From: a virus
Virus record (IMG/VR): IMGVR_UViG_3300027851_000075
Location: 1-36,466 of that record
Strand: one strand, 5' to 3'
Length of the DNA: 36,466 bases
Part shown: piece after piece, positions 1 through 36,466 of the stretch
How positions within the stretch are numbered: the first letter of the stretch is position 1
Layout of the letters: every line of letters begins with the position of its first letter
Notes under the pieces: model-generated
The model's input: only the letters and a program-made list of their open reading frames with translations
What the model was told of the DNA's origin: nothing
The model's database searches: none
Made by a program: the position numbers and the translations under genes

Positions 1-25
1 ACAATCTGTCTGAAGGGGGATAAGT

Positions 26-904
26 ATGACATTTACCCATTATGCATTTGCTGATGAATCGAGTTACACAACTGACAACAACTACGGTGCAATATCAATA
101 CTAAATTTTAGAAAGGAAATTAAAACTCCGTTGGAAGATGCTATTTTGCCCCTTCTGGCCGATATTCCAAATGAATACAAATGGAGCAACTTTCAAAATC
201 CATGCTATTTAAATGTATCGAAAAATGTGTTTGACATCCTGTTTCAATACGCTGGTCAAGGTGATCTACGAATTGACACAATAATCTGGGATAACAAAGA
301 CGCTGCCCACAAGAGGAATTTAACAAACACAGGAGAAAAGTTAAGCATTCTGTATTACATACGATTGCGTGACATGCTTGCTAATCGTTGGGGTTCAAAC
401 ACGAGATGGATGATTCTTGTAGATGAACAACGACAAATAAATTGGGAAGAGCTGAAACAATACCTGCAATATTATAGTATGGTGAAGAATCAAAAAACCT
501 TGCTGGGTATGGATTACGATCTGGCATGGCATCGAGAACATAGATGTTTGTTTTCTATTGAAGATTTAACCCCTGTTAAATCATGTGACAACCATTTTAT
601 ACAAATTGCTGACTTGTTTGCGGGTATGGCAGCATATTCTCATAATTACTCAGACCAAATATTAACTTGGTTAGATTCGGATTCACGAAGGCATTATGAA
701 AATAATATTGCACAACCAGCGTTCGAATTTCTTGAGGAATTGAAATTAGATCCCAAATACATCCATCGCAACAAATTTATTAAATATGTATACTTGAAAT
801 GCAAAAAAAGAAAGTATGGCGTAAGCATCAGAAACAAAAAAGGATTACACACTTTCCAACCCAAACACCCGTTTAATTTTTTTTATGCAGGTCCAGAGAA
901 ATAA
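26..904 (+). CDS. DUF3800 domain protein
   Basis: A 292-residue protein that opens with a hydrophobic strand and an acidic pair (YAFADESS, about residues 6-13) and has a late QIADLFAGMAAYS motif near residue 195. Both are typical of the DUF3800 family, which is thought to have an RNase H-like fold and is common in phages and defence-rich regions; its biochemical role is not established. The ATG follows a GAAGGGGG ribosome binding site. It is on the opposite strand to the phage late genes and is noticeably more AT-rich than them, so it is either a cargo gene or host DNA at the left edge. No partner gene is visible inside the window. Confidence 0.7.
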   Translation: MTFTHYAFADESSYTTDNNYGAISILNFRKEIKTPLEDAILPLLADIPNEYKWSNFQNPCYLNVSKNVFDILFQYAGQGDLRIDTIIWDNKDAAHKRNLTNTGEKLSILYYIRLRDMLANRWGSNTRWMILVDEQRQINWEELKQYLQYYSMVKNQKTLLGMDYDLAWHREHRCLFSIEDLTPVKSCDNHFIQIADLFAGMAAYSHNYSDQILTWLDSDSRRHYENNIAQPAFEFLEELKLDPKYIHRNKFIKYVYLKCKKRKYGVSIRNKKGLHTFQPKHPFNFFYAGPEK

Positions 905-987
905 TCGGGAAGTGAGAGAATGCAACTGTAAAAAGACCCCTCCCTGCGCTACCGGCAGCAAACTCTCTCGCGCCATTGTTAAAAAGC

Positions 988-1021
988 ACAAAAGAAACCG
1001 CCCGGCTTTCACCGGGCGGTG
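988..1021 (-). terminator. Intrinsic terminator ending late operon D
   Basis: On the minus strand, CCGCCCGG and CCGGGCGG arms close a six-base loop and are followed by TTTCTTTTG. It lies just past the last gene of the capsid operon. A very similar hairpin ends operon A at 29461-29500. Confidence 0.8.
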
Positions 1022-1026
1022 CTCCA

Positions 1027-1245
1027 TCAATTCCGAATCAACCGGATCTTCCCTTCCTCGTCATACTCCACCGGCTCCCACGTCCCCAGCGCCATCCCGA
1101 TCACCGCTTCTGCATCCGGCGAATCCAGCCCGTGCTTCCGCAAAAACTGTTTTGCCTGTCGCATCCCCTTTTCTTTCGCCAGCGCGATCGCCTGTTCCCA
1201 CAGCTTGTCACTCTCTGCTAATTGTTTTTGTTGTTCCGCATCCAT
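1027..1245 (-). CDS. Small last gene of capsid operon (unknown; possible partner of the MuF protein)
   Basis: A 72-residue acidic protein with no recognised family. Its ATG overlaps the TAA of the preceding gene (TAATG), implying translational coupling; a GTG five codons upstream (1260) is an alternative start. The sequence is charged, probably helical in its first half, and ends in a short strand-like tail. It is the last gene before a strong terminator. Because it follows a MuF protein with an enzymatic C-terminal domain, an immunity or chaperone role is possible, as in MuF polymorphic toxins. That is inference from position only; it may equally be a minor structural protein. Confidence 0.6.
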   Translation of the reverse strand: MDAEQQKQLAESDKLWEQAIALAKEKGMRQAKQFLRKHGLDSPDAEAVIGMALGTWEPVEYDEEGKIRLIRN

Positions 1246-2918
1246 TACTTCACCATCCACCCCAGGTCAATAAATAACCCATCGATTGCTTGATAGATCG
1301 GCGCAAAGTTCGTCACCTGCCACTGCCGGTACTGCTCAAAATCAGGTCGCTGCCGATATAAGTCCATTGTAGCAAGGATCTCATTGTTTTGGGTTTTTTC
1401 TCCAATATATTGCGTATACGACCGCGCCCACAGTTCTGTCGGGCTCAGCAAATAATTTCGGATGTAGTTCGTTACGCCATACCCGCCCTGGTAATGCAAA
1501 AGCGCATCCACTTCTGGCGACTGCACGATCGCATCCCGCCAGTTGGCCAGCTTCCCATTGATCGCCGCCGTTGTACCTGGCACCCCATTTTGCCCCAACC
1601 CGCCATAATCGATCCAGTGCCCGATCTCATGGATCATCGTTGTTTCCACATGCGGCGCATACTGCGCATTCACCAGGATCTCCCATTGCGCCGGGAATGG
1701 TCCGAACCCGCCATAAGTTCCTTCCCCCAGGTTCTTCGTAGATAACACCACCTCCGGCAATGGTCCATCACCGTGCACGCTGTCTACCAGGTCCAGCGCG
1801 TTTCGGTATCGGTCATGATACTTGCTGCGCTTCGGCAGCCGGATATGCCCGGATACTGCCTCCCCCATGGGGCTCAAAAGAACATTGGCCTGTGCTGTGG
1901 GGAACAGCGCGGGCTGCTGCACCTTCCCCGGGTAAGCCATCAGTTGGATCGGGTTCTGTACCCGGATCGTGATCCCCCAGTCTCCCTCGTGCGTAACTTT
2001 CATGAATTCACGCAGAGGCACCCCCCGCCGAAACGCATCCGCTGCCGTCAGGTTCCCAAACACCTTATTCTGCGTGCTTTCACTTTGCTTCCGCAGCCAT
2101 TCCTCCCCCAGCTCCCACTCCGGCTCTTTGCCGTCTTTCATCACGGGCACGCTTGTACACCGGCATTGCGGATGGCTCCAGATCATCTCATCCACCGCGT
2201 ACACATGCCCCTCATCTGCCAGGCATGCCGCGCACGCCCTGCCGTCATGCGCCGTCAACCGTTTATGCCCGCGGATCAACCCGCTTTCCTGGTACGCCAG
2301 CAGACTGGCCGATCGATATGCCCGGATCTGCTCGGTGCGTGCGATCGTCATCGCCCGCTGCAGCCCGCCGCTCAACGCGGTCGCCATGACTTTGGCCGTC
2401 TTTTCCGGGTGCCAGCCCAGTGCGATCCCCTGTACCAGCGCCTGCTGTAGTTGTTGCCAGCCCCGCGGCATCCCCTGATCAACAAAGGCATCTTGTAGCA
2501 GTGTCCCTAGGGCAGTGCCGTCCGCGCTCCATCCCACCAGGTTTTCCACCACTTCCACCGGCAGCCGCCCAAACATCACTCCTGGCCCGGCCGCATTCCG
2601 CATCAATTCCTGTGCATCGCTCACGCCCTGCCACGCCCAGTCTGCTTGTTCTTTCCGCACCTGTTCCACAAGCCAGTCCCCGTACTGTGCCAGCTCTGCC
2701 CGTACCTGCTGCAGCAGCCTTTGGTACCGCTCCAGCGAAGCGATCTGGTGCAGTGTCCGCACCTCTCCCCCCTGCAATTGGTACGCCAGCACCAGCATCT
2801 GGTCTCGCAGCCGTTTCTCCACTGCCAGCCATTGTCGGATCATGCTTTCCTGTTCTGCCCGTTCTCGGGTTAGTAAAGCCGCCCGGAATGCTCGCGCCTG
2901 GGTGACGATCCCGCTCAT
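1245..2918 (-). CDS. Phage head morphogenesis (MuF / SPP1 gp7-like) protein with C-terminal zincin metallopeptidase domain
   Basis: A 557-residue protein. The central part (about 190-265) has the MuF signature: an ARTEQIRAYRSA segment, then paired cysteines (CAAC) and a SHPQCRCTSVPV close. MuF proteins are minor capsid proteins bound near the portal. The C-terminal 200 residues hold HEIGHWIDYG near residue 430, the HExxH zinc site of metallopeptidases. Ordinary MuF proteins of about 250-350 residues lack this part, so this is a fusion. The start follows GAGGGTG and sits directly after the TAA of the connector gene. The added domain could be virion-borne processing machinery or an injected effector; the sequence does not decide. 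Confidence 0.85.
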   Translation of the reverse strand: MSGIVTQARAFRAALLTRERAEQESMIRQWLAVEKRLRDQMLVLAYQLQGGEVRTLHQIASLERYQRLLQQVRAELAQYGDWLVEQVRKEQADWAWQGVSDAQELMRNAAGPGVMFGRLPVEVVENLVGWSADGTALGTLLQDAFVDQGMPRGWQQLQQALVQGIALGWHPEKTAKVMATALSGGLQRAMTIARTEQIRAYRSASLLAYQESGLIRGHKRLTAHDGRACAACLADEGHVYAVDEMIWSHPQCRCTSVPVMKDGKEPEWELGEEWLRKQSESTQNKVFGNLTAADAFRRGVPLREFMKVTHEGDWGITIRVQNPIQLMAYPGKVQQPALFPTAQANVLLSPMGEAVSGHIRLPKRSKYHDRYRNALDLVDSVHGDGPLPEVVLSTKNLGEGTYGGFGPFPAQWEILVNAQYAPHVETTMIHEIGHWIDYGGLGQNGVPGTTAAINGKLANWRDAIVQSPEVDALLHYQGGYGVTNYIRNYLLSPTELWARSYTQYIGEKTQNNEILATMDLYRQRPDFEQYRQWQVTNFAPIYQAIDGLFIDLGWMVK

Positions 2919-3302
2919 TTAATGCACCCTCACCACATAGCTGCGGGCAAAACGCCGCGCGCGATGGTACCGCGCGTTTTTCATATAATTTTGATACACC
3001 TGGCTGCTCGAAAATTCTCCCCCATCTGCCCGGAAATCATGCTCCACCGCCACCACCGCCGCCTTCTCTTCCCAGATCTCCGCCGCTGCCAGGTGAAAAT
3101 CATACGTCGGGATCCAGTTTTCATTAGCTTCCTGAATGGGTGGTGTGCTGCTGTTGTCCCAGGTAAACGCTTCTTCCCCCTGTGCATCCGGCACCGCATG
3201 GCTCTCCAGGGTTTCCTCCATGTCAGCATCACTGTAACTAGTATCTGTCGGTTCTGCTGTCATGCGCCGCAGTTTCAAAATCATCGCCGCTGTTACGCTC
3301 AT
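2919..3302 (-). CDS. Probable head-tail connector/adaptor protein
   Basis: A 127-residue protein starting with a helical segment and a TDTSYSDADMEETLE stretch, followed by an aromatic helical core (FHLAAAEIWEEKAA). This pattern of a short acidic helix followed by a helical bundle is usual in gp6/gp15-like connectors that bind the portal ring after packaging. The ATG follows TTGGAGG. It lies between the small structural genes and the MuF gene. The family assignment rests on composition and position, not on a strong motif. Confidence 0.55.
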   Translation of the reverse strand: MSVTAAMILKLRRMTAEPTDTSYSDADMEETLESHAVPDAQGEEAFTWDNSSTPPIQEANENWIPTYDFHLAAAEIWEEKAAVVAVEHDFRADGGEFSSSQVYQNYMKNARYHRARRFARSYVVRVH

Positions 3303-3312
3303 ATTGCCTCCA

Positions 3313-3348
3313 ATACAAAACGGGCGGGCAATTCCATCACCCGCCCGC
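3313..3348 (-). terminator. Terminator-like hairpin inside late operon D
   Basis: Arms CGGGCGGG and CCCGCCCG with an 11-base loop are followed on the minus strand by TTTTG. It lies between the 3373-3765 gene and the connector gene and may lower expression of the genes after the abundant capsid proteins. Confidence 0.65.
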
Positions 3349-3372
3349 TCTTCTCATTCAGTTGCCCACACC

Positions 3373-3765
3373 TTACTCGGCATGGATATATTGCACATGC
3401 AGGTACCCTTCCAGCCCGGCCGCAGCGCCGCTGGCTTTACTCGCCACCAGGTGATACCCGGCGGGCCACAACTTGGCTTTGCCCACGCCATTGGTGCCGT
3501 TGTCAGTATCATTGCGCATGTCAAACACGCCGGTGGCGGTGTTCACATCCAACCCATCAAACAGGGTGTCATTCGAGGTATCACCGGCATCATCAATGCC
3601 AATATCCACTGTACAGGCCGCGTCAGCCGCCGCAGTCACATGGACCACCGAATTCACGATGATTACATCCACCCCTTCCGGGTTCTCGACATTTCCCACA
3701 CCGCCTACCGCATCAGCATCTGCCAGGGGTACGCGCATCCAACCTTTACCATATTCAATTGCCAT
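3373..3765 (-). CDS. Small phage structural protein (decoration-like, unknown)
   Basis: A 130-residue protein rich in Val, Asp, Ala and Gly, with alternating hydrophobic strands (VDVIIVNSVVHVTAAAD) and no helical or catalytic motif; it looks like a beta-sandwich. Its place two genes after the major capsid gene suggests a capsid decoration or stabilising protein. The second ATG (3765) is preferred over 3771 because GAAAGGAA is then correctly spaced. I do not recognise the family. Confidence 0.6.
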   Translation of the reverse strand: MAIEYGKGWMRVPLADADAVGGVGNVENPEGVDVIIVNSVVHVTAAADAACTVDIGIDDAGDTSNDTLFDGLDVNTATGVFDMRNDTDNGTNGVGKAKLWPAGYHLVASKASGAAAGLEGYLHVQYIHAE

Positions 3766-3825
3766 CGTCATTTCCTTTCATGCTTTCAATCACTCGACCT
3801 GCCAGCGAACTCAGGCGACCGCTGC

Positions 3826-4296
3826 TCAAGCGACCGTCGCCTGGTGCATTCCGGTGATGTACCACTTGCCGCCATACGCCAGCAATGACAGGCTGTCGCC
3901 CACCACGCCGCTGAAGGTACACACATCTTCGCCTGTGCCGCCGCCGCCAAAACCACCCGTCAGGGTCACAGTGTTCGCCTGCGCCTGCCCGTTGATGATC
4001 GTCAACCGTTTAAAATCATCAACGCCGTCAGTAGGGTTCGCCAGCGTTGCCGCCACCACCCCCGCCACGGTCTTGGCAATCACGCACACCCCATTTTTCA
4101 CGGTGATCGCGCCATCCGCCGCTAGCAATTGATACCCCATCACCGCGCGGTTCAATTCGGCAGCACTGGCTGTTACCTGGGTTCCCCCAATTTTCAAAGC
4201 GCCGCCGCTTTCAACATCCACCGACCCGCCGCTTTCAACGCTCACCGCATTGTAAATTTCGGCTTTCGCTTTCATCTTTTTAGTGAACAATCCCAT
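3826..4296 (-). CDS. Small phage structural protein with fibre-like repeats
   Basis: A 156-residue protein. After a basic N-terminus (MGLFTKKMKAKAE) it has short beta-helix-like repeats (VESGGSVDVESGG) and a VTASAAELNR element that is common in phage fibres and head spikes. The rest is strand-rich and includes a TLTGGFGGGGTGED glycine loop. It directly follows the major capsid gene, so a head fibre or capsid decoration role is plausible. The ATG follows GAAAGGAA. Confidence 0.6.
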   Translation of the reverse strand: MGLFTKKMKAKAEIYNAVSVESGGSVDVESGGALKIGGTQVTASAAELNRAVMGYQLLAADGAITVKNGVCVIAKTVAGVVAATLANPTDGVDDFKRLTIINGQAQANTVTLTGGFGGGGTGEDVCTFSGVVGDSLSLLAYGGKWYITGMHQATVA

Positions 4297-4326
4297 CGTA
4301 CGTTCCTTTCACTGGCCCATCTGGTA

Positions 4327-4365
4327 GAAACCTCCCTCCCCTGTTGCCAGGGGAAGGAAAGGTTC
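4327..4365 (-). terminator. Hairpin between major capsid gene and next gene
   Basis: On the minus strand, CCTTCCCCTG pairs with CAGGGGAGG around a GCAA tetraloop, with an outer AACCT/AGGTT. The T-tract is weak, so it may be a partial terminator or an mRNA-stabilising stem after the capsid gene. Confidence 0.4.
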
Positions 4366-4375
4366 ATCCCAGAAA

Positions 4376-5314
4376 CTAGGCGGTCAAATACGCAAACGGG
4401 TAGCGGGTCGCTTCGGTCTCATTCTCCCGGTTGATCGGGTTCGAGATCTGGAAGCCCAGCCGCATGGTCAGCTTGATCGCTGCCAGGTGCTGCTGGAACA
4501 TGTTGTACATGATATTCCCCGACCCATCCTGGATGACGCCGGTGGTCGTCACTTCATATGCGATGTCCTGGCGACTTGAGTACACCAGCTGCTGCCAGTC
4601 ACCGGCGATCTGTTTGTAAGTGGAGCTGCCCACCCCGTTCTTCAAAAATTCGATCGGCACGCCATCCACCATCGAACGCCCCGCTTGAACCGGATCGGGT
4701 TGGAATACCGGCACGCCGTCAGTAGTGCGGCAGTTGCGGTACGCTGCTTTCTGGCTCAAATGGGCGGCGATACCGGTCACCTGGTAGCCGTCCGCTTCCA
4801 CTTTGGCAAACACGCCAGTCTCACCCAGCATGGCATCATACAGGTCTTCATGTGCCGCCAGGCTCACATTGTGGCTCGCTGCCAGTGCCCCGGCTACGAT
4901 TGCAGTAGGCCAGGCTGCCGGTTTTCCGGTGCCGTATAGCATCGCGTGATCGATCGTCTCCGAGGCTGCGCTCACCAGCTCTGGTTTGATCTCATCCCAC
5001 AGCGGGATGCCGCTGTCCGCCAACGCATCCTGGCTCACCACCACGATCGCGTCCACGTGCTTGGCGGTGATCACCTTATTCTCCCACGCCATCTTGGTCG
5101 TCTGGATCAGGTCATACTCGCCATCGCGGATCGAAGCCGATGCCAGCGCGCTCAACACCGGCAGCTCAGTTTCATGCGTGCTCATGTTGCGCAATCGCCG
5201 CCCCAGTTTCATTACCACGCTCTGCACAGCAATGCTGTTCAACAATTCATAACTGACCGGGTTGGGGATCAACCCGCCTGCTTCACTTCTGCCCATTACT
5301 TGGTTAAAGGCCAT
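4376..5314 (-). CDS. Major capsid protein (HK97 fold type)
   Basis: A 312-residue protein with the order expected of HK97-type capsid proteins without a prohead protease: an N-arm (SEAGGLIPNPVSYELLNSI), a Thr/Glu-rich E-loop region (STHETELPVL), a central AWENKVITAKHVDAIVVVSQDALADS spine helix, and a C-terminal strand region ending in RYPFAYLTA. The scaffold gene lies immediately upstream and structural genes follow. The ATG follows GAAAGGAATTTGAGAG. It forms the icosahedral shell. Confidence 0.85.
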   Translation of the reverse strand: MAFNQVMGRSEAGGLIPNPVSYELLNSIAVQSVVMKLGRRLRNMSTHETELPVLSALASASIRDGEYDLIQTTKMAWENKVITAKHVDAIVVVSQDALADSGIPLWDEIKPELVSAASETIDHAMLYGTGKPAAWPTAIVAGALAASHNVSLAAHEDLYDAMLGETGVFAKVEADGYQVTGIAAHLSQKAAYRNCRTTDGVPVFQPDPVQAGRSMVDGVPIEFLKNGVGSSTYKQIAGDWQQLVYSSRQDIAYEVTTTGVIQDGSGNIMYNMFQQHLAAIKLTMRLGFQISNPINRENETEATRYPFAYLTA

Positions 5315-5332
5315 CTCTCAAATTCCTTTCAC

Positions 5333-5947
5333 TTAACGTTTTCTCAACAGTTCATCCATGCTCATGCTGACAGGGTTTCCACCGCCAGCACCATCACCGG
5401 CGTTCGCTGTGGGGAATGTGCCTCCATCCCGGAATAGCTGCGGATAGGATTTTTTCAGGCTCTCCCAGTCTGTTTTCCCTTCCGCGTCGATCAACCCATC
5501 TGCTTTCGCAGCCAGCCATGCCAGCTTCGGTTGTGCGCATCGCACATCACTTCCAAAGGCTTCCGTCATGAATTTGGTTTCTTCCGTTGCCGCCTTCAAT
5601 GCGTCCGCCATCGTTTGCAGCTGCTTCTGCAGGTCTTCATTCCCATCTGTCTTTTTCAACAGGGTCCGCAGCTGCTTCTCCATCTCACTCTTTGCGTCTC
5701 GTTCCTTCTTCAGGGCGCTCTTCAACCCGTTTTCATACTCCGCGAACGCCGTTTTCTGCCCGTCCGACCATTCCGCCTGCCAGGCTTCAAAATCTACCGT
5801 TTCAACCGCGCCAGCCGGATCGCCCTCACTCGTAGGTTTTACCGGTGCATCGGCCCCGGATCCGCCCATGCCTTTTTCAGCCTCCCGCCAAAAACGACCG
5901 CCGCGCATCCCGCCAGAGACATCCCGTCTTACACCATCAAATACCAT
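5333..5947 (-). CDS. Capsid scaffold protein (GP20/DUF4355-like)
   Basis: A 204-residue protein with a Gly-rich N-terminus, a long charged coiled coil (about 65-130, KSALKKERDAKSEMEKQLRT) and a C-terminal basic tail (MDELLRKR). This is the usual build of scaffolds that fill the prohead and bind the capsid protein through the C-terminus. It is the first gene of operon D and lies directly after leader copy 1. The ATG follows GAAAGGAATGCAGC. Confidence 0.8.
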   Translation of the reverse strand: MVFDGVRRDVSGGMRGGRFWREAEKGMGGSGADAPVKPTSEGDPAGAVETVDFEAWQAEWSDGQKTAFAEYENGLKSALKKERDAKSEMEKQLRTLLKKTDGNEDLQKQLQTMADALKAATEETKFMTEAFGSDVRCAQPKLAWLAAKADGLIDAEGKTDWESLKKSYPQLFRDGGTFPTANAGDGAGGGNPVSMSMDELLRKR

Positions 5948-5973
5948 TGCTGCATTCCTTTCAACTTCAAGTT

Positions 5974-6011
5974 AAAAAAACAAGCCGTGAAGACATTTCT
6001 ATCTTCACGGC
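5974..6011 (-). terminator. Intrinsic terminator of leader copy 1
   Basis: Stem GCCGTGAAGA/TCTTCACGGC with loop TAGAAATG, then TTGTTTTTTT on the minus strand, placed 27 nt before the scaffold start codon. Confidence 0.85.
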
Positions 6012-6104
6012 CGCTCATCTTCCGTCTTGCCCCGCGCTCTTCGCCGGGCTGCTGCTGGATTCAGGAGAATCGTAGATTCTCCCCTTTGAAAGGGCTATGC
6101 CCTT
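5974..6104 (-). ncRNA. Late-operon leader RNA, copy 1 (terminated, upstream of scaffold gene)
   Basis: Predicted transcript of about 130 nt from the promoter at 6111-6143. In order it holds: hairpin A (GAAAGGGC/GCCCTTTC, triloop ATA); hairpin B (GGAGAATC/GATTCTCC); hairpin C (GCCCGGCG/CGCGGGGC, one mismatch); a conserved unpaired stretch around CGGAAGATGAGCGG; and an intrinsic terminator. The same RNA heads all four late operons (24351, 28426 and 34834 are the other copies). Hairpin A is GAAAGAGC/GCTCTTTC in copy 2, so pairing is kept while sequence changes. A terminator before the genes implies that readthrough must be licensed, possibly by put-like antitermination. That role is inference. 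Confidence 0.75.
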
Positions 6105-6110
6105 TCATCC

Positions 6111-6143
6111 AGTATACCAAATTCCGCAATACTTTAAAAGCCC
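6111..6143 (-). promoter_or_regulatory. Late promoter P2, copy 1
   Basis: Extended -10 TGGTATACT on the minus strand. At the -35 position is a palindromic CTTTTAAAG inside a GGGCTTTTAAAG box present in all four copies, instead of TTGACA. The box looks like a binding site for a phage activator or an alternative sigma factor; this is inference. Confidence 0.7.
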
Positions 6144-6152
6144 CTATTTTCC

Positions 6153-6440
6153 TTACCCCGCCATCTCCAGCAGCGGGATCAAATCTTGATACAACCCCAC
6201 CGCGCTCATCGTCTGCAATTCCCCCGTCATCCGCAGCTCTTCTTCCGTCGACCGCAGCACCAGCACCGTATCCAGCAGCGCTTCCTGCTCCGCATCCAGC
6301 CCTTCCCGCAGCTTCTCCGTCAACTTCTCATTCAACAACTCCACCATCCACAGCGGGATTTTCCTGCCCTGGCTCGCTTCCCACGCCAGCGTACTGCCAA
6401 CTGCAACTACTTCTTCTTGTCGTACTTCATTGGTAATCAT
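6153..6440 (-). CDS. Cassette protein, copy 1 (95 aa, unknown; candidate late regulator)
   Basis: A 95-residue, mostly helical acidic protein with no recognised family. Two paralogues lie at 24534-24821 (nearly identical) and 28586-28888 (diverged, longer by five). Conserved blocks are AWEASQGRKIPLWMVE and ELRMTGELQTMSAVGLYQDL. The start chosen is the ATG nine bases after GGAG; an upstream in-frame ATG (6455) would put this Shine-Dalgarno inside the gene. The GGAG belongs to GGAGACACCC, which is complementary to the terminator loop of the RNA just upstream. Its position between that RNA and the late promoter suggests a regulator of late leaders, but nothing in the sequence proves it. Confidence 0.75.
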   Translation of the reverse strand: MITNEVRQEEVVAVGSTLAWEASQGRKIPLWMVELLNEKLTEKLREGLDAEQEALLDTVLVLRSTEEELRMTGELQTMSAVGLYQDLIPLLEMAG

Positions 6441-6466
6441 TTTGGGTGTCTCCATTTTTTTGCCCG

Positions 6467-6676
6467 CAAAAACAAAAAACCGCAACGCAGTCAACCGCCT
6501 GGAGACACCCATCTCGTGAGCAAATTTTCTGCGCTGCGGATCTTTGTCCACAAGCTTTAAATATATGTTAAATTAGTCGGTTTATGGCTATTCAATTAGG
6601 GCGGTTTGGTGCTTACTTTCATCACACCTGGTGTTTTAAAGTACAAAATTGCTCAAACTTAGAGGTGGGTGTCTCT
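6467..6676 (-). ncRNA. Cassette RNA (P1 RNA), copy 1
   Basis: Predicted approximately 210-nt RNA. Its predicted +1 (6676) begins AGAGACACCC. It ends in an intrinsic terminator: CCGCAGCGCAG (6529-6539) pairs with CTGCGTTGCGG (6480-6490), then TTTTTTGTTTTT. The terminator loop holds GAGATGGGTGTCTCC (6501-6515), complementary both to the RNA's 5' end (6662-6675) and to GGAGACACCC at the Shine-Dalgarno of the 95-residue gene (6444-6453). A second helix, TGAGCAA/TTGCTCA, extends the 5'-to-loop pairing. The RNA can therefore hide the ribosome site in trans or by readthrough, with its own 5' end competing. Confidence 0.7.
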
Positions 6677-6682
6677 GCCCAT

Positions 6683-6688
6683 AGTATA
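6683..6688 (-). promoter_or_regulatory. Promoter P1, copy 1
   Basis: Extended -10 TGCTATACT on the minus strand, seven bases before AGAGAC; no good -35. Identical in all three cassette copies. Confidence 0.65.
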
Positions 6689-6720
6689 GCACAATTGGTA
6701 TACAAATCCAACGCCTGTTT

Positions 6721-6756
6721 AAAATCAACCGCCCAGCTAATGTAGCTGAGCGGTTG
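6721..6756 (-). terminator. Terminator of anti-tRNA RNA, locus 1
   Basis: 14-bp stem with a CAT loop and one G-T pair, followed by ATTTT on the minus strand. Confidence 0.75.
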
Positions 6757-6821
6757 AGTTCATTCCACTCCCCAAAGGACTTGAAATGAACTATCGTCAA
6801 TTCTGACTGTTCTTGCGAAAC
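6721..6821 (-). ncRNA. Anti-tRNA small RNA, locus 1
   Basis: Predicted approximately 100-nt RNA. Its predicted 5' end (6808-6822) is a perfect 15-nt complement of the anticodon arm of the adjacent tRNA (TGTTCTTGCGAAACA in the tRNA). A small hairpin (GTCA GAAT TGAC), a longer GTTCATT/AATGAAC stem and a terminator follow (CAACCGCTCAGCTA/TAGCTGGGCGGTTG, then ATTTT). It has its own promoter at 6828-6856. Locus 2 (29197-29301) repeats this plan with a different tRNA. Confidence 0.65.
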
Positions 6822-6827
6822 ATATAT

Positions 6828-6856
6828 AGTATAACAAATTTTGCATATTGATTCAA
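6828..6856 (-). promoter_or_regulatory. Promoter of anti-tRNA RNA, locus 1
   Basis: TTGAAT (6856-6851), 17-bp spacer, TATACT (6833-6828); predicted +1 at 6821, one base inside the antisense segment. Confidence 0.75.
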
Positions 6857-6863
6857 TATGGAG

Positions 6864-6936
6864 CGCCCCCGGCCAGAATTGAACTGACATATTTTGTTTC
6901 GCAAGAACAACGCTTTGTCCATTAAGCTACAGGGGC
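6864..6936 (-). tRNA. tRNA with anticodon TGC (Ala codon GCA), atypical
   Basis: 73-nt cloverleaf: acceptor GCCCCTG/CGGGGGC, D-stem GCTT/AAGC with loop AATGGACA, anticodon stem TTGTT/AACAA with loop CTTGCGA (anticodon 6901-6903), T-stem GTCAG/CTGGC with loop TTCAATT. No CCA is encoded and the discriminator is G. An alanine tRNA normally carries G3-U70 and A73; here 3-70 is C-G. The body (A20, AATGGA D-loop) is more arginine-like, so charging with alanine is doubtful. Confidence 0.85.
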
Positions 6937-7013
6937 ACTTAGTAATAATTCTAGCACGCATGAATGCAAACCTTTGTTGCGCCTTTATGAAATTACGGTT
7001 TTTTAAGATGCCT

Positions 7014-7139
7014 TCAATCGTTCCAGCGATCAACAAAATCAAAACACAGCGCCAGCACCACCACAACCACCACCGCTGCCGCCAGACCAATCACCAACGC
7101 CGCGCAGAATAGCCACTCGATCACCCCAAATGCATCCAT
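7014..7139 (-). CDS. Small single-pass membrane protein
   Basis: A 41-residue reading frame (MDAFGVIEWL start) with one membrane segment of about 25 Val/Ala/Leu residues and a short DFVDRWND tail. It begins nine bases after the ssb stop, with a weak AGGCGG site. There is no family assignment. Small phage membrane proteins at the end of replication operons are common, but the run of GTG codons could also make this a chance frame. Confidence 0.45.
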   Translation of the reverse strand: MDAFGVIEWLFCAALVIGLAAAVVVVVVLALCFDFVDRWND

Positions 7140-7147
7140 GCCGCCGC

Positions 7148-7561
7148 CTAAAATTCGCCAAAGTCGATATCTGAAAAATCATTTTCCCCAGCGGCTGCCT
7201 TCGGCGCTGCCCCATGGCTCGAACCTCCCCCCAGCAATTCCAAATCTTCAACCACCACCTCAAAGGAAGCCCTGGCGCTGCCATCTTCCGCTTGCCACAC
7301 CCTGGGCCCGCCGTGTTCATCTCCATTCAACCGCCCAATGATGCTCACGCGGATACCTTTTTCCAGGTAAGGTAGCAGGGCTTCTCCTCTTCTCCCCCAC
7401 AACTGGCAGCGGTACCAGTTGGTGCGCGTCTTCACTTCCCCCTCTTTCGATTTCCACTTGCGGCTGGCTGCCACTGAAAACTGGCAGATCTGCCTGCCGT
7501 CCGGTGTATAACGCAATTCGGCATCTTTGCCCAAATACCCAATTAAGATTAAGCGATCCAT
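7148..7561 (-). CDS. ssb: Single-stranded DNA-binding protein
   Basis: A 137-residue protein with an OB fold in standard order: MDRLILIGYLGKDAELRYTPDG, then ICQFSVAASRKW, then WYRCQLWGRRGEALLPYLEKG. A short Gly/Ala linker leads to the acidic tip DFSDIDFGEF, the partner-recruiting tail of bacterial SSBs. It coats single-stranded DNA during phage replication. It lies downstream of the XRE gene across an approximately 135-bp leader with strong inverted repeats (7592-7687). Confidence 0.95.
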   Translation of the reverse strand: MDRLILIGYLGKDAELRYTPDGRQICQFSVAASRKWKSKEGEVKTRTNWYRCQLWGRRGEALLPYLEKGIRVSIIGRLNGDEHGGPRVWQAEDGSARASFEVVVEDLELLGGGSSHGAAPKAAAGENDFSDIDFGEF

Positions 7562-7591
7562 TCTATATTCCTTCCTGAACTAAATAGAAAA

Positions 7592-7687
7592 CCAGCGCGG
7601 GGTGGATACAAACGTAAAGATTCACGGGCACCACCCCGAACAACGCCCAGGATTCCTCTCTTTCTATGGAACAAATCCCCGCGCTGG
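7592..7687 (-). promoter_or_regulatory. Structured leader of ssb mRNA with two exclusive stems
   Basis: CCAGCGCGGGG (7592-7602) pairs perfectly with CCCCGCGCTGG (7677-7687). GGGGTGG (7599-7605) also pairs with CCACCCC (7631-7637). Both use the same GGGG, so only one can form at a time. It may be an autoregulatory site for SSB or an attenuator; there is no T-tract. Confidence 0.5.
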
Positions 7688-7697
7688 CCATTCACTC

Positions 7698-8201
7698 TCA
7701 CTGGCTGACAGTTATCATCGTCGCCTGAAAACTCCCCTGGCGGGAAGCGGGCACCAGCATGAAGCCATACTCACTCGGCAGTCGCAGCAGGTACCCGTTA
7801 TACGCCCTCTCCACCCCCGGGAACACGTCCGCCCACAGGCCAATTTTCTGCCCACCCACCATCAATTCATAACTCTCGCGCACCTTCTGGTACCGCCGTT
7901 GGAACAGCCAGGTGAACACCACCGCATGAAACAACCGTGTCGAATGATACCTGCGGGCGTAGAAGAACAATTTTGTCTTCTCGCGGTCCCAGAACGCCGC
8001 CTGCGGTTCAATAGCCATTATGGCGGCCAGGCTATTAAAAACATCCAATCGCGCCGCTCTGTTGCCTTGCTCGATCCTCATCAGCGTACTCACCGAAACA
8101 CCGGTGACCTCGCTCAGGCGTTCACGCGAAAACCCAAACTGCTTCCGCCACTGCAACAACTGCTCACGAAATTCCTTTTCATCTACTGGCTGGTATTCCA
8201 T
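7698..8201 (-). CDS. XRE-family helix-turn-helix regulator
   Basis: A 167-residue protein. Residues 10-60 form an XRE helix-turn-helix (QLLQWRKQFGFSRERLSEVTGVSVSTLMRIEQGNRAARLD in its expected order of helices). The remaining 100 residues are aromatic and basic and match no domain I recognise. It overlaps the zinc-ribbon gene upstream by 19 bp and follows GGAGAGG. Its place in the replication operon suggests control of early genes rather than the lysogeny repressor, which sits at 15317. Confidence 0.75.
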   Translation of the reverse strand: MEYQPVDEKEFREQLLQWRKQFGFSRERLSEVTGVSVSTLMRIEQGNRAARLDVFNSLAAIMAIEPQAAFWDREKTKLFFYARRYHSTRLFHAVVFTWLFQRRYQKVRESYELMVGGQKIGLWADVFPGVERAYNGYLLRLPSEYGFMLVPASRQGSFQATMITVSQ

Positions 8202-8416
8202 TGTTTCAACCTCTCCAAAATTTCAGCCAGGTGTTCTTCCCCTGGCACCCATAACCGTTCCGCCCCGCACTGACAGCGCACTTTGGCCTCACCGATGATC
8301 GTCACCGGCCCCACCACCAACCGCCGCACCCCATTGCCATCGCGGATCACCTTGCCTAATTCGCCTTTACACCGCCCACATCGCCATACTTTTGGATATT
8401 CACCACCACTCGCCAT
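8183..8416 (-). CDS. Com-like zinc-ribbon protein
   Basis: A 77-residue protein with two zinc knuckles, WRCGRCKGELGKV and VRCQCGAERLW, the layout of small Com-type phage zinc fingers. Mu Com is a translational activator that binds mRNA; whether this protein does so is unknown. A C-terminal helix follows. The ATG lies after GGAGGGT. It overlaps the XRE gene, so the two are made together. Confidence 0.65.
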   Translation of the reverse strand: MASGGEYPKVWRCGRCKGELGKVIRDGNGVRRLVVGPVTIIGEAKVRCQCGAERLWVPGEEHLAEILERLKQWNTSQ

Positions 8417-8430
8417 ACAAGACCCTCCGT

Positions 8431-8898
8431 TTATGCCAAAATCAAATACCCGCTCGGGACCGCCGCCCAGGGTTCTACAGTCACCTGGTAAACATCATCG
8501 CCATACCCCCGCACCTCCATGATTTCTTCGTTGCTCTGTTCTGGATGCAAATACACCTTGTGGGCATAATCACCGATGCTGCGCCGCAGCATCAATCCTC
8601 CCAGCCACAGATCTTCATCCCGCAGCTTCTCGCCAAACCACCACAATCCCCATCGAAGGATCGCGCCCCCGTCCAGCCTGGGGAAGACCACCCGCCGTGG
8701 TTTCCAATGCAACAACACCTTGCTCATCTGTAGCGCCGCATCGGGCACCACCGAATAGGTATGCGTGAACCATTCATCTCGCCACAGGTAGTCGCAGATA
8801 GCGCTTTTAATCAGCTGCTCCTCTTGGCTCATCACCAGGATTTTGGCTGTATACTCGGCCGCCTTCCCTTTTTGTTCTTCCAGCACACGGTATTTCAT
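8431..8898 (-). CDS. Phage early protein of unknown function
   Basis: A 155-residue protein from the ATG at 8898 (MKYRVLEEQKG), chosen because GAGAGGGTGG precedes it; a longer frame would run into the repeat region. It is Trp- and Arg-rich in the middle (VLLHWKPRRVVFPRLDGG, LRWGLWWFGEK). No known motif. It lies directly downstream of the iteron-like region and may be a replication or nuclease accessory. Confidence 0.65.
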   Translation of the reverse strand: MKYRVLEEQKGKAAEYTAKILVMSQEEQLIKSAICDYLWRDEWFTHTYSVVPDAALQMSKVLLHWKPRRVVFPRLDGGAILRWGLWWFGEKLRDEDLWLGGLMLRRSIGDYAHKVYLHPEQSNEEIMEVRGYGDDVYQVTVEPWAAVPSGYLILA

Positions 8899-8924
8899 CG
8901 AAAGCACCACCCTCTCTTTGCTGT

Positions 8925-9245
8925 TTGTGTGTATGTTGTGTATGTAGGTGTTTTCAACATACACACTTTCTGGCCCCTGAAATTCTTCCAGGAGACAAAT
9001 CTTCTTAACTCACTTAATACATATACATAGATATACAGATAGTTCACATTTTGACGATCAAACCCGATACCTATGCGCAATAGACGGGCATAGTTTTTTG
9101 AATGTGTGTATGTTGTGTATGTTGTGCACATTGGAATCAGGTTTCCGGCCTTTGTTTTGCTTACTACGGCTGGCTGTTGAGAATGCAAATCAAATCCCCT
9201 CTTTAGCCATAAGACATACACAACATACACAACGTACACAGCCAG
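8925..9245. other. Candidate replication origin with TGTATGTTG iterons
   Basis: At least six copies of TGTATGTTG or its complement (one with a single substitution) in three clusters: 8927-8966, 9104-9126 and 9214-9239. The first cluster is a perfect 12-bp inverted repeat (GTGTGTATGTTG/CAACATACACAC). An AT-rich stretch (9008-9050) lies between. There is no credible gene across these 350 bp, and the primase gene is adjacent. The array could instead be an operator for the genes on either side. Confidence 0.55.
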
Positions 9246-9247
9246 GT

Positions 9248-12220
9248 TCATATCAATCCTTTTTGTTTAGGTTTTGAAATGATCTTCAGCTCTTCTTCAT
9301 TGAGTAATGCGCTTTCGACCAGTTGTTTTTGTGTGATTCCATAACGGTCAGCCAATTTTGCAACCGGATCCGGCACTTCACTTGCCATCAATGCTTGCGC
9401 TACTTCCGCTTCCCAGGTAAGTCCATACCGCATGGCATGGGAGATCATCTTCATCTCATGCCACGCATATCGGATCCCCTTTCGGCTCCGCTGGGCGCTC
9501 CTACGCAGCTGCAGTTCGTTCTTCAAGATGGCTCCCACTTTCCGGCTGCTCACCTCGATCGCCGATTTAAACCGCTTATTGGGTTCTTCTTCCCCATCTT
9601 CCTGGTCATCGTTGCGGTTCATTTCATCGATCAATTGGTTCACCACCTCGGCAATATCGCCCGGATAAAACATCAGCTCCCCTTCTGCCTGCTCGATGTA
9701 TTTGGCATGCAGCTCCTGGTACAGGAAGATCTTCCACACCGCTTCCACCACCCGTGCGTCCAGGGTTTCTGTCCGGTTCATCACTTCCTGTTGGTATAAC
9801 GCGAACATCAACCGCTCCAGGTCTGCTTTCAGCGCCTGGTCATCACTGATCCTGGCCAGCGCCTTCATCGGCGCCGTCACCTGGTTCATGCGCGCCGAGA
9901 TCCGCACATCGATGTCTTCATTCTTGATTTCGATCTCAGGCCGCCAGTTCTCCAGGCGCCACCGCAGCAATAAGTTTTGCAGCCGCATCGCCCCACGCCG
10001 GAAGGCTTCATTCGTCTCAAATGGGATCCCCGTTGCCAGCATCTCCATGGCGGTCTTCGGCAGCAGCCGGATCGTGATACAGCGGTTGATCAAAGCGTCA
10101 TCTTTCGGATCCGCACGGCCGTTTAATACCTTCGGGCAGAAGGTTGTGAACGGCAGCGGTACCATCTCCTCATTCCCCTTCGCATCTTTCACTGTCTGCA
10201 GACGGTTGGTCACCCCGCCTTTCATCGCCCCCGAGTTCAATACCTTGATCCAATTGCTGGTGGTATCACTCTCCATCTGGTCGTATTCGTCGATCACCAG
10301 CGTACCGCCAAACATGGCGATGGTGCGGAACATCACGGCCGGTGTGTCCGCCCCCATGCTCTTGATCCGCCGGTAACATAGCCATCCCACACGCTCAGTC
10401 AGCATGCTCTTACCGCTGCCGCTCGGACCTAACACCCGCAGATAGCAGATCGCGTTGAAAGCATCATACAGCCAGGTCATCAACACCCAGTAGGCGATCA
10501 CCCTGGGCAGTGTTAGGTCATCAAATAGGAAATATTGTTCAATGAACCCGGCGATCATCTCGACTAGCTCCCGCTGCTCAACATGCTCACCCAGTGTAGA
10601 AGCAAACAAGATCGATCCTTTACTCACGAATTCATACGGCTCTTTCGGACAATATCGCTTGCGCTCCCCCTGCACCCACACATCCACATAAGCCGCTTTC
10701 CCGATCTTTCCATCGGGATCTCGGTAAGCCAACGCTGCAGTTTGGTCCTCCGGGTTGTAAAGGTATTCGAACAACCAGCCGTCATAATATCCCCCCCATG
10801 TCGAGATGATCTCGTCTGGCTTATCATCATCATCCCCGCCCTTCCCTTCCATGCGCTTCACCAGCCGGTCAAAGTCTCGGTATTTCCGGCCCATAGCGGT
10901 GGCCACGCGATCGCGGTATTGGTCTCGCTGGGTTTCATCTAATCGAAGGAACAGCTGCACCGCTTCCAATTCCAGCGAATCGTGATCGGTCCTGTCCTTG
11001 GTTTCTCCAGTCTTTTTGGCAAATTCTTCAATGTAACTGACCGTATTCAGTAACAATCCTCGGGCAGCATCCTCTTGTTTCTTCTGAGAATACCCCTGCC
11101 CCTGCCAGGCCTTCAGCAGGTCATTGGCATCTTTGATTTCTTTGCCGTCGATATGCTCGGGCCAGTGCAGCACCCCGGTGAGAGGTCCAACCGCATTACA
11201 CACTTTGGCGATGTGGTTTTGCCCGGCTTCATCGCTGTCCAGGGCAACATATACCTTGCGATGCCCGTTGAAGCCTTTCCGCAGCATTTCTTCATCACCT
11301 GCATCCACCCCTGTCAGTGCGATTGCTGCGATTCCCCATTGTCCCAGGCTGATCGCATCTGCCTGCCCCTCCACAAGGATACAGGTTTCCACGCGGTTCC
11401 CATATGCCTGGTTATAAAACCATCGTTTTTCACCCACCAGCCATTGCTGCAGGTTGTAATGCTTTTTCTCATAGATGCCTCTGCCAGAGAAGTATTCGAC
11501 CTTGCCATATCGTTTGTGAAAGTAAACCAGCATTCCCTGACCGATCATCCCGCCGATCCACTCTTTGGCACTGTCGCTCACAGCGACATGGTAAACTTTC
11601 GCCCATTGTTCGATGGTCCACCGGTCAGGGTGGTTCATCGGGTGATATCCTGTCAGGGCAACCGCAGCCGGGCAGAATGGATCACAGTTAGCCAGTACCA
11701 GGGCATCGATCAATTCTTTTCGATATGCAGCATACTTGGCTTGCTTTTCCTCCTGGGGAAGATCTTTCGCAACAAACCCTGCATACCCAAGGTTTTCCAT
11801 GATTGTTTCATCGGACCACCCGCGAGATCTCGCATAGGCCATGGCATCTTCATCGTTCGCCAGCCACCGTGAGAAAACAGTAGCAGCAGCAGAAAAAACT
11901 TTCTCACGTTCACTGGCCAGCTTCCGCACATCATCATCTTCATGGGTCCATTGCGGTAACGCCTGGCCGCTCTTTCGGCATACGATCTCAACCGCTGTTT
12001 TGAAATCACACTTCTCCCTCGCCATGACGAAATCAAAAACGCTGCCGTTTTCATTTCGTGAATTCCAGTTGTACATCTGGCGATAAATATCGACCACAAA
12101 CGAGTTGTGCTTACGTGCCCGAACATATCGCCCAGACTTTCGTTCCAGTTCAAAATCAGGATATTCCTCGATGATATTCTCGATCTGTGCATTATTCCTG
12201 ATGGCATCAAAGTCATTCAT
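9248..12220 (-). CDS. Phage primase/replicative ATPase (TOPRIM plus P-loop)
   Basis: A 990-residue protein. N-terminal residues 20-85 follow the CHC2 zinc-finger primase pattern (MYNWNSRNENGSVFDFVM) but lack its zinc cysteines. A TOPRIM domain follows (ILVEGQADAISLG, then VYVALDSDEAG, about 280-335), as in DnaG. The C-terminal part has a P-loop (GPSGSGKS, near residue 600) and Walker B TLVIDEYD (near 642), consistent with a replicative helicase-type ATPase. It would prime and unwind at the phage origin. Start MNDFDAIRNN is chosen because GAGGAGAA precedes it. The adjacent iteron region fits this role. Confidence 0.85.
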   Translation of the reverse strand: MNDFDAIRNNAQIENIIEEYPDFELERKSGRYVRARKHNSFVVDIYRQMYNWNSRNENGSVFDFVMAREKCDFKTAVEIVCRKSGQALPQWTHEDDDVRKLASEREKVFSAAATVFSRWLANDEDAMAYARSRGWSDETIMENLGYAGFVAKDLPQEEKQAKYAAYRKELIDALVLANCDPFCPAAVALTGYHPMNHPDRWTIEQWAKVYHVAVSDSAKEWIGGMIGQGMLVYFHKRYGKVEYFSGRGIYEKKHYNLQQWLVGEKRWFYNQAYGNRVETCILVEGQADAISLGQWGIAAIALTGVDAGDEEMLRKGFNGHRKVYVALDSDEAGQNHIAKVCNAVGPLTGVLHWPEHIDGKEIKDANDLLKAWQGQGYSQKKQEDAARGLLLNTVSYIEEFAKKTGETKDRTDHDSLELEAVQLFLRLDETQRDQYRDRVATAMGRKYRDFDRLVKRMEGKGGDDDDKPDEIISTWGGYYDGWLFEYLYNPEDQTAALAYRDPDGKIGKAAYVDVWVQGERKRYCPKEPYEFVSKGSILFASTLGEHVEQRELVEMIAGFIEQYFLFDDLTLPRVIAYWVLMTWLYDAFNAICYLRVLGPSGSGKSMLTERVGWLCYRRIKSMGADTPAVMFRTIAMFGGTLVIDEYDQMESDTTSNWIKVLNSGAMKGGVTNRLQTVKDAKGNEEMVPLPFTTFCPKVLNGRADPKDDALINRCITIRLLPKTAMEMLATGIPFETNEAFRRGAMRLQNLLLRWRLENWRPEIEIKNEDIDVRISARMNQVTAPMKALARISDDQALKADLERLMFALYQQEVMNRTETLDARVVEAVWKIFLYQELHAKYIEQAEGELMFYPGDIAEVVNQLIDEMNRNDDQEDGEEEPNKRFKSAIEVSSRKVGAILKNELQLRRSAQRSRKGIRYAWHEMKMISHAMRYGLTWEAEVAQALMASEVPDPVAKLADRYGITQKQLVESALLNEEELKIISKPKQKGLI

Positions 12221-12311
12221 CAACCCGTTTCTCCTCAAATCGTAAAATTACCAGGGAGCTTCCCGGGCTCCCCCCTCCGCTGGAGGTGGAAGCCCCCCTC
12301 CCCCGGTCGTT

Positions 12312-12521
12312 TCAACTCGCCCGCAGCATTATGCGAACAAAATTACCTGCCCAATACGCCAAAAACAGCCCCAAAACCGCCCAGGATCCATGGGTTTTGT
12401 TCGCATAATGCCAATTATCCGAACTCGCCCGACCCTGTTTTCTCCGCCCTGCCACTGCGCGGGGTTCTACGGGTGTATATGTGAATTTCCAGATATTTTC
12501 TGCTACTACTAACCTTTTCAT
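12312..12521 (-). CDS. Small basic protein with C-terminal membrane segment
   Basis: 69 residues from the ATG that overlaps the previous stop (ATGA). Basic N-terminal half (RAVAGRRKQGR) and one likely membrane helix (WAVLGLFLAYWAGNFV). No family. The coupling argues for translation; the lack of a clear ribosome site argues for low output. A GC-rich paired region (12243-12305) follows it before the primase gene. Confidence 0.45.
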   Translation of the reverse strand: MKRLVVAENIWKFTYTPVEPRAVAGRRKQGRASSDNWHYANKTHGSWAVLGLFLAYWAGNFVRIMLRAS

Positions 12522-12736
12522 TGGCGGCTCACAAGCTGGCGCTGCACAGAAACAATAAGCGATTCGGCCCTCTCCAGATCCTGAAGGGCAGGATGGACCA
12601 CCTTGCAATCGGGACCACTAACAGCACTGACCCTGGCACGAACAATATCCAACAATGCCCGCGCGCTTCCCAATTTGGCAGTCATGCCTTCAAATTCCTC
12701 CAGCGCTTTACTGTCTGTTTTTTTCAATCGCGCCAT
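12518..12736 (-). CDS. Small helical phage protein (unknown)
   Basis: 72 residues from MARLKKTDSK, after GAGAGGGAA. Entirely helical in appearance (ALEEFEGMTAKLGSARALLD), charged, without motifs. It overlaps the end of the preceding membrane protein gene and the start of the next, so it is part of a tight early operon. Confidence 0.55.
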   Translation of the reverse strand: MARLKKTDSKALEEFEGMTAKLGSARALLDIVRARVSAVSGPDCKVVHPALQDLERAESLIVSVQRQLVSRQ

Positions 12737-13061
12737 TGAGAATTTCCCTCTCAACCATCGACACCTGGTCTTTTTTCCGCAGCACAACGTGATCATCAAT
12801 AAAATAAGCCACACACACAGCCATGCCGCCAGTGATCGCGCAGGTCCACACCAACACAACCACGATCCACATCTGCCAGATCACAAGAACCACTGTGATC
12901 GGGGCCAGAACTGCCAACATGCCATACACATATGCAGCAATACGCGGAAGCTCTTTCCCAAACCACAGATCCCAGCGAAACCAATGACCGACCAACAACA
13001 ACAGATCAGTCACCAGTGCTGCCACAGCGATATCAAGCACTACACCCAGATTGATGATCAT
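12708..13061 (-). CDS. Multi-pass membrane protein (unknown)
   Basis: 117 residues with three predicted membrane segments: LGVVLDIAVAALVTDLLLLV, IAAYVYGMLAVLAPITVVLV and WIVVVLVWTCAITGGMAVCV. A cytoplasmic charged tail (DQVSMVEREILNGAIEKN) follows. There is no signal or enzyme motif. It overlaps genes on both sides by a few bases. Superinfection exclusion or membrane anchoring are possible roles for early phage membrane proteins; nothing here decides. Confidence 0.6.
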   Translation of the reverse strand: MIINLGVVLDIAVAALVTDLLLLVGHWFRWDLWFGKELPRIAAYVYGMLAVLAPITVVLVIWQMWIVVVLVWTCAITGGMAVCVAYFIDDHVVLRKKDQVSMVEREILNGAIEKNRQ

Positions 13062-13282
13062 GCTGCTTCCTCCAGGTCGACATATTGTGGTTCATCATCA
13101 ACTGGCTTAGGTGGAATGCGCTTGCCGGTCAGGTACATCACATGCTGCAGATTCCGCCCAGGTTTCGGCAGCCCCTTCTCAGTTACATCCCAGCCATGCG
13201 AAAGCAGCATCGCAGCCAGCTCATCACGCAACCGCAGCAACTCCGACCCTGGACCATTGACAATAATTCGAACGTTATCCAT
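13058..13282 (-). CDS. Small phage protein (unknown)
   Basis: 74 residues from MDNVRIIVNG, after GGAGGGAAGG. It has a strand, a helix (SELLRLRDELAAMLLSHGW), then a second strand (HVMYLTGKRI), a small alpha-beta unit. It begins just after the stop of the upstream gene and overlaps the next start (ATGA). Longer upstream starts are rejected because they lack a ribosome site. Confidence 0.55.
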   Translation of the reverse strand: MDNVRIIVNGPGSELLRLRDELAAMLLSHGWDVTEKGLPKPGRNLQHVMYLTGKRIPPKPVDDEPQYVDLEEAA

Positions 13283-13295
13283 CCTTCCCTCCATG

Positions 13296-13616
13296 TTATG
13301 CAGATCGTTTACTTCCCAACCAATACTGGCGCCAATTTGCAAACCGCTCAGCCCCGCTGCGAACCATCTCGAAGCGCTGTAAAACTGTTCCATGTTCTGC
13401 TGCATACCGATTAATGTAAGCATGCCCATCAACAAAACATTCTTCCGTGATCAAATACACACAAAACATGGGTTCGCGCAAAACAACCATCTCAATCCGC
13501 ACCCGTACCCAGTCATAGTCTTCGACCTTGCATTCAAACTCTTCATACAACGTCTGTCCCCAGGTCTGGAAGAGATCCAAAGAAACCCCCTGCACTTGCA
13601 GCTTGTCAGAATCCAT
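13296..13616 (-). CDS. Phage early protein (unknown)
   Basis: 106 residues, acidic at the start, with strands (WVRVRIEMVVL, MFCVYLITEECFV) followed by a helical Arg-rich end. No recognised family. First gene after integrase 1 on the minus strand, 13 bp past its stop, so probably co-transcribed with it. Confidence 0.55.
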   Translation of the reverse strand: MDSDKLQVQGVSLDLFQTWGQTLYEEFECKVEDYDWVRVRIEMVVLREPMFCVYLITEECFVDGHAYINRYAAEHGTVLQRFEMVRSGAERFANWRQYWLGSKRSA

Positions 13617-13629
13617 TGTTCACACTCCG

Positions 13630-14547
13630 TTAAACCATCTCAACCGCATCAGCCAGGTCCTGAAACCCGGGACGCACATAAATCTTGGTAGTTTCAATCG
13701 AACTGTGTCCCAGCAACATGGCCACTTTCTCAATCGAAACCCCCTTATCCACCATTCGTTTACCAAAACTGTGGCGCAGCCGGTGCGGCGTAATATCTTC
13801 CAGGCAGCCCGCCTGCTGTCCCAACGCTTTGATCCGTTTCTGGATCCAGCGCTCAGAGATAGAGAACAATTGCCCACCCATGGCTTCCTGCAGCCACGGA
13901 TTCACCAGGCGCCGTGCCTCTTTACCCAGCGGGACCATGCGTTCCTTCTCGCCTTTGCCCGCATGGATCAACGCATAACCCGATCGCTCGCGAATCACCA
14001 CATCACCGCGGTGGAGATCGACAACTTCAAACTCACGCAAACCGGCATAAGCCATCAAACCAACCATCGCCTGATCTCTCAGAGCATTCATGCGCTGCAT
14101 CGGGCTGCGGGCCGCGTTCACATTCCGCTCTACCTGGCGCATCAATCGGGCAAAATCCAGGTTATCCATCCACCGCGGTTGATTGTCTTGCTGATCCATA
14201 GCCTGAATACCGTCAAACACATCCACCGAAACGAAACCACCCTTCTGACAGAACTCCGCCAATTTCCGCATCGTGCTCATACGCCGGTTCCAGGTAGCAG
14301 CAGCCACACGGCACACATCCACCTGGTAACGCCGGAACGCGTGCATATCCCAGTTGGTCAACTTCTCTGGCGTAAATTCTTCCCCGTTTTCTGCCAGGAA
14401 CCAATCTAAAAACACCGACAGATCCTGCTGAATGGCCTTGTGGGTGTTCGATGAATACCCCATCAGGAATTGACCAACAAAAATTGTCTGCCAGTCTGAA
14501 TCAGATTGGGCAGACACCGCCGCAACTACATTCTTGTTCGATTTCAT
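13630..14547 (-). CDS. Tyrosine recombinase (integrase 1, XerC/D-like)
   Basis: 305 residues: an N-terminal SAM-like arm (about 20-105), then the catalytic domain with Arg in YAGLREFEVV (near 170), HRLRH (255-259), His in LGHSS (281) and the nucleophile Tyr in TKIYV (290). All catalytic residues are present. It cuts and rejoins DNA at att sites or resolves dimers. The start follows AAGGAGC. It faces away from integrase 2, and a tRNA-like sequence lies 177 bp upstream. It lacks the long N-terminal arm-binding domain of lambda Int, so it could also be a resolvase. Confidence 0.9.
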   Translation of the reverse strand: MKSNKNVVAAVSAQSDSDWQTIFVGQFLMGYSSNTHKAIQQDLSVFLDWFLAENGEEFTPEKLTNWDMHAFRRYQVDVCRVAAATWNRRMSTMRKLAEFCQKGGFVSVDVFDGIQAMDQQDNQPRWMDNLDFARLMRQVERNVNAARSPMQRMNALRDQAMVGLMAYAGLREFEVVDLHRGDVVIRERSGYALIHAGKGEKERMVPLGKEARRLVNPWLQEAMGGQLFSISERWIQKRIKALGQQAGCLEDITPHRLRHSFGKRMVDKGVSIEKVAMLLGHSSIETTKIYVRPGFQDLADAVEMV

Positions 14548-14617
14548 TTTTGCTCCTTATCAACGTACTACTTTCAACATACAACAGGGAAAAATCCCCA
14601 TATCCAATCAATCTTTG

Positions 14618-14830
14618 CTATAAACGAGTTAACCCACCCACAAGACGTTCACCTCCGTTTGAGAGGGTCTTCTTTAATGAAGGCCCTCTCATCTCTGGGG
14701 AGGAGAAGAAAAAAACCAACAGATTTGCCTGCCCGGGAATCGAACCCGGAGCATCGAGGAGTTGGGCAACGCACCACCAGATCAGGCAAACATTCACCAA
14801 TACACCAACCAGAATAAGGAGACCCGGCAT
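14618..14830 (-). CDS. Small membrane protein overlapping the tRNA-like sequence
   Basis: 70 residues from MPGLLILVGV, whose ATG overlaps the TAA of the 34-residue gene (TAATG). One membrane segment (ILVGVLVNVCLIWWCVAQLL), then a polar tail. The frame runs through the tRNA-like T-arm at 14724-14790, so either the tail is fortuitous or the DNA has two uses. No family. Confidence 0.4.
   Translation of the reverse strand: MPGLLILVGVLVNVCLIWWCVAQLLDAPGSIPGQANLLVFFFSSPEMRGPSLKKTLSNGGERLVGGLTRL
14661..14690. repeat. 12-bp inverted repeat upstream of integrase 1
   Basis: GAGAGGGTCTTC and GAAGGCCCTCTC around a six-base loop, one mismatch. There is no T-tract, so it is not a clear terminator; an operator or recombinase site is possible. 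Confidence 0.5.
14724..14790 (-). other. tRNA-like sequence (candidate att core for integrase 1)
   Basis: Perfect T-arm (CCGGG TTCGATT CCCGG) and an eight-base acceptor pairing (TTTGCCTG/CAGGCAAA), but only about 67 nt between ends and no proper D or anticodon arm. It looks like the 3' end of a tRNA joined to unrelated DNA, as in phage attachment cores. Confidence 0.45.
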
Positions 14831-14934
14831 TAATCCACCGACAAAATCTTCCGCAGCCATCGCAGAAGGAAAGCACCAAGATAAGCCAACCCAATACATG
14901 CAAACAACAGCATCGCCATGAAAATCACTCCCAT
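14830..14934 (-). CDS. 34-residue membrane peptide
   Basis: MGVIFMAMLLFACIGL start, one membrane helix, basic end (RWLRKILSVD). The ATG follows AAGGAGGG inside the end of the RHH gene, one of the best ribosome sites in the window, which supports real translation. It resembles small toxic or exclusion peptides in size and charge, but no homology can be claimed. Confidence 0.5.
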   Translation of the reverse strand: MGVIFMAMLLFACIGLAYLGAFLLRWLRKILSVD

Positions 14935-14937
14935 GGT

Positions 14938-15219
14938 TTACCCTCCTTCAAGTTGATGGGAGTGCCCGGAACCCGCGGCATGATCGGGGCACTCCTCATC
15001 TGGTTTTGTTTCGCCGTTTTGCAATTCACTGAGATAGGAGTATGTACCGCGAAATGTTTGTGTCCGTTCGGGCGTCGCCTGCCCGTTCATCTGCAAATAA
15101 GCCTGTTCCACCAGGAAGCGGATCATTTCACTTTGTTTCCGGCATGTTGCCTGGCAAAGCTCATCTAATTTCCGTCTGGTTTCTTCTTCGACTCGTATAT
15201 GAAGTGAGAAAGATTTCAT
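14938..15219 (-). CDS. Ribbon-helix-helix (CopG/Arc-like) regulator
   Basis: 93 residues from MKSFSLHIRV. The first 45 form a ribbon-helix-helix: strand KSFSLHIRV, helix EETRRKLDELCQAT, turn RKQSE, helix MIRFLVEQAY. Such dimers bind short palindromes through the strand. The tail is polar and probably disordered. It is divergent from the repressor gene; a perfect palindrome (TGACTAC gtt GTAGTCA) covers its own predicted transcription start. A Cro- or excisionase-like job in the lysis-lysogeny decision is likely but inferred. Confidence 0.75.
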   Translation of the reverse strand: MKSFSLHIRVEEETRRKLDELCQATCRKQSEMIRFLVEQAYLQMNGQATPERTQTFRGTYSYLSELQNGETKPDEECPDHAAGSGHSHQLEGG

Positions 15220-15240
15220 TATGCCTACCATGTATTATTT

Positions 15241-15310
15241 TGACTACGTTGTAGTCATATTAGCACGGCAGTAACCATTTGTCAACTGTTTGGTCTACAC
15301 TTGCTATAAT
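15241..15310. promoter_or_regulatory. Divergent promoter-operator region
   Basis: Leftward: TTGACA (15285-15280), 17-bp spacer, TAATAT (15262-15257). Rightward: extended -10 TGCTATAAT (15302-15310), with TTGTCA at 15279-15284, a 20-bp spacer. The two -35 regions overlap, so polymerases exclude each other. Operators: TGACTAC gtt GTAGTCA (15241-15257) at the leftward start, and TCTAC/GTAGA arms around the rightward -10. Confidence 0.75.
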
Positions 15311-15316
15311 GTAGAT

Positions 15317-15727
15317 GTGAAAAGCGAATTCTCCGAATTTCTCTCTAAGGAATATGTTAAGTGGCGTGGTGATGCTATTGGCAATGAACGTTCAATCACA
15401 GACTACGCGACTTTTCTCGGTTTTCAGAAAGCTACATTAACTGCTTGGATCAATGGATCTCGAACGCCAAAATCTCAAAAATCCATTAATCAATTAGTCA
15501 GTCATTTTGGAGACATTACTTATTCATTACTTGGTCTTCGGGAACCATCTAAATTATCTTCATTGCCATCTGGGATCCGCTCTGGTCTGGAAGCTGCCAT
15601 CTCAGAATTGAATGCAGAAACAATCGCAAAAGGCATCAAACCAGAATCACCCGAAGCTTTGGCGCTGGCAGCATCCATCTTCAAAAAACATGGGTTCACC
15701 ATCAATTCCACAACCACCGAACCCTGA
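15317..15727 (+). CDS. Repressor-like helix-turn-helix protein
   Basis: 136 residues from a GTG placed seven bases after the -10 hexamer, so the mRNA is probably leaderless. Residues about 20-60 (ITDYATFLGFQKATLTAWINGSRTPKSQKSINQL) are an XRE-type DNA-binding domain; the rest is helical (GLEAAISELNAETIAKGI). No peptidase domain for SOS cleavage is present. It is divergent from the RHH gene across shared operators and is the best candidate for the lysogeny repressor. A TTG at 15290 is rejected because it lies upstream of the -10. Confidence 0.75.
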   Translation: MKSEFSEFLSKEYVKWRGDAIGNERSITDYATFLGFQKATLTAWINGSRTPKSQKSINQLVSHFGDITYSLLGLREPSKLSSLPSGIRSGLEAAISELNAETIAKGIKPESPEALALAASIFKKHGFTINSTTTEP

Positions 15728-15840
15728 GCATGCGAGAGATCATATCGGATTTTCATAGGTTTATACAGTAGCACAGTTGTTCTAATTCACCAATTGTAAA
15801 AAAAGCGTAGTTCACCTGCAGGATTGAAGGGGGAGAGAAT

Positions 15841-16509
15841 ATGAAAACTTGCCCGGTTTGTAAACGATTAAACCCCGAATCATCTGATAAATGTTTATCA
15901 TGTGGTTACGAATTGAATTCACCCGTTCAACAGGTGCCCACAACAAAAAAATGCCCCTATTGTGCTGAAGAGATCAAAGCCGAAGCAATATTTTGTCGCT
16001 TTTGTAATCACGAAATCCGATCGACCCCTATCATCACTAACTACCAACCGTCACAACAAAAAAAGTCAGAACAAAAGAATCAGAATATAAGAAATGTAGT
16101 GATGACTCTCATAACAATCATTCTGTTGTTTTACATTTTGCAAACATGTTTTCGCAAAGATGAAATCGAAGAAAAAGAGCCAGTTCAATCTACTGAATAC
16201 GTAAAACGCTATAAAACAAAGACTTCTAATCCCTATGTTAAGAAGGTATCACTAGAAATTACAGGATCTGCCGACAGTGTTTCCATAACAATGACAGATG
16301 AATACGCAAACATCGTGCAAGGTGATTATCAAGTGCCTTTTTCGAAAACCTTAATTTTAAGTTCAGGATCTACTTTTTCAATATCTGCCCAGAATAATGG
16401 CGAATACGGTTCAATAACATGCAATATTTATGCGGATGATAACTTGATTGAAACATCAACCTCCGAAGGCGCTTACAAAATTGTGTCTTGCGATGGGTTC
16501 GTCCCATGA
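15841..16509 (+). CDS. Double zinc-ribbon membrane protein
   Basis: 222 residues. Two zinc ribbons at the N-terminus (CPVCKRLNPESSDKCLSCGY and CPYCAEEIKAEAIFCRFC) are followed by a Lys/Gln-rich linker, a membrane helix near 90-107 (VVMTLITIILLFYILQTCF) and an approximately 110-residue outer domain with beta strands. The ATG follows AAGGGGGAGAG. Base composition is more AT-rich than the late genes. Such proteins are often host accessory genes; here it lies between repressor and att site, as lysogenic-conversion cargo would. Confidence 0.65.
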   Translation: MKTCPVCKRLNPESSDKCLSCGYELNSPVQQVPTTKKCPYCAEEIKAEAIFCRFCNHEIRSTPIITNYQPSQQKKSEQKNQNIRNVVMTLITIILLFYILQTCFRKDEIEEKEPVQSTEYVKRYKTKTSNPYVKKVSLEITGSADSVSITMTDEYANIVQGDYQVPFSKTLILSSGSTFSISAQNNGEYGSITCNIYADDNLIETSTSEGAYKIVSCDGFVP

Positions 16510-16545
16510 TCATTTCTGAACCTTAAAAACACATCAAAAATAATT

Positions 16546-16598
16546 AACCACAACCCACTTACCACGATTTTAGACATTTCGAACCACAACCCACTTAC
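16546..16598 (+). repeat. Direct repeats, probable integrase arm sites
   Basis: AACCACAACCCACTTAC occurs perfectly at 16546-16562 and 16582-16598, 36 bp apart, just left of the att core. This fits arm-type binding sites of a tyrosine integrase or its excisionase. Confidence 0.65.
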
Positions 16599-16616
16599 AT
16601 ACCCGAAACTGGCCCT

Positions 16617-16794
16617 GTAAGAGGGTTAAGGTAAGTTTTTGCCAGGAACTGCATGGGGTGTAAGAGGTCGAAGGTTCGAATCCTTTCGCCCCGACCATAA
16701 GCCTCTTACAGAGGCAAATCTCCACGGTAAGAGGTCTCTGGTTCACTTTTTGGGCAGTTTTTCAACTCTCAAAAACAACCGGAGACCTCTTACC
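16617..16794. other. Attachment-site region with GTAAGAGG repeats
   Basis: GTAAGAGG lies at 16617, 16660 and 16727, and its complement at 16702 and 16786. The outer pair extends to an 18-bp inverted repeat with one mismatch (16726-16743/16777-16794). The core overlaps the tRNA-Pro fragment. Integrase 2 starts 77 bp to the right. Arms on both sides suggest an intact attP rather than attL or attR. Confidence 0.6.
16651..16697 (+). tRNA. 3' fragment of a tRNA-Pro(GGG), att core
   Basis: Begins at the anticodon loop (ATGGGGT), then the T-arm GAAGG TTCGAAT CCTTT, acceptor strand CGCCCCG, A73 and encoded CCA. No matching 5' half precedes it. This is the part of a tRNA gene that phages carry to restore the gene on integration. 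Confidence 0.75.
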
Positions 16795-16870
16795 ACGGAA
16801 TTCACAAAATACGAATTGCAGCCCTGGTGTTTTCTTCCTACAATCGAATTCCAAGGAGGATACCCCAATT

Positions 16871-17806
16871 ATGCAACTGTCTACAGCCATCAAAACCTAT
16901 GTTCTTTACCTTGCATCCCTCGGCCGCTCTCCCAGTACCATCAGTTACTACCGCGGCTGCATGGAGCGCCTGCAGGCAGCCATCGGTGACCTAGCGGTTG
17001 ATGAGATCACCCACACGCACCTGGTCAATTTCATGGCGGAACAAAACTTCCAGCAAAAATCCCAGGCGACCATGCAGGCCTATTGGAAAACCTTCAAATC
17101 TTTTTTCACCTGGTGCGAAGAGGAGCTGAATTTAAAGAACCGCCCTGACGCCCGCATCAAATGCCCCCAGGTGCCGCCGCCCGAAGTCATTCCCTTCTCG
17201 CACGACGATATCAAAGCCCTGATGCGCGCTGCAGCCCTGACCAACACCTGTCGCACCCGGGGCCGCAAGTCGTATAAAATGCGCCGCCCCACCGCCGCCC
17301 GGGATCTATCGCTGCTCATGCTCATGCTGGATACCGGATTGCGCGTGTCAGAAGTGGCCCGCATCAAGATTGCCGATGTGGATCTGTTTGAATCAGGTTC
17401 CATCCAGGTGCGCGCTTACCGTTCCGGCCAGAAGTCTCGCCCGCGCACCGTTTACATGTCCAAACGCACCGCCTACCAGATCCACCTGTATCTCAACGAA
17501 CGCCACAAACCACACCCCACCGAAGCATTGTTCCTGAGCGCACATCGCAATCCCATGGACAAAGATTCCATCGATGGCGTCATTGCCAACCTGGGAAAAC
17601 GCGCCAACATCAACAAGACCCACCCGCACCGGTTCAGGCATACCTTCGCCATTGAATTTTTGCGCAATGGCGGTGACGTGTATACCCTGCAGCGCATGCT
17701 GGGTCACTCTACCCTCGATATGGTCAAGCGCTACCTGAATATTTCCGAAGTAGATGTCGAAAACGCCCACCGCCTGGCCTCCCCGGTCGATAACTGGCGG
17801 TTGTAA
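16871..17806 (+). CDS. int: Tyrosine recombinase (integrase 2)
   Basis: 311 residues: an N-terminal SAM-like domain (YVLYLASLGRSPSTISYYRG) and a catalytic domain with Arg in DTGLRVSEV (near 155), HRFRH (253-257), His in LGHST (279) and Tyr in VKRYLN (288). All catalytic residues are intact. The ATG follows CAAGGAGG. It lies next to a tRNA 3' fragment flanked by repeats, the usual place of the enzyme that integrates the phage. It is transcribed against the tail operon and ends in a shared terminator. Confidence 0.92.
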   Translation: MQLSTAIKTYVLYLASLGRSPSTISYYRGCMERLQAAIGDLAVDEITHTHLVNFMAEQNFQQKSQATMQAYWKTFKSFFTWCEEELNLKNRPDARIKCPQVPPPEVIPFSHDDIKALMRAAALTNTCRTRGRKSYKMRRPTAARDLSLLMLMLDTGLRVSEVARIKIADVDLFESGSIQVRAYRSGQKSRPRTVYMSKRTAYQIHLYLNERHKPHPTEALFLSAHRNPMDKDSIDGVIANLGKRANINKTHPHRFRHTFAIEFLRNGGDVYTLQRMLGHSTLDMVKRYLNISEVDVENAHRLASPVDNWRL

Positions 17807-17819
17807 AGGATTCTATAAA

Positions 17820-17855
17820 AGAATCTCCGAAATTTCTCGGAGATTCTTTCTTTTT
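17820..17855 (+). terminator. Terminator between integrase 2 and tail operon
   Basis: AGAATCTCCGA and TCGGAGATTCT arms, then TTCTTTTT on the plus strand. The minus strand also ends in TTTT, so it can serve both converging genes. Confidence 0.8.
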
Positions 17856-17888
17856 ACTTCTCAGGAGGCTTCCTGGCAGCAGTTTTTT

Positions 17889-18635
17889 CTATTCCTCAGC
17901 CTCAATAGTGCCCACATGGAACCCGAATAGCTTGATCGCATACTTCCGGGGCACCGAAACCACCTCACCCGGTTCAACTGGCTCTTCCGGCTCTTCCGGC
18001 TCAGACGGTTCCACTGGTTCAGACGGTTCCACCGGCTCAGTCTCCACCGGCCAAGTCCGGCTGGGATCATGTTGGATCAGCCCTTCTTCGTACTCCCACC
18101 ATGCCGGGTTGCCAAAATCCAGCAGCGGCTTCGGGGCCTTTGCGCCGGGGTAATACAGCAGCGGTTCGATCACATCCAGCCATTGCTTCAGTGTTTTGGC
18201 GGTGTCCGCATCTTTCATCCACAATTCCCAGGTACCCAGGTTCACCCGCAGCAGTACCTTCATGCCAGAAGGCCAGCCCAGTTTTTCTTTCACCCCGCGA
18301 ATGTACCCCACCAGCACACCGATGTTGTCAAACCCAAACCGGTGCCGCTGGGTTTCGGTATTCGGTGCCGCCCAGATATCAATGATGATCGGTGCTCCGT
18401 TTTTCCAGTCCGGGTTATAGTCCCCCAGCACTTGCTCGAAGAAAAAGCTGCCGTTGTCATAATCGCTTTTCCCGTTGAGCGCCGGTTGAAATACCAGCCC
18501 GCGTTTGAACACATTGATCGAACGGTACTTCGCCTCGAAATCGGGCTGATACTGGCAGCCATACGCTGCATGCACCCACACATAATCATGCAGTGATGGG
18601 TTCTCGACAGGTTTCTTATTGATCACAAATCCCAT
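17889..18635 (-). CDS. Tail-operon end protein, possible TIM-barrel fold (unknown)
   Basis: 248 residues. The first 185 contain strands spaced as in a glycosidase-like barrel (LVFQPALNG, PIIIDIWAAP, KVLLRVNLGTW, PLLYYPG), resembling GH25 in outline but without its Asp-x-Glu catalytic pair. Then comes a Glu-Pro repeat linker (about 195-222, EPVEPSEP units) and a short C-terminal strand domain. Last gene of operon C, after the fibre. The ATG follows GAAAGGAC. It could be a cell-wall-contact or fibre accessory protein. Confidence 0.5.
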   Translation of the reverse strand: MGFVINKKPVENPSLHDYVWVHAAYGCQYQPDFEAKYRSINVFKRGLVFQPALNGKSDYDNGSFFFEQVLGDYNPDWKNGAPIIIDIWAAPNTETQRHRFGFDNIGVLVGYIRGVKEKLGWPSGMKVLLRVNLGTWELWMKDADTAKTLKQWLDVIEPLLYYPGAKAPKPLLDFGNPAWWEYEEGLIQHDPSRTWPVETEPVEPSEPVEPSEPEEPEEPVEPGEVVSVPRKYAIKLFGFHVGTIEAEE

Positions 18636-18647
18636 GGTATTGTCCTT

Positions 18648-20249
18648 TCATTCGTCTTTGAACAATGAGTAAATCTCGCCTGTGTTGGGTGCGATTGCAA
18701 ATTCCAGCCAGGGTGTTGTCCCATCCAGTCGCGAGATGGTCAGCCGATCCACGCTCGAGACCGCCGCCGTAAATTCCACCAGCCCGGGCTTGGTCAAACT
18801 TTCACTGCGCTGCGATTCCACCGAGCTGGCGCCATTCCACAATTCCACCACGCAGCCCCATGGCACCCCCATCACTGCCAGAGTGGTGCCGTAATGGAAA
18901 TTCACTTCGTAAATGCGGCAATAATCATTGCCATTTTTATATGCCTTCACTCGCCAGTATCTAGCTTGGTAAGGGTATGGCAGTGCGATTTGCGACCATC
19001 CATCAGCAGTTGGTGCATAATAATTTACCAATGTTGTTTCTTCTCCGGTAAATGCTCCCGTATCTGATGCATAAATGTACACTCGGTCCGGTCGATAATA
19101 TGTGTTGTTGATGAAATAGATGTCGATTCTATCCAACACCACATCACCTCCAAAGTCTACTTGGATGATCGTTGGTGTAGTGGACAGGAAAGATGTGCTG
19201 GCTGCATAAGTGCCGATATTGTCATCGTACGCATTCGCCTTATTAGTTGCTGGCTGCGTCCAGGTAGCATTTTGCTTATCAATAGTCGACATATATCCGC
19301 CCAGCAGCGTGATCCCCGAAGCTTTCCCCAGGGCATACCGGTGCAGAATGTTGTAGCTGTTCCGAATATTACGGCTCTGATCAGTGTCAGTCAATTTCCC
19401 ATCCGCCGCCCCGATCGTGATCGTGCCGATCACCAGGCTGCCGCTGTCACTTGCCAGCACCTCCACCGCGTCCTGTGTGGTGATCTTGGATGCCAGGTCT
19501 GCCGCTGTGGTATATGCCACCGGCCGCACCAGTTGCAGCCCGCCCGAAGTGTCATGGATCGCCAGGATGTATTTCGCGGCAGCCGGGAACTTAAATGTGA
19601 CTGCCACGTCGTTGCCATCGCTGGTGGCTGCCTGGTCAAGGGTTACCTGGGTGGCGCTGTTGATGGTCGCAATCACCGCTCCCGCCGGGATCCCGGTCCC
19701 GCTTGCCTTCATCCCCACAGCCAGCAGGCTGGTATCTTGCAGGTCCGAAAGTACCGCGCTCCCGCTGGTCAGGTCGCCTGTCTGCACATCGGTTAATGGC
19801 AGCTCCATTTCCGTAAAGGTCAGGTACTTCCACCCCGAGCCGTCATACACTCGCGCCATATTGCCGCGGTATGGGCAGAAATACACACTTTCCACATCAG
19901 TCGCACCGCCAATGTTCACCGGATCTCCACTCACGGCCGTAATGCGTCCGAACACCTGGTGCGGCAGCACCCCTTCCCCAATCGCAGTGACCGTCCCTGC
20001 GTCATCCAGCATGTAGATCTTGCCATCCGTGGCCGCGAACATGCGCAGCGTTCCCGCCGCTGGCAAGCTGGGGGTGGCCACTTCATCAAAATCGCGGTAA
20101 CTCACCGCCGCTCCTTCCAACCCGTCGATATCCGTTCGCTGTGTTTCCGGTGCTCCTTCCGGGTCATGCACGATCACAACCAGGTCCGTTTTCAAAACGC
20201 TGGTTGCGGGCGGCAGCTGACTGATTTTCGATGCCAATTCTTCTGTCAT
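18648..20249 (-). CDS. Tail fibre/receptor-binding protein with F5/8C domain
   Basis: 533 residues from MTEELASKISQLPP, after GGAGGTGG; the ATG overlaps the previous stop. The N-terminal end is typical of tail-attached phage proteins. In the middle a discoidin (F5/8 type C) domain, about 315-450, is recognised by NKANAYDDNIGTYAAS, IIQVDFGGDVVLDRIDIYF and ARYWRVKAYKNG. These domains bind sugars, so this is the likely host-recognition protein. The C-terminal sandwich (LEFAIAPNTGEIYSLFKDE) may trimerise. Confidence 0.75.
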   Translation of the reverse strand: MTEELASKISQLPPATSVLKTDLVVIVHDPEGAPETQRTDIDGLEGAAVSYRDFDEVATPSLPAAGTLRMFAATDGKIYMLDDAGTVTAIGEGVLPHQVFGRITAVSGDPVNIGGATDVESVYFCPYRGNMARVYDGSGWKYLTFTEMELPLTDVQTGDLTSGSAVLSDLQDTSLLAVGMKASGTGIPAGAVIATINSATQVTLDQAATSDGNDVAVTFKFPAAAKYILAIHDTSGGLQLVRPVAYTTAADLASKITTQDAVEVLASDSGSLVIGTITIGAADGKLTDTDQSRNIRNSYNILHRYALGKASGITLLGGYMSTIDKQNATWTQPATNKANAYDDNIGTYAASTSFLSTTPTIIQVDFGGDVVLDRIDIYFINNTYYRPDRVYIYASDTGAFTGEETTLVNYYAPTADGWSQIALPYPYQARYWRVKAYKNGNDYCRIYEVNFHYGTTLAVMGVPWGCVVELWNGASSVESQRSESLTKPGLVEFTAAVSSVDRLTISRLDGTTPWLEFAIAPNTGEIYSLFKDE

Positions 20250-21793
20250 AATTCCACCACCTCCTGCGGTGCGCATGTGTACCGCACATGCCAGTATCCA
20301 TTTTGTCCTGTCCAGCTCATGCCGTTAATAAAATGTTTCACCACCGCTGCACTGCCTGCCGCATCCAGCACTGGCACCTCGATCGGGTCGCCGATGTCCA
20401 GGAACATCGCCCCGAACAATGTTTGGGATGATGCATTCGCGAACACCTCGATCGCTTCCACTTCCTGGAACACGTCTTTGGCGTGGGTGACGATCGTTTC
20501 CGCGATAGCCGCCGCCTCGGTCACTTCTTCCAGGTAACGCAGGTTCAGCTGCAGCAGCCGGTAGCCATTGGCCGCCTGGCTGGCGGTATCCTGGCTGCGA
20601 GCCGTCAGTGATGCATAAAAGAAGATCCCCTGCCCACGGGCCTGCAATTTGGTCACATACAGCCGTGTGGCGCCTGCGTTCTGCAGGGTATACGCAATAT
20701 CTGCCGCGCTGTACACCGCCGTGACTGCCAGGTCGCTGGTTCGGTCTGCCCCGCTGCCATCATCTTCATCATTTGCCAGGGTATCCACCCCGCTCTCCGG
20801 CAGGATAGTGCTTCTGGCAGTGATGCTCTGCGCCAGTTGATCCGGGTCCCGATACCGCACCACCATTTCTATCGTTTCATCCGGTTCGATCGAGATCGGG
20901 TTTTCCAGCGAGAAGATCACCACAGTGGATGCCGAGTATTTCCGCGGATACACGGTAACGATGCAGTCGTTCACAATATTTTTCCCATAGGTCAGGCTGG
21001 CCGCTGCCAATGCATCAAACCCGCGCATTTCCTCAACTTCATCCAAAATCAGCGGCGCGCCATTTTCCTGCAGCAGCCATCCGCCTGTTTCGGTCAACAA
21101 ATACCCGCTCTGGTCCTTACCCTTGGGAATGTGGATAAAGCTATACCCGCTGCGTGTCTCCCGCCCATCTACGGTCAGTACAAAATTTGCGCTCAGGCTG
21201 CGTGTCCCGCGCGCATAAAAATACCCTAACTCGCTTAACACTGCTTTGCTGATTTCCGACAACCCGTTCTGGTTTTGTTTGACCGTATCAAATACTGTTG
21301 GGAAGGTCTTGCTCATCACCCCATATTTTTTTTGCCCGTCGCTCAAGGTCATTCCCAGCACAGTGTTGATTTCATCAACCACGTCACTGGCAGTTTTTTG
21401 GGTCGTGATCAGGGTCGTCACTGGTCGGTTGTACTGTTCCAGCACGCACTTCGCGCTGATCCTTGCCCGTCGCAAATACAGGTTGTCCTGCCGCGGCTGC
21501 ACCGCATCAATCGCTCCGTACCACAATACCCGCTCGATGCCTTCATAAGCAAACACGATCCGCACTGGCGTTCCGTTTTGCAGCACTTTGCTGGCAGAGA
21601 TCGGGTCAAACAACCCGTTTTTATCCAGGGCGGTGAAGCTCAGGCTGCCCACCCGCGCTGTGCGGTCGGTGATGCTGTTCCCCTGGATCCCGCGGTGAAA
21701 ACTGATCGCCTGCTCGCTGTCCACATACGCCGAGATATCCATCCAGCCGCCTCCGCTCTCTACTTCGATTCGCACATCATCATAAAACAACAT
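20246..21793 (-). CDS. Tail hub / distal tail-type protein
   Basis: 515 residues, directly after the tape measure gene and sharing bases with it (TAATG), where distal tail and hub proteins are encoded in siphoviruses. It opens with strands (MLFYDDVRIEVESGGGW) and contains RTARVGSLSFTALD, then a GKDQSGYLLTETGGWLLQENG segment and a long mixed region. It probably forms the baseplate ring joining tube and fibre. The family is inferred from order and strand pattern. Confidence 0.65.
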   Translation of the reverse strand: MLFYDDVRIEVESGGGWMDISAYVDSEQAISFHRGIQGNSITDRTARVGSLSFTALDKNGLFDPISASKVLQNGTPVRIVFAYEGIERVLWYGAIDAVQPRQDNLYLRRARISAKCVLEQYNRPVTTLITTQKTASDVVDEINTVLGMTLSDGQKKYGVMSKTFPTVFDTVKQNQNGLSEISKAVLSELGYFYARGTRSLSANFVLTVDGRETRSGYSFIHIPKGKDQSGYLLTETGGWLLQENGAPLILDEVEEMRGFDALAAASLTYGKNIVNDCIVTVYPRKYSASTVVIFSLENPISIEPDETIEMVVRYRDPDQLAQSITARSTILPESGVDTLANDEDDGSGADRTSDLAVTAVYSAADIAYTLQNAGATRLYVTKLQARGQGIFFYASLTARSQDTASQAANGYRLLQLNLRYLEEVTEAAAIAETIVTHAKDVFQEVEAIEVFANASSQTLFGAMFLDIGDPIEVPVLDAAGSAAVVKHFINGMSWTGQNGYWHVRYTCAPQEVVEL

Positions 21794-24333
21794 TATTTGT
21801 ATGCCTCCGCCACGATCAACGCATTGGCCACTTCACTGCCGATATCCACCGCCAAACGCCGCAGTTCCGCAATGATGGCCTCTGTCTGCAGTCCAGTCCC
21901 TCCGTTGCCGCCTGAACTGGCCGCGCCGCCGTTGGCAGCTCCTCCCCCATTCTGTGGGATGAAGATCGCCCGTTCCGGCCCGGCCTCGCCTGCCAGGAAT
22001 AATGTCGGGCGCGTCACCATCCAGTCGCCGCCCTCTGCCTGTGGGATCGGGATATCCGAGAAGATCTTCTTCGGCAGCCCGTTGCCATTGTAGTTGAACA
22101 AAATGTCGATGCTGGCCTGCATGGCGTCTAGTGCTCGCACCTGGTCCTGCACACTTCTCACTTTGGTGTTGATGCCATCCACGGTCCCGGCAAACGCATT
22201 CGCCGCTCCAATCGCTTTTGTAAATGCCGCATCCCATCCGCCGATCCCTGACCCTGTTTTCGTAACCAGGTCATACACGGTTTGGTATTCCATCCCGGTT
22301 TTATCAACAATGCGGTTGATGGCTTCCTGCTGCGAAATGATGCCTCCCTGTGCTTCCTGCACCGTTTCCACTGTGTACAGGTAGTCAGTCAGTTGCTGCG
22401 CGGTCTCCGGTGTGATCAACCCCGCGTCGAGTGCGTCCCGCACCTGTTGTAATCGCGTCTCGATCCCTTCCACATCCACCGCGATATCGAACGCAATTTG
22501 CTGGGAAAATGCGGCAATAGTATTCCCCAGGCCGCTATTCAGCTCATCCAATCGCTCGCTGGCAGTCTTGGCTTCGTCGCCAATGCCCGCAATCCCCTCC
22601 GAAAACCCATCGGCACTGGCGCCTGCTTCCAGGAACGCTTCCCCGGTTCGGTCTGCGTACAGCGCTTCCTTCTCCATCAGTGTCAGGGTATCGCCTGCTG
22701 CTCCATCCCATTTGTACATCGCTTCGGTCACCAGGTCATACTTCCATGCCAGTGCTTCGATCACCATCGCCGTATCGGTATATTGTGTGAACAGCTTTTC
22801 TTCATGTTTCGTCAAAGCACCGCTGGCCAGCAGCGCTTCTCCCATGTACTCCACATATTCTTCATAATCCTGGCTCAGCACCGCCAGTTGATCGCTGATC
22901 CCTGCCAGGCTTTCTTTCTGTAGTTTCTGGGTTGGCACCACCATTTTGGCCAGCAGCCCCTGGTCTTTTACCGACTGGTTGACGCTCTCGATGGCGTTCT
23001 TATACCCCTCCAACGCATCCTCAGCACTTTTTGCGCTGCTGTAACTGGCGTCGATCCCCTCAGCCACACTTTCCACTCCGCTCTTCACCAGTTGGCTGGT
23101 TTCATGGACCTTGATCCCGGCTGCCACCACCGCCGCCAGCGCCACAACGTAAATACCGATCGGGTTCGCTGCCAGCCCCGCCGCGGTTCCGGTGCTGCCA
23201 ATGGCAGTCGATGCTCCGCCCAGTCCTGTGGTCAACCCCGGCAATAAACTTCCCAGGCTTTTCACTCCTCCCGCCAGGCTGCTGATACCGTTGAAGATCG
23301 GTCCGATGGCGATAGCCGCGGTACCCAGCTTCAAGATCAAGTTCTGGGTTTCATCATCCAGCGACCCAAACCATTGCACCAGGTCCAGAATTCCGTTGAG
23401 CACCTCCCCGGTAAATTCGCCGAACGCCTGTCCGCTCTCCCGCAGGTTTTCTCTCATAGCCGGGTCGCTCATCAACTCGATCACGTCTTTCAGGATCGGC
23501 TTCAATTCCGCAAACATTCCCCCGAAGAACTCCCGCAGCCCGATGTCCTTTACTTCGTTCAGGGTGGAGATCAATCCCCCGAAGGTGTCCGCCGCTTTTT
23601 CTGAAGCTCCCGAGAAATCAGTTTCCAGTGTGCTCACAATCGCATCGATTGCCGCTTCCGCCGGGATCAGTCCGCTCTCGCGCATCTTTACAATTTCCTG
23701 AGTGGTCACGCCAAATGCCCGTGCCAGGATCCCATTCACATCGATGCCTGCGTTCACCAACTGCAGCACTTCCTGCCCGGCCAGGCTGCCCTTGGCTTTG
23801 ATCTGTCCCAGTGCCAGGGCGATCGTGTTCATACCTTCCACACTGCTGCCGGTGGCGCTGGCATAATCGATCGTGGCTTCCGTCAGCCGCTTGGCTTCTT
23901 TGGTGGTAAAACCATACGCCATCGCAGTGCGCAGCGCTGTAGTGACCCCTTGCGCATCAAACGGGCTGGCCATGGCCAGTTTTTCTACCCATCCCAGCAA
24001 GTTTTCAGCCGTCCCGCTGCTTTGCGCCAACGCATCCGTCATATCGGTGGCGTTCCCGCTCACCAATAGCTCGCGCGCAGCCAGTTGTTGCAGGCTCAGG
24101 CTCAACGATTCATAACTGGTATACACACTCACCGCTTCTTTGGCCATGTTTTTAAACGCATAGATGCCGTTTTGCAGCAGTTGTGCCCCGAATACCCCTT
24201 TGAACACATCCCCCACGCGGCTGCCCTGAGAAGCCAACCCTCCCAGTCCCTGGCCAACCTCTTTCACGCCGCGGACTGCCTCATCGACATCCGCTCCGAT
24301 CAGTACACTCAATTTCGCCGCAATACTGCCCAT
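21793..24333 (-). CDS. Tail tape measure protein
   Basis: 846 residues from MGSIAAKLSVLIGADVD, after CAGGAG; an upstream frame lacks a ribosome site. N-terminal helical region with ATDMTDALAQSSGTAENLLGWV and SPFDAQGVTTALRTAMAYG, typical of TP901-like tape measures; hydrophobic segments in the middle (about 330-430); helical C-terminus. It sets tail length and crosses the cell envelope during injection. At 846 residues a tail of roughly 120-130 nm is expected from the usual ratio. It heads operon C right after leader copy 2. Confidence 0.9.
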   Translation of the reverse strand: MGSIAAKLSVLIGADVDEAVRGVKEVGQGLGGLASQGSRVGDVFKGVFGAQLLQNGIYAFKNMAKEAVSVYTSYESLSLSLQQLAARELLVSGNATDMTDALAQSSGTAENLLGWVEKLAMASPFDAQGVTTALRTAMAYGFTTKEAKRLTEATIDYASATGSSVEGMNTIALALGQIKAKGSLAGQEVLQLVNAGIDVNGILARAFGVTTQEIVKMRESGLIPAEAAIDAIVSTLETDFSGASEKAADTFGGLISTLNEVKDIGLREFFGGMFAELKPILKDVIELMSDPAMRENLRESGQAFGEFTGEVLNGILDLVQWFGSLDDETQNLILKLGTAAIAIGPIFNGISSLAGGVKSLGSLLPGLTTGLGGASTAIGSTGTAAGLAANPIGIYVVALAAVVAAGIKVHETSQLVKSGVESVAEGIDASYSSAKSAEDALEGYKNAIESVNQSVKDQGLLAKMVVPTQKLQKESLAGISDQLAVLSQDYEEYVEYMGEALLASGALTKHEEKLFTQYTDTAMVIEALAWKYDLVTEAMYKWDGAAGDTLTLMEKEALYADRTGEAFLEAGASADGFSEGIAGIGDEAKTASERLDELNSGLGNTIAAFSQQIAFDIAVDVEGIETRLQQVRDALDAGLITPETAQQLTDYLYTVETVQEAQGGIISQQEAINRIVDKTGMEYQTVYDLVTKTGSGIGGWDAAFTKAIGAANAFAGTVDGINTKVRSVQDQVRALDAMQASIDILFNYNGNGLPKKIFSDIPIPQAEGGDWMVTRPTLFLAGEAGPERAIFIPQNGGGAANGGAASSGGNGGTGLQTEAIIAELRRLAVDIGSEVANALIVAEAYK

Positions 24334-24350
24334 GCGTTGCTCCTGTTTAA

Positions 24351-24394
24351 ACAAAAAAAAGCCGTGGACTATGCAAATAATGCATAGTCCACGG
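24351..24394 (-). terminator. Intrinsic terminator of leader copy 2
   Basis: Long stem GCCGTGGACTATGCA/TGCATAGTCCACGGC, then eight T on the minus strand. The inner arms share no sequence with copy 1, yet pair fully. Confidence 0.85.
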
Positions 24395-24489
24395 CCGCTC
24401 ATCTTCCGTCTTTGCCCCGCGCTCTTCGCCGGGCTGCTGCTGGGTTCAGGAGAACCTACGACTCTCCCCTTTGAAAGAGCGTAGCTCTT
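24351..24489 (-). ncRNA. Late-operon leader RNA, copy 2 (upstream of tape measure)
   Basis: Same plan as copy 1, about 139 nt. Hairpin A is GAAAGAGC/GCTCTTTC, a compensated change from copy 1; hairpin B is GGAGAGTC/GGTTCTCC with wobble pairs. Loops and the CGGAAGATGAGCGG stretch are conserved. Confidence 0.75.
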
Positions 24490-24495
24490 TCATCC

Positions 24496-24528
24496 AGTAT
24501 ACCAAATTGCACCCAACTTTAAAAGCCC
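24496..24528 (-). promoter_or_regulatory. Late promoter P2, copy 2
   Basis: TGGTATACT with the GGGCTTTTAAAG box at -35. Confidence 0.7.
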
Positions 24529-24533
24529 TTATT

Positions 24534-24821
24534 TTACCCCGCCATCTCCAGCAGCGGGATCAAATCTTGATACAACCCCACCGCGCTCATCGTCTGCAAT
24601 TCCCCCGTCATCCGCAGCTCTTCTTCCGTCGACCGCAGCACCAGCACCGTATCCAGCAGCGCTTCCTGCTCCGCGTCCAGCCCCTCCCGCAGCTTCTCCG
24701 TCAACTTCTCATTCAACAACTCCACCATCCACAGCGGGATTTTCCTGCCCTGGCTCGCTTCCCACGCCAGTGTACTGCCAACTGAAACTACTTCTTCTTG
24801 TCGTACTTCATTGGTATTCAT
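24534..24821 (-). CDS. Cassette protein, copy 2 (95 aa, unknown)
   Basis: Differs from copy 1 at only two residues (MN for MI at the start and S for A in VVSVGS). The ATG lies nine bases after GGAG, which is part of GGAGACGGGCAT (24823-24834), complementary to this copy's own RNA loop. It sits between the tail chaperones and the tape measure, interrupting a gene pair that is normally adjacent in siphoviruses. Confidence 0.75.
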   Translation of the reverse strand: MNTNEVRQEEVVSVGSTLAWEASQGRKIPLWMVELLNEKLTEKLREGLDAEQEALLDTVLVLRSTEEELRMTGELQTMSAVGLYQDLIPLLEMAG

Positions 24822-24848
24822 TATGCCCGTCTCCATTTCATGCCCGTA

Positions 24849-25057
24849 AACCAAAAAACCACAGCGCAGTCAACCACCTGGAGACGGGCATCTCGTGAGT
24901 AGCTTTTCTGCGCTGCGGATCTTTGTCCACAAGCATTTGAATATTCAGATATGTTAATTTAGTCGGTTTATGGATATAGGCGGTTGGGTGCTTACTTTCA
25001 ATTGCACCTGGTATTTTAAAGTACAAAGTTACTCACATTGCGAGATTGCCCGTCTCT
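24849..25057 (-). ncRNA. Cassette RNA (P1 RNA), copy 2
   Basis: Begins AGAGACGGGC. Loop element GAGATGCCCGTCTCC (24880-24894) pairs with the 5' end (25042-25056) and with the Shine-Dalgarno region (24823-24834). Terminator stem CCGCAGCGCAG/CTGCGCTGTGG keeps pairing with a G-T at a different position from copy 1. The second helix is GTGAGTA/TACTCAC, compensated against copy 1. Confidence 0.7.
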
Positions 25058-25063
25058 GCCCAT

Positions 25064-25069
25064 AGTATA
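25064..25069 (-). promoter_or_regulatory. Promoter P1, copy 2
   Basis: Extended -10 TGCTATACT; predicted +1 at 25057. Confidence 0.65.
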
Positions 25070-25095
25070 GCACAATTTGTAGACAAATAGTACGT

Positions 25096-25278
25096 TTATT
25101 TTCGTTCCTTCCGCTCCATTCTGGCTTTTACCACTCCGGCTTCGGTATCCATATAAAACAGCGCCCGTTTCTGCCAGAACTCATCTTGCTGTATCAGTTC
25201 CCAGGGCGGCACCCCCAGCCATCGCGCCAGTTGAAACAGGTTCCATTCTTCCACCAGCCACGCCTCCGGCTTCGGCAT
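25096..25278 (-). CDS. Second tail assembly chaperone, made by -1 frameshift
   Basis: This frame (MPKPEAWLVEEWNLFQLARW) has no good ribosome site of its own but is open upstream in the -1 frame to the slippery run at 25308-25316 near the end of the preceding gene. Slipping back one base there reads through the stop and joins RLRRHLIDPDMPKPE to the first chaperone, giving a GT-type fusion. This is the well-known arrangement of tail chaperones that load the tape measure. The frame is written here from its internal ATG. Confidence 0.75.
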   Translation of the reverse strand: MPKPEAWLVEEWNLFQLARWLGVPPWELIQQDEFWQKRALFYMDTEAGVVKARMERKERK

Positions 25279-25301
25279 ATCCGGGTCGATCAGGTGCCGC
25301 C

Positions 25302-25643
25302 TTAACCTTTTTTTTCATCTTCTCCGGGGTCCATCGACTGTGCAAACATCGCCTTCCCGATCTTTTCTTTCAGCTTCAGCGGCAGCAATTCGATCACCGC
25401 CAGGCTGGGCGGGATCGGGTTTTCCGCATCATCGACCAGGTTCCATCCTGTGATCAATTCACTTAATTGGTGGTCTAATCGGTTCTCTCCCGCATGTTCT
25501 TCTGCCCATTTCGGGCTGTAATAGTCATTGATGAACTGGGTGTTGAACGCGTTCACCTTGTACGAAACGGTAACGGTCTCACCCAGGTATTCAATCTCGA
25601 TCGTTTTTTCCTGCGCTAAAAATTCTTTTAACCGGATAGCCAT
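25302..25643 (-). CDS. Tail assembly chaperone (G-type)
   Basis: 113 residues, beginning MAIRLKEFLAQEKTIEIEYLG, with a helical C-terminal half (LPLKLKEKIGKAMFAQ). It lies between the tail tube and tape measure genes, as lambda G does. Its last codons are GAA AAA AAA GGT TAA, containing an A AAA AAA slippery heptamer; a -1 shift makes the fusion with the 25096-25278 frame. The ATG follows CAGGAGAG. Confidence 0.8.
   Translation of the reverse strand: MAIRLKEFLAQEKTIEIEYLGETVTVSYKVNAFNTQFINDYYSPKWAEEHAGENRLDHQLSELITGWNLVDDAENPIPPSLAVIELLPLKLKEKIGKAMFAQSMDPGEDEKKG
25308..25316 (-). promoter_or_regulatory. Programmed -1 frameshift site
   Basis: Eight A in a row; in frame they read GA-A AAA AAA, two codons before the stop. 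The -1 frame stays open for 70 further codons. Confidence 0.75.
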
Positions 25644-25709
25644 GTTTCATCTCTCCTGCTGCAATTGGATAATATACGGGGAGGGGTTTCCCCCTCCCAT
25701 TCTGTTTTC

Positions 25710-26972
25710 TTACAGAGCCGTCAGGCTGCACACGGTGGTCACTTCTGTCGCTTTGCCCCAGGTGGCGTCATGCACCATATCAAAGGTCCACTCGATGGCA
25801 TACACCCCATCTTCATCGCTGAAATCGCTCACGCTCTTCACCTTCAGCGCAGCATCGATCTGCAAACTATACGGGGTTGAAGTGGCTCCAATCATCGTTT
25901 CGCTGATGGCACTGATCCGCAGAAACTGGCTGGTTCCCTGCCGCATCTTGCTCAACAGCGCCATGCCTGCCGCGTCTGCCAGCACTTTCAGTGTCACTTC
26001 CGCCGTCAGGTCTTTGTCCAGCACCTCGCTAAAGCTCTCGCCCTTCTTCAATGGCCAGAACTGCCCCCACACATCATTCATCTTCCAGCCAACGCTCAAC
26101 GCGTTTTCCAGCGCGCTCGCAGCTCCCAGACCGGCAGCAGTATCTGCCAGGTACACACTCACATCAGTAGGCTGCACCACAACATCGCCCAGGTCGGTCA
26201 CAGTGCCAGCGCTGATACTCACTGCCGGGGTGGTTCCGCCGGTCAGGCTGGCGGTGGCGGTGATGGCACTGGCAGCGATCGCGTTATTGCCGGTGATCAC
26301 AATGGTCACATCTGCACCCGGCAGCGGGCCGCCATAGCATGCCACGGTATCAGTCGAGAAATCGGCCAGCGCGGCCAGGGCGCTCGCTACTGCGGAAGCT
26401 GCCGCGTTGTATGCGATCGCTGCGGTGGCATGGGTATTGTAGGTCAGCGTAAATGTGCCGCCGGTGGGTATGCCAGTGATGCTCAATTTCAAAACGCTCG
26501 CGCCTTCCCGCACCGCCTGGGCAAACCCGGCGCCGCTCAGGTTGGCGTCATCACGGTTGAAAGTGAACCCCAACTCCGAGATCATCATGCCCTGCACCAG
26601 GTCTTGCCGTGTCTGCCCATCACCAAAGATCGCCGTGTAACTCTTGGCGCTGTCCGGGCTGTTGGATGCCTTGCTGAAGGCCCAGCTCTTGGCAGCGGTG
26701 GCGCCCGTTGGCGAAACTGTTTTCATCAGGCTCGAAAGCAAATACGGCAGGTCATTGTAGGCCAGCTTACCCTCCAGGCTGATATTGGTAAATTCCTTGC
26801 CCAGGTTGGCAACCGTCACAAATTTATTGCCTTTGGGTTTAAAACTCTGCACCGCTGCGTTGATGGCGTGGCTCAAACCAGCCCCACCCAGCCGGGTGTC
26901 GGGCAGTGCAAATTCCCCATATGCTGCTTCGGGAGCAATCGCTGCTCCCTGGAAAATACTACTGCGGATCAT
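25710..26972 (-). CDS. Major tail (tube) protein
   Basis: 420 residues, two to three times a minimal tube protein. N-terminal part (FQGAAIAPEAAYGEFA, NLGKEFTNISLEGKLAYNDLPYLL) and C-terminal part (DFSDEDGVYAIEWTFDMVHD) belong to the tube. Between them (about 165-255) is an inserted repeat-type domain (GTFTLTYNTHATAAIAYNAAA) seen in various phage virion proteins, probably displayed on the tail surface. The ATG follows GAAAGGATG. It forms the tail tube together with the chaperones and tape measure downstream. Confidence 0.85.
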   Translation of the reverse strand: MIRSSIFQGAAIAPEAAYGEFALPDTRLGGAGLSHAINAAVQSFKPKGNKFVTVANLGKEFTNISLEGKLAYNDLPYLLSSLMKTVSPTGATAAKSWAFSKASNSPDSAKSYTAIFGDGQTRQDLVQGMMISELGFTFNRDDANLSGAGFAQAVREGASVLKLSITGIPTGGTFTLTYNTHATAAIAYNAAASAVASALAALADFSTDTVACYGGPLPGADVTIVITGNNAIAASAITATASLTGGTTPAVSISAGTVTDLGDVVVQPTDVSVYLADTAAGLGAASALENALSVGWKMNDVWGQFWPLKKGESFSEVLDKDLTAEVTLKVLADAAGMALLSKMRQGTSQFLRISAISETMIGATSTPYSLQIDAALKVKSVSDFSDEDGVYAIEWTFDMVHDATWGKATEVTTVCSLTAL

Positions 26973-26986
26973 TTCGTTTCATCCTT

Positions 26987-27397
26987 TCAATCACTCTGAA
27001 TCTGAATGCGGTACAAACCGCCGTCATGCAGATATTTCACACCACTGTCAATTTCTTCCTGGCGGTACGGTTCTTCGCGCCAGCAGCGGATTCCCTCCGC
27101 TCCCTGCCTGTCGAGTGCGGTATCGATCGCGCTGGCAATATCCGCCAGGTCTTCACTGTCACGTTCCAGGGCAATGCCCCGCACCACATAGTAGGCATCC
27201 GTCATCAACCGTTTGCGCCCCACCATCAAGTAATCATTTCCCCGCGCGTACTGGATCAAAACACACGGGTAATCACTGTCTTTGTCCTCCGCCGGAACGC
27301 TGCCGGTATGCACCCCTGCCACCAGCCCCATCAGCGTGGTGCTGGCTTTCAGTGTGGTAACCAGCCATTCTTCGGCTGTGTTCAACTCATTCGTCAT
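26987..27397 (-). CDS. Tail terminator/completion protein
   Basis: 136 residues from MTNELNTAEEWLV. Helix-strand pattern with VLIQYARGNDYLMVGRKRLMTDAYYVVRGIA, usual in tail terminators (gpU-like), which cap the tube. It is directly before the tail tube gene, and its start overlaps the end of the small helical gene. An ATG at 27406 is an alternative. Confidence 0.65.
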   Translation of the reverse strand: MTNELNTAEEWLVTTLKASTTLMGLVAGVHTGSVPAEDKDSDYPCVLIQYARGNDYLMVGRKRLMTDAYYVVRGIALERDSEDLADIASAIDTALDRQGAEGIRCWREEPYRQEEIDSGVKYLHDGGLYRIQIQSD

Positions 27398-27629
27398 CGC
27401 CTTCATCCTCGCCCGGCGCAATGTCCAGCGCGCGCAGGCTTTGCATAGCCGCATCCACCCTGGCTTCTGCCAACTCTAGCGCCATCTCATACAAAGCCTG
27501 GCGCAGTGCGGCTTTCTCCCGCTGCAGCTGCGCGATCACCGCTTCGGCGATTGTTCCCTCATTCTCCTGCGCTTCACTTTCGGTGTTTTTTTGTTCGGCT
27601 CGCGCCAGTTCTCGGTTCAATACGTTCAT
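27387..27629 (-). CDS. Small coiled-coil phage protein
   Basis: 80 residues, almost wholly helical (IAEAVIAQLQREKAALRQALYEMALELAEARVDAAMQ) with an acidic end (GEDEGDDE). The ATG follows GGGAGATTG and begins right after the upstream stop. No family; a chaperone or assembly factor is plausible in this place. Confidence 0.6.
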   Translation of the reverse strand: MNVLNRELARAEQKNTESEAQENEGTIAEAVIAQLQREKAALRQALYEMALELAEARVDAAMQSLRALDIAPGEDEGDDE

Positions 27630-28052
27630 TTACAATCTCCCATCGAGTGTTTTCAACTTGGCATAAAACGCTTCACGCTGTGCTTCCAGCGCGGGCGCTA
27701 AAAACGGCCGGGGCGCCATCTTGCGCGTTCCAAATTCCAGCGCTTCAGCGTAGTCCGAATTGGTGTACACCTCCCCGCCGATCACTGTTTTATACAGCTT
27801 GCGCTGAATGCTGTTTGTCAGGTGGCCGTAATCCATCGCCGGAGCCTGCCCCGCTGCACTGGCCTGGTGCATGCGGTTCGCGCCGCGTCGGTACAACCGC
27901 CCGCTTTTTCCGCCCTGCATGCTCAGTTTTGCCGCAGTCTCCACATCGGCCAGCGTAGCATCCACGATCGTCTGGATCTCCTGCGGCAGCTTTTTGGCAA
28001 TGCTTCCCAGCCGGTTGGATTCGATCCGAAACGAATACCGCAGCATCACCAT
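27630..28052 (-). CDS. HK97 gp10-like head-tail/tail completion protein
   Basis: 140 residues from MVMLRYSFRI. Helix (LPQEIQTIVDATLADVETAAKLSM), then a basic loop and the characteristic C-terminal YTNSDYAEALEFGTRKMAPRPFLAPALE. The Y-A-x-x-x-EFGT and PRPFL motifs are hallmarks of the HK97 gp10 family. The start overlaps the previous stop (TGATG). Confidence 0.88.
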   Translation of the reverse strand: MVMLRYSFRIESNRLGSIAKKLPQEIQTIVDATLADVETAAKLSMQGGKSGRLYRRGANRMHQASAAGQAPAMDYGHLTNSIQRKLYKTVIGGEVYTNSDYAEALEFGTRKMAPRPFLAPALEAQREAFYAKLKTLDGRL

Positions 28053-28408
28053 CACACCACCTCGCTGCAAACCACGCGCCGCGCGGTGGCATACGTGTGC
28101 GTGATCACCGCCGCCGCTTCAAATTCTCGTGTCCCGATCTGCAGGCGGTCCTTCGGCTGTACATCCCAGGCATACGGCACCGCCACCACGTACAGCACTC
28201 TCCCGCCCAACCGACCCGCGATCTCTTTTTCCACCGCACTGTTGCCCAGGCTGCCGATCCGCGCCGCTCCAGTTTGGGTAGTGGGCGTGCTTTCCACCCA
28301 GCGGCCATTATCCAACTGCCGCCGGGCCACCTGTACCCACACACAGGTCTCTGCCATGCTGGCTTCCTGTTTGGCCCTCATTCTCGCTAATGCTGCTGCA
28401 CTGATCAT
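28052..28408 (-). CDS. Head-tail connector / head closure protein
   Basis: 118 residues with an N-terminal helix (MISAAALARMRAKQEASMAE) and a beta-barrel-like remainder (RVLYVVAVPYAWDVQPKDRLQIGTREFEAAAV), the pattern of head closure proteins placed before gp10. First gene of operon B, 18 nt after leader copy 3. The ATG follows CAGGAGAAAG. In most siphoviruses a capsid gene would come between portal and this gene; here it is elsewhere (4376). Confidence 0.7.
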   Translation of the reverse strand: MISAAALARMRAKQEASMAETCVWVQVARRQLDNGRWVESTPTTQTGAARIGSLGNSAVEKEIAGRLGGRVLYVVAVPYAWDVQPKDRLQIGTREFEAAAVITHTYATARRVVCSEVV

Positions 28409-28425
28409 GCTTTCTCCTGCTGGTT

Positions 28426-28464
28426 AAAAACAAACAAGCCGTGAAGACATTTCTATCTTCACGG
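28426..28464 (-). terminator. Intrinsic terminator of leader copy 3
   Basis: Same stem as copy 1 (GCCGTGAAGA/TCTTCACGGC), then TTGTTTGTTTTT on the minus strand. Confidence 0.82.
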
Positions 28465-28556
28465 CCGCTCATCTTCCGTTGTGCCCCGCGCTCTCCGCCG
28501 GGCTGCTTGGTTCAGGAGAATCGTAGATTCTCCCCTTTGAAAGGGCTATGCCCTTT
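28426..28556 (-). ncRNA. Late-operon leader RNA, copy 3 (upstream of connectors)
   Basis: Same order as copy 1. The C hairpin loop is GGAGAG instead of GAAGAG and the linker before CGGAAG differs by two bases, while stems are intact. Confidence 0.75.
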
Positions 28557-28562
28557 CAATCC

Positions 28563-28595
28563 ATTGTACCAAATTGCGCCCAACTTTAAAAGCCC
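28563..28595 (-). promoter_or_regulatory. Late promoter P2, copy 3
   Basis: TGGTACAAT with the GGGCTTTTAAAG box, which overlaps the stop codon of the cassette gene. Confidence 0.7.
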
Positions 28596-28888
28596 TCATT
28601 TTCCCCCGTCATCGCCAGTGCCGGGATCAAATCCTGGTACAACCCCACCGCGCTCATCGTCTGTAACTCCCCCGTCATCCGCAGTTCGTCTCCCATCGAC
28701 CGTACCACCAGCAGCGAATCCAGCAGTGCTTCCTGCTCTGCGCTCAGCCCGGCCCGCAGCTTTTCCGTCAACCGGTCATCCAATTCTTCCACCATCCACA
28801 ACGGGATCTTCCTGCCCTGGCTCGCTTCCCACGCCAGGTCACTGCCAACTGCTTCTACTTCTTCTTGCCGTATTTCATTGGTATTCAT
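28586..28888 (-). CDS. Cassette protein, copy 3 (100 aa, unknown)
   Basis: Diverged paralogue: changes cluster in the middle helix (EELDDRLTEKLRAGLSAEQ) and it is five residues longer (ENEGF) because the stop lies inside the P2 box. The core AWEASQGRKIPLWMVE and ELQTMSAVGLYQDLIP are unchanged. The ATG lies nine bases after GGAG in GGAGACCTCC (28892-28901). Confidence 0.75.
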   Translation of the reverse strand: MNTNEIRQEEVEAVGSDLAWEASQGRKIPLWMVEELDDRLTEKLRAGLSAEQEALLDSLLVVRSMGDELRMTGELQTMSAVGLYQDLIPALAMTGENEGF

Positions 28889-28913
28889 TTTGGAGGTCTC
28901 CATATTCAGCCCG

Positions 28914-29123
28914 CAAAAACAAAAAACCGCAACGCAGTCAACCGCCTGGAGACCTCCATCTCGTGAGCAAATTTTCTGCGCTGCGGATCTTTGTCCACAA
29001 GCTTTAAATATATGTTAAATTAGTCGGTTTATGGCTATTCAATTGGGCGGTTTGGTGCTTACTTTCATTCACACCTGGTGTTTTAAAGTACAAAATTGCT
29101 CAAACTTAGAGGTGGAGGTCTCT
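28914..29123 (-). ncRNA. Cassette RNA (P1 RNA), copy 3
   Basis: Begins AGAGACCTCC. Loop element GAGATGGAGGTCTCC (28948-28962), 5' partner 29109-29122, Shine-Dalgarno partner 28892-28901. It is nearly the same sequence as copy 1 apart from these three words, which all change from the ACACCC type to the ACCTCC type. Terminator stem CCGCAGCGCAG/CTGCGTTGCGG, then TTTTTTGTTTTT. Confidence 0.72.
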
Positions 29124-29129
29124 GCCCAT

Positions 29130-29135
29130 AGTATA
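29130..29135 (-). promoter_or_regulatory. Promoter P1, copy 3
   Basis: Extended -10 TGCTATACT; predicted +1 at 29123. Confidence 0.65.
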
Positions 29136-29196
29136 GCACAATTGGTAGACAAATCCAACAGATTCCTACAAAAAAACGTCCAGTTGCCTGACCGTT

Positions 29197-29301
29197 TAAA
29201 AGGCGCAGCGCCCAAATGCGGGGGCTATTTGAGCGCTGGCGGGGCGGGAGGAAATATTAATTTCAACCCATACCGGTTCTACCGGCAATTTTACTCGCAG
29301 T
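29197..29301 (-). ncRNA. Anti-tRNA small RNA, locus 2
   Basis: Predicted approximately 105-nt RNA beginning exactly at the antisense segment: ACTGCGAGTAAAAT (29301-29288) is complementary to the adjacent tRNA's anticodon arm, and after one extra T the match goes on (GCC). A CCGGT AGA ACCGG hairpin, a GAAAT/ATTTC hairpin and a terminator-like stem (AGCGCTCAAAT/ATTTGGGCGCT) follow, then GCGCCTTTT. Order and length mirror locus 1 although the sequences differ. Confidence 0.65.
29198..29237 (-). terminator. Terminator-like hairpin of anti-tRNA RNA, locus 2
   Basis: 11-bp stem with a nine-base loop; the T-tract is short and offset by five bases, so efficiency is uncertain. Confidence 0.55.
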
Positions 29302-29307
29302 GATTCC

Positions 29308-29336
29308 ATTATACACATTTTACGAACTATTTTCAA
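29308..29336 (-). promoter_or_regulatory. Promoter of anti-tRNA RNA, locus 2
   Basis: TTGAAA (29336-29331), 17-bp spacer, TATAAT (29313-29308); predicted +1 at 29301. A near-consensus sigma70 promoter directly 3' of the tRNA. Confidence 0.85.
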
Positions 29337-29343
29337 GAAATAG

Positions 29344-29416
29344 CTCCCCCGACCGGACTCGAACCGATATTTTTTTTACTGCGAGTAAAATGCCATGTCC
29401 ATTAGGCGACGGGGGA
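29344..29416 (-). tRNA. tRNA with anticodon CGC (Ala codon GCG), atypical
   Basis: 73-nt cloverleaf: acceptor TCCCCCG/CGGGGGA, D-arm GCCT AATGGACA TGGC (three good pairs), anticodon stem TTTTA/TAAAA with loop CTCGCAG (anticodon 29383-29381), T-arm ATCGG TTCGAGT CCGGT. No CCA; discriminator G; pair 3-70 is C-G. As with the tRNA at 6864, the alanine anticodon sits on a body without alanine identity. Confidence 0.88.
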
Positions 29417-29460
29417 ACTACTTAATAATTTTATCATACTCACTAAACACAATATACCGT

Positions 29461-29500
29461 TAAAAAGCGTAACACCGCCCGGCTTTCACCTGGCGGTGTT
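29461..29500 (-). terminator. Terminator after portal gene (end of operon A)
   Basis: AACACCGCC/GGCGGTGTT stem, then TACGCTTTTT on the minus strand. Confidence 0.75.
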
Positions 29501-29510
29501 TCCTGCCTGC

Positions 29511-30848
29511 TCATTCCCCCTGGTCAAACCGCCGTTGCGCTTCCAGCATGCTTTCTGCCAGGTTCATCTGTTCCATCTCGCTCATCATTCTGGCATCTGC
29601 CATCAGTTGATCGATCTGCGCCTTGCTCCACCCGTCGTTGCGCAGCTGTGTCAGTAACGGGATCCCGCTGCTCACGTTCAACTGCCGCACCTGCGCCTGC
29701 GTATACGGCTGCATCGTTTCTGGCTGCGCGTACACCACCCGCACCCGCTCCACATTGTCGATCGTCTCGCCATCCAGCAACAATAGAAAATGGATCATCT
29801 TCTGCCATTCATTCTGCATCACACGGATGTACCGCTTGCACTTTTTCACCAGCGCGCTTTCCAGCGCGATCAACGCTTCTCCACCCAGTTCGCTCGTGCC
29901 TGTCTTGAAGAAGTAATAATGTGGTGTGCGGCTCACACTCGCCGCCGCTTCCACCAGTTTCTCGATCGTCTGCCAGTAGTTTTGCAGGTTCGTCGCTGCG
30001 AACTGCCCCACGCTGGTTTCTTGCCCTTCACCATCGCCCCCCGGCAGCTCCCAGATTTCATTGGGTGCGTTCTTCAATTTGCTCACATCGCTGTTCGAGA
30101 TGATGTACCGTTGTGCAAATGCCCCGAACTCTGCCGCCACCATCATGTCGCTGTACAGTTTGTTCACCCCGTCCTGGATCGGGATCAGTTCTTCCAGCTC
30201 GCTTCGCTGCCCGCGGCGGCTGCGCCGGAAGTGAAAGATAGGGATCTCACCCAGCGGGTTCTCTGCCACCGTTTCGCCATTCACCGCAAACCGTTCGAAC
30301 CCCCCTGCCTCATCGGGTGCCGTTTCTCCACGATGGAAGTAATACTCAAACCGGTTCGGGTAATACAGGTTTAATCGCCACCCGTTCAAAGAATCTTCAT
30401 ACCACCACTTGGCGCCATATCGTTTTTTCCTTGGGTTCGAGCTTTCATAAAACACCGCGCACAGGTCCGGGTTGTTTTCATACGCCTCCACCTTGCCCTC
30501 GTTGTTTTTCCACACAAATACAAATGCCTCGCTGGTCACCATGAAACTCTTGTGCACGTCATCCACATCCACATCCATTTCCGTTTTCAGCCATAACTGG
30601 TTCACCAGGTCGGTCAGTTTTTCATCGCCATCCACCACAAATCGTTCCAGCACCATCCGTTCCAGTGCCGCGTTGATCACCACCCCGCACCAGTTTTGCA
30701 CAAATGGCGTGGCATTCGGCCCGAACACTTGCGCCAGCCGTTCATAGGTATACACCATGGGGTGCCGTCCTTCGTAATATTTCCACAGCGCCGCATTCGC
30801 CTGGCTTTTCATTCGCAGCACACGCACTGCGTTTTGTAGATCGTTCAT
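29511..30848 (-). CDS. Portal protein (SPP1 gp6-like)
   Basis: 445 residues from MNDLQNAVRVL, after AAAGAGGTGG. Features of the family: N-terminal YYEGRHPMVYTYERLA, WCGVVINAALERMVLERFVV, the EIPIFHFRRSRRGQRSELEEL region followed by IPIQDGVNKLYSDMMVAAEF, and a C-terminal acidic/Gln-rich helix. It forms the ring through which DNA is packed and to which the tail connects. It follows the large terminase, as usual, but no capsid gene follows it. Confidence 0.9.
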   Translation of the reverse strand: MNDLQNAVRVLRMKSQANAALWKYYEGRHPMVYTYERLAQVFGPNATPFVQNWCGVVINAALERMVLERFVVDGDEKLTDLVNQLWLKTEMDVDVDDVHKSFMVTSEAFVFVWKNNEGKVEAYENNPDLCAVFYESSNPRKKRYGAKWWYEDSLNGWRLNLYYPNRFEYYFHRGETAPDEAGGFERFAVNGETVAENPLGEIPIFHFRRSRRGQRSELEELIPIQDGVNKLYSDMMVAAEFGAFAQRYIISNSDVSKLKNAPNEIWELPGGDGEGQETSVGQFAATNLQNYWQTIEKLVEAAASVSRTPHYYFFKTGTSELGGEALIALESALVKKCKRYIRVMQNEWQKMIHFLLLLDGETIDNVERVRVVYAQPETMQPYTQAQVRQLNVSSGIPLLTQLRNDGWSKAQIDQLMADARMMSEMEQMNLAESMLEAQRRFDQGE

Positions 30849-30872
30849 AACCACCTCTTTGTATTGATAGGT

Positions 30873-32525
30873 TTACCCTTGGTAACTGCGCGCTTCTCTT
30901 TGCTGCTGCACTTTACGCAGTGCCAGTTTATTGAACGCGCCGCTGCTGGCATCCACCTGGTCTTTAAATCGCCCCTGTGGAAAGCTCTCCAGCTCGCGCA
31001 AATATCCCTCGTTCCAGTCACCCACCAGCATATCCACATTGCCAGCTTCCACCTGGTCAGCAAACGGTTCCGCCCGCAATTCTTTGCTGCCCACGGCCGT
31101 TTCTTTCTTCACGCGGTGCCCGGCCAGCAGCTTCAGTGAAAACTCCGCGCTTTCCTTGCCGCCCGAACCGCCTTCCTGCTCCACCCAGATTTCTACATTC
31201 GCATTGCCATACAGGCCGCTGTCTCGCTCCGCCATGTCTTTCATGCGCCGGTTGCGTTTTCCGCTGGACCATTGTCCTTTTTCCACATGGCAGAGGATGT
31301 ACCGCTCTTCCGGTGATTTTGCCATCAGCACCCCTGCGCTGCGCGCTCCGCCACCCTCAGTTCCAGCCTTATCCCAGTACCGCACAAACTGGCACCCACT
31401 CGGCAGCGCCTTGATGATGCGCACGTTATCACGGTTGAATAGTTGCCCCTCTTTCGACCGCGGGATCTGTTGGTACACCGGCCACCATTCGCTTTCAGTC
31501 GCGTTTGCCCGCCGTTTGGCCATGCTGCTCGCCGGGTATTCCTTCTCCCACACGCTTTCACCCGGCTTCCGGCCCAGTGGATCAGTCAGCGGTAAGAAGA
31601 TTCCCTTCTCCATCCATCGCCGCTGCTCAATCTCATCCGCCGCGTATTGCATGTCAGTGCATTCTTCTGCAGCCCCGGCTGGTTCCAATGCCTGCGCTGG
31701 CAGCACTAGGATCTTGTATTGGTCTGCATATTCATCCTGTGCCATGCGCTTCATCAGCCGCCCGGCCAGGTCGTCTTCATGCCAGCGTGTGTGCATGATG
31801 ATGATCGCCGTACCTTTTCGGGCGCGGGTATACACCGCGCTCTGGTACCAGGCTTCCACATCTTCCCGCCTGCTTTCACTGTCTGCATCTTTCCGGTCTC
31901 GGAACGGGTCATCGATCACGATCAAGTCTAAAGCATGGCCGGTCAAACCACCGCCCACCCCGCGCGCGATCACCCCGCCCATATGCGGAGCTCCCAGAAG
32001 CCAGTCGCTCACGCTGCGGCTGTCCTTGCTCAGTTCCACCACCTCTTCCACCTCGCCATAGCGCTCGCTATGGCGCACGCCAGAATGCCCATTATGGCGC
32101 ACGCTCTTGCTGCCAAACACATTCGCAAATTCAGCGCTCTCGATGATGCCCCGCACGTTGCGGCTGTTGCGTTCTGCTAATCCACTCACATAACTCGTCA
32201 ACGCGATCTTGGTGCTGGGCCGCCGCCCCAGCAGCCAGGCCGGAAAGATCATCGAAACCAGTGTGCTTTTACCGGTCTGGGGTGGTACGAACACCATCAA
32301 ACGCCCGTTGCCTTCTTCTCCGCCGCTTTCAATATACCGGTACACTGCCAGCAATTCCTCACCGATCACCTGCAGGTGCGGCGCTGATTCGAACCAGGTA
32401 TACACATATTCCCCAAACCGCAGCAAATGACGCCGGGCCAGCTCGCGTTTTGCTTTCTCTGCCTTGGCTTCTCTTGCCAGTCGCAGCACATCTTCCTGAT
32501 TCAACATGGTCTGCGGTTTGTTCAT
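30873..32525 (-). CDS. terL: Terminase large subunit
   Basis: 550 residues. ATPase: Walker A PPQTGKST (81-88) and Walker B LIVIDDP (201-207), followed by the ARKGTAIIIMHTRWHEDDLAGRL coupling region. The nuclease domain begins at FVRYWDKAGT (near 375) with an acidic residue positioned for metal, and IWVEQEGGSGG further on. It cuts concatemers and drives DNA into the prohead. It shares an ATGA overlap with the small subunit. Confidence 0.93.
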   Translation of the reverse strand: MNKPQTMLNQEDVLRLAREAKAEKAKRELARRHLLRFGEYVYTWFESAPHLQVIGEELLAVYRYIESGGEEGNGRLMVFVPPQTGKSTLVSMIFPAWLLGRRPSTKIALTSYVSGLAERNSRNVRGIIESAEFANVFGSKSVRHNGHSGVRHSERYGEVEEVVELSKDSRSVSDWLLGAPHMGGVIARGVGGGLTGHALDLIVIDDPFRDRKDADSESRREDVEAWYQSAVYTRARKGTAIIIMHTRWHEDDLAGRLMKRMAQDEYADQYKILVLPAQALEPAGAAEECTDMQYAADEIEQRRWMEKGIFLPLTDPLGRKPGESVWEKEYPASSMAKRRANATESEWWPVYQQIPRSKEGQLFNRDNVRIIKALPSGCQFVRYWDKAGTEGGGARSAGVLMAKSPEERYILCHVEKGQWSSGKRNRRMKDMAERDSGLYGNANVEIWVEQEGGSGGKESAEFSLKLLAGHRVKKETAVGSKELRAEPFADQVEAGNVDMLVGDWNEGYLRELESFPQGRFKDQVDASSGAFNKLALRKVQQQREARSYQG

Positions 32526-33169
32526 TCGAACTCTCCCTCAACGATATCCCCCAGTTGACCCTCCGCCGCCTGGATCCACTCATTCAACTGTTCTTCATCC
32601 ATCGCCCGCGGATCCAGTTCTGCCCGCACCAGCAGTGTATTATCTTCCGCCATCACGCCCTGGCGTTGGTAGAACAACCGCCGCTCTTGTGTATTGCGGT
32701 AACTGGCTTCTTTGGCCACTTGTAATCCCACCCGATCCACCGACCGGATTTCATCTGTGATTAACGCCTTCCAAAGCGCTTCCACCTGCTCCCCGATGGT
32801 GCGGTCCTTAGCCCGCCACTGGTACAGCTGGCGCGCGCTGCGCAGCCCGATCTTCCGCGCGAATTGTTCCTTGGTGGCGGGGTATCGTTCACCGGGCCAC
32901 GCTTCCCAGGCAATGTAGGCTGCCTTCCGCCAGCGGCTTTTTTCATCCTTAGACCGTTCTTCCAGCACGATCGGGTACAGTGCCATCCACCCCAGGTCAT
33001 CCAACCCGGCTTCTTCTTCCATCACCTCACCCCGCAGCCACCGCGCCCGCAGCTGCTCAAACGCGGCATGGGCGGCAGTCTCCACCATTGCCGATGGCAG
33101 ACTGTCGCCCTCACTGTCAGAGATGATGAATACCTCGCCCTGCGGAGTCCGCAGCAGTGGTTGTTCCAT
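32522..33169 (-). CDS. Terminase small subunit (probable)
   Basis: 215 residues from MEQPLLRTPQG. A middle helix-turn-helix (YPATKEQFARKIGLRSARQLYQWRA) would bind the packaging site, and the C-terminal acidic half resembles the large-subunit contact region. It lies directly before terL with overlapping stop and start, the usual place. The upstream GTG (33172) is less likely. Confidence 0.75.
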   Translation of the reverse strand: MEQPLLRTPQGEVFIISDSEGDSLPSAMVETAAHAAFEQLRARWLRGEVMEEEAGLDDLGWMALYPIVLEERSKDEKSRWRKAAYIAWEAWPGERYPATKEQFARKIGLRSARQLYQWRAKDRTIGEQVEALWKALITDEIRSVDRVGLQVAKEASYRNTQERRLFYQRQGVMAEDNTLLVRAELDPRAMDEEQLNEWIQAAEGQLGDIVEGEFE

Positions 33170-33981
33170 CACCCCATCCCGATTAGTTGAATATACCGAT
33201 CCCGCACATCAGCCAGGTCTGCCGCTGCTGCTTCCATCTGTTGGCACAGGTGTTCCAGGTCAAGCCGCAGCTCCTGCGCTTCTGCTGTGGGTTCCGGTTT
33301 GGCAGGCGCTGTTCCTCGCAAATACTCCGTGATCGACCGGCTACCTGTCCCGATCCAGCGGTTATAGTCCATCGTCTTGATTGCCGCCCCGCATCCGATC
33401 GGTTTCCCCTTGTCGCTGGTCTGGTGGATGAGTACCCGCTCCGCCTTCACCCCCTTCGGGATTGCCACTGGTCCCGGGTGTTCCACCCCGCTCTTCAAAT
33501 ACTGCGCCAGCCACCAATCTACCGACTGCAGCCACGCGGGTGGGGTCCCTTTACCAGTGATGTAGGTATCTACCCAGTTAGCCCGGGTATACAGCAGCGG
33601 CATGCGTTGCGTCTTCTGGTACAGATAATCCACGCATCCCTCGATCGTCCGGTTGATCTGCACCACGCTGAGCCCATGGTCCAATTCGCAGTCCAGGATC
33701 AACGGAAGCTCCCCGCGGTCTTCGCCCACCGTCGCCAGGAAAGCATCCATCTGTCGCTGCACCGACTCCCCCGGGTACACCACATGGTAAGCCCCGCGCG
33801 GGATGCCAACCCGTTTGCTTTCGTCCCAGTTCCACCGGAACCAGCTATCCTGATAGCCCCAGCTCACGCCTGCGCGGATCCCCGCGAATTGCACGCTGGA
33901 AGCATGGCTCGCCACTGCATCCCAGTTCATTTTGTCCTGCCAGCGGGACACATCGATCCCAAATGGTTCTGTCCTTGCCAT
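33169..33981 (-). CDS. GH25 endolysin (lysozyme)
   Basis: 270 residues. GH25 muramidase in the first 200: FGIDVSRWQ (start of the barrel and one catalytic Asp), FAGIRAGVSWGYQDSWF, PRGAYHVVYP, LPLILDCELD (catalytic acidic cluster), PLLYTRANWV and WWLAQYL. The tail (about 225-270) is a helical segment that may bind the wall or form a dimer. It cleaves peptidoglycan at lysis. The ATG at 33984 is an alternative start; GAGGAGGG is better spaced for 33981. Confidence 0.9.
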   Translation of the reverse strand: MARTEPFGIDVSRWQDKMNWDAVASHASSVQFAGIRAGVSWGYQDSWFRWNWDESKRVGIPRGAYHVVYPGESVQRQMDAFLATVGEDRGELPLILDCELDHGLSVVQINRTIEGCVDYLYQKTQRMPLLYTRANWVDTYITGKGTPPAWLQSVDWWLAQYLKSGVEHPGPVAIPKGVKAERVLIHQTSDKGKPIGCGAAIKTMDYNRWIGTGSRSITEYLRGTAPAKPEPTAEAQELRLDLEHLCQQMEAAAADLADVRDRYIQLIGMG

Positions 33982-34388
33982 CATCCCTCCTCATCAAAAT
34001 ATTCCGCGATCCAATCCGGCAGCGGATCCGGGTTGCCGCCCAGGTCGATCACCGTTTGCCAGTAATCGCGGGTGCGTTCGATCAAACAGGACAACCGCTG
34101 TTTCAACCGCTGGATTTCATTTCGCAGGCTGCGGATCTCACTATCCTGGGCGCGTATCTCTTCCATGCGTTTTTGCATATCCGTTTCCAGGGACACAATT
34201 TTCAGGTTCTGCTGTTCCATCTGTTCACGCACCATCTTCAGCACTCGCTCTGATGTTTGCATCACCACATCATCCGCTTCCACTTCCGCCTTCTTCGCTT
34301 CGGCAGTTGCCTTACGCCGATTTTGGCGATACAGCAGCGCCGTACCGCCAAAACTCAACACCGCAATTACGATCCCGACCCAATCCAT
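33981..34388 (-). CDS. Membrane-anchored coiled-coil protein of lysis module
   Basis: 135 residues. One N-terminal membrane helix (WVGIVIAVLSFGGTALLY), then a long charged coiled coil (about 30-105) and a C-terminal acidic region. It lies between holin and endolysin with a four-base overlap to the latter. A second holin, a spanin-like protein or an antiholin would all fit. No Rz lipoprotein partner is visible. The start follows TGAGGTGA. Confidence 0.6.
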   Translation of the reverse strand: MDWVGIVIAVLSFGGTALLYRQNRRKATAEAKKAEVEADDVVMQTSERVLKMVREQMEQQNLKIVSLETDMQKRMEEIRAQDSEIRSLRNEIQRLKQRLSCLIERTRDYWQTVIDLGGNPDPLPDWIAEYFDEEG

Positions 34389-34407
34389 CACTCACCTCAG
34401 CTGCTGG

Positions 34408-34809
34408 TTATTCTGCTTCACTTTCCCAGCCGCTTCCGGTCAGTCCTGTTTGCAGCGTTCTATACTGGTTGAATTCCTCATACACCGCAGCCTCGATCGC
34501 ATTGGCAATTACATCCAGATCCACTGTGATCCCATAGGCTCGGTTCAGGTATTTCTCCACATAATCGATCGCGTATTGCTTTTTCTCCTCGATCAGCCCG
34601 GCCAGGTTCGCCTGTTCCGCAGCCTTCACTGCTTCGCGCGCTGCCAGCCGGATCATCTCATACGCCTCAGCATTTCGTTGGCGCATCCGGTTGCCCAATT
34701 CCTGCACCAACTTTACCACCTGCCCCGCCGCCAGCGTCACCAGCATCGGGATCAACGCCACTGCCAGGGCTTCCACCACCTTCATCAATACATCTCGCCA
34801 TTCCATCAT
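34408..34809 (-). CDS. Holin, LLH family (probable)
   Basis: 133 residues with one N-terminal membrane segment (VVEALAVALIPMLVTLAAGQVV), a helical middle and the DYVEKYLNRAYGITVDLDVIANAIEAAV block that marks LLH-type phage holins. It is the first gene of operon A after leader copy 4. It forms the membrane lesion that lets the endolysin out. The ATG follows AAAGGAAG. Confidence 0.75.
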   Translation of the reverse strand: MMEWRDVLMKVVEALAVALIPMLVTLAAGQVVKLVQELGNRMRQRNAEAYEMIRLAAREAVKAAEQANLAGLIEEKKQYAIDYVEKYLNRAYGITVDLDVIANAIEAAVYEEFNQYRTLQTGLTGSGWESEAE

Positions 34810-34833
34810 TCACTTCCTTTCATTGGATTAAAA

Positions 34834-34876
34834 CAAAAAAAGCCGCAGTCCATACGTTCATCGTATGGACCACGGC
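34834..34876 (-). terminator. Intrinsic terminator of leader copy 4
   Basis: Stem GCCG..GTCCATACG/CGTATGGAC..CGGC with a two-base internal mismatch, then seven T on the minus strand. The stem sequence is unlike copies 1-3. Confidence 0.82.
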
Positions 34877-34971
34877 CGCTCATCTTCCGTCTTTGCCCCG
34901 CGCTCACCGCCGGGCTGCTGCTAGTTTCAGGAGTATCTGGGATTCTCCCCTTTGAAAGGGCTATGCCCTTT
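34834..34971 (-). ncRNA. Late-operon leader RNA, copy 4 (upstream of holin)
   Basis: Same promoter, hairpin order and terminator as copies 1-3, but without the cassette RNA and the 95-residue gene. Hairpin B is weaker. It heads operon A (holin to portal). Confidence 0.75.
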
Positions 34972-34977
34972 CAATCC

Positions 34978-35010
34978 AGTATACCAAATTGCGTGGAACT
35001 TTAAAAGCCC
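34978..35010 (-). promoter_or_regulatory. Late promoter P2, copy 4
   Basis: TGGTATACT with the GGGCTTTTAAAG box at -35, as in the other copies. Confidence 0.7.
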
Positions 35011-35032
35011 CCTGGGTTAGGTGTGTTGCAGA

Positions 35033-35692
35033 TCACTCTCCTTGGATCGCCAGGATGTTTTCTTCTAAAGCAGGGAAATCGGCAAAACAATGTCCCCCCA
35101 ACGAATAGGTTGAATTCTTATATCCGATATCAGAATTCTCGAACATCACAATATAAGGGTACAGGTACCCATTCGCATATACCCGAATGAGTCCATCATC
35201 TGAATTGCTCCAGATCATTTGGTGTTCAGTCTCGATAGTATCCACATTCCAGTCATTCGCTTCAGCCAGGTAATTTGCCAGTTCTTTTCGCATCGATACC
35301 TTATCGATGTAAGCAAACTCCGTCTCAAACGCATGAGTACATAACACATATTCACCGATAGTATCGTTCTCGCTGTTGACCACTAACAGATCATAAAACG
35401 CAGTGGCTTGTTCTAGCAGTGACGCATTTTCAGCAGAAAGGTCATCCGCTTCTTCCTGCATTTCGGTGATGGTTGCTTCCAGGGTGGCAACCGTATCCTC
35501 TAGTGCCTGGTTGTTCTCGATGGCATCATTGAAGTCAGCTTCTAGCTCTGCTGCTTCAGTCTGGTGTTCAGCAACTTGGGTTTCATACGCCGTGATCGTT
35601 GGCAGGTAGTCTATAACAACTTGATTACTGCACCCCCCTATCAGCAAAAATGCAGCAACGAACAGGAAGAAGGAAAGAAAATATTTTTGCAT
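35033..35692 (-). CDS. Lipoprotein with coiled coil
   Basis: 219 residues from MQKYFLSFFLF, after GAAAGGGG; a longer frame from 35782 is rejected. Signal peptide with lipobox LLIGGC, so the protein is anchored outside the membrane at the cysteine. A coiled coil follows (about 35-100, rich in Ala/Glu/Leu heptads), then an approximately 110-residue soluble domain (EYVLCTHAFETEFAYIDKVSM). It is AT-rich compared with the phage late genes. It may be a lysogenic-conversion or exclusion lipoprotein, or a host gene at the phage edge. Confidence 0.7.
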   Translation of the reverse strand: MQKYFLSFFLFVAAFLLIGGCSNQVVIDYLPTITAYETQVAEHQTEAAELEADFNDAIENNQALEDTVATLEATITEMQEEADDLSAENASLLEQATAFYDLLVVNSENDTIGEYVLCTHAFETEFAYIDKVSMRKELANYLAEANDWNVDTIETEHQMIWSNSDDGLIRVYANGYLYPYIVMFENSDIGYKNSTYSLGGHCFADFPALEENILAIQGE

Positions 35693-35917
35693 GGTCGTAC
35701 CCCTTTCAGAGATGATTGGTTCTATAAGGTAATGATAATATATTTCATTGGATAGGTGAGGTTTATTACCAAACAAAAACAAATTTCTTTTGTAGCTATC
35801 ATCCGCAAATTTCGCGGTTTGTGCCGTTTTGTTTCGTTCGCTTTTTCAATTATCCCCCCGGCAGGGCATTGTTGCGCATCCATAGTGAAAATCTGCTTTT
35901 TTTCGCCATTTTCGGGC

Positions 35918-35923
35918 TATAAT
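35918..35923 (+). promoter_or_regulatory. Possible promoter of hsdM
   Basis: TATAAT at 35918-35923 with no convincing -35. Otherwise the 300 bp between the lipoprotein and hsdM starts show only AT-rich DNA and pyrimidine tracts. Confidence 0.4.
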
Positions 35924-35993
35924 GAAATTCGCACATTCACTGTTGCATTCCACCCCACTACAGAACCATTGCCAGGCAAAGGGAATATCGAAC

Positions 35994-36466
35994 ATGCCAG
36001 TTAAAAAATCTGAACTCTACTCATCGTTATGGGCGAGCTGTGACGCACTGCGCGGCGGTATGGATGCCTCCCAGTACAAGGATTATGTCCTCGTCATGCT
36101 CTTCATTAAATACATCTCCGACAAGTACGCCGGAAAACCCTATTCCCCCATTCAGGTCCCGCCTGGCGCCAGTTTCAAAGAGATGGTCGCTCTCAAAGGC
36201 AAGTCCGATATCGGTGACCAGATCAACAAGAAGATCATTGCACCCCTCGCCGCCGCCAATCACCTCTCTGATTTTCCCGATTTCAATGATCCCAACAAGC
36301 TGGGCGATGGCAAAGAAATGGTCGATCGCCTCACCAATCTGATTGCCATCTTTGAAAAAAAGGAACTCGATTTCACTGCCAACCGCGCCGATGGCGATGA
36401 CCTCCTCGGCGATGCCTACGAGTACCTCATGCGTAACTTCGCCACCGAGAGCGGTAAATCCAAGGG
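35994..36466 (+). CDS. hsdM: Type I restriction-modification methyltransferase subunit HsdM (partial)
   Basis: The first 157 residues, running off the window. MPVKKSELYSSLWASCDALR, then YKDYVLVMLFIKYISDKYAG and the GDAYEYLMRNFATESGKSKG block are the N-terminal helical domain of HsdM up to just before the methyltransferase core, which would follow (usual length about 500 residues). It methylates adenine within a complex with HsdS and HsdR. The ATG follows AAAGGGA. It faces away from the phage and probably belongs to a host hsd operon, marking the outer side of the phage. Confidence 0.9.
   Translation, partial: MPVKKSELYSSLWASCDALRGGMDASQYKDYVLVMLFIKYISDKYAGKPYSPIQVPPGASFKEMVALKGKSDIGDQINKKIIAPLAAANHLSDFPDFNDPNKLGDGKEMVDRLTNLIAIFEKKELDFTANRADGDDLLGDAYEYLMRNFATESGKSK

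Follow-up and report, generated by a model that had tools for sequence, protein, structure and literature searches.

In this study, we asked how a phage whose late operons are all headed by the same leader would switch those operons on, since the activation of late genes in tailed phages outside laboratory hosts is largely unknown. The DNA analyzed, here called the window, is a virus record of 36,466 bases, and it has four copies of the leader, all on the minus strand. The initial annotation had reported the copies ahead of scaffold, tape measure, connector and holin genes, and all four were located there (Table 1), together with features beyond its account, namely the strand, a third hairpin that proved to be the core of the element and a look-alike terminator at 3350. 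The names given to the tape measure and holin genes are well founded, whereas the matches behind those of the scaffold-like and connector-like genes are weak.

Table 1. Positions of the leaders, their elements and the associated genes in the window
Feature	Position	Strand	Remarks
Leader copy 1	5974-6143	-	Before scaffold-like gene; model R1 44.5 bits
Leader copy 2	24351-24528	-	Before tape measure gene (likely start 24331); R1 50.1 bits
Leader copy 3	28428-28595	-	Before connector-like gene; R1 37.7 bits
Leader copy 4	34836-35010	-	Before holin gene; R1 50.9 bits
Promoter-like box (GGGCTTTTAAAGT ... TTTGGTATACT)	6111-6143 (copy 1); 24496-24528, 28563-28595, 34978-35010	-	
Hairpin A	6088-6106 (copy 1); 24473-24491, 28539-28557, 34954-34972	-	Accessory
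Hairpin B	6064-6084 (copy 1); 24449-24469, 28515-28535, 34930-34950	-	Accessory
Core hairpin C, including 5' GCAG	6029-6052 (copy 1); 24414-24437, 28483-28506, 34895-34918	-	Counterpart in relatives
Putative antiterminator hairpin	6007-6025 (copy 1); 24391-24409, 28461-28479, 34872-34890	-	ACGG-AAGATGAGCGG-CCGT, 11-nt loop
Terminator	5983-6012 (copy 1); 24360-24396, 28437-28466, 34841-34877	-	
Scaffold-like gene	5333-5947	-	Under copy 1; E 0.0037, weak
Tape measure gene	21793-24331	-	Under copy 2; E 7.7e-20
Connector-like gene	28052-28408	-	Under copy 3; E 0.066, weak
Holin gene	34408-34809	-	Under copy 4; E 7e-12
Gene for 77-aa Cys-rich zinc-ribbon-like protein	8183-8416	-	Candidate trans-acting factor; tracks the RNA

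Each leader runs in the same order, from a promoter-like box through hairpins A, B and C and the stretch ACGGAAGATGAGCGGCCGT to a terminator with its U-run, an SD sequence and a start codon. The common promoter box, hairpins and intrinsic terminator described in the initial annotation were confirmed: the 13-nt GGGCTTTTAAAGT is identical in all four window copies, along with TTTGGTA(T/C)A(C/A)T, and each copy has the promoter elements TTTAAA and TATACT at a 16-nt spacing with an extended -10, hairpin A beginning roughly at the expected RNA start. The terminators are GC-rich stems of 13-16 bp with a U-run, and the folding energy of each of the four leaders lay 5.8-7.7 standard deviations below that of dinucleotide shuffles, none of 200 shuffles being as good. 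The upper terminator stem varies in sequence and length among copies 1 and 3, copy 2 and copy 4 with complementarity kept, and hairpin A of copy 2 has a G-C to A-U exchange. The start codon lies 22-35 nt past the terminator stem, and the little room that this layout leaves between U-run and gene suggests that the late genes would be reachable only by read-through of the terminator. In the head operon, before gene 2919-3302, another strong hairpin, the fifth, is found at 3320-3356 (minus strand), with a weak U-run and with GAGAAGAGCG at the foot of the stem; it is the look-alike noted above, stands unattached, lacks the core hairpin and promoter, and is perhaps a decayed leader or an internal stop.

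Copies 1-3 sit in a longer duplicated unit with a gene for a 95-residue protein and a further RNA-like stretch. The four copies are thus partly the product of recent duplication and not four independent witnesses, and the element was therefore sought in other phages as a source of independent evidence. L007 and L008, two contigs from the same sample, show no difference from the window but stop within the repeats at window positions 6272 and 24555, which makes the order of the blocks joined across the repeats less certain; among the contigs seen, no second one covers copy 2.

Searched as DNA and as a profile, the leader matched only same-sample contigs identical to the window, and nhmmer searches with the leader or the whole unit produced no credible match in 114 loci from outside the sample. 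These loci, which are relatives by portal and terminase, were also scanned without the leader sequence for a promoter, a strong terminator and a start codon. It was through this de novo scan and intra-record repeats (two similar leaders in L086) that the family surfaced, many of the leaders found by the scan having GAnATGAGCG at the terminator foot. IMG/VR, scanned for the loop motif plus terminator, returned 36 stretches, and by eye nearly all of them combine a promoter and a GCAG-type core hairpin with a gene start; a wider scan returned 42, five of the six new ones being genuine by eye and the other (L180) a chance match. The covariance model R1 matched 35 of 36 full virus records, six of which have two copies. 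The RNAalifold structure of alignment A4 is poor at the terminator, as MAFFT scatters its 3' arm, so that R1 rests largely on sequence; chance matches to R1 reach 29.6 bits, equal to weak true members, and low scores were therefore judged by eye. The look-alike at window 3350 was omitted from the alignment and from the pairing test on 33 leaders described below, L144, which is cut, was omitted from the alignment, and near-identical copies were counted once.

Thirteen genome contigs also matched, of which 11 were chance or coding matches and two were prophages in Chloroflexota MAGs with two copies each. One copy in HGW-Chloroflexi-8 precedes a holin-spanin-endolysin-terminase-portal run (names by eye), and the other precedes a scaffold-like gene, as in the window. 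Under strict filters, the class to which the MAG host belongs shows the RNA in one genome out of 396, the MAG itself. In the GenBank phage Rctr41k, a leader (15614-15703; E 2.8e-4) occupies the gap that precedes the packaging and structural genes. Altogether, the same RNA was found in about 67 distinct copies in IMG/VR phages, the two Chloroflexota prophages and Rctr41k, with one or two copies per related phage. Where the first gene behind one of the 52 distinct leaders scanned has a named phage match, it is to a holin (several families), scaffold, portal or GH25 lysin/lysis protein; a few single weak matches to other names were treated as noise, and the remaining genes are unnamed, many of them short and membrane-like by eye. 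Rfam searches, covering the window and five relatives at gathering thresholds and window 5940-6760 at E<=1, identified only two tRNAs.

Several other repeats were encountered in the relatives. Those in L038, L048, L033 and L101 were inspected and are of a different kind from the leader. L108 has two diverged leaders of the same layout (433-549 and 10525-10641), in which CCAG and CTGG arms enclose the loops CACTGGCCC and AATTGGCCC; the start of this record lies within a gene that matches the zinc-ribbon profile. The related phages L048 (7717, 11360, 12925, 17169, 20593; GGGACTGATAAnnnnTTGTTATGCGTGC) and L075 (11196, 17314; GACAAnnCnTTGTTGTGGGAGCAAAAGTC) have further hairpin-like motifs that recur between genes.

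Comparison of the leaders revealed that the conserved core is hairpin C followed by AGAUGAGCGC, flanked by mutually pairing arms, whereas hairpins A and B are not conserved in relatives. The arms directly 5' and 3' of AGATGAGCGC are 4-6 nt long, complementary and change together. As can be read directly from the sequences, the 3' arm of this putative antiterminator is also the 5' arm of the terminator, and the two folds therefore exclude each other. Weak RNA hairpins that overlap the 5' arm of a terminator and are stabilized by a protein are known from the RAT or LicT-BglG attenuators of sugar operons. The leader family has the same mutually exclusive arrangement, but its loop and arm sequences are different and it controls phage late genes.

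The pairing of the antiterminator arms was supported statistically. In 33 leaders aligned in the register of a 12-nt loop, 84 of 99 possible pairs were formed, compared with 32.8 +/- 4.6 in 2000 permutations, and registers of 10, 11, 13, 14 and 15 nt gave no signal. As these leaders had mostly been chosen by motif, the test was repeated on leaders retrieved by the protein only (see below). The 29 distinct leaders of this kind formed 112 of 145 pairs versus 67.9 +/- 5.4 (0 of 2000 permutations as high), with 75.9% of cells paired by a pair counter versus 55.1 +/- 2.9 when shuffled (0 of 500) and a covariation of 0.611 versus 0.205 +/- 0.038 (0 of 500), slid registers giving 0.06-0.27. All 67 leaders together have 241 of 335 Watson-Crick pairs versus 140 +/- 8 (0 of 2000). 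A portal-derived set of ten, including the four window copies, was not significant (20 of 50 versus 16.2 +/- 2.2); the window copies have an 11-nt loop, and so are counted as unpaired in the 12-nt register. Individual leaders illustrate the exchanges, with the closing pair swapped from G-C to A-U in L172, L175 and L177 and a compensating change (GGACTCC/GGAGT) in L264. A leader peptide was rejected, the ATG in the loop being lost in L077, L086, L114, L258, L260 and L264.

The energies calculated for eight leaders are -1.9 to -6.9 kcal/mol for the antiterminator and -22.9 to -37.1 kcal/mol for the terminator, a difference so large that the antiterminator would need a stabilizer. We favor, at a probability of about 0.52, local attenuation, in which the late operons would be shut by the terminator and opened when a protein stabilizes the antiterminator. 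A sigma-70-type promoter at each late operon would fire a short leader RNA which, by default, would stop a few dozen nt short of the first late gene, at the strong intrinsic terminator. The small hairpin with the conserved loop, right after the core hairpin, would form first, but weakly. A zinc-ribbon-like protein, whose gene lies upstream on the same strand, would bind it, probably together with the core hairpin, and the small hairpin so held would block the terminator and let RNA polymerase enter the late genes. As each late operon has its own leader copy, one protein could open all of them together.

The overlap of the two folds also separates the leader from the put RNAs of phage HK022, to which the initial annotation had likened the paired hairpins at the 5' end. 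Hairpins do lie at the 5' end of phage transcripts in both cases. However, put, an element of early operons of about 70 nt, consists wholly of two stem-loops and acts without a phage protein through the zinc-binding domain of the polymerase beta' subunit, and an antiterminator overlapping a terminator is not part of its description in the available text of PMC9378689. In the window the two 5' hairpins are accessory to a core formed by hairpin C and the antiterminator, and a phage protein tracks the leader RNA, which argues against an action of the put type.

A textbook U-run follows the hairpin in 51 of the 67 leaders. Ten others, counted by eye, keep a perfect hairpin with no U-run (L117, L255, L257, L260, L268, L269, L270, L271, L275 and L276), which excludes a classical intrinsic terminator in those copies; the automatic stem call had missed or overrun the U-run in L251, L258, L262, L283, L125 and L231. 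In L257, L260, L268, L269, L271, L275 and similar copies, which form a sub-branch, a CTCG(A/C)CGTTTAAGG-like sequence stands after the hairpin in place of the U-run. The ten copies may reflect pausing, unusual termination or another job of the RNA-protein pair, and none of the models considered here explains them well. They would need no part in termination under a post-transcriptional role, in which the hairpins protect the 5' end of the mRNA or guide its processing or the translation of the first gene, with constitutive read-through of the terminator. The hairpin does lie 15-110 nt upstream of the start codon in most leaders, as such a role would have it, but the many textbook U-runs, the antiterminator that excludes the hairpin and ribosome sites that, by eye, the hairpins leave uncovered render it very improbable.

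Leaders that retain the hairpin and lose the U-run also suggest a job beyond local termination, such as processive antitermination, in which the nascent leader, alone in the manner of put RNA or together with the zinc-ribbon-like protein, would stay on the polymerase and cause it to ignore later stops, the hairpin being a loading signal and first barrier. The conAn system of Gram-positive conjugation operons offers a precedent in the available text of PMC8955417, a small protein and a leader RNA modifying polymerase to pass over 20 internal terminators; as in conAn, an RNA and a small protein are associated with the operon head, here by linkage only, and the two systems are likened by description and not by sequence. 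The look-alike terminator within the head operon of the window would likewise give a processive complex something to pass. Such obstacles are few, however. Over 381,693 nt downstream of the first leaders in 23 records, the late strand has 12 strong terminators, seven of which are further leaders and five of which are not, and the other strand has 15. The many bypassed terminators of conAn have no counterpart here. A processive first leader would also leave a second one within the late region without a purpose, and an antiterminator that overlaps its terminator is the arrangement of local attenuators. The overlapping folds, the separate leader copy for every operon and the scarcity of internal terminators thus lead us to favor local over processive action, the latter being rather unlikely. 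The antitermination regulon of the initial annotation is sustained in part: terminated leaders head every late operon and the layout recurs in other phages, a genome-wide processive action being the less likely mode.

The candidate for the stabilizing protein emerged from an ORF comparison of 23 leader-bearing records, in which the family of window gene 1245-2918 was present in 20 and a family of small Cys-rich proteins (pattern WxCxNGHxLGxV ... VRCSICGxxRTW), including the 77-residue protein of the window, in 18. The five records with a leader and no such protein were G399, G402, G412 and G001, which are fragments, and G404, which perhaps is not (40 of 40.8 kb). Every match to the protein fell in a leader-bearing record among all loci collected to that point. 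A search of IMG/VR by the protein alone retrieved 38 loci, and, with L143 left out of the scan, 34 of 37 had a leader at E<=1 (19 at E<1e-4) on the same strand, 57-7101 nt downstream of the gene; weak matches were checked by eye and have compensating changes. The three misses were L263, which has a variant leader (12.9 bits), L282, which has one by eye, and L280, whose record ends 1.27 kb past the gene. The leader had already led to nine of the 37 records, and 25 of the other 28 have one. In GenBank, the protein was found in one phage, Rctr41k, which also has the leader. Among 31 portal-relative records, leaders were present in four of five with the protein versus three of 26 without it, for which the Fisher p-value (0.005) is indicative only, as six of the records had been chosen for the leader and 25 had not. 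The fifth protein-bearing relative, G454, has two diverged leaders by eye, and G435, chosen for neither, has both protein and leader.

The linkage of this protein to the RNA replaces the proposal of the initial annotation that the antiterminator is the 95-residue protein, whose gene does precede copies 1-3. That gene is absent before copy 4, and the protein has no relative in IMG/VR, GenBank phages, Pfam or PHROGs and none outside the window phage, while the leader family is wide; we give it hardly any credence in this role. The 77-residue protein appears zinc ribbon-like from its Cys/His pattern and predicted strand order, and not from a fold match. No Pfam, PHROGs or NCBIfam model covers its family, and AlphaFold models (pLDDT 80 and 88) predict a small, all-strand protein with a C-terminal helix and no helix-turn-helix. 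Fold searches of the PDB yielded nothing at E<=0.001, the top VIA Z scores being 2.4 and 3.5, and the best BFVD match (E 0.005) is unnamed; the profile of the protein had only two weak matches to PDB sequences, which were taken as spurious; no known RNA-binding family or fold matched in the family, profile and fold searches. The CAT/PRD family of Pfam was not detected in 17 candidate proteins at E<=1, and LicT was matched at noise level (VIA Z 2.1, rmsd 3.2 over 44 residues). As a small, Cys-rich candidate regulator that carries an IRCPxC motif, the protein resembles Com of phage Mu, a translational activator, but hhalign showed no relationship (probability 6.1%, 10 columns).

Lambdoid phages have terminated late leaders, and the position just before the leader is the place of a Q gene. 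In L256, L274, L278, L279 and L286 the gene for the zinc-ribbon-like protein ends 57-171 nt before the leader, and the invariant 13-nt box upstream of the promoter in the window copies could likewise be a site of the kind that Q would use. The protein might thus bind promoter DNA, load at a promoter-proximal pause and suppress the terminator, with the RNA folds being secondary. The Q proteins of lambda and 21 and AlpA load through promoter DNA, with a terminated leader before the controlled genes, in the available text of PMC9371919, and the window shares with them the succession of promoter, short leader, terminator and controlled genes, with the regulator gene upstream. However, the 13-nt box is confined to the four window copies and absent from relatives, the predicted models of strands plus one C-terminal helix have no helix-turn-helix, and it is the transcribed loop and the covarying RNA arms that are conserved, with several copies serving several operons, where Q and AlpA rely on DNA loading. 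We regard this mode of action as improbable.

The leaders are accompanied by other RNA features. Three phage tRNAs with Ala anticodons, at window 6863-6936 and 29343-29416 (both minus strand) and in L225 (G419:C1:16590-16663), each have, 40-54 nt downstream, a stretch of 14-15 nt that is a perfect antisense of their own anticodon arm, with a TATAAT-like box ahead of it and a small hairpin after it; in the window this layout takes up about 60 nt downstream of each tRNA. The antisense stretch varies along with its tRNA, and all three pairs are upstream of a late leader; the other seven of the ten tRNAs found have no such antisense (at most 9 nt). Each of the three looks like a pair of tRNA and anti-tRNA small RNA. 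The two window tRNAs are, by eye, without the G3:U70 of alanine tRNAs. Upstream of each gene for the 95-residue protein is a second RNA-like region (6440-6696, 24821-25077 and 28888-29143, minus strand), in which the RNA 5' end has GAGACnnnCA, the loop of a long terminator-like hairpin has TGnnnGTCTC and GGAGACnnnCA lies over the SD sequence of the gene. The three variable bases differ in each copy with complementarity kept, and the region is predicted to be a three-way switch; it has no match elsewhere in IMG/VR.

The RNA family, the protein and their combination are new to the databases and to the open-licence PMC papers searched, the principles of the components being already known. We tentatively propose, at somewhat less than even odds, that they represent an undescribed class of late-gene control in Chloroflexota phages, a leader-RNA regulon with one leader per late operon and a zinc-ribbon-like protein that reads a conserved 10-nt loop and thereby frees late transcription, of which the sub-branch without a U-run may act independently of termination. 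The RNA family, the candidate protein and 67 natural variants with compensatory changes make a switch for lysis and assembly in Chloroflexota phages testable in vitro. If the proposal is true, it would represent a rare phage regulon of multiple operons that is run via RNA attenuation.

Follow-up and report, generated by a model that had tools for sequence, protein, structure and literature searches.

Three candidate self-targeting antisense leaders with different three-nucleotide codes in one viral genome

Three paralogues of a gene for a small acidic protein lie in the genome of a single virus, the first of them at positions 6153-6440, and the question that they raise is what the protein does and why one genome should hold three versions of it. 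The DNA analysed here is IMG/VR record IMGVR_UViG_3300027851_000075, whose full length of 36,466 nt we refer to as the window. The late genes of this virus lie on the minus strand, and portal, terminase, capsid, a Mu F-like protein, endolysin, holin, SSB and the major tail protein could all be recognised. The strongest signal at the three loci, which the preliminary description of this DNA had missed, lies in the leader RNA ahead of each gene, and consists of a covarying code at three pairing sites (A, B and C).

The small gene and the unit repeated with it

The three paralogues, described earlier as proteins of 95-100 residues, were confirmed as ORFs on the minus strand: copy 1 at 6153-6440 (intact, 95 codons), copy 2 at 24534-24821 (95 aa) and copy 3 at 28586-28888 (100 aa, or 105 aa from the first ATG), where the lengths of 95, 95 and 100 aa assume a start at the ATG behind the Shine-Dalgarno sequence. 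Their pairwise identities range from 80 to 98%, with copy 2 being 96-98% identical to copy 1 (two residues differ) and copy 3 80% identical to it. Copies 1 and 3 align with no indels except for the C-terminal extension of copy 3, and the excess of dS (0.33) over dN (0.13) between them, a dN/dS of about 0.4, argues that the ORFs are real and that the protein is maintained under purifying selection. The divergence of copy 3, which had been placed in one helix only, in fact involves several stretches of the alignment (residues 7-22, 40-54, 63-72 and 95-100).

The protein is strongly acidic (pI 4.3/4.2, net charge -10 to -12) and probably helical. The homology search and structure prediction that had been suggested as a way to its function returned no match in Pfam, PHROGs or PDB sequences, whether to a known antiterminator family (Q, N and similar) or to any other, and an AlphaFold2 model that is not reliable (pLDDT 55). 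Most likely, the protein is a small acidic regulator that is made between repressor-controlled and late transcription, its gene being placed immediately before a late promoter and leader. It may resemble an antirepressor, regulate by binding RNA polymerase, or be a late activator.

The repeat exceeds the gene itself. About 750 bp are common to the copies: promoter P1 and the leader RNA come first, followed by the ORF and then by a second promoter (P2) with its terminated late leader, and the earlier statement that each paralogue stands behind a regulatory RNA and ahead of a late leader holds in all three copies. The putative P1 promoters lie on the minus strand at 6683-6706 (copy 1), 25064-25087 (copy 2) and 29130-29153 (copy 3). 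In each of them, an operator-like box (TTTGTATACCAA in copy 1, the palindrome TTTGTCTACAAA in copy 2 and the same box in copy 3) precedes an extended -10 element, TGCTATACT. HTH proteins are encoded at 15290-15727 and 7698-8201, and a similar TTTGGTCTACA...TGCTATAAT occurs in the promoter region belonging to the first of these genes (15290); judged by this resemblance, the three P1 promoters may be under the control of a single repressor of the phage.

From predicted transcription starts at about 6680, 25061 and 29127, the leader RNAs extend over 6474-6680 (about 207 nt), 24853-25061 and 28921-29127 in copies 1, 2 and 3, respectively (all minus strand). All three would end at an intrinsic terminator, predicted as a strong hairpin followed by six U, with stems at 6480-6539, 24859-24918 and 28927-28986 and hairpin energies of -29.5 (z -3.6), -33.5 (z -5.1) and -30.3 kcal/mol (z -3.8). 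A coding frame starting from the GTG at 6551 within the leader was also considered and was rejected, given that copies 1 and 2 differ in it mostly non-synonymously, with the stem being kept. Each leader additionally contains a mini-ORF, MKVST(K/Q)PP, with an AGGTG-type ribosome site (near 6622-6598 in copy 1), which could be a leader peptide, as well as an inverted near-copy of the P2 box (GTRTTTTAAAGT, plus strand) at 6631-6642, 25011-25022 and 29078-29089.

On the other side of the ORFs, late leader 1 (5983-6143) precedes the scaffold/capsid operon, late leader 2 (24360-24528) the tape-measure and tail operon, and late leader 3 (28437-28595) the head-tail connector/tail operon. A fourth late leader (34842-35010, on the minus strand like the others) stands before holin, endolysin, terminase and portal, and has neither the leader switch nor the 95-aa gene. 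The putative promoter P2 combines the invariant box GGGCTTTTAAAGT with AATTTGGTA.A.TGG at a spacing of 7 nt (GGGCTTTTAAAGT-N7-AATTTGGTATACTGG in late leader 1), an arrangement that occurs four times in the window and never in shuffles. Compensatory changes preserve the conserved hairpins of the late leaders and their terminator (5983-6012 in late leader 1). This is clearest in the terminator stem, whose upper half differs strongly among leaders 1/3, 2 and 4 and still pairs in each (for leader 4, the pairing was made by eye).

Two shorter contigs of the same virus, both from sample 3300006033, break inside the ORF. The breaks fall where copies 1 and 2 are identical over more than 100 nt, and therefore which ORF end joins which late leader in these two copies is not independently secured and depends on one assembly; the A, B and C sites lie upstream of the doubtful stretch.

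Several other features of the window were recorded. On the minus strand at 6718-6936 and 29195-29416, there are two tRNA-Ala genes (TGC and CGC), and behind each of them come a sigma-70-like promoter and a short RNA. The 5' end of this RNA is perfectly complementary, over 15 or 14 nt, to the anticodon arm of its own tRNA-Ala, with a cross-complementarity of only 5 nt. A weaker complement of the T-arm follows in the first of these loci, and, in the loci examined, such an anticodon-arm complement is absent for the other tRNAs. Judged by this complementarity, tRNA-Ala and short RNA look like a second covarying RNA pair. Repeats of the TGTGTATGTTG type lie in tandem close to the primase gene (8927-9222) and are possibly replication iterons, and a 17-bp perfect inverted repeat with a 52-nt gap lies upstream of the primase gene (12326-12411). 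At 16617-16810, a sequence resembling a tRNA 3' end and GTAAGAGG repeats adjoin the integrase at 16871 and are possibly attP, in which case the contig may be a free phage and not an integrated prophage. At the right end (35993-36466, plus strand), an open frame that runs off the window resembles, by eye only, the N-terminus of a type I restriction methylase (HsdM).

A three-letter code shared by sites A, B and C

The 10-nt site GAGACNNNCA is found twice in each cassette, once at the 5' end of the RNA (site A, leader nt 6-15) and once over the Shine-Dalgarno sequence of the gene (site C, GGAGACNNNCA, leader nt 228-238, which ends just before the start codon). Site B is the exact reverse complement of both, and forms the tip of the terminator hairpin, GAGAU-GNNN-GUCUC, where the complement of the variable triplet is the apical loop in the predicted fold of all three copies. 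In A and C, the triplet NNN reads ACC in copy 1, GGG in copy 2 and CTC in copy 3, and the three sites agree within each copy. In copy 1, site A (GAGACACCCA) is located at 6666-6675, site B (TGGGTGTCTC, the apical loop of the terminator hairpin and complement of A and C) at 6502-6511, and site C ((G)GAGACACCCA, containing the Shine-Dalgarno of the ORF) at 6443-6452. The corresponding sites are found at 25047-25056 (A, GAGACGGGCA), 24881-24890 (B, TGCCCGTCTC) and 24824-24833 (C, (G)GAGACGGGCA) in copy 2, and at 29113-29122 (A, GAGACCTCCA), 28949-28958 (B, TGGAGGTCTC) and 28891-28900 (C, (G)GAGACCTCCA) in copy 3, with C again over the Shine-Dalgarno in both copies and all sites on the minus strand.

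A scan of the whole window for arrangements of the type X...complement(X)...X matched the three cassettes, each with 10 nt and with equal spacing; other triples of at least 9 nt occur only in the tandem repeats around 9 kb, and shuffled sequences average 0.03. The leaders of copies 1 and 3 are about 97% identical outside the triplets, and between them six of the nine triplet positions differ, against 6 of the 232 others (Fisher 2.8e-7, a value for positions that were chosen post hoc, with few triplet changes and with neighbours that are not independent). Furthermore, copy 1 is a mosaic, with a leader similar to that of copy 3 (2.6% different) and an ORF similar to that of copy 2 (2.1%), which indicates that the copies have exchanged sequence, while each code is still self-consistent and its own.

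The predicted energies follow the code. Cognate A:B duplexes reach -25.2, -26.4 and -25.4 kcal/mol in copies 1, 2 and 3, and cognate C:B duplexes -24.0, -26.9 and -24.2 kcal/mol, and the non-cognate ones range from -10.6 to -18.6 kcal/mol. Separation is weakest for copies 1 and 3, with two of their three triplet bases being different. As a point against the switch proposed below, site A alone is predicted to form only a weak hairpin.

Relatives of these cassettes were searched for in IMG/VR, using three protein queries and three DNA patterns, and only the two contigs of the same virus mentioned above were retrieved, the other DNA-pattern matches being chance matches; none were found in GTDB genomes, phages and plasmids. 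No paralogue of the small protein was found among the relatives of the terminase (at most 38% identical, the virus itself aside), and the few A-B-C-like triples present in these relatives are 9 nt long and uncorrelated with such a gene. Given that no homologue was found in any other virus, the covariation rests on three copies in one genome.

A proposed switch and its alternatives

We consider it somewhat likely that each cassette is a self-targeting antisense leader, whose terminated RNA acts in trans, with negative autoregulation as the most likely outcome. According to this proposal, transcripts from P1 would mostly stop at the terminator, yielding a short RNA of about 207 nt in which site B, at the terminator tip, would be the antisense loop. 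Read-through by some RNA polymerases would yield the mRNA for the small protein, with its Shine-Dalgarno within site C. Pairing of B with C would then block translation (the "off" state), and pairing of A with B in cis should open the terminator and leave C free (the "on" state), which would make A a cis-acting "on" element. Acting in trans, the B site of the short RNA would capture A in nascent transcripts of the same cassette, so that their terminator stays shut, and would also capture C in the mRNA of the same cassette, so that ribosomes are blocked, the two captures together amounting to negative autoregulation. Specificity would come from the three-nucleotide loop (ACC/GGT, GGG/CCC and CTC/GAG), and the three cassettes would thus be insulated from each other.

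Some of the folding predictions are in line with this switch. In the terminated RNA, the energies of the A:B state and the terminator state differ by no more than about 2.5 kcal/mol, which suggests that A can act as an antiterminator, and A and C would compete for B at nearly equal energies. Against B:C pairing, nested folding of the read-through mRNA favours the terminator hairpin (by 11 kcal/mol in copy 2); B:C pairing with the lower terminator stem kept is a pseudoknot, which is outside the nested folding used. Action in trans is what we infer from the divergence of the codes, for which a switch working solely in cis gives no reason.

A wider proposal, which we put forward only tentatively, is that the cassettes are three orthogonal antisense-leader switches, one for each of three late operons, working as independent RNA-addressed gates whose codes would have been separated by selection against crosstalk. 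Ahead of two of these gates would stand the second covarying pair, in which a small RNA complements the anticodon arm of a tRNA.

The regulation could also have the opposite sign, as in IsrK from the Salmonella prophage Gifsy-1, which has the same layout of own promoter, terminator and silent read-through mRNA activated in trans by the short RNA (PMC4825925). The mRNA's own B would then silence its C, and the A site of the short RNA would pair with the B site of the mRNA and free the Shine-Dalgarno. The nearly equal affinities predicted for A and C towards B would suit such a trans-activation, but the A site of the short RNA is predicted to be paired to its own B in copies 1 and 3, and free A may therefore be scarce; we regard activation in trans as doubtful.

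It is similarly improbable, in our view, that the leader is an attenuator acting only in cis, in which A, B and C would form alternative intramolecular pairings, set by co-transcriptional folding or by a ligand or protein, with codes that simply drifted. The layout suits a logic of antiterminator, terminator and anti-Shine-Dalgarno, the A:B and terminator states are nearly isoenergetic, and the long and strongly conserved middle of the leader could be a sensor domain. Nevertheless, drift leaves unexplained why the triplets diverged at three sites in copies 1 and 3, whose leaders are otherwise so similar.

A third alternative, which could hold whichever way the RNA switch works, concerns the protein, namely that it is a late activator or antiterminator acting on the four late leaders. 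In lambdoid late antitermination of the Q/put type, late operons stand behind a leader with a terminator that has to be passed, and in the present virus the late operons likewise follow terminated leaders, although the protein matches none of the known antiterminator families. A copy of the gene lies immediately upstream of three of the four late leaders, and all four have in common a box at about -38 to -27, an extended -10, hairpins and a strong terminator whose stem covaries, as would be found in a co-regulated late regulon. However, the protein is acidic, probably helical and without a family match, late leader 4 has no gene, and a diffusible factor would need no three insulated copies, which makes this function unlikely.

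Finally, a recent duplication without special meaning, in which recombination keeps the copies and the site matches are inherited, agrees with their homology and with the sequence exchanged between them, but has very little probability left, given that inheritance yields identical sites, whereas all three sites changed in concert in each copy, and that the ORF is under purifying selection.

Comparison with known systems

The self-targeting leader proposed here would work, by analogy, like the P4 CI RNA, the c4 RNA of P1/P7 and IsrK, in which an RNA pairs with sites in its own transcript. In all three cassettes, antisense and target belong to one transcript, with A, B and C in order and with C covering the Shine-Dalgarno, and the antisense lies in a structured loop, B being the predicted apex of the terminator hairpin. 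Scanning with Rfam (the whole window at the gathering threshold, and the copy 3 cassette at E up to 10) gave no match to the IsrK or c4 families, with only tRNA above the curated cut-off.

IsrK is, like the short RNA predicted here, a phage small RNA with its own promoter and its own intrinsic terminator. It precedes a phage regulator gene and works on its own read-through mRNA, where the ribosome site is structurally controlled, and both would apply to the present cassettes as well if they work as proposed. It differs in being a single copy, in activating, in having no three-site code, and in the genes downstream (orf45 and an antirepressor, versus the unmatched 95-aa gene). In the P4 CI RNA, complementary sites are located upstream (seqA) and downstream (seqC) in the same transcript (PMC4825925), and they flank the antisense segment in the order A-B-C, as here; tolerant scanning of P4 also returned candidate complementary sites in this order. 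Unlike the present case, the P4 RNA is processed from a transcript and leads to premature termination, whereas here B belongs to a predicted intrinsic terminator and C covers the ribosome-binding site, and one such module has been described in P4, against three in this virus.

The c4 RNA of P1/P7 is antisense to the ribosome-binding region of a phage regulator gene (PMC12197685). As is proposed for our cassettes, it targets a ribosome-binding region, and its pairing sequences are probably in loops. Its specificity differs between heteroimmune relatives, much as it would among our copies; this variation is, however, between two phages and not among three copies in one, and the target is ant instead of a 95-aa gene. 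As for the sign of regulation, c4 and P4 CI repress and IsrK activates (PMC12197685, PMC4825925). In RNAI of the I-complex plasmids, a few loop nucleotides decide antisense specificity (PMC10724649), which makes insulation by three bases plausible, even though that RNA controls plasmid replication and is not a self-targeting phage leader.

A few phages and plasmids already show the principle, and three insulated copies in one phage look new; in the limited set of literature that was searched, three versions with different addresses in one genome are not described. The three versions also make the action in trans cheap to test. Whereas self-targeting antisense leaders are known as single copies, with a specificity that varies between related phages or plasmids, this genome appears to hold three insulated versions that are distinguished by only three nucleotides at three sites each, which, if confirmed, would provide a naturally occurring test of the smallest number of loop bases at which RNA regulators become orthogonal, along with a few ready-made parts from which insulated RNA switches could be built.

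Follow-up and report, generated by a model that had tools for sequence, protein, structure and literature searches.

The sequence analyzed here (referred to as the window) is the whole of the 36,466-base virus record IMGVR_UViG_3300027851_000075, in which most genes are on the minus strand. Gene calls and profile searches identify a phage gene set that includes head, portal, terminase, tail, integrase, SSB, and primase-like genes. Both ends of the window (positions 1 to 1245 and 35800 to 36466) read like host DNA, the left end being lower in GC and the right end resembling, by eye, a restriction-modification methylase, and the record is therefore probably an integrated prophage. There are also two sets of direct and inverted repeats, TGTGTATGTTGTGTATGT at 8917 to 9240 beside the primase-like gene, which may be an origin or operator, and GTAAGAGG at 16617 to 16799 just upstream of the integrase gene (16871 to 17806), which is a candidate attachment or regulatory site. 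The subject of this analysis is a unit that occurs three times in the window, always on the minus strand and each time before a near-identical small ORF (Table 1). A 204-amino-acid gene, itself preceding the capsid gene, comes after copy 1, and the tape-measure gene comes after copy 2; copy 3 is located after the portal gene.

Table 1. Predicted elements of the three leader units and their ORFs
Feature	Position	Strand	Details and basis
Copy 1 predicted promoter	6683..6711	-	-35 TTGGAT 6711-6706, 17-nt spacer, extended -10 TGC-TATACT 6688-6683; +1 A6676
Copy 1 5' word GAGACACCCA	6666..6675	-	Word search, triple scan
Copy 1 P2 5' strand GAGCAAUUUU	6645..6654	-	Extends antiterminator; folding; C-G becomes U-A in copy 2
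Copy 1 terminator 5' arm CCGCAGCGCAG	6529..6539	-	Folding
Copy 1 P2 3' strand AAAAUUUGCUC	6518..6528	-	Copy alignment, folding
Copy 1 loop word TGGGTGTCTC	6502..6511	-	In GAGA-[UGGGUG]-UCUC hairpin of terminator loop
Copy 1 terminator 3' arm CUGCGUUGCGG and U tract	6474..6490	-	Arm 6490-6480, U6 tract 6479-6474; folding
Copy 1 SD word GGAGACACCCA	6443..6453	-	Word search, triple scan
Copy 1 ORF	6153..6440	-	95 aa, acidic, without family match; dN/dS 0.20-0.41 between copies
Copy 2 5' word GAGACGGGCA	25047..25056	-	+1 at 25057; -10 25069-25064
Copy 2 loop word TGCCCGTCTC	24881..24890	-	Terminator arms 24918-24908, 24869-24859
Copy 2 SD word GGAGACGGGCA	24824..24834	-	Folding, triple scan
Copy 2 ORF	24534..24821	-	95 aa; copy comparison
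Copy 3 5' word GAGACCTCCA	29113..29122	-	+1 at 29123
Copy 3 loop word TGGAGGTCTC	28949..28958	-	Terminator arms 28986-28976, 28937-28927
Copy 3 SD word GGAGACCTCCA	28891..28901	-	Folding, triple scan
Copy 3 ORF	28586..28888	-	100 aa; copy comparison

The original prediction for copy 1 was that one word is found at the 5' end of the RNA, inverted in a terminator loop, and again at the Shine-Dalgarno (SD) site of the next gene, and this is borne out. The word GAGACACCC is present exactly three times in the window, at 6667 to 6675 (minus strand), as its complement at 6502 to 6510, and at 6444 to 6452 (minus strand); 0.14 occurrences are expected per window, and none of 100 shuffles contained three. 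The word common to the sites is 10 nt long (GAGACACCCA), with its complement 164 nt downstream in the terminator loop, while the SD site has an extra G (GGAGACACCCA) and is followed by the ATG at 6440. The location in the terminator loop is confirmed, with the refinement that the loop word lies within a small GAGA/UCUC hairpin. The word is at the 5' end, as proposed, but it does not begin with the first base of the transcript, since the predicted +1 is one base before it. The copy 1 promoter was read by eye, has a poor -35, and was not listed by a consensus promoter scan; a terminator scan called the copy 1 terminator partially. The region from -10 to +6 is invariant in the three copies.

Further copies with words of their own had also been anticipated, and copies 2 and 3 do have the layout of copy 1 with different words: just after the predicted +1, as the complement in the terminator loop, and at the SD of the ORF. 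The words are GAGAC-ACC-CA, GAGAC-GGG-CA, and GAGAC-CTC-CA, so that the description "copy-specific" is accurate for the middle triplet (ACC, GGG, or CTC) but not for the constant GAGAC...CA. The pairs at the variable positions are Watson-Crick in 18 of 18 cases across the three copies. The SD core and the first bases after +1 belong to the constant part of the word, and this suggests that the triplet is the only part free to change. Triples were sought in which a word, its complement, and the word again are spaced as in a leader and the last one coincides with an SD and a start codon. For k of 8, 9, and 10, the window has three such loci, and 40 other loci with a total of 574,044 bases have none. 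Nine-base triples of any kind average 0.08 in first-order Markov resamples of the window, a comparison in which the window's own triples include a low-complexity repeat at 8955 to 9231.

Two other kinds of predicted RNA are found near the copies. Copies 1 and 3 each have a tRNA-Ala-like gene upstream, at 6863 to 6936 (minus strand, TGC anticodon) and 29343 to 29416 (minus strand, CGC anticodon), respectively, and neither gene has a G3:U70 pair when read by eye. After each gene come a TATACT or TATAAT box and a predicted short RNA that, from its predicted +1, is antisense to the anticodon arm of its own tRNA (6821 to 6808 and 29301 to 29288, minus strand); the next part of each short RNA resembles the complement of the T arm. 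The duplexes of antisense RNA with anticodon arm have energies of -24.1 and -26.6 kcal/mol for cognate pairs and -6.9 and -9.3 kcal/mol for crossed pairs. As modeled, these tRNA/antisense pairs would repeat the theme of copy-specific pairing from +1. A literature search on RNAs antisense to phage tRNAs turned up nothing relevant, as judged by title. A second repeated structured RNA (about 5983 to 6111, 24360 to 24494, 28436 to 28561, and 34846 to 34978, all minus strand) is present after the ORF of each copy and once more before a holin-like gene. It has its own TATACT or TACAAT box, two small-loop hairpins whose loops differ between copies, and a strong terminator, and among the matches listed for its profile HMM in 40 terminase-relative loci, the E values were 3.9 or worse.

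All folding was nested, with pseudoknots outside the model. When leaders of copies 1, 2, and 3 are folded as far as the U tract, the 5' word pairs with the loop with a probability of 0.99, 0.93, and 0.99, respectively, and the 11-bp terminator stem has a probability of 0.00, 0.02, and 0.00. When the first 14 nt, with the 5' word, are blocked, the terminator probability becomes 0.98, 1.00, and 0.98. Because the 5' pairing shuts out the terminator and blocking it restores the terminator, pairing of the 5' word with the loop is, in the nested model, an antiterminator. Longer leaders of copy 2 (with the ATG out or with 60 nt more) are in the terminator form despite a free 5' word (P1, 0.00; terminator, 1.00). 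The claim that the loop is able to pair with either the 5' end or the SD agrees well with the computed duplexes, for which the energies are nearly equal: -23.7, -25.0, and -23.9 kcal/mol with the cognate 5' word and -24.0, -26.9, and -24.2 kcal/mol with the cognate SD for copies 1 to 3. Noncognate partners give -10.8 to -17.4 kcal/mol. The original prediction also made these pairings mutually exclusive, with the 5' end competing with the ribosome site. In nested folding, what the 5' pairing shuts out is the terminator. On the basis of these models, we rank a transcriptional choice between antiterminator and terminator first, ahead of SD competition, and a transcriptional output is probable.

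Pairing of the SD with the loop depends on how much of the RNA is folded. Its probability is 0.98, 1.00, and 0.98 when the RNA is folded only from just upstream of the loop. With the full leader, it is 0.00 for copies 2 and 3, and in copy 1 it is 0.85 with the ATG just out and 0.02 with 60 nt of the ORF, in a model that is unable to show SD-loop pairing together with the terminator stem, which would be a pseudoknot. Since nested folding shows this pairing clearly only in copy 1, at one length, and in 5'-truncated RNA, and a pseudoknot is outside the model, we regard a translational output as possible.

One explanation for this arrangement is a leader switch or attenuator that acts only in cis, in which the 5' word and the SD are competing partners for the loop of the same molecule, the timing is set by transcription, 5'-end processing, or a bound factor, and the copies differ by compensatory drift. 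This is consistent with the very stable cis pairing at the U tract (0.93 to 0.99) and with the hiding of the SD in RNA without the upstream half (0.98 to 1.00). However, the comparison of copies 1 and 3 is difficult to reconcile with drift. In the RNA body of these copies (162 alignment columns), there are no substitutions and 2 indel columns, and in the 49-column spacer between loop and SD, there are 3 substitutions and 1 indel column, whereas the words have 2 + 2 + 2 coordinated substitutions across the three sites. Drift would have had to change three sites jointly while the body remained unsubstituted, and a switch acting only in cis offers no reason for the copies to differ. We consider this explanation unlikely, although it is the most credible of the alternatives.

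Pairing in trans was modeled by cofolding the native 24-nt loop hairpin with the leaders. The energies (dimer minus monomers) are -14.2, -17.4, and -14.0 kcal/mol for the cognate leaders of copies 1 to 3 and -4.6 to -7.3 kcal/mol for noncognate leaders (all six combinations). With the cognate hairpin bound, the leader terminator has a probability of 0.98 to 1.00 and P1 a probability of 0.00; these pair probabilities are conditional on the dimer, and noncognate values from the same calculation are not equivalent to binding. If the complete terminator hairpin is supplied in trans instead, the leader no longer forms its own terminator (probability 0.00 for each of the three cognate pairs). An isolated terminated RNA is predicted to refold with its own 5' word hiding the loop (-53.5 versus -47.1, -57.0 versus -54.1, and -54.1 versus -47.6 kcal/mol for loop hidden versus not). 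Because the free terminated RNA hides its own loop in these models, trans action would need processing, occupancy, or kinetic trapping. That each copy has its own matched triplet at the three sites suggests that the three copies act by RNA pairing and are mutually insulated.

The explanation that we favor, with moderate confidence, is that each copy is an RNA-controlled transcription attenuator before a small phage gene and is probably under trans control by RNA with a word of the same class. Transcription would start one base before the word. In an undisturbed leader, folding predicts an antiterminator, made by pairing of the 5' word with the loop word and closing of P2, so that polymerase would read through with the SD clear of the loop. 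If RNA with the loop word of the same copy already exists, which could be terminated or processed leader with its own 5' word removed or occupied, it may capture the 5' word of a leader that is still being made, in which case the terminator would form and transcription would stop. Any read-through RNA would have a free loop able to cover the SD. The pattern of changes between copies suggests that harmful cross-pairing drove them to different triplets, giving each gene its own feedback loop. A more far-reaching version is an RNA off-state that propagates itself in three independent channels: a captured leader would adopt the terminator form and present a new free loop, which would capture the next leader with the same word. 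In that case, the silent state would be copied from a template and inherited, with the triplet serving as an address code and the tRNA/anti-tRNA pairs as a second addressed layer. We think this version quite doubtful.

The history of the copies can be followed in the alignment (6153 to 6725 versus 24534 to 25106 and 28586 to 29172). Between copies 1 and 2, there are differences in 36 of the 162 columns of the RNA body and in 6 of the 305 columns of the ORF segments. Copy 1 is thus a mosaic, with an RNA like that of copy 3, an ORF like that of copy 2, and a word unlike either, and from this pattern we infer that it is a recombinant whose word differs from those of both relatives. Copy 2 keeps the terminator stem through U-to-C and C-to-U changes opposite G. 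Mosaic copies would also be expected of an RNA immunity or copy-control determinant as in P4 or P1 (c4 of P1 is a comparison system for RNA-based phage immunity), in which the leader RNA would silence the same word class on an incoming phage and the words would be heteroimmune types collected by recombination. The three-part seqA-CI-seqC logic of P4 immunity is in line with this, one RNA word (CI) pairing with upstream seqA and downstream seqC and causing premature termination, as outlined in the part of PMC4825925 on P4. Against this reading, at least one gene in the genome (7698 to 8201, Pfam HTH_3) is a candidate for an ordinary HTH regulator, and the genes under predicted switch control are amid late structural genes rather than in a replication or early operon. 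Such a determinant therefore seems improbable to us.

The ORF has dN/dS values of 0.20 (copies 1 and 2), 0.38 (copies 1 and 3), and 0.41 (copies 2 and 3), which points to purifying selection, as expected for a real protein. The product is acidic (18 D+E and 8 K+R), with four helices predicted at low confidence; its AlphaFold2 model is of low confidence (pLDDT, 63.5), and in a search of viral folds, nothing matched it at E ≤ 0.001. No family was found in Pfam, PHROGs, or NCBIfam, or in PDB by profile. Copies 1 and 2 encode proteins with 98% identity (2 of 95 residues differ), which makes copy-specific recognition by protein unlikely; copy-specific words beside a near-identical protein favor RNA pairing. 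This bears on the possibility that the words are DNA operators at +1, terminator, and SD, with a bound protein looping the DNA. The first word, over +1, is in the usual operator position, but three operator types would need three proteins, and the loop copy is inverted within a terminator loop, as RNA pairing requires. We find DNA operators very improbable. Just as little probability attaches, in our judgment, to a toxin-antitoxin system in which the ORF is a toxin, the RNA is its repressor, and the paralogues are kept separate as in Ibs/Sib, where paralogous toxin-antitoxin copies are separated in this way. A small, multicopy, copy-specific ORF under predicted RNA control would suit it; however, type I systems pair a small hydrophobic toxin with an antisense RNA, and this product, at 95 amino acids, acidic, possibly helical, and without a family match, is not a small hydrophobic peptide.

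Searches for relatives returned the same phage. Protein and alignment searches of viral contigs found ORF homologues only in the same phage, from one metagenome and with 100% identity to the window; alignment to genome contigs found no ORF relatives among 38 pattern stretches, and a protein search of phage records gave no match. Distant blastn found no RNA homologues in phages or plasmids, five RNA patterns matched only the same phage among viral contigs, and a leader profile HMM gave nothing better than E = 1 in 40 terminase-relative loci. The relatives found by terminase are too distant, with terminase the sole common gene in 34 of the 40 loci. The evolutionary support is thus from three sequences in one genome, as all homologues found are in contigs of this phage. 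In a covariance search of the window with Rfam 15, which presumably includes the C4 antisense RNA and T-box families, only two tRNAs reached the gathering score, and at E ≤ 5, positions 5960 to 6960 gave only a tRNA and two subthreshold plus-strand matches. Two other readings were rejected: a group I intron guide, as there is no Rfam intron match, and a target-site duplication, as the flanks are common to all copies.

In their working, the switches resemble several known attenuators, by analogy and with no implication of family membership. In pT181-type antisense attenuators, capture in trans of a nascent 5' element lets a terminator form. Unlike in that type, no opposite-strand antisense gene was identified here; a consensus scan of 5900 to 7000 gave one plus-strand promoter (6803 to 6830), which reads away from the leader. 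As in satellite phage P4, so far as the P4 part of PMC4825925 describes it, a leader segment is complementary to one upstream and one downstream word; unlike in P4 as presented there, the three words are located at +1 (5' word), in the loop of an intrinsic terminator (center word), and at the SD (downstream word), and one genome has three apparently insulated paralogues. The section of PMC4825925 on IsrK of the Salmonella prophage Gifsy-1 describes one promoter that yields a terminated short RNA and a read-through mRNA, on which the short RNA acts in trans. The promoter and terminator predicted here would likewise allow short terminated and long read-through forms, but IsrK activates translation, whereas repression is predicted here, and that section mentions no three-part word or multiple copies. 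For I-complex plasmids, the relevant portion of PMC10724649 reports that kissing loops of RNAI and stem-loop I fix specificity, that one base change alters IncK1/IncK2 compatibility, and that three loop bases are crucial in IncB/O. A few loop bases would set specificity here as well; unlike RNAI, which in that portion is an antisense stem-loop RNA controlling plasmid rep, both partners here would come from one sense transcript.

Plasmids and P4-like elements are known to have single RNA attenuators in which a few loop bases determine specificity. The predicted RNA elements described here are a real and unusual set, and the surprising part is the presence of three paralogues seemingly insulated by matched triplets. 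If our explanation is true, they would be a natural orthogonal set of three near-identical leaders that differ mainly by matched triplets, and they would show duplication of an RNA circuit followed by insulation. They would also provide a small, testable system in which to ask whether a three-base change suffices for a new regulatory channel.

Follow-up and report, generated by a model that had tools for sequence, protein, structure and literature searches.

Why would a phage place, directly behind a tRNA gene, a promoter whose predicted transcript begins with the complement of the anticodon arm of that same tRNA? The question is raised twice by the 36-kb virus record IMGVR_UViG_3300027851_000075, whose whole stretch of 36,466 nucleotides was analyzed (the window) and which carries two such cassettes, both on the minus strand. 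As read from the sequence, the two odd tRNA genes, each with a promoter and an antisense small RNA, look like a dedicated off-switch for a tRNA.

Both cassettes follow a common plan, in which an extended -10 promoter, the tRNA, an inverted repeat, a sigma-70 promoter (P2), the segment complementary to the anticodon arm (A'), hairpins and a terminator succeed one another. Cassette 1 contains the following parts.

6948-6956, minus strand: promoter of the tRNA, extended -10 element TGCTAGAAT, from the sequence and the alignment of the two cassettes
6864-6936, minus strand: tRNA, anticodon TGC, no encoded CCA (ARAGORN; Rfam RF00005, 61 bits)
6844-6860, minus strand: inverted repeat CATATTGAATCAATATG (CATATTG-AAT-CAATATG) directly 3' of the tRNA, from the sequence
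6828-6856, minus strand: P2, TTGAAT-17-TATACT, 9 of 12 consensus positions (-35 at 6856-6851, -10 at 6833-6828)
6721-6822, minus strand: predicted small RNA 1, about 102 nt, with an intrinsic terminator at its end (fold z = -7.2)
6808-6822, minus strand: A', perfectly complementary over 15 nt to anticodon-arm positions 28-42; located at the 5' end of the small RNA
6796-6807, minus strand: T', small hairpin with a complement of the T-arm (9 nt, 11 with G-U)

Cassette 2 is built in the same way.

29428-29436, minus strand: promoter of the tRNA, extended -10 element TGATAAAAT, from the sequence and the cassette alignment
29344-29416, minus strand: tRNA, anticodon CGC (ARAGORN; Rfam RF00005, 52 bits)
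29327-29343, minus strand: inverted repeat CTATTT-CTTGA-AAATAG directly 3' of the tRNA, from the sequence
29308-29336, minus strand: P2, TTGAAA-17-TATAAT, 11 of 12 consensus positions
29170-29301, minus strand: predicted small RNA 2, about 132 nt, with the terminator ACGTTTTTTT at its end (fold z = -3.2)
29288-29301, minus strand: A', perfectly complementary over 14 nt to anticodon-arm positions 26-39
29271-29287, minus strand: T', hairpin with a weaker complement of the T-arm

The distance from the -10 element to tRNA base 1 is 11 nt in cassette 1, and cassette 2 is alike in the alignment. The preliminary description of this DNA had placed a TTGAAT-17-TATACT promoter right after the cassette 1 tRNA, its +1 at 6821, one base inside a 15-nt complement of the anticodon arm, and small hairpins with an intrinsic terminator behind it. 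All these elements were recovered: P2 occupies 6856-6828 of the minus strand, the predicted +1 falls 7 nt past its -10 and one base inside the complement (6822-6808), a further hairpin lies between T' and the terminator, and the terminator stem (6757-6743/6739-6725) is followed by TTTT. The claim that a second locus repeats the plan with another tRNA also held, the predicted +1 there (29301) being the first base of the 14-nt complement and a hairpin again separating T' from the terminator. Both predicted small RNAs carry a terminator and fold better than shuffled sequences. The inverted repeats at 6844-6860 and 29327-29343 differ in sequence and each overlaps the -35 of P2; they may serve as an RNA hairpin or as an operator.

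Complementarity of this length was compared with chance expectation by shuffling the downstream DNA and scoring its complement to the tRNA in 20,000 trials. The observed length of A' was reached in none of the 20,000 shuffles at locus 1 and in one of 20,000 at locus 2. The downstream complements of all other tRNAs in the fetched loci reached 10 nt at most. When both strands of 1.79 Mb were scanned for 12-nt inverted repeats with the second arm beginning at a promoter +1, the two cassettes, two unrelated non-tRNA sites and no others were returned. A chance origin of the complementarity was rejected on the strength of the shuffles and the scan. T' forms nine pairs with the T-arm in cassette 1, or eleven with G-U (p 0.002-0.004 in shuffles), and six in cassette 2 (p 0.09), or ten with G-U (p 0.025), which is suggestive of a second contact with the tRNA. 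Since the order of A' and T' does not fit one continuous duplex, the contacts would be two separate ones.

The two phage tRNAs are identical at 54 of 74 positions. Their anticodon arms differ at 6 of the 12 shared positions (29, 31, 34, 37, 38 and 39 within 28-39), and all six differences are matched by the A' of the own tRNA, a match between two paralogues that fits either covariation or renewed copying of the arm, in inverted form, within each cassette. An arm that changes without its downstream copy had been named beforehand as counter-evidence; between these paralogues the copy follows at 6 of 6 positions. The stem pairs 1-72, 29-41, 31-39, 49-65 and 52-62 changed jointly between the paralogues, so both genes have been kept as tRNAs.

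The predicted duplex of A' with the cognate tRNA reaches -22.9 kcal/mol in cassette 1 and -19.9 kcal/mol in cassette 2, and with the other phage tRNA it falls to -6.9 and -7.0 kcal/mol. Cofolding of the full RNAs gained 7.5 and 6.6 kcal/mol for the cognate pairs and 0 and 4.3 kcal/mol for the swapped pairs. Host-type tRNAs, drawn from one related genome, which may not be that of the host, and from other loci, offered A' at most 7 contiguous pairs, which disfavors them as targets; the best of them was Arg-GCG (-16.4 and -14.3 kcal/mol, accessibility ignored). By these predictions, each antisense is specific for the tRNA of its cassette. Altogether, the paralogous cassettes, the placement of +1, the compensated divergence and the cognate specificity lend good support to the putative dedicated antisense RNA against the anticodon arm that the preliminary description had proposed.

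Relatives of the cassettes were sought widely. Two more contigs from the same sample are identical, one of them overlapping locus 2 in the same orientation. Viral contigs scanned by tRNA pattern, repeat pattern, 95-aa ORF, terminase, portal, major capsid and late-leader yielded these same-sample contigs or cassette-free relatives only, one of the scans having sampled other phage arginine tRNAs rather than the cassette tRNA. No cassette was found in genomes of Anaerolineae and Chloroflexota, in searches two of which ran without a positive control, and Blast against phages and plasmids gave no useful match. As no other genome with a cassette was found, the covariation is one between two paralogues.

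What kind of tRNA would be provided with such an antisense? The anticodons TGC (cassette 1) and CGC (cassette 2) read alanine codons, and the 'Ala' label of the cassette 1 tRNA, the one treated in the preliminary description, derives solely from its anticodon. Under identity rules established mainly in E. coli, AlaRS needs G3:U70/A73, and ArgRS reads A20 and C35. Both phage tRNAs have G73, A20 and the D-loop AAUGGACA; G3:U70 and A73, present in tRNA-Ala of the related host genome, are missing from both, so neither has the make-up of a functional tRNA-Ala. Neither do they conform to a functional tRNA-Arg: A20 and the Arg-type D-loop are there, but position 35 is G, not C. Arginine anticodons were carried by 47 of 48 distinct Anaerolineae tRNAs with the same D-loop/T-loop signature, the nearest host-type tRNA to that of cassette 1 was Arg-GCG (59 of 74 positions), and the D-arm of cassette 2 is identical to that of a phage tRNA-Arg(TCT). 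This arginine-type body and the anti-T-arm segment were both absent from the preliminary description and were found here. Charging by AlaRS is unlikely because G3:U70/A73 is lacking and the body is of the arginine type; AlaRS should reject both tRNAs, and ArgRS would find A20 but not C35, the loss of which may prevent arginine charging. From identity elements known mainly from E. coli we infer that both are misreading, potentially toxic or uncharged tRNAs, not ordinary alanine tRNAs.

The surroundings of the cassettes were inspected as well. Portal relatives (42-46% identity) sit in Anaerolineae genomes, and the host appears to be an uncultured bacterium of the Chloroflexota, class Anaerolineae. 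Four further features of the window are listed next.

16650-16696: likely attP, 47 bp, 91% identity with Ornatilinea apprima tRNA-Pro(GGG), 3' half
16871-17806: tyrosine integrase, beside the likely attP
13630-14547: another tyrosine recombinase, in addition to the integrase
26-904, plus strand: DUF3800 protein, for which PADLOC gave the weak candidate PDC-M04A (30.6 bits)

The phage is probably temperate, as an attP-like site adjoins the tyrosine integrase. The likely attP is flanked by CCTCTTAC-type arm repeats, and the cassettes themselves are located at late-operon boundaries. In tRNA-dependent lysogeny a phage tRNA replaces the isotype disrupted at attB (PMC10865867). A temperate phage with a tyrosine integrase and its own tRNA under its own promoter recalls that arrangement, but the likely attP matches the tRNA-Pro 3' half over 47 bp and the cassette tRNAs are of another kind. 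The cassettes were set aside both as attachment sites and as replacements of a tRNA, given that the likely attP is at 16650-16696.

On balance we consider it probable that the predicted small RNA base-pairs with the anticodon arm of the adjacent tRNA and thereby silences it. The DNA itself displays the anatomy, complementarity, specificity and compensated divergence; that the RNAs are transcribed and pair in the cell, and that the tRNA is harmful and is silenced, we infer from these features. One promoter of each cassette would yield a stable phage tRNA and the other a terminated small RNA, and the 5' end of the latter would pair in trans with the anticodon arm of its own tRNA. The first contact in cassette 1 would be a loop-loop kiss of 7 nt, CUUGCGA against UCGCAAG, and that in cassette 2 would be made by the unpaired 5' tail of the small RNA. 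The A/U-rich anticodon stems would open next to yield a duplex of 14-15 bp, in which the anticodon would be hidden or destroyed, e.g., through RNase III, and the T-arm contact may assist the pairing. The small RNA would in this way be a dedicated off-switch for the tRNA. If charged with arginine, the tRNA would misread GCA/GCG; if uncharged, it would be a non-productive competitor, and in either case it would be worth keeping silent, e.g., in the lysogen. GCG and GCA together account for 505 of the 7,393 codons in 20 phage genes, a share at which misreading would carry a high cost. More tentatively, the cassettes could form an all-RNA toxin-antitoxin or lysogeny-control module with the tRNA as the toxin and the small RNA, opening the anticodon arm, as the antitoxin. 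An Arg body joined to an Ala anticodon would then lead to missense or dead-end decoding, and the phage would carry two orthogonal copies of the module.

The small RNA might instead work as a timing switch, with useful tRNAs that read GCA/GCG during lytic growth and are restrained by the antisense in the lysogen. GCG (309 of 771) and GCA (196 of 771) are the two commonest alanine codons in the 20 phage genes, and the late-operon boundaries and the probably temperate phage suit such a role. We nevertheless regard it as unlikely, as both tRNAs combine arginine-type bodies with the lack of G3:U70/A73 and should not be charged by AlaRS.

The tRNA could also act as a sponge or be sensed, so that the 5' end of the small RNA, which acts on another target, is released or bound according to how much of the tRNA there is and whether it is cleaved or charged. 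The 5' end is the usual seed position of small RNAs, and the antisense at the extreme 5' end and the loop-loop complementarity speak for this quite improbable scheme. However, no further site in the phage matches the 15-mer or the 14-mer with up to 3 mismatches, and the strong terminators show no obvious antiterminator fold as an alternative.

A defense-related role is very doubtful. Here host anticodon nucleases would be met with decoy or replacement tRNAs, the small RNA protecting the arm or restraining the decoy. Phage tRNAs do evade anticodon nucleases or retrons, resisting or satisfying tRNA-targeting defenses (PMC10264068, PMC11555353), and the cassettes share with them phage tRNA genes with unusual anticodon loops. 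Against this, the word 'antisense' is absent from PMC10264068, which describes no antisense RNA, and the cassette tRNAs differ in pairing arginine-type bodies with alanine anticodons. PADLOC, run on ten proteins of the 36,466-nt stretch, indicated no clear defense or repair system, its only matches being weak ones to a primase-like protein and the DUF3800 protein.

It is highly improbable that A' works only in cis, as an alternative fold or processing site in a read-through precursor from the tRNA promoter. In both cassettes A' lies on the same strand about 40 nt downstream of the tRNA with no terminator between, but a good promoter puts its +1 at A' in each of them, which a cis element would not need. 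An inverted repeat acting at the DNA level, as an invertible promoter or an attachment site of a tyrosine recombinase, is hardly credible: P2 lies between the repeats and two tyrosine recombinases are encoded, but half of the shared positions differ between the repeats of locus 1 and those of locus 2, unlike in sites of one recombinase, an inversion would split the tRNA, the overlapping contig keeps the orientation of locus 2, and the likely attP is elsewhere, beside the integrase.

Silencing by a dedicated antisense, the reading we prefer, has parallels in known systems. In ColE1 (RNAI/RNAII) and R1 (CopA/CopT) antisense control proceeds by loop-loop kissing. The likeness extends to a small structured RNA encoded at the target locus, complementary loops, and fast kissing followed by a duplex. 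Those antisense RNAs overlap the target gene on the opposite strand and act on a primer or an mRNA; in the cassettes a tRNA would be the target, and the small RNA has a separate gene downstream of it in the same orientation. T-box riboswitches read the tRNA anticodon with a 5' RNA region, a trait that the small RNAs would share. The cassettes differ in the 14-15 nt perfect complement of the whole arm and in having no visible antiterminator, and no Rfam T-box match was obtained at E up to 1. The type I toxin-antitoxin system hok/sok has an RNA antitoxin. The cassettes likewise encode a predicted complementary antisense RNA with its own promoter, and the logic of a stable toxic RNA and an unstable antisense RNA is a possible further likeness. 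They differ in having no toxin peptide, the partner being a tRNA (61 and 52 bits, Rfam) and itself the proposed toxin. CreTA, an all-RNA system whose CreT acts on tRNAs (PMC8501985), is marked by Cascade and by a CreA guide flanked by CRISPR repeats; in the phage no repeat pair flanks the small RNAs, and no Cascade is present. In their predicted action the cassettes resemble antisense-RNA control and possibly an RNA toxin-antitoxin pair, but they fit no named type in full.

No description of a tRNA-antisense cassette was found in the open-access literature. The known targets of antisense RNAs are mRNAs and replication primers; if our reading is true, tRNAs would join the targets of dedicated antisense genes, and should the tRNA prove harmful, the toxin of a toxin-antitoxin system would here be a tRNA. 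The cassettes are also relevant to the question of why phages carry tRNAs, as neither of theirs looks like a codon supplier. The two orthogonal cassettes permit simple partner swaps.

Two other families of repeats were noticed in the window. A repeat of about 700 bp is present in three copies on the minus strand (5958-6712, 24390-25088 and 28410-29159; 83-89% identical) and contains a promoter, a 5' leader of about 240 nt and an ORF of about 95 aa with no Pfam match. In its leader a copy-specific triplet co-varies at GAGACnnnC, its complement GnnnGTCTCC and GGAGACnnnC, the last of which covers the ribosome-binding site just upstream of the ATG, with a terminator-like hairpin between the elements. 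Such a leader resembles a sequestration switch insulated between copies. A promoter with a structured leader of about 140 nt occurs in four copies, also on the minus strand (5958-6144, 24347-24528, 28410-28595 and 34828-35011), with the motifs GAAAGGGCATAGCCCTTTC..AGCAGCAGCCCGGCG..GAGCGCGGGGC and no Rfam match. Each copy precedes a late operon and closes with a terminator hairpin that varies in sequence from copy to copy; possibly it is a put/qut-like antitermination leader.

Follow-up and report, generated by a model that had tools for sequence, protein, structure and literature searches.

RNA-based phage immunity of the P4/C4 type is known from relatively few elements. The immunity RNA of phage P4, CI, pairs with one sequence upstream (seqA) and with another downstream (seqC), as recounted in PMC4825925, which cites Sabbattini 1995 and Briani 2000. 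The C4 RNAs of phages P1 and P7 vary in their specificity loop and the two phages are heteroimmune, and in Acinetobacter baumannii a multi-copy C4-like family varies mainly in the specificity loop (PMC5320573, PMC12197685). IsrK of prophage Gifsy-1 is another short RNA, which has its own read-through mRNA as a target in trans (PMC4825925). In attenuators of the pT181 type the choice between terminator and antiterminator is set by RNA-RNA pairing, and the account given in PMC3753616 includes orthogonal variants engineered through the recognition letters.

The stretch of DNA analysed here (36,466 nucleotides, referred to as the window) is the record of a temperate tailed phage, with recognisable genes for the large terminase, portal, capsid, tape measure, endolysin, primase and two tyrosine integrases. 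It carries three copies of a module that, judging from its nucleotide sequence, is on balance probably a self-addressed RNA switch; the small protein under its control would be made at the start of the late genes.

Layout of the modules in the window

The module is about 750 nt long and all three copies lie on the minus strand (Table 1). Each copy consists of a promoter (P1), a leader of about 250 nt, a small ORF, a second promoter (P2) and a structured tail RNA of about 130 nt that ends with an intrinsic terminator, followed by a block of virion genes. Every virion-gene block is preceded by one module unit with the exception of the lysis-terminase block, in front of which a solo tail RNA is placed. 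The four tail RNAs share the order promoter, hairpin, hairpin, terminator, each stands directly 5' of a virion-gene block, and their terminator stems differ in letters; these RNAs are possibly sites of antitermination. The transcription start of the copy 2 leader (+1) was placed at 25061 from the position of the -10 box.

Table 1. Positions of the module parts and tail RNAs in the window.
Feature	Positions	Strand	Details
Copy 1 leader and ORF	6153..6680	-	S1 6675-6666, S2 6511-6502, S3 6453-6443, ORF 6440-6153; word ACC
Copy 1 tail RNA	5974..6142	-	upstream of scaffold and major capsid genes
Copy 2 P1	25064..25088	-	TATACT 25069-25064; quasi-palindrome ATTTGTCTACAAAT 25088-25075 just upstream, candidate operator
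Copy 2 S1 GAGACGGGCA	25047..25056	-	leader +6 to +15
Copy 2 neighbouring helix, 5' arm GUGAGUA	25030..25036	-	partner UACUCAC 24901-24895; C-G to U-A with respect to copies 1 and 3
Copy 2 terminator hairpin, 5' arm CCGCAGCGCAG	24908..24918	-	
Copy 2 S2 TGCCCGTCTCCA, i.e. TGCCCGTCTC + CA	24879..24890	-	terminator loop; complementary to S1 and S3
Copy 2 terminator 3' arm CTGCGCTGTGG and U6 tract	24853..24869	-	
Copy 2 S3 TGGAGACGGGCA, i.e. T + GGAGACGGGCA	24824..24835	-	contains Shine-Dalgarno GGAG, 9 nt before ATG
Copy 2 small ORF, 95 aa	24534..24821	-	ATG 24821-24819; no known family
Copy 2 tail	24358..24527	-	P2 TTTAAA-16-TATACT, hairpins, terminator 24396-24360; directly 5' of tape-measure gene
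Copy 3 leader and ORF	28586..29127	-	S1 29122-29113, S2 28958-28949, S3 28901-28891, ORF 28888-28586; word CTC
Copy 3 tail RNA	28428..28594	-	upstream of connector and major tail genes
Solo tail RNA, without switch module	34839..35009	-	upstream of holin, endolysin, terminase and portal genes

Two exact strings mark the promoters. Within the window, the quasi-palindrome ATTTGTnTACnAAT is confined to the P1 promoters of the three copies (6694-6707, 25075-25088 and 29141-29154), and TTTGGTATAC to P2 of copies 1 and 2 and of the solo tail (6112-6121, 24497-24506 and 34979-34988); both are candidates for shared operators.

Two phage tRNA-Ala genes (minus strand, 6863-6936 and 29343-29416), with anticodons UGC and CGC, sit just upstream of copies 1 and 3. 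Immediately behind each lies a sigma-70-like promoter with a short RNA (downstream to ~6720 and ~29215, respectively); the 5' end of this RNA is perfectly complementary, over 15 or 14 nt, to the anticodon arm of that same tRNA-Ala. No tRNA genes were found in the records of the related phages described below. Other contigs from the same metagenome break within the near-identical ORFs of copies 1 and 2 (at 6272 and 24555), so that the joins of the window at these two points rest on short unique stretches.

Three complementary sites and competing folds

A segment of about 10 nt in each leader (S2) is the exact complement of both a site near the leader 5' end (S1) and a site that includes the Shine-Dalgarno sequence of the small ORF (S3). 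The three copies differ there by a 3-nt word (ACC, GGG and CTC in copies 1, 2 and 3, respectively), set in a GAGAC-NNN-CA frame and matched at 3/3 sites in each copy. A 10-mer with two perfect complements appeared in none of 2000 dinucleotide shuffles per leader and is present in all three real leaders. The statement of the initial annotation that copy 2 uses ACGGGC at all three sites is correct when S2 is read as the complement. The computed energies of the S2:S3 duplexes are -21.9 to -26.9 kcal/mol with the own word and -11.9 to -17.4 kcal/mol with a foreign word from the same phage group, the own-word duplex being 6–15 kcal/mol stronger within each group. A trans-encoded partner bearing these words was not found elsewhere in the window, and any action in trans would therefore have to come from the short RNA of the module, which contains S1 as well and could self-pair.

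The distance between the Shine-Dalgarno sequence and the ATG is 8–9 nt in all five distinct members known (the three window copies and two from related phages, see below). The window copies have a further in-frame ATG upstream, near +226, which would make S3 coding; it was rejected as the start codon, as the related phages have no ATG there and keep the spacing. The gene downstream, annotated initially as one of 95 residues, has that length in copies 1 and 2; in copy 3 the frame continues to 100 aa.

In the window copies S2 lies between the two arms of an intrinsic-terminator hairpin (CCGCAGCGCAG/CUGCGyUGyGG), as part of its loop, and a U6 tract comes next. The G-U pair of this stem (G-T in the DNA) moves from pair 6 in copies 1 and 3 to pair 3 in copy 2 with 11/11 pairs kept; that this pair moves had been noticed at first. 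The second compensated helix of the same annotation, located next to these sites, is real in both copies (UGAGCAA/UUGCUCA in copy 1, GUGAGUA/UACUCAC in copy 2) and contains a single true double change: column by column, one C-G pair is replaced by U-A and one G-C pair is gained. The compensation is thus smaller than quoted, since the two quoted strings sit one register apart.

By sequence, the leader has the parts of an attenuator, a G+C-rich hairpin, a U tract and a mutually exclusive helix, with the 11-bp stem present in 5/5 members. S1:S2 and the terminator stem cross each other and therefore compete, being either mutually exclusive or joined in a pseudoknot. When each helix was enforced in turn, the S1:S2 fold at the end of the U tract was computed at -55.2 kcal/mol in copy 1 (terminator, -51.8 kcal/mol) and at -55.8 kcal/mol in copy 3 (terminator, -52.6 kcal/mol). 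For the full leader of these two copies all three alternative folds lie within ~4 kcal/mol. The terminator fold is the computed minimum in copy 2 and in the related phages, and the S1:S2 state may therefore be only a kinetic intermediate in them. A possible leader peptide, MKVSTKPP(N), is seen in copy 1 (6622-6599, from +59 on) and copy 3 (29068-29039, from +60 on).

Alternative folds able to operate in cis and of similar energy in copies 1 and 3 are what a purely cis-acting attenuator would show, in which S1:S2 would be the antiterminator, opposed by the terminator and by sequestration of the ribosome binding site in S2:S3, and the words would be compensated drift carrying no address. Its trigger could be a ligand, a protein or translation of the possible leader peptide MKVSTKPP; this candidate is preceded in copies 1 and 3 by an AGGUG-like Shine-Dalgarno sequence, but it starts with UUG and its end differs in copy 2. 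This explanation is rather unlikely, mainly in view of the pattern of word changes analysed in the next section.

In the self-addressed switch that we favour, the S1:S2 fold would form first during transcription and let the polymerase pass. The terminator fold would release a short RNA of ~205 nt with S2 exposed. The S2 segment of this RNA, or S2 in cis, would then pair with S3 (and S1) of read-through transcripts bearing the same word, burying the Shine-Dalgarno sequence and setting the translation of the small ORF, with S1 serving as antiterminator or decoy. As the pairing would be word-specific, a copy would respond to no word but its own, and phages that differ in their words would be mutually deaf, much like the heteroimmune pair P1 and P7 with their C4 RNAs. 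We infer that the words may act between RNA molecules, in trans.

Members in related phages and the change of the words

A scan with the capsid protein led to closer relatives of the phage (~51% identical in the capsid). A covariance model built from the three window copies (R1), the check suggested in the initial annotation, found matches in these phages, each with its end where a small ORF of 110 aa begins: L055/L056:1063-1193 (39 bits, E 1.6e-6) and L054:1143-1273 (37.2 bits, E 4.2e-6). The leader promoter is matched at 11/12 positions in L055. The words at S1, S2 and S3 are GAGCTAGCA in L055 and GAGCTGACA in L054. In both phages a stem (CCCTATTGTGG/CCACAATAGGG) holds S2 in its loop and has TTTT after it, the U tract being short (UUUUGCG), and S3 contains GGAG 8 nt before the ATG. 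The terminator stem has new letters at 6/11 pairs and is fully paired; together with S1:S2, it lies outside the covariance model and both are likewise intact. The three-way complementarity is thus present in 5/5 distinct members.

Over these five members S2:S3 shows both-side changes in 7/12 pairs, with 58/58 cells paired and none broken. The covariation score, obtained with an alignment fitted to the S2:S3 structure itself, was reached by 0/500 shuffles, and slid controls pair at 35–45%. A descriptor free of sequence (S1 equal to S3, S2 inverted, a stem and a T run around S2, and an ATG after S3) returned exactly the known members in 856 kb and none in five randomisations; as the members were already known when it was composed, this result speaks for specificity and not for blind discovery.

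The searches beyond this group were negative within their scope. Peptide and DNA pattern scans of viral contigs matched only IMGVR_UViG_3300006033_000225 and _001301, both 100% identical and, as fragments of the same genome, not independent evidence. The same pattern scan of genome contigs gave no match, and the phage and plasmid collections gave no convincing one. Profile HMM, covariance model and protein profile, as well as a repeat search, revealed no module in phages related by terminase only (~25–38% identity). Rfam holds models of C4 and isrK, and at its gathering threshold only tRNAs were matched in the whole window; copies 1 and 2 gave only chance-level matches up to E 5. There was no match to a described covariance model of P4 CI, P1/P7 C4, IsrK, T-box or any other riboswitch.

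The differences between close pairs of leaders are concentrated in the words. The leaders of L054 and L055 (177 nt) differ by six substitutions, all of them in the words: positions 12-13 at S1, 111-112 at S2 and 172-173 at S3, with a two-base swap (AG/GA) at each site. Elsewhere the two phages differ by seven substitutions in the 333-nt ORF and by many more in the 200 nt upstream. The modules of L055 and L056 are identical and come from different metagenomes, so that these words are stable and not sequencing noise. Between copies 1 and 3, from +1 to the U tract, substitutions are found only in the words, plus two one-base indels, and their ORFs differ at 43 sites. The earlier idea that the addressing diversifies within a family gains support in this respect, as the related phages add two words and their leaders differ nowhere else.

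Neutral words held in helices should change more slowly than their flanks, because each step would break pairings. For the compensated drift of a cis-acting attenuator the same holds, each single change breaking pairings at the other sites, yet the words are the sole leader substitutions in both pairs (in copies 1 and 3, up to the U tract). A mutational origin was also considered, in which template switching at the quasi-palindromes S1, S2 and S3 spreads one change to all sites and the words have no addressing meaning. S1/S2 and S2/S3 are indeed inverted repeats 40–155 nt apart, and the word changes are always concerted, as in the AG/GA swap at each site. Such a process accounts for the concert but not for new words that arise and persist only there; it requires an initial mutation, and it should also hit the conserved repeat ends, which are invariant within either pair. 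This explanation is improbable. The word-only divergence, whose main limit is that it rests on two independent pairs, points either to selection for new words, as expected for RNA-RNA recognition, or to a repair process rewriting all three sites. Under the self-addressed reading, the modules may, tentatively, represent a new phage RNA family with a three-site word rewritten in concert under diversifying selection, acting between phages as a self/non-self immunity of late control and within the genome as insulation of the three late units.

Late genes, small proteins and comparison with described systems

In the related phages the gene order is early genes (including primase), module, second promoter with terminator, and terminase-portal-scaffold-capsid. 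Their records show one module only, within an unshuffled late operon. The tail-RNA model (R2) has no match in these phages; the tail RNA is common to them only in its position and in the string GATGAGCG adjoining the terminator. The portal and scaffold-capsid genes adjoin in L053-L056 (portal-scaffold gap of ~10–20 nt) and are apart in the window, where the corresponding break points (29511 and 5947) carry modules.

The modules could also be read as a repeat cassette kept mainly for recombination and shuffling of gene blocks, with the RNA as a by-product. The modules lie at the edges of virion-gene blocks which adjoin one another in the relatives and are apart in the window, and copies 1, 2 and 3 are mosaics of one another. 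However, the single copy in the unshuffled late operon of the relatives implies that the RNA is kept where there are no repeats, and the structure is conserved while the letters are not, which makes a cassette of this kind very improbable.

In phage lambda, Q, whose function is summarised in PMC4825925, is a small regulatory gene just upstream of pR', followed by a short leader, tR' and then the lysis, terminase and head genes. The module is placed comparably, at the junction of early and late genes and before a second promoter-leader-terminator and the virion genes. Such a position makes regulation of the late genes, for instance by antitermination, the most likely role of the small protein behind the self-addressed switch. 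This is the weakest step of the proposal, and the antiterminator role is a guess, as it is based on position alone and the proteins have no known family. The 95-aa protein matched no Pfam, PHROG or PDB sequence, the 110-aa protein of the related phages had no PHROG or significant PDB-sequence match, and no homology between the two was detectable. The predicted models are helical and of low confidence, Foldseek gave no match below E 0.2 for the 95-aa model, and none of the fold comparisons was informative. In contrast to lambda, the small proteins match no antiterminator family, including the Q type, several such units are seen in the window, and antitermination is here only proposed.

With the P4 immunity RNA, as described in PMC4825925, the module shares a segment complementary to sites upstream and downstream in its own target leader (in 5/5 members here) and an outcome, proposed here, of termination or expression. 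With respect to that description of seqA, seqB and seqC, the differences are that S3 is the Shine-Dalgarno sequence of the first gene, that S2 is in the loop of an intrinsic terminator, and that three differently worded copies are found in one genome. The C4 RNAs of P1 and P7 are likewise antisense to a ribosome binding site of the same transcript, with specificity residues that vary while the rest is conserved. However, C4 is a three-stem RNA of ~77 nt, processed by RNase P and pairing through two loops (a' and b'), whereas the module has one site, a larger leader and a complement of S2 at the 5' end (S1), and its predicted fold differs.

IsrK resembles the proposed switch in its promoter, terminator, alternatively folding read-through mRNA and short terminated RNA, and it is linked to late antitermination control through AnrP and AntQ (PMC4825925). 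It differs in that it activates translation, and no family with matched words is described in PMC4825925. The switch, as predicted, is of the P4, C4 and IsrK kind in its way of working, yet it stands outside every described family, having neither an Rfam nor a protein-family match. If the proposal is true, specificity would be evolving naturally in a minimal form, two or three letters at three sites, and swapping of the words would give a direct handle on RNA-address recognition of self and non-self among temperate phages. Finally, with respect to the pT181 sets covered in PMC3753616, which were engineered, the variants seen here are natural and have all their sites within one RNA, and they would constitute a source of ready-made orthogonal RNA switches.

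Follow-up and report, generated by a model that had tools for sequence, protein, structure and literature searches.

Two loci in the genome of a tailed, probably temperate phage each hold a tRNA gene and, downstream on the same strand, a predicted small RNA that begins with a perfect complement of the anticodon arm of that tRNA. The best explanation of this arrangement is that each tRNA gene is accompanied by an antisense small RNA of its own, which would sequester the anticodon arm of the tRNA, a reading which we judge to have an even chance of being correct. The phage record IMGVR_UViG_3300027851_000075, a single virus record, was analysed over its full length of 36,466 nt, which is called the window here. 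The phage is considered tailed and probably temperate because the window encodes structural and lysis proteins (portal, terminase, major head, tape measure, holin and endolysin) together with two integrases.

ARAGORN and Rfam find two tRNA genes in the window, both on the minus strand, and no Rfam family other than tRNA reaches the gathering score in it. The tRNA(CGC) of locus 2, which an earlier sequence-only reading of this DNA had described, is called by both programs. The coordinates of the two loci and of the cassette that lies next to them are given in Table 1.

Table 1. Positions of the tRNA genes, predicted promoters, small RNAs and complements, and of the neighbouring cassette
Feature	Positions	Strand	Basis or detail
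tRNA gene, locus 1, anticodon TGC	6863-6936	minus	ARAGORN; Rfam RF00005, 61.2 bits
tRNA gene, locus 2, anticodon CGC	29343-29416	minus	ARAGORN; Rfam RF00005, 52.1 bits
Predicted tRNA promoter, locus 1, extended -10 TGcTAGAAT	6948-6956	minus	read from sequence
Predicted tRNA promoter, locus 2, extended -10 TGaTAAAAT	29428-29436	minus	read from sequence
Antisense-RNA promoter, locus 1, TTGAAT-17-TATACT, TG before -10	6828-6856	minus	consensus scan, 9/12
Antisense-RNA promoter, locus 2, TTGAAA-17-TATAAT	29308-29336	minus	consensus scan, 11/12
Predicted antisense small RNA, locus 1, 101 nt	6721-6821	minus	fold; ends read from sequence
Predicted antisense small RNA, locus 2, 104 nt	29198-29301	minus	fold; ends read from sequence
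15-nt complement, locus 1	6808-6822	minus	pairs with 6895-6909, tRNA nt 28-42, 100%
14-nt guide, locus 2, at predicted RNA 5' end	29288-29301	minus	inverted-repeat search, 100%
Anticodon-arm part matched by locus 2 guide, tRNA nt 26-39	29378-29391	minus	inverted-repeat search, script
Riboswitch-like leader, three copies	6676-6441, 25057-24822, 29123-28889	minus	
Cassette protein family, 95-100 aa	6440-6156, 24821-24537, 28888-28586	minus	
Second structured RNA, four copies	6110-5974, 24494-24356, 28562-28428, 34976-34833	minus	

Complements to the anticodon arms

The 14-nt complement of the locus 2 anticodon arm, which the sequence-only reading had pointed out, is a perfect match, and pairing resumes one base further on, where GCC faces GGC of the D stem, as had also been claimed. 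The claim that locus 1 has the same layout holds as well, with tRNA, promoter and a complement at the start of the RNA. The complement and the anticodon arm lie on one strand, 76 nt apart in locus 2 and 72 nt apart in locus 1. Because the arms of an anticodon stem are inverted repeats themselves, the orientation of the complements is read from the 7-nt anticodon loop, which is antisense in both copies. Neither guide has a second target within the window at up to three mismatches.

A chance origin of the complements is rejected. When the 150-nt downstream flank of each tRNA was shuffled 3000 times per locus, preserving dinucleotides, the longest same-strand complement was 12 nt for locus 1 and 13 nt for locus 2, against 15 and 14 nt observed, and the observed length was reached in 0 of 3000 shuffles at each locus. 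None of 68 control tRNAs, all followed by a flank of 300 nt or more, has so long a complement either, since theirs measure 6-10 nt, except for one case of 12 nt that is a self-palindromic acceptor end. These control tRNAs come from terminase-relative and pattern-match loci, from three genomes and from phage T5, in a collection that also included a stretch of KVP40.

Tyrosine recombinases that target tRNAs typically use a core in the anticodon loop flanked by short inverted arms, and the window encodes two integrases (13630-14547 and 16871-17806). The inverted copies could on this basis belong to a recombinase site, in which the stem provides the arms, the 7-nt loop is the overlap and the inverted copy allows inversion of the segment between. 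This alternative is very unlikely, since the probable attP lies elsewhere, at about 16640-16800 beside the integrase gene at 16871, and inversion would break the tRNA. The locus 2 copy lacks one arm, so that the two loci do not present both arms and the overlap in each copy beside an integrase, as an attachment site does, and the promoter, the +1 position and the folded RNA body are left unexplained. A recombination or attachment site was rejected as the first choice for these reasons.

Promoters and predicted small RNAs

Separate transcription of each small RNA from its own promoter is predicted. The near-consensus promoter of locus 2, noticed in the sequence-only reading, is listed independently by the consensus scan. 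With the predicted +1 set seven nt after each -10, counting confirms the claimed start of the locus 2 RNA at A29301, the first base of the complement, and places that of locus 1 at G6821, the second base of 15. Each tRNA gene is preceded by an extended -10 element, with a gap of 11 nt in both loci; the promoter scan called these elements in neither locus.

Measured to the TTTT end, the two predicted RNAs have 104 nt in locus 2, for which about 105 nt had been claimed, and 101 nt in locus 1. Both are predicted to carry, in this order, a 5' guide, two hairpins, a strong terminator-like 3' hairpin (29240-29203 in locus 2, 6757-6725 in locus 1) and TTTT, and both end TTTTAAAC. The scan called neither 3' hairpin a terminator, because the U run is only TTTT. 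The fold of the locus 1 RNA has a z of -6.52 (106 nt, 6821-6716) and that of the locus 2 RNA a z of -4.19 (108 nt, 29302-29195), and 0 of 200 shuffles were as stable in each case. The locus 2 guide is unpaired in the lowest-energy fold, and the locus 1 guide forms a weak four-pair self-stem in the lowest-energy fold, with a centroid that is almost entirely open.

The same stretches could act in cis, with the complement of a read-through precursor, about 75 nt downstream, folding back onto the anticodon arm and blocking maturation, and with the second promoter as a secondary feature. Such control would suit the position of tRNA and complement on one strand at the short distances given above, with no called terminator between them. 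We regard it as unlikely, because a purely cis-acting element would hardly need a near-consensus promoter placed to start an RNA at the complement, and because the RNA body folds far better than shuffles.

Paired changes and specificity of pairing

The two tRNAs are 72% identical (z of 9.9 against shuffles), and the bodies of the small RNAs past the first 15 nt are unalignable between the loci (z of 1.3). Further downstream, the leader-plus-ORF segments of loci 1 and 2 are 87% identical and the trailing RNAs 94% identical. Both complements cover 12 positions of the anticodon arm, and at 6 of these 12 the pair has changed on both sides, with all pairs Watson-Crick, in what is one comparison between two paralogous loci of one genome. 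These kept pairs, next to unalignable bodies, give good support at the sequence level to the claim that selection on pairing is more likely than chance.

Template switching also yields paired changes. The complements could be a mutational relic, a copy of the anticodon arm made by template switching between arms that are quasi-palindromic, a process that would hold the arms alike even without selection. Such a relic would be in keeping with the fact that only two loci in one genome are known. This origin is highly improbable, because the event must have occurred twice with the same limits, each time with the predicted +1 as its edge and with attachment of a promoter and a structured body, and because the 68 control tRNAs show nothing comparable.

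In a duplex test with the first 18 nt of each guide, the predicted energies are -23.4 and -25.1 kcal/mol with the guide's own tRNA, against -6.9 and -9.3 kcal/mol with the tRNA of the other locus, which suggests mutual specificity of the two modules. Among 69 control tRNAs, the best gives -15.4 and -18.0 kcal/mol. The structure of the tRNA itself has to be opened, so that the net gain on co-folding is a modest -8.0 and -6.6 kcal/mol.

Peculiarities of the tRNAs

The 5' strand of the anticodon stem has one G/C of five in locus 1 and none of five in locus 2, the two lowest values among 71 tRNAs, and all 69 others have at least two of five. The anticodon loops, CTTGCGA and CTCGCAG, are richer in G/C than the stems. 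A loop that seeds pairing and a stem that yields would together supply what strand invasion needs.

Both tRNAs have the NGC anticodon of bacterial tRNA-Ala (TGC and CGC). The G3:U70 acceptor pair is an identity determinant for AlaRS, and both phage tRNAs have C3:G70 in its place; the three control Ala tRNAs, with ends read by eye, all have G3:U70. Because they combine alanine anticodons with the lack of G3:U70, both tRNAs may stay uncharged, receive the wrong amino acid or be charged in some unusual way. A20 with G73 are features of arginine tRNAs. In a control sample too small to single out a charging enzyme, the nearest tRNA bodies are those of Asn for both, followed by Phe and Arg or Glu and Arg types. 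Among 720 alanine codons in 16 counted ORFs of the phage, 188 are GCA and 274 are GCG.

The lack of the alanine determinant, by which the tRNA bodies may not be ordinary decoders, bears on another alternative, in which the small RNA targets another RNA, such as a host tRNA or mRNA, and the phage tRNA is a sponge or antidote that protects host or phage. The sRNA2 of PAK_P3, which has a tRNA-like stretch, is proposed to act on host translation in the available part of its description (PMC4933390). We hold this alternative to be improbable, because the guides fit their own tRNA much better than any of the 69 control tRNAs, and because no other guide target lies within the window.

Proposed mechanism

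The analysis shows the layout of the sequence, the complementarity, the paired changes and the predicted energies; we infer transcription, binding, sequestration and a biological purpose as follows for the preferred reading, a dedicated antisense RNA for each tRNA. Each locus would be a two-gene RNA module of a temperate phage, with a tRNA transcribed from its own predicted promoter and, as the second gene, an independently transcribed small RNA of about 100 nt. The 5' end of this RNA would be a single-stranded 14-nt guide against the anticodon loop and one side of the stem, which would meet the G/C-rich 7-nt anticodon loop first and would next invade the anticodon stem, built of A/U only or nearly so. 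The paired tRNA would be kept from the ribosome or marked for decay, and free tRNA would act only once the small RNA falls. The purpose might be to confine the tRNA in time to the lytic phase, or to supply an antidote, made of RNA only, against a tRNA that does harm in the lysogen; the pair of tRNA and antisense possibly serves as an RNA-only antidote or switch.

A stronger version, an RNA-only addiction or abortive-infection module with a toxin tRNA, an antisense antidote and two mutually specific copies in the prophage, is doubtful. In this version the tRNA would read GCA or GCG without the alanine identity pair, giving the wrong amino acid or stalled decoding, and the separate antisense would kiss the anticodon loop and unzip a purpose-weakened stem. 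When host transcription is shut off, the short-lived antisense would vanish and the module would fire.

If the preferred reading, a tRNA with its own antisense RNA, is true, it would be a new way to switch a tRNA off, in which tRNAs are regulated or neutralised singly by cheap RNA partners. It would also make it possible to test directly whether the tRNAs of phages are always there for translation, and would offer a simple design for tRNA-specific switches.

Occurrence in relatives

Other contigs with the flanking cassette are 100% identical fragments of the same phage. Searches with the leader 23-mer, the ORF protein, the 16-mer of the trailing RNA and the tRNA pattern found only the same phage or chance matches; 9 of the 11 stretches found with the 16-mer are chance 16-mers without further similarity, and two of the three found with the tRNA pattern are not tRNAs. 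With the phage's own contigs excluded, the relatives among viral contigs are distant, with best identities of 38% for the terminase, 50% for the portal and 52% for the major head protein.

ARAGORN finds no tRNA gene in 85 related loci from the portal and head searches, which include the best 80 of 135 stretches matching the portal. Four of 43 whole related records have a match to the tRNA model (three over the cut-off) and the arrangement is absent from these records, where the five tRNA-like matches have no complement longer than 8 nt within 400 nt. Among the loci compared, 11 tRNAs outside this phage have complements of at most 9 nt.

The sequence-only reading had named absence from all relatives as a result that would refute its claim. 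Absence is what was found in the 85 loci and the 43 records; we take it as a sign that the arrangement arose recently and belongs to this phage alone, and do not count the claim as refuted. It does remove the comparative evidence that the sequence-only reading had looked for in homologues, and the module is known from one phage only, by its DNA sequence.

A related contig with a major head protein of 37% identity, IMGVR_UViG_3300028887_000208, has four tRNA-like units on the reverse strand at stretch positions 580-1320. These units have about 110-125 nt, are closed by stems of 7-9 bp and start TACAGCAAA. Two of them are permuted, with the anticodon and T arm followed by the 5' half, and one is a tRNA of normal order. 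They look like circularly permuted tRNA genes in a phage.

Comparison with known systems

Known targets of antisense RNAs are mRNAs and plasmid primers. Type I antitoxins and other antisense regulators are short structured RNAs with their own promoter, placed beside a complementary target. The phage RNAs resemble these regulators in having their own predicted promoter, in lying beside the target and in offering single-stranded, perfectly complementary nucleotides, with extended complementarity (14 and 15 nt) in an accessible, open part of the RNA. They differ in that the target is the anticodon arm of a tRNA, not an mRNA, and in that the RNA lies downstream on the same strand, not on the opposite strand. 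A type I toxin-antitoxin system, whose target is the mRNA of a small membrane peptide, was rejected as an identity, the complement lying in a tRNA and no second target in the window. In the available text of open PMC papers, no antisense RNA to the anticodon arm of a neighbouring tRNA is described.

In CreTA, an RNA toxin sequesters a rare tRNA and is repressed by a CRISPR-like RNA, according to the accessible portion of its description (PMC8501985). The phage module would share with it an RNA-only toxin side that works through a specific tRNA. As outlined in the same excerpts (PMC8501985), CreT holds the tRNA through the codons of a mini-ORF and CreA directs a CRISPR effector, whereas the phage module has a direct antisense to the anticodon arm. 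CreTA, with its CRISPR-repeat-like antitoxin RNA and type I effector, was set aside as an identity, because tRNA is the only family at the Rfam gathering score and no cas gene is found among the scanned proteins.

The sRNA2 of PAK_P3 lies between phage tRNA genes, and 11 nt of it are found within the T-loop of host tRNAs, as reported in the consulted sections of the source (PMC4933390). It is alike in its size of about 100 nt, in being encoded by a phage beside tRNA genes and in its connection with tRNA sequence, but those sections describe no complementarity between it and the anticodon arm of a tRNA next to it (PMC4933390). Phage T5, by its annotation, also has stable RNAs of unknown function interleaved with tRNA genes, but no tRNA in its annotated control stretch has a same-strand complement longer than 10 nt within 400 nt.

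A T-box leader was rejected, since Rfam shows no T-box match near either locus with E values as high as 10. Other known RNA families were rejected in the same way, since within this E limit Rfam gives only sub-threshold matches, of which the reverse strand of the tRNAs is the strongest.

Neighbouring cassette and other features of the window

Both tRNA modules lie just upstream of a cassette that is present three times in the genome and comprises, in this order, a promoter, a structured leader of about 210 nt, an ORF with roughly 95-100 codons and, last, a second structured RNA. Upstream of the middle copy (25101-24350) there is neither a tRNA nor an antisense.

The leader starts with AGAGAC followed by five copy-specific bases (ACCCA, GGGCA or CTCCA). 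An address of 10-11 nt stands at its 5' end, in an inverted copy near its 3' end and at the ribosome-binding site of the ORF; it differs between copies and always matches within a copy, so that the three sites vary in step. Between the address sites there is a terminator-like hairpin. This layout suggests a translational switch with anti-anti-SD, anti-SD and SD, and the phage seems to maintain several pairs of RNA addresses that are specific to a copy. In Rfam, leader copies one and three have sub-threshold matches only.

The cassette proteins are 80% identical between copies, and no relatives were found in phage records, in IMG/VR apart from the phage's own contigs, or in GTDB genomes; the only match is a weak and partial one to a plasmid (E 0.2). 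The structure model, made from an alignment of three sequences, has four helices and is poor (mean pLDDT 67.1).

Each copy of the second structured RNA immediately precedes a late operon (scaffold/head, tape measure, neck and holin). After a promoter-like stretch come two hairpins side by side, then a third one and a terminator whose tip varies. Our guess, by analogy with HK022 as presented in extracts of the source (PMC9378689), is that it may be a put-like leader of late operons.

The attP-like region at 16560-16870 contains a tRNA 3' end (about 16660-16695, within about 16640-16700) with direct and inverted repeats, and adjoins the integrase gene at 16871-17806. In the gap that precedes the primase gene, at 12326-12411, lies an inverted repeat of 17 bp with its copies about 50 nt apart. 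Immediately downstream of this gene, at 8917-9240, there are tandem-like TGTGTATGTTG repeats together with inverted copies.
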